A model generated the notes under the pieces. The model had not been told where the DNA came from. It made no database searches and saw nothing but the letters and a program-made list of their open reading frames with translations. Position numbers and translations under genes: made by a program. Shown here one piece after another: positions 1 to 5,500 of a stretch of 5,500 bases of DNA. Source of the DNA: Deltaproteobacteria bacterium (lineage in GTDB: Bacteria; Desulfobacterota_B; Binatia; UBA9968); contig JAUXIP010000166.1 in the NCBI GenBank assembly GCA_030620935.1, positions 1-5,500 of the forward strand. The letters are read 5' to 3'. The number at the start of each line of letters is the position of its first letter. Position 1 is the stretch's first letter.

Positions 1-1153
1 CCATCACCGGGGTTAGAATTCCCTTGAGAACCGCCAACGTTAATGAAGAGACGTCATATTGAGTCACCTCACCGCCGTATTCGATGTGCACTTCTTTGGG
101 GACCGTCGCCAGCATCTGCACCTGTAAGCTTCCCAGCTTTTCGCACAATGTAAGATAAGGTCTGAGCGTTTCGAGCAGTTCGGGACTGACGGAAGGCACG
201 TTTACGGCATACCGAATGATGCTGTGGGCAAGATAATCGACCATTTGTTCCGCCACGGCGACCGCCACGTTGAGCTGGGCCTCGTCGGTGGATGCGCCCA
301 GGTGAGGGGTCGTGATCACTTGCTCCATCTGGAGCAGCGGGTGGTTGGGCGGAGGAGGCTCTTCGACAAAGACATCCAAGGCTGCCCCCGCCACTTTCCC
401 TTCGCGGAGGGCCTGCGCCAGATCCTTTTCATCTATGATGCCCCCGCGGGCGCAGTTGATGATGCGCACCCCCTTTTTCATCTTTTTGAAGTCGCTCCGA
501 CTGATAAGGCCGCGGGTCTCATTGGTCAACGGCACGTGGATCGTAATGAAGTCGGAGCGCGCGAAAATTTCATCGAGAGTGACGAATGCCACGCCGAGCT
601 TGGCGGCGTTTTCCGGCGGCACGAAGGGATCATTCCCGATGACCTTCATGCGTAGTCCCTGGGCCCGTTCGGCGACGATCCGGCCGACGTTTCCCAGACC
701 GATGATCCCGAGCGTCTTATTGCACAACTCCACGCCCATGAACTTGTTGCGCTTCCACTGGCCGGATTTCAGCGAGGCGACCGCCTGAGGAATATGACGG
801 GCCAGCGCCATCATGAGGGAGATCGTGTGCTCGCCGGTCGTCACGTTGTTTCCTCCCGGTGTGTTCATGACGACGATGCCCTTTTTGCTCGCAGCCGCGA
901 CATCGATATTCTCCACGCCGATCCCGGCCCTGCCGATCGCTTTTAGGTTTTCAGCGGATTCGAGAATGTCCGCCGTTACTTTGGTGCCGCTGCGGAGTAC
1001 CCACCCGTGGTAATCTCCGAGGATCTTTTTTAGCCCGTCCGGTTTGAGCCCAGGCCGCTCGTCGACTACGAATCCGTCCGCATTCTGAAAAATCTCAAGC
1101 CCCTGAGGGGCGAGGGGATCGGTTACAAGGATTTTTGTTTTTTGTTTTGCCAC
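1..1153 (-). CDS. serA: D-3-phosphoglycerate dehydrogenase, 3' end outside window
   Basis: Cytosolic NAD-dependent enzyme oxidising 3-phosphoglycerate to 3-phosphohydroxypyruvate, the first step of serine synthesis. I translated the minus strand by eye from a GTG at 1153 (GTG-GCA-AAA-CAA), which gives 384 uninterrupted residues to the window edge. Visible motifs are the Rossmann loop G152-LGNV-G157, D175 at the end of the next strand (NAD ribose contact), the catalytic set R236 (CARGG), E265 (DVFVEEP) and H284 (TPHLGAST), and an N-terminal substrate region with AGIGVENID near residue 76. Sequence continues past residue 320 as NVPSVSPELLETLRPYL and beyond, the intervening (ASB) domain of the long-form enzyme, so an ACT domain probably follows off the left edge. 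The start lies 4 nt after the stop of the aminotransferase, implying translation coupling; no in-frame ATG precedes it and the Shine-Dalgarno is weak. Family assignment is secure. Confidence 0.96.
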   Translation of the reverse strand, partial: MAKQKTKILVTDPLAPQGLEIFQNADGFVVDERPGLKPDGLKKILGDYHGWVLRSGTKVTADILESAENLKAIGRAGIGVENIDVAAASKKGIVVMNTPGGNNVTTGEHTISLMMALARHIPQAVASLKSGQWKRNKFMGVELCNKTLGIIGLGNVGRIVAERAQGLRMKVIGNDPFVPPENAAKLGVAFVTLDEIFARSDFITIHVPLTNETRGLISRSDFKKMKKGVRIINCARGGIIDEKDLAQALREGKVAGAALDVFVEEPPPPNHPLLQMEQVITTPHLGASTDEAQLNVAVAVAEQMVDYLAHSIIRYAVNVPSVSPELLETLRPYLTLCEKLGSLQVQMLATVPKEVHIEYGGEVTQYDVSSLTLAVLKGILTPVM

Positions 1154-1157
1154 GTTT

Positions 1158-2300
1158 CTATTCCAACGCCTCCATGAGAATTTCTTGGGCCGCGGCGACT
1201 CCTTTTCCGAATTGGACCGGGAATCCGAATTTCTTCAGCGCCATCTCCAACGCGCCGACCGCAACCAAGACATCGAAAGCTCCCATATACCCGACGTGGG
1301 CGATCCGAATAACCTTGCCCTGGATCTGATCTTGTCCCTCGGCGAAGGTGATCCCCATGCGGTCGCGAAGATATTCCAACAAGCGCTCCCCGTCGCTTTT
1401 GTCCGGCAGGAAGATGCCGGTGGCCGCCGGACTGGGACTTTCAGGGGCGAGAAGCTTGAGGCCTAACGCAGTCGCAGCCGCCCGAGTCGCCCTCGCCATG
1501 CGGTCGTGGCGGGCGTATACCTTGTCCAGACCCTCTTCCTGCATCATTTTTAGTGCTGCGCGCAGGCCGAAGACGAGAGATACGGCCGGAGTGAACGCTG
1601 TCCCTCCTTTTTTCTGACTTTTGCGTTCGAGTCTCAAATCAAAGTAGAACCTCGGCAGCTTCGCTTTGTCCACCATGCCCCAGGCCCGCTCGCTCAGAGC
1701 GATAAATCCCAGTCCGGGAGGAAGCATCAGCGCCTTCTGCGAGCCGGTGACCAAAACGTCAATGCGCCACGCGTCCAACGGCACGGGGAAGACACCGATG
1801 GCCGTGACTCCATCGACGACGAGAAGCGGACCGCCGCGAGTGACCTCGGCGATCTCACGGACCGGATGCAAGGCTGTGGTCGAGGTCTCGCTCGCCTGGA
1901 TCAAGACGCCTTTGATGTCGGGATGGTCCTTAAGCTGCTTTTTAATCGTTTCGACCTTAACGGCCTTGCCCCATTCTACCTTCACCTCGATCGGCTCCAG
2001 CCCGAAGGCCTTGGAGATCTTCAGCCACCGCTCGCCGAACTTGCCCCCGTTGACGACCAGAACCTTATCTCCCGGAGAAAAAAGGTTCGAGACAGCCGCC
2101 TCCATAGCTCCTGTCCCCGAAGAGGCAAGAGTCAATACGTCACCTTTCGTTCCAAAGAGTTCTTTCAGTGCCTCCTTGGCTTCATTAAAGATCGCGGTGA
2201 ATTGCGGGGTCCTGTGGTGGATCATGGTCGCGGCCATCGCCGTAGCGACCTCGTTGGGGATGGGGGTGGGACCTGGCGAGAGTAGGTATTGCTTAATCAT
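1158..2300 (-). CDS. class V PLP aminotransferase (alanine/serine-glyoxylate type)
   Basis: A 380-residue fold-type I, class V aminotransferase of the alanine-glyoxylate/serine-pyruvate family, full length for the family. Seen: N-terminal LSPGPTPIP (residues 7-15), SGTGA phosphate-binding turn (61-65), D163 in VVDGVTAIG (pairs with the pyridine nitrogen), PLP lysine K189 in VTGSQKALMLPPG, and R332 in IRIAHVGYMG, the expected carboxylate-binding arginine. The ATG at 2300 is preceded by AGGGG nine nt upstream (2310-2314). It is the first gene of an operon with serA, 4 nt apart. Family members act as serine/alanine:glyoxylate aminotransferases, and some paired with serA are thought to supply the phosphoserine aminotransferase step; the context favours a role in serine/glycine formation, but substrate cannot be read from motifs. 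It lies downstream of a putative ZTP riboswitch, with about 250 nt of leader between. Confidence 0.93.
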   Translation of the reverse strand: MIKQYLLSPGPTPIPNEVATAMAATMIHHRTPQFTAIFNEAKEALKELFGTKGDVLTLASSGTGAMEAAVSNLFSPGDKVLVVNGGKFGERWLKISKAFGLEPIEVKVEWGKAVKVETIKKQLKDHPDIKGVLIQASETSTTALHPVREIAEVTRGGPLLVVDGVTAIGVFPVPLDAWRIDVLVTGSQKALMLPPGLGFIALSERAWGMVDKAKLPRFYFDLRLERKSQKKGGTAFTPAVSLVFGLRAALKMMQEEGLDKVYARHDRMARATRAAATALGLKLLAPESPSPAATGIFLPDKSDGERLLEYLRDRMGITFAEGQDQIQGKVIRIAHVGYMGAFDVLVAVGALEMALKKFGFPVQFGKGVAAAQEILMEALE

Positions 2301-2326
2301 TTCTAAAAACCCCTAGATTCTTACCT

Positions 2327-2513
2327 TTTAAATGTTGAACAGAACCACTTCAACAAACTTTATCGCGCCAAGACGCCAAGAGCGCAAAGAAAAAAATGCC
2401 TTTCTATCTCTCCGAACTTGGCGTCCTTTGCGTCTTTGCGCGAGCCATAGTTTTTCCGACTCGGCAATCCAAAAGCTGAAATAGGAGACGCCTAAAACTC
2501 TGTTCACTTTAAA
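2327..2513. repeat. 187-bp element with imperfect terminal inverted repeats
   Basis: The outer arms TTTAAATGTTGAACAGA (2327-2343) and the complement of 2499-2513 (TTTAAAGTGAACAGA) match with a two-base gap. They enclose a second, longer inverted repeat (2364-2442). The whole sits between the riboswitch terminator and the aminotransferase start. Nested inverted repeats without a credible gene resemble a MITE or other non-autonomous intergenic repeat. No clear target-site duplication is visible, so insertion is inferred from form only. A 74-codon open frame crosses it but looks like a by-product of the repeat. Confidence 0.5.
2364..2442. repeat. 26-bp imperfect inverted repeat (CGCCAAGA/CGCAAAG type)
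   Basis: Left arm 2364-2389 and right arm 2417-2442 pair at 21 of 26 positions around a 27-nt loop. The left arm is itself a near-tandem of 8-mers (CGCCAAGA, CGCCAAGA, GCGCAAAG). I recall that intergenic palindromes built from CGCAAAG/CGCCAAG units recur in many environmental bacterial genomes. In the minus-strand transcript it would form a long hairpin in the leader of the aminotransferase-serA operon. No T-run directly follows on that strand, so it is not a standard terminator. Confidence 0.65.
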
Positions 2514-2520
2514 TAACCGG

Positions 2521-2547
2521 TGCAGCGTGCAGTTTATGTGCGCTGCA
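2521..2547. repeat. short palindrome TGCAGCG...CGCTGCA
   Basis: Seven-bp perfect arms (2521-2527 and 2541-2547) around a 13-nt centre, placed directly beyond the terminator T-run on the minus strand. It could be a small RNA hairpin in the read-through leader or a protein site. Function unknown. Confidence 0.4.
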
Positions 2548-2553
2548 GGCAAT

Positions 2554-2592
2554 AAAAAAGCCTGAACCTCTTTTGATGTAAGAGACCCAGGC
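2554..2592 (-). terminator. intrinsic terminator forming the riboswitch expression platform
   Basis: On the minus strand GCCTGGGTCTCTT (2592-2580) pairs over 13 positions with AAGAGGTTCAGGC (2572-2560). Three of the pairs are G-U wobbles; the loop is 7 nt and TTTTTT follows (2559-2554). The 5' arm begins inside the conserved CGCCTGGG of the aptamer, so ligand-stabilised folding of that segment would compete with the terminator and allow read-through into the aminotransferase-serA operon. This is the classic layout of a transcriptional ON switch. The hairpin and U-tract are seen directly; the competition is inferred. Confidence 0.85.
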
Positions 2593-2657
2593 GTTCGGCC
2601 GTCTTGATGTTTTGCACTCCCTCGTGGTCGATTCCACGCAGACGCCAGTCGCGCAAA
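2584..2657 (-). promoter_or_regulatory. ZTP (pfl-motif) riboswitch aptamer
   Basis: On the minus strand the leader carries the pfl-motif hallmarks in order. P1 is TTTGC (2657-2653) with GCAAA (2615-2611). The conserved GACTGGCG follows at 2650-2643. P2 is CGTGG/CCACG (2638-2634 and 2627-2623) with loop AATCGA. GAGGGAGT closes the first domain (2623-2616), then a short linker leads to GGCCGAACGCCTGGG (2600-2586). GGCG at 2646-2643 can form the expected pseudoknot with CGCC at 2593-2590. The class binds ZTP/ZMP (AICAR phosphates) and senses low 10-formyl-THF. The one visible departure from the remembered consensus is GAGGGAGT where GGGGAGT is usual. It begins close to the predicted transcription start and overlaps a terminator, as expected for a working switch. 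The assignment rests on motif recall, not a covariance-model search. Confidence 0.85.
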
Positions 2658-2666
2658 CCGGTATTT

Positions 2667-2695
2667 AAACTAGCTTAGAAGGTATGTTTTGTCAA
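2667..2695 (-). promoter_or_regulatory. sigma-70-like promoter of the serine operon
   Basis: Minus strand: perfect TTGACA (2695-2690), a 17-nt spacer, then TAGTTT (2672-2667), a weak -10 (3 of 6). The start would fall near 2660, a few bases before P1 of the riboswitch, which fits the short 5' lead usual for such RNAs. The -35 and the spacing are convincing; the -10 is poor. Confidence 0.6.
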
Positions 2696-2760
2696 CGGTA
2701 TTGCGGTCCTGCAGCAGTTTGCGGAACAGGCCAGAAACGGTTTGCCAACGATTTTGAACT

Positions 2761-2776
2761 ATGCGAATATTCGTAT
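2761..2776. promoter_or_regulatory. 16-bp near-perfect dyad upstream of the HAD gene
   Basis: ATGCGAATATTCGTAT contains the perfect 10-bp palindrome CGAATATTCG (2764-2773), and the dyad extends to 16 bp with one mismatched pair. It lies 37 bp before the start codon at 2813, in the stretch where a promoter must be; a weak TTGCCA (2742-2747) with GAATAT 17 nt on overlaps it. A dimeric repressor site is possible. No regulator is visible, and chance is a real alternative in an AT-rich intergenic stretch. Confidence 0.3.
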
Positions 2777-2812
2777 TTTATTGGGATTTGTTTCGAGCAG
2801 GCCCTATTCTAA

Positions 2813-3508
2813 ATGGAAAAAATCGTTCTCTTTGATATTGACGGAACACTCACCCGCTCCCATAACGGCTTCATCCCTTTCAACGAGGCCATTCAAAATA
2901 CTTTTGGAGTTCCCGGTGATATTCGCACCATCACTCCTGACGGTAACACCGACCCTCTGATCCTCGAAGAGATCCTTGCCGCGTCTCATCCCGAAGTAGA
3001 GATCACCGAAGAGAGGTGGCAGAGCTTTGCCGGAAACCTCCGGAAAAGTTATCACCATGCCATCCGAGAAGAGCTTACCGAAATAACCCCACTCCCTGGA
3101 GTCCTAGACCTCGTTAAGGAATTGACAAAAGTGGAAGGACTTTATCAGGGGGTCGTTACTGGAAACCTAAAGGTGATAGCCCAATTGAAACTTGAAGCCG
3201 CAGGCCTAAGTCCATACCTAAGCCTAGGGGCTTATGGAAGTGATTCCCGGTATCGCAAAGACTTGCCGGGAATTGCCAGAAACAGGTGGGAGAAGGAGTT
3301 GGGGAGATCCATCATGCCGGATCAATGTGTCATTATCGGAGATACCCCTAAAGATCTGGATGCAGCGAGAGAGAATCAAATGAGGTGCGTCTTGGTCGGC
3401 ACCGGGAAATACTCGCTGGAAAAGCTGGCATCATTCGAGCCGGACGCCTGCTTGTCTGATTTTACAAATACGAGGTCTGCTGTTGAGAGTCTACTGAAAC
3501 TGTTCTGA
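2813..3508 (+). CDS. HAD-superfamily hydrolase, phosphoglycolate phosphatase-like
   Basis: A 231-residue soluble phosphatase of the haloacid dehalogenase superfamily, normal length for the phosphoglycolate phosphatase/beta-phosphoglucomutase-like group. Motif I is DIDGT with nucleophile D8 and acid/base D10; motif II is T116 in VVTGN; K149 (YRKD) is the likely motif III basic residue; motif IV is GDTPKD with Mg-binding D177 and D181. Residues ~14-95 form a helical cap. The ATG at 2813 directly follows a TAA in another frame, and the Shine-Dalgarno is poor (GAGCAGG lies too far upstream). It heads a probable two-gene operon with the aldo/keto reductase and is divergent from the serine operon. 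Phosphoglycolate is an attractive substrate because the divergent aminotransferase may use glyoxylate, but HAD specificity cannot be read from these motifs. Confidence 0.9.
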   Translation: MEKIVLFDIDGTLTRSHNGFIPFNEAIQNTFGVPGDIRTITPDGNTDPLILEEILAASHPEVEITEERWQSFAGNLRKSYHHAIREELTEITPLPGVLDLVKELTKVEGLYQGVVTGNLKVIAQLKLEAAGLSPYLSLGAYGSDSRYRKDLPGIARNRWEKELGRSIMPDQCVIIGDTPKDLDAARENQMRCVLVGTGKYSLEKLASFEPDACLSDFTNTRSAVESLLKLF

Positions 3509-3524
3509 CTTCAAAGAGGTCAAC

Positions 3525-4529
3525 ATGCAATATCGGACACTTGGTAAAACAGGTCTGAGACTTTCCGAGATTGGCTTCGGTTGCGGCGCCAATGCCGTCC
3601 TCATGGTCCGTGCCAGTTACGAGGAACAACTAAAGGCGGTGCGCCATGCCTTGGATTCGGGCATCAATTATTTTGATACGGCCTTTGCTTATGGGTCAGG
3701 AAAGTCCGAAGAGAATTTGGGAAAGATTCTAAACGAGCTGAGCTCTTCGGTCGTCGTCTCGACGAAGATCCGGCTTGAGCCCGAGGACATGGCCAACATT
3801 AAATCTGCGACCGTTCAAGCTGTAGAGGCGGGACTCGAGCGTCTCAAGAGAGACTCAGTCAATCTGATTCAGTTGCACAACAGGATTACGGTCGAGAGAA
3901 GTCTGGGCAGGCGATTCAGCGTGACATCAAGGGACGTTATTGGACCCGGAGGGGTCGTCGACGGTTTTAAAGAACTTCGGGACAGAGGCAAAGTCGGCTA
4001 CTTCGGTTTCAGTGGATTAGGTGATCCGAAGGCCTTGCATGAGGTTATCGATAGCGGCGAATTCCATTCAGTCCAGGCTTATTACAATCTCCTCAACCCC
4101 AGCGCCGGGCAGCCTGTGCCAAAAGATTTTGGCGCTCTCGATTACGGCCGCCTCATTGATCGAGCTGCAGGCAAGGGGATGGGAGTCGCTGTTATTCGCG
4201 TGTTGGCAGCAGGCGCGCTTACCGCGACTCCTGAGGCTGGAGGCGGCAGCAGCCCGGAGCCGATGTCGCTCGGCTCCGACTATTCCCTGGATGTGGAGCG
4301 CGCTAACAAGGTCAAATCCATAATCGTCGGCGAGGATGAAAGTCTTACTCAAGCCGCCATCCGTTTTGCTCTGATGAAGCCTGAGGTCTCGACCGTCCTT
4401 GTCGGCTTCTCCAACACCTCCCACATCGACGAAGCGGTTGCTTGCCCCGGCGGCGGGGGGTTATCGGATGAGGCAGTGGCAGGTTTAAGAAAGCTTTGGG
4501 ACACAGATTTTGGAAAGATCAACCGCTAA
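3525..4529 (+). CDS. aldo/keto reductase
   Basis: A 334-residue NAD(P)H-dependent oxidoreductase with the (beta/alpha)8 barrel of the AKR superfamily, full length. Seen: N-terminal YRTLGKTGLRLSEIGFGCG (residues 3-21), the catalytic tetrad D51 (YFDTAFAYG), Y56, K81 (VSTKIR) and H118 (IQLHNR), the YGSGKSEENLG segment after the tyrosine, GYFGFSGLG near 158-166, and C-terminal VLVGFSNTSHIDEAV (291-305), the cofactor-binding region. Start supported by AAGAGG 5-6 nt before the ATG; it follows the HAD gene by 16 nt, so co-transcription is likely. Substrate unknown; such enzymes reduce varied aldehydes and ketones. The stop codon ends one base before an integron attC site, which marks the border between core genes and the cassette region. 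Confidence 0.94.
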   Translation: MQYRTLGKTGLRLSEIGFGCGANAVLMVRASYEEQLKAVRHALDSGINYFDTAFAYGSGKSEENLGKILNELSSSVVVSTKIRLEPEDMANIKSATVQAVEAGLERLKRDSVNLIQLHNRITVERSLGRRFSVTSRDVIGPGGVVDGFKELRDRGKVGYFGFSGLGDPKALHEVIDSGEFHSVQAYYNLLNPSAGQPVPKDFGALDYGRLIDRAAGKGMGVAVIRVLAAGALTATPEAGGGSSPEPMSLGSDYSLDVERANKVKSIIVGEDESLTQAAIRFALMKPEVSTVLVGFSNTSHIDEAVACPGGGGLSDEAVAGLRKLWDTDFGKINR

Positions 4530-4530
4530 G

Positions 4531-4597
4531 ATCGTAACGTTTGAGCTAACGGGCGCGGCGGACTTTCGCCGCGTCCCGGTTGAGCGAAGTGTTAGAT
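4531..4597 (-). other. integron attC recombination site (59-base element)
   Basis: Read on the minus strand: R'' box ATCTAAC (4597-4591, fits RYYYAAC), then ACTTCGCTCAAC, a stem CGCGGCG/CGCCGCG around a 6-nt centre, then GTTAGCTCAAACG and an R' box GTTACGAT (4538-4531). AACCGGG pairs with CCCGTT through a bulged C. An unpaired A follows, matching the extrahelical bases that give attC its direction. The outer boxes and the TTCGCTCAA and CTCAAACGTTA segments resemble the aadA-cassette attC as I remember it. The R' box carries an extra C compared with GTTAGAT, so recombination activity may be reduced. It follows the stop of the small membrane gene by 10 nt, the usual position in a cassette. Confidence 0.75.
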
Positions 4598-4953
4598 TGC
4601 CGGCTGGTCATTCCATAACCGGGGCATACATTGCCCACACCATCACAGGCAGCAAAATGAATGCCAGGCCAATTGTGACTCCGATTGGCAACCAACCCGC
4701 CCTATTATTTGATACAGCGATCAAGTAAACACCGGCCAGAGCGCCTAACGCTAAGAGCATCCACCAGCGATACGTTCCTAGAACTAACTTCGTGACTAAT
4801 GGCAGGTCAATATCCATCTCTGCGAATAATTGCTCGAAGCTAGACAGCATAGACTGAGAGTACGCCGTAAACAGCAGAACCAATACTACTGCAAATGAGG
4901 CGAGAGCCTTCTCTGGTGAGGTAATTCGCTTATCCATGCTTTATGCAATCTAA
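4538..4953 (-). mobile_element. putative integron gene cassette (about 416 bp)
   Basis: Its limits are taken as the G/TT cut points of the two GTTA-type boxes: upstream GTTAGAT (4954-4948) and downstream GTTACGAT (4538-4531). Inside are one small gene reading towards its attC and almost nothing else, the standard cassette plan. The start codon lies 10 nt after the upstream box. No integrase, attI or further clear attC is in the window, so this would be an isolated cassette or integrase-less array fragment. The downstream attC is well supported; the upstream limit is less sure. Confidence 0.5.
4608..4937 (-). CDS. small three-helix membrane protein, function unknown
   Basis: A 109-residue hydrophobic protein I cannot name. 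Likely membrane helices are at residues ~10-28 (after a charged MDKRITSPEK start), ~56-75 and ~82-104. Between the first two lies an amphipathic stretch with FEQLFAEMDIDLPLVTKLVL (34-53). That LPLVTK-type segment is reminiscent of the loop-to-helix region in type II secretion/pilus GspF/PilC proteins and of short uncharacterised inner-membrane proteins carrying the same pattern; the similarity is by eye only and does not support a secretion role. ATG at 4937 has no clear Shine-Dalgarno. The gene is followed after 10 nt by an attC site, preceded by a GTTAGAT box, looks lower in GC than serA, and runs convergent to the aldo/keto reductase: all signs of an acquired cassette gene. Confidence 0.75.
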   Translation of the reverse strand: MDKRITSPEKALASFAVVLVLLFTAYSQSMLSSFEQLFAEMDIDLPLVTKLVLGTYRWWMLLALGALAGVYLIAVSNNRAGWLPIGVTIGLAFILLPVMVWAMYAPVME

Positions 4954-4995
4954 CCATAGAATCTACTGCCGCGATTCCGGCAGTGTATTTAGGGC
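4948..4995 (-). other. degenerate attC-like hairpin upstream of the cassette gene
   Basis: Minus strand: GCCCTAA (4995-4989), then a perfect 7-bp stem ACTGCCG/CGGCAGT (4984-4978 and 4971-4965) with a 6-nt loop, then GTTAGAT (4954-4948), a good R' box. The left box lacks the expected AAC and the site is short at 48 bp, so it may be a decayed attC, an attI-like border, or only a hairpin near a chance GTTAGAT. Confidence 0.4.
4967..4988. repeat. 22-bp direct repeat, copy 1
   Basis: Matches 5081-5102 at 19 of 22 positions, including a perfect 13-bp core TCCGGCAGTGTAT (4976-4988 and 5090-5102). Copies are 114 bp apart. This copy lies in the attC-like hairpin. Confidence 0.7.
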
Positions 4996-5031
4996 AAACT
5001 CTTTCTAATTTAGAAGAACAAACCGCGTGCA

Positions 5032-5060
5032 ATATCACTTATCTACAAAGAACTTGTCAA
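5032..5060 (-). promoter_or_regulatory. sigma-70-like promoter for the membrane-protein gene
   Basis: Minus strand: perfect TTGACA (5060-5055), a 17-nt spacer, then TGATAT (5037-5032), 3 of 6. The start would be near 5025, about 90 nt before the ATG at 4937. A 13-bp palindrome TTCTAATTTAGAA (5003-5015) follows just downstream and could be an operator. The promoter lies outside the proposed cassette limit, so the gene would be expressed without an integron Pc. Confidence 0.5.
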
Positions 5061-5080
5061 GGACTATGAATTTCCCCAAA

Positions 5081-5102
5081 CGCCGCCAATCCGGCAGTGT
5101 AT
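5081..5102. repeat. 22-bp direct repeat, copy 2
   Basis: Second copy of the repeat at 4967-4988; the 7-bp stem of copy 1 is reduced here to GCCG/CGGC, and no GTTA box follows it. On the minus strand both copies are preceded by GCCC, which may mean both descend from attC sites. Confidence 0.65.
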
Positions 5103-5166
5103 CGGGCTGACGAGACTGGCCCAAGCTTCCACTAACAGAGTGCTGAAAAACTTTGCTCCCAGGCTG

Positions 5167-5500
5167 CTAAGGTTTGATATCTCGGAGAAACCAATCCGTC
5201 GGGACTTCGTGGCCCAAGCCTTTTTCTTTTGCGACGCGGTAGGCGCAGTAGCCGATGGCGGCGAATTGGATTCCCGACCCCTTATAGGTACTCAGGTCAG
5301 GACGAAGTGACCCGGTCGCCCGCTTTTTTACTCACGTCTTCGCCTTTGATAGCGCGTTCAAGCAGAGCGTCAGGGATACTCGTGAGGTTGGCGGCCTTCT
5401 CTTTCAACGTGCGGTGCTCTACGGCCCGTGACAACGTCTCATTCTTGGTCGGTCCCTGCTTCTCACCGAGGAAGGGTTTGACAATCAGGTAAACGACGTC
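5167..5500 (-). pseudogene. 3' part of an unidentified gene with an apparent frameshift
   Basis: From the right edge one minus-strand frame is open for 67 codons (it begins DVVYLIVKPFLGEKQG) and stops at TGA 5299-5297. A +1 frame overlaps it and continues to TAG 5169-5167, reading GIQFAAIGYCAYRVAKEKGL and then a DWFLRDIKP end. The second frame looks protein-like but has no ATG; upstream of its own TGA there is only GTA-AAA-AAG. The two frames meet at A6 (complement of 5324-5329), so one extra A would explain the break: a decayed gene, an assembly or read error, or less likely a slippage site. Alternatively these are two separate genes, the second with a non-standard start. I do not recognise the family; the first part ends with a charged helical stretch (TLKEKAANLTSIPDALLER). 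Real coding here is probable, the joined reading is inferred. Confidence 0.5.

Follow-up and report, generated by a model that had tools for sequence, protein, structure and literature searches.

According to the excerpts of the published descriptions consulted here, ZMP/ZTP (pfl) riboswitches (RF01750) control purH, fhs, pfl, glyA, folD and metH (PMC2864571) as well as moeA (PMC9481103), with glyA named also in PMC10882993. The same excerpts describe terminators that overlap pfl RNAs and an ON direction of switching (PMC2864571), and report that in C. metallidurans pfl-glyA-lacZ is raised by trimethoprim (PMC10882993). RNA control of serine synthesis has likewise been described, i.e. by a glycine riboswitch and a T-box(Ser) ahead of serC, serA and serS and by the serC motif RNA (excerpts of PMC9481103 and PMC7266159); these systems lack a ZTP aptamer and involve other RNA classes and other signals.

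The locus analysed here shares with the known ZMP/ZTP riboswitch the aptamer core, P1-P3, the pseudoknot and an overlapping terminator of the ON type, and a known target, glyA, is also the second target in the class of its relatives; it differs in that the main target is an aminotransferase-serA-purA operon. As a ZTP target, serA is not named in the excerpts of PMC2864571, PMC7266159, PMC9481103, PMC10882993 and PMC13273304 that were checked, a set that did not extend to Kim et al. 2015, the paper likeliest to list it. In a literature search, co-mentions of the ZTP riboswitch and serA belonged, in the excerpts checked, to other contexts or to a bead name (in those of PMC9609401, to blood sera), and no title among the matches listed concerned the two together, which does not imply that such a paper is absent.

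Sequence and predicted structure of the riboswitch

The window (the whole stretch of 5500 bases that was analysed) was compared with 4227 Rfam families by cmscan, and the sole match above its gathering score was to RF01750, over the full length of the model (positions 1-86; Table 1). The match lies in the 5' leader of the aminotransferase and serA genes and on their strand. It encloses the interval 2584-2657 of the minus strand in which the earlier note had recognised a ZTP riboswitch from its core motifs, and the Infernal comparison proposed there was significant. P1, P2 and the GGCG/CGCC pseudoknot, which had been described as pairable, all pair in the RF01750 alignment, as does P3; in P1 and P3 three pairs, situated towards the open end of the helix, are non-standard.

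Table 1. Features of the window and the evidence for each
Feature	Position	Strand	Evidence and remarks
ZMP/ZTP riboswitch aptamer (RF01750)	2578..2662	-	cmscan 55.2 bits, gathering score 39, E 2.6e-7
Pseudoknot 5' strand GGCG	2643..2646	-	Sequence and RF01750 alignment; pairs invariant in 42/42 aligned sequences
Pseudoknot 3' strand CGCC	2590..2593	-	Pairs with GGCG 2646-2643; 3/4 bases common to terminator stem
Intrinsic terminator, 13-bp stem, 7-nt loop, T6	2554..2592 (stem-loop 2592-2560)	-	Terminator scan, minimum-energy structure, dG -15.1 kcal/mol
Remainder of leader up to aminotransferase start	2301..2553	-	Contains imperfect inverted repeat, 2372-2425 (2366-2450 in the wider delimitation)
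Class-V aminotransferase, AGT/serine-glyoxylate type, 380 aa	1158..2300	-	Pfam PF00266; presumed phosphoserine aminotransferase
serA, 3-phosphoglycerate dehydrogenase	2..1153, runs off window edge	-	TIGR01327, PF19304

In an alignment of 42 sequences, 89.1% of the cells of the aptamer pairing are paired, compared with 33.7-48.9% in slid controls. By helix, the share is 100% for the pseudoknot and for apical P2, 84.3% for P3 and 83.7% for P1 together with the lower P2 pairs. Both sides have changed in 8 of the 25 pairs, a number reached by 2 of 500 shuffles, and the covariation score exceeds all 500; further pair types number 18, no more than in shuffles (mean 20.8). This pairing and covariation, together with the same position of the aptamer in all five closest relatives (see below), place the aptamer beyond chance. 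Judged by its sequence, the RNA is an ordinary, canonical ZTP riboswitch, the presumed ligand of which is ZMP or ZTP.

The earlier account was right about the core motifs; it did not mention the terminator, and purA lies beyond the window on which it was based. The 5' arm of the terminator starts at the second base of CGCCTGGG and takes up the 3' strand that closes the pseudoknot and P3, so that aptamer and terminator are mutually exclusive and the pseudoknot strand common to both couples the expression platform to the aptamer. A simple scan of positions 1100-2900 found four terminator-like sites against 3.0 expected by chance, and the one overlapping the aptamer has the longest stem. Its pairing is retained in 93.4% of cells across the 42 sequences (slid controls, 25.3-68.7%); covariation of the terminator helix in the same alignment does not exceed that in shuffles, as expected for a helix of which the 5' arm is already fixed by the aptamer. 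The minimum-energy fold of the leader shows the terminator state, with an energy that is unexceptional compared with shuffles (z -0.27).

When 60 loci were scanned, i.e. 58 aminotransferase-led relatives, the window and one locus at a contig end, a terminator with dG below -10 that starts within 2 nt of the start of CGCCTGGG was detected in 50, the window included. Among the 10 loci in which the scan detected no overlapping terminator, the same terminator is apparent by eye in three (L093, L103 and L104). The other seven (L113, L117, L123, L124, L131, L137 and L138) have no detected T-run after a hairpin, and in these the aminotransferase match begins 23-58 nt past the aptamer; they may use translational control of the same operon. 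The layout in which the terminator overlaps the aptamer is, as far as sequence can indicate, the anatomy of an ON switch.

From the end of the aptamer to the aminotransferase ATG there are 277 nt in the window, and 23-193 nt separate the aptamer from the start of the aminotransferase match in 58 relatives. The description of the aptamer as lying directly ahead of the operon is accordingly correct as to strand and order but loose as to distance. The inverted repeat in this part of the window leader has no copy among the 329 loci compared, and a search of the minus strand between 1100 and 2900 revealed no promoter of the sigma-70 type.

The riboswitch and its operon in related genomes

Scanning genome contigs with the aminotransferase gave 53 loci, 17 of which were passed to cmscan. 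In the five closest relatives (L001-L005; aminotransferase 77-80% identical) a ZTP aptamer lies ahead of the gene in the same place and is the only ZTP match in each genome; the other 12 loci examined by cmscan have no ZTP aptamer ahead of the gene. In a survey of the class of one relative, in which draft genomes were searched with stricter Infernal filters that lose weak matches, 63 of 148 genomes had ZTP matches (68 in total, 67 above the gathering score). For all 68, up to 5 kb downstream was read. The first gene is the aminotransferase in 58, the relation that the earlier note had proposed looking for, serA in one and glyA in seven; two have no readable target, one at a contig end and one behind a match below the gathering score. 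Curated cut-offs were passed by three of the proteins, namely a PurA, a GlyA and the long GlyA of one genome; the others were recognised by tblastn. This long GlyA, encoded behind the ZTP riboswitch at L094 (genome G070), is a variant of glycine hydroxymethyltransferase that scores 819 vs 735 bits with NF010094.

The aminotransferase, serA and purA follow the riboswitch in this order at 49 of the 68 loci, and at seven more the aminotransferase and serA are present on a contig too short for purA, which in one case breaks off at the first codons of PurA. Two loci have the aminotransferase alone: at L087 the contig ends inside the gene, and at L116 there is no serA in the 310 nt that remain on the contig past it. 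In one genome, G069, the riboswitch leads serA and purA, and the aminotransferase is lacking; at its locus (L114) the apparent first codons of the aminotransferase are kept between riboswitch and serA and are followed by an in-frame stop. In total, serA itself is present behind 57 of the 68 matches. The earlier note was right as to the class and strand of the riboswitch and as to serA as its target, and the link to a true serA is widely conserved. What had been called a serine-synthesis operon is confirmed as far as aminotransferase and serA go but is incomplete: in relatives the operon is aminotransferase-serA-purA, and purA would be expected behind serA in the genome of the window as well, so that the transcript probably also carries a purine gene, a type of gene that ZTP riboswitches classically control. 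In 54 of the 63 genomes with ZTP matches, counted with strict filters in drafts, no ZTP match besides this switch was found, and it is therefore probably the main ZTP response of this class.

The operon also exists without the switch. All 42 of the 85 ZTP-negative class genomes that were searched with the aminotransferase gave a match. Among the best 30 loci taken from them serA comes next in 30, purA follows serA in 18 of 20 stretches (the other two end first), and nothing exceeded an Rfam threshold in the 20 of the 30 loci that were scanned; one of the 30, L280, has about 90 nt upstream, too little to count as ZTP-negative. Control by the riboswitch is thus not obligatory for this operon. 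In a quick tree of the aminotransferase in which L280 was counted as negative, the presence of ZTP in 59 rows of this class takes 5 changes (mean with shuffled labels, 38.3), of which starred branches force at least two.

This gene order raises the question of which gene the riboswitch serves. The switch might act for purA, with serA and the aminotransferase carried along as older operon mates: purine genes are classical ZTP targets (excerpt of PMC2864571), purA stands behind serA at the 49 aminotransferase-led loci and the serA-led one, and its linkage is independent of the switch, as the ZTP-negative stretches demonstrate. Because the genes share one operon, sequence does not separate this account from one based on serine. 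Against it, none of the 68 class matches stands directly ahead of purA, the other target of the class is glyA, a serine/one-carbon gene, and in G069 serA has become the first gene. With serA first in the genome that has lost the aminotransferase, and with glyA as the alternative target, a serine/one-carbon logic is favoured over purA alone, and we consider it rather unlikely that purA is the sole object of control. The regulon in this class reads as serine supply, serine cleavage and AMP synthesis. The earlier proposal was sound with respect to serine supply and incomplete in that it lacked glyA as a second target in this class and AMP synthesis via purA.

Enzymes encoded by the operon

Although truncated by the window edge, the serA product scores 504.5 bits with TIGR01327 (cut-off 454); it carries the PGDH intervening domain (PGDH_inter, PF19304) and falls below the cut-off for glyoxylate reductase (238.6 vs 455). 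The aminotransferase shares the Aminotran_5 domain with the AGT/serine-glyoxylate/BhcA group of class-V enzymes and has BhcA (L-aspartate-glyoxylate aminotransferase) as its best NCBIfam model; it differs from the group in that it does not reach the cut-off of any NCBIfam model among the matches listed, BhcA included (331.5 bits vs 650). Its scores with SerC models are far lower (NF003764, 31.7 vs 253; TIGR01366, 31.7 vs 401.65; TIGR01364, 30.3 vs 443.6; NF002841, 26.9 vs 477), and its best match of solved structure is 6pk1, a serine-glyoxylate aminotransferase. A search of whole genomes for SerC with NF003764 alone gave no match over the cut-off in 20 genomes from the class of the relatives, 18 of which had weak matches; among 14 control genomes, four passed. 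As none of the 20 passed, phosphoserine is probably made by another enzyme, and we infer that the class-V aminotransferase replaces SerC, with phosphoserine synthesis as its presumed reaction.

The match to 6pk1 would suit a methylotrophic serine cycle, in which the two proteins would be serine-glyoxylate aminotransferase and hydroxypyruvate reductase rather than enzymes of serine synthesis, and serine-cycle genes are reported in all Binatota genomes studied (excerpt of PMC8262859), the group to which the window lineage is suspected to belong. The serine-cycle reading is quite improbable in view of a dehydrogenase that passes the phosphoglycerate dehydrogenase cut-off, fails that for glyoxylate reductase and has the PGDH intervening domain, and of the 20 class genomes in which the SerC model NF003764 does not pass, so that phosphoserine probably comes from another enzyme.

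Divergent from the operon, the window encodes a HAD-family hydrolase and an aldo/keto reductase as a pair (2813-4529, plus strand); among 32 distinct loci searched, relatives of the hydrolase are encoded close to the riboswitch in 7 and relatives of the reductase in 11. The HAD protein is a possible candidate for phosphoserine phosphatase, and no curated model over its cut-off backs this candidate.

Proposed mechanism

Combining the aptamer, the terminator and the gene order, we suggest, with a probability of about 0.85, that the leader contains a canonical ZMP/ZTP transcriptional ON switch for the aminotransferase-serA-purA operon. According to this proposal, (i) in the absence of ligand the strand CGCCUGGG would be drawn into the terminator and transcription would halt ahead of the aminotransferase gene, (ii) a shortage of 10-formyl-THF would stall PurH, and ZMP/ZTP would rise, and (iii) at high ZMP/ZTP the pseudoknot and P3 would be held, the terminator blocked and the operon transcribed, presumably through purA. 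SerA and the aminotransferase, acting in the place of SerC, would then yield phosphoserine, to be dephosphorylated to the serine from which GlyA would charge THF, and PurA would commit IMP to AMP.

Serine is a source of one-carbon units. The entry of carbon into serine would in this way be tied to a shortage of 10-formyl-THF, as the earlier note had put it, and an answer to one-carbon shortage that consists of more serine synthesis together with purA appears to be the most economical account of the locus. That the aptamer is no longer regulatory here or is a relic match, for which the long leader (277 nt) and the 85 of 148 class genomes that have no ZTP match might speak, is very improbable with core, pseudoknot and terminator intact in the window and kept in relatives. 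The ON switch for the operon provides a conserved and testable case in which a sensor of 10-formyl-THF shortage would stand over the first enzyme of serine synthesis and a purine gene.

Targets in a second class and in other phyla

Among 158 genomes drawn from the phylum, nine had ZTP matches, and three of these nine belong to the class described above. By eye, the targets are Fhs-like in G207 and G241 and permease-like in G187; in G264, from another class, the order is ZTP-aminotransferase-serA-hisZ-purA (locus L158). The class of G264 has ZTP matches in 47 of 63 genomes, 102 in total and up to five per genome, of which 95 from 45 genomes were classified by the first recognised gene. The targets are monomeric isocitrate dehydrogenase (33), RnfC (28), the aminotransferase (19, in 18 genomes), SucC (4), PntA-like (2) and one each of Kup-like, NADP-Icd-like and ATP-citrate-lyase-like; the remaining six lack a reference gene, five having an exchanger-like protein and one a contig end. 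At L155, L161 and L163, the three loci where the sequence read extended far enough, ATP-citrate-lyase-like genes follow isocitrate dehydrogenase. For RnfC, monomeric Icd, SucC, HisZ and PurA one example each passed a curated cut-off, the citrate-lyase-like protein and the exchanger were assigned from Pfam on one example each, and PntA, Kup, Fhs and NADP-Icd are what we take these proteins to be from their sequences. At the 19 aminotransferase loci, most of them read for 1.5-3 kb, serA is present in 16, hisZ in two and purA in one (L158). The overlapping terminator is found at all 19 and at 88 of the 95 matches.

These targets (loci L155, L160-L163 and L190-L279) suggest that the ZTP regulon of the second class is unusually wide and extends into central carbon and energy metabolism. 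The alarmone might govern carbon entry at large in part of the phylum, beyond the purine and folate genes, covering serine synthesis and purA in both classes and isocitrate dehydrogenase, succinyl-CoA ligase, Rnf, transhydrogenase-like proteins and ion transporters in the second; we regard this as possible, though short of probable. If true, ZTP would act as a signal of one-carbon shortage for central carbon and energy metabolism.

No ZTP match was found in 11 genomes in which the aminotransferase is more distantly related; they include Myxococcota, Leptospirillum, Ignavibacteriae, Nostoc, Kiloniellales and one archaeal record. When the phylum of a Myxococcota genome was surveyed, 195 genomes gave one match, with a target that is GlyA-like by eye. 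That of a Kiloniellales genome, presumably Pseudomonadota, had 22 matches in 20 of 299 genomes, 20 of them over the cut-off. According to tblastn, ten of these lead glyA; by eye, six lead purH-like genes and one a folD-like gene, and five have other targets. Neither serA nor the aminotransferase nor purA gave a match within the 1.5 kb read behind the 22. Within this sample, which covers the phylum of the two classes, the phyla of the Myxococcota and Kiloniellales genomes and the 11 genomes with a more distant aminotransferase, the serA target is characteristic of lineages of the phylum to which the two classes belong.

The two classes differ in the pseudoknot. In a simple motif scan GGCG/CGCC is present in 65 of 69 sequences of the first class, the window included, and GACG/CGTC in 93 of 95 of the second; as read from these motifs, the difference is a compensated change.
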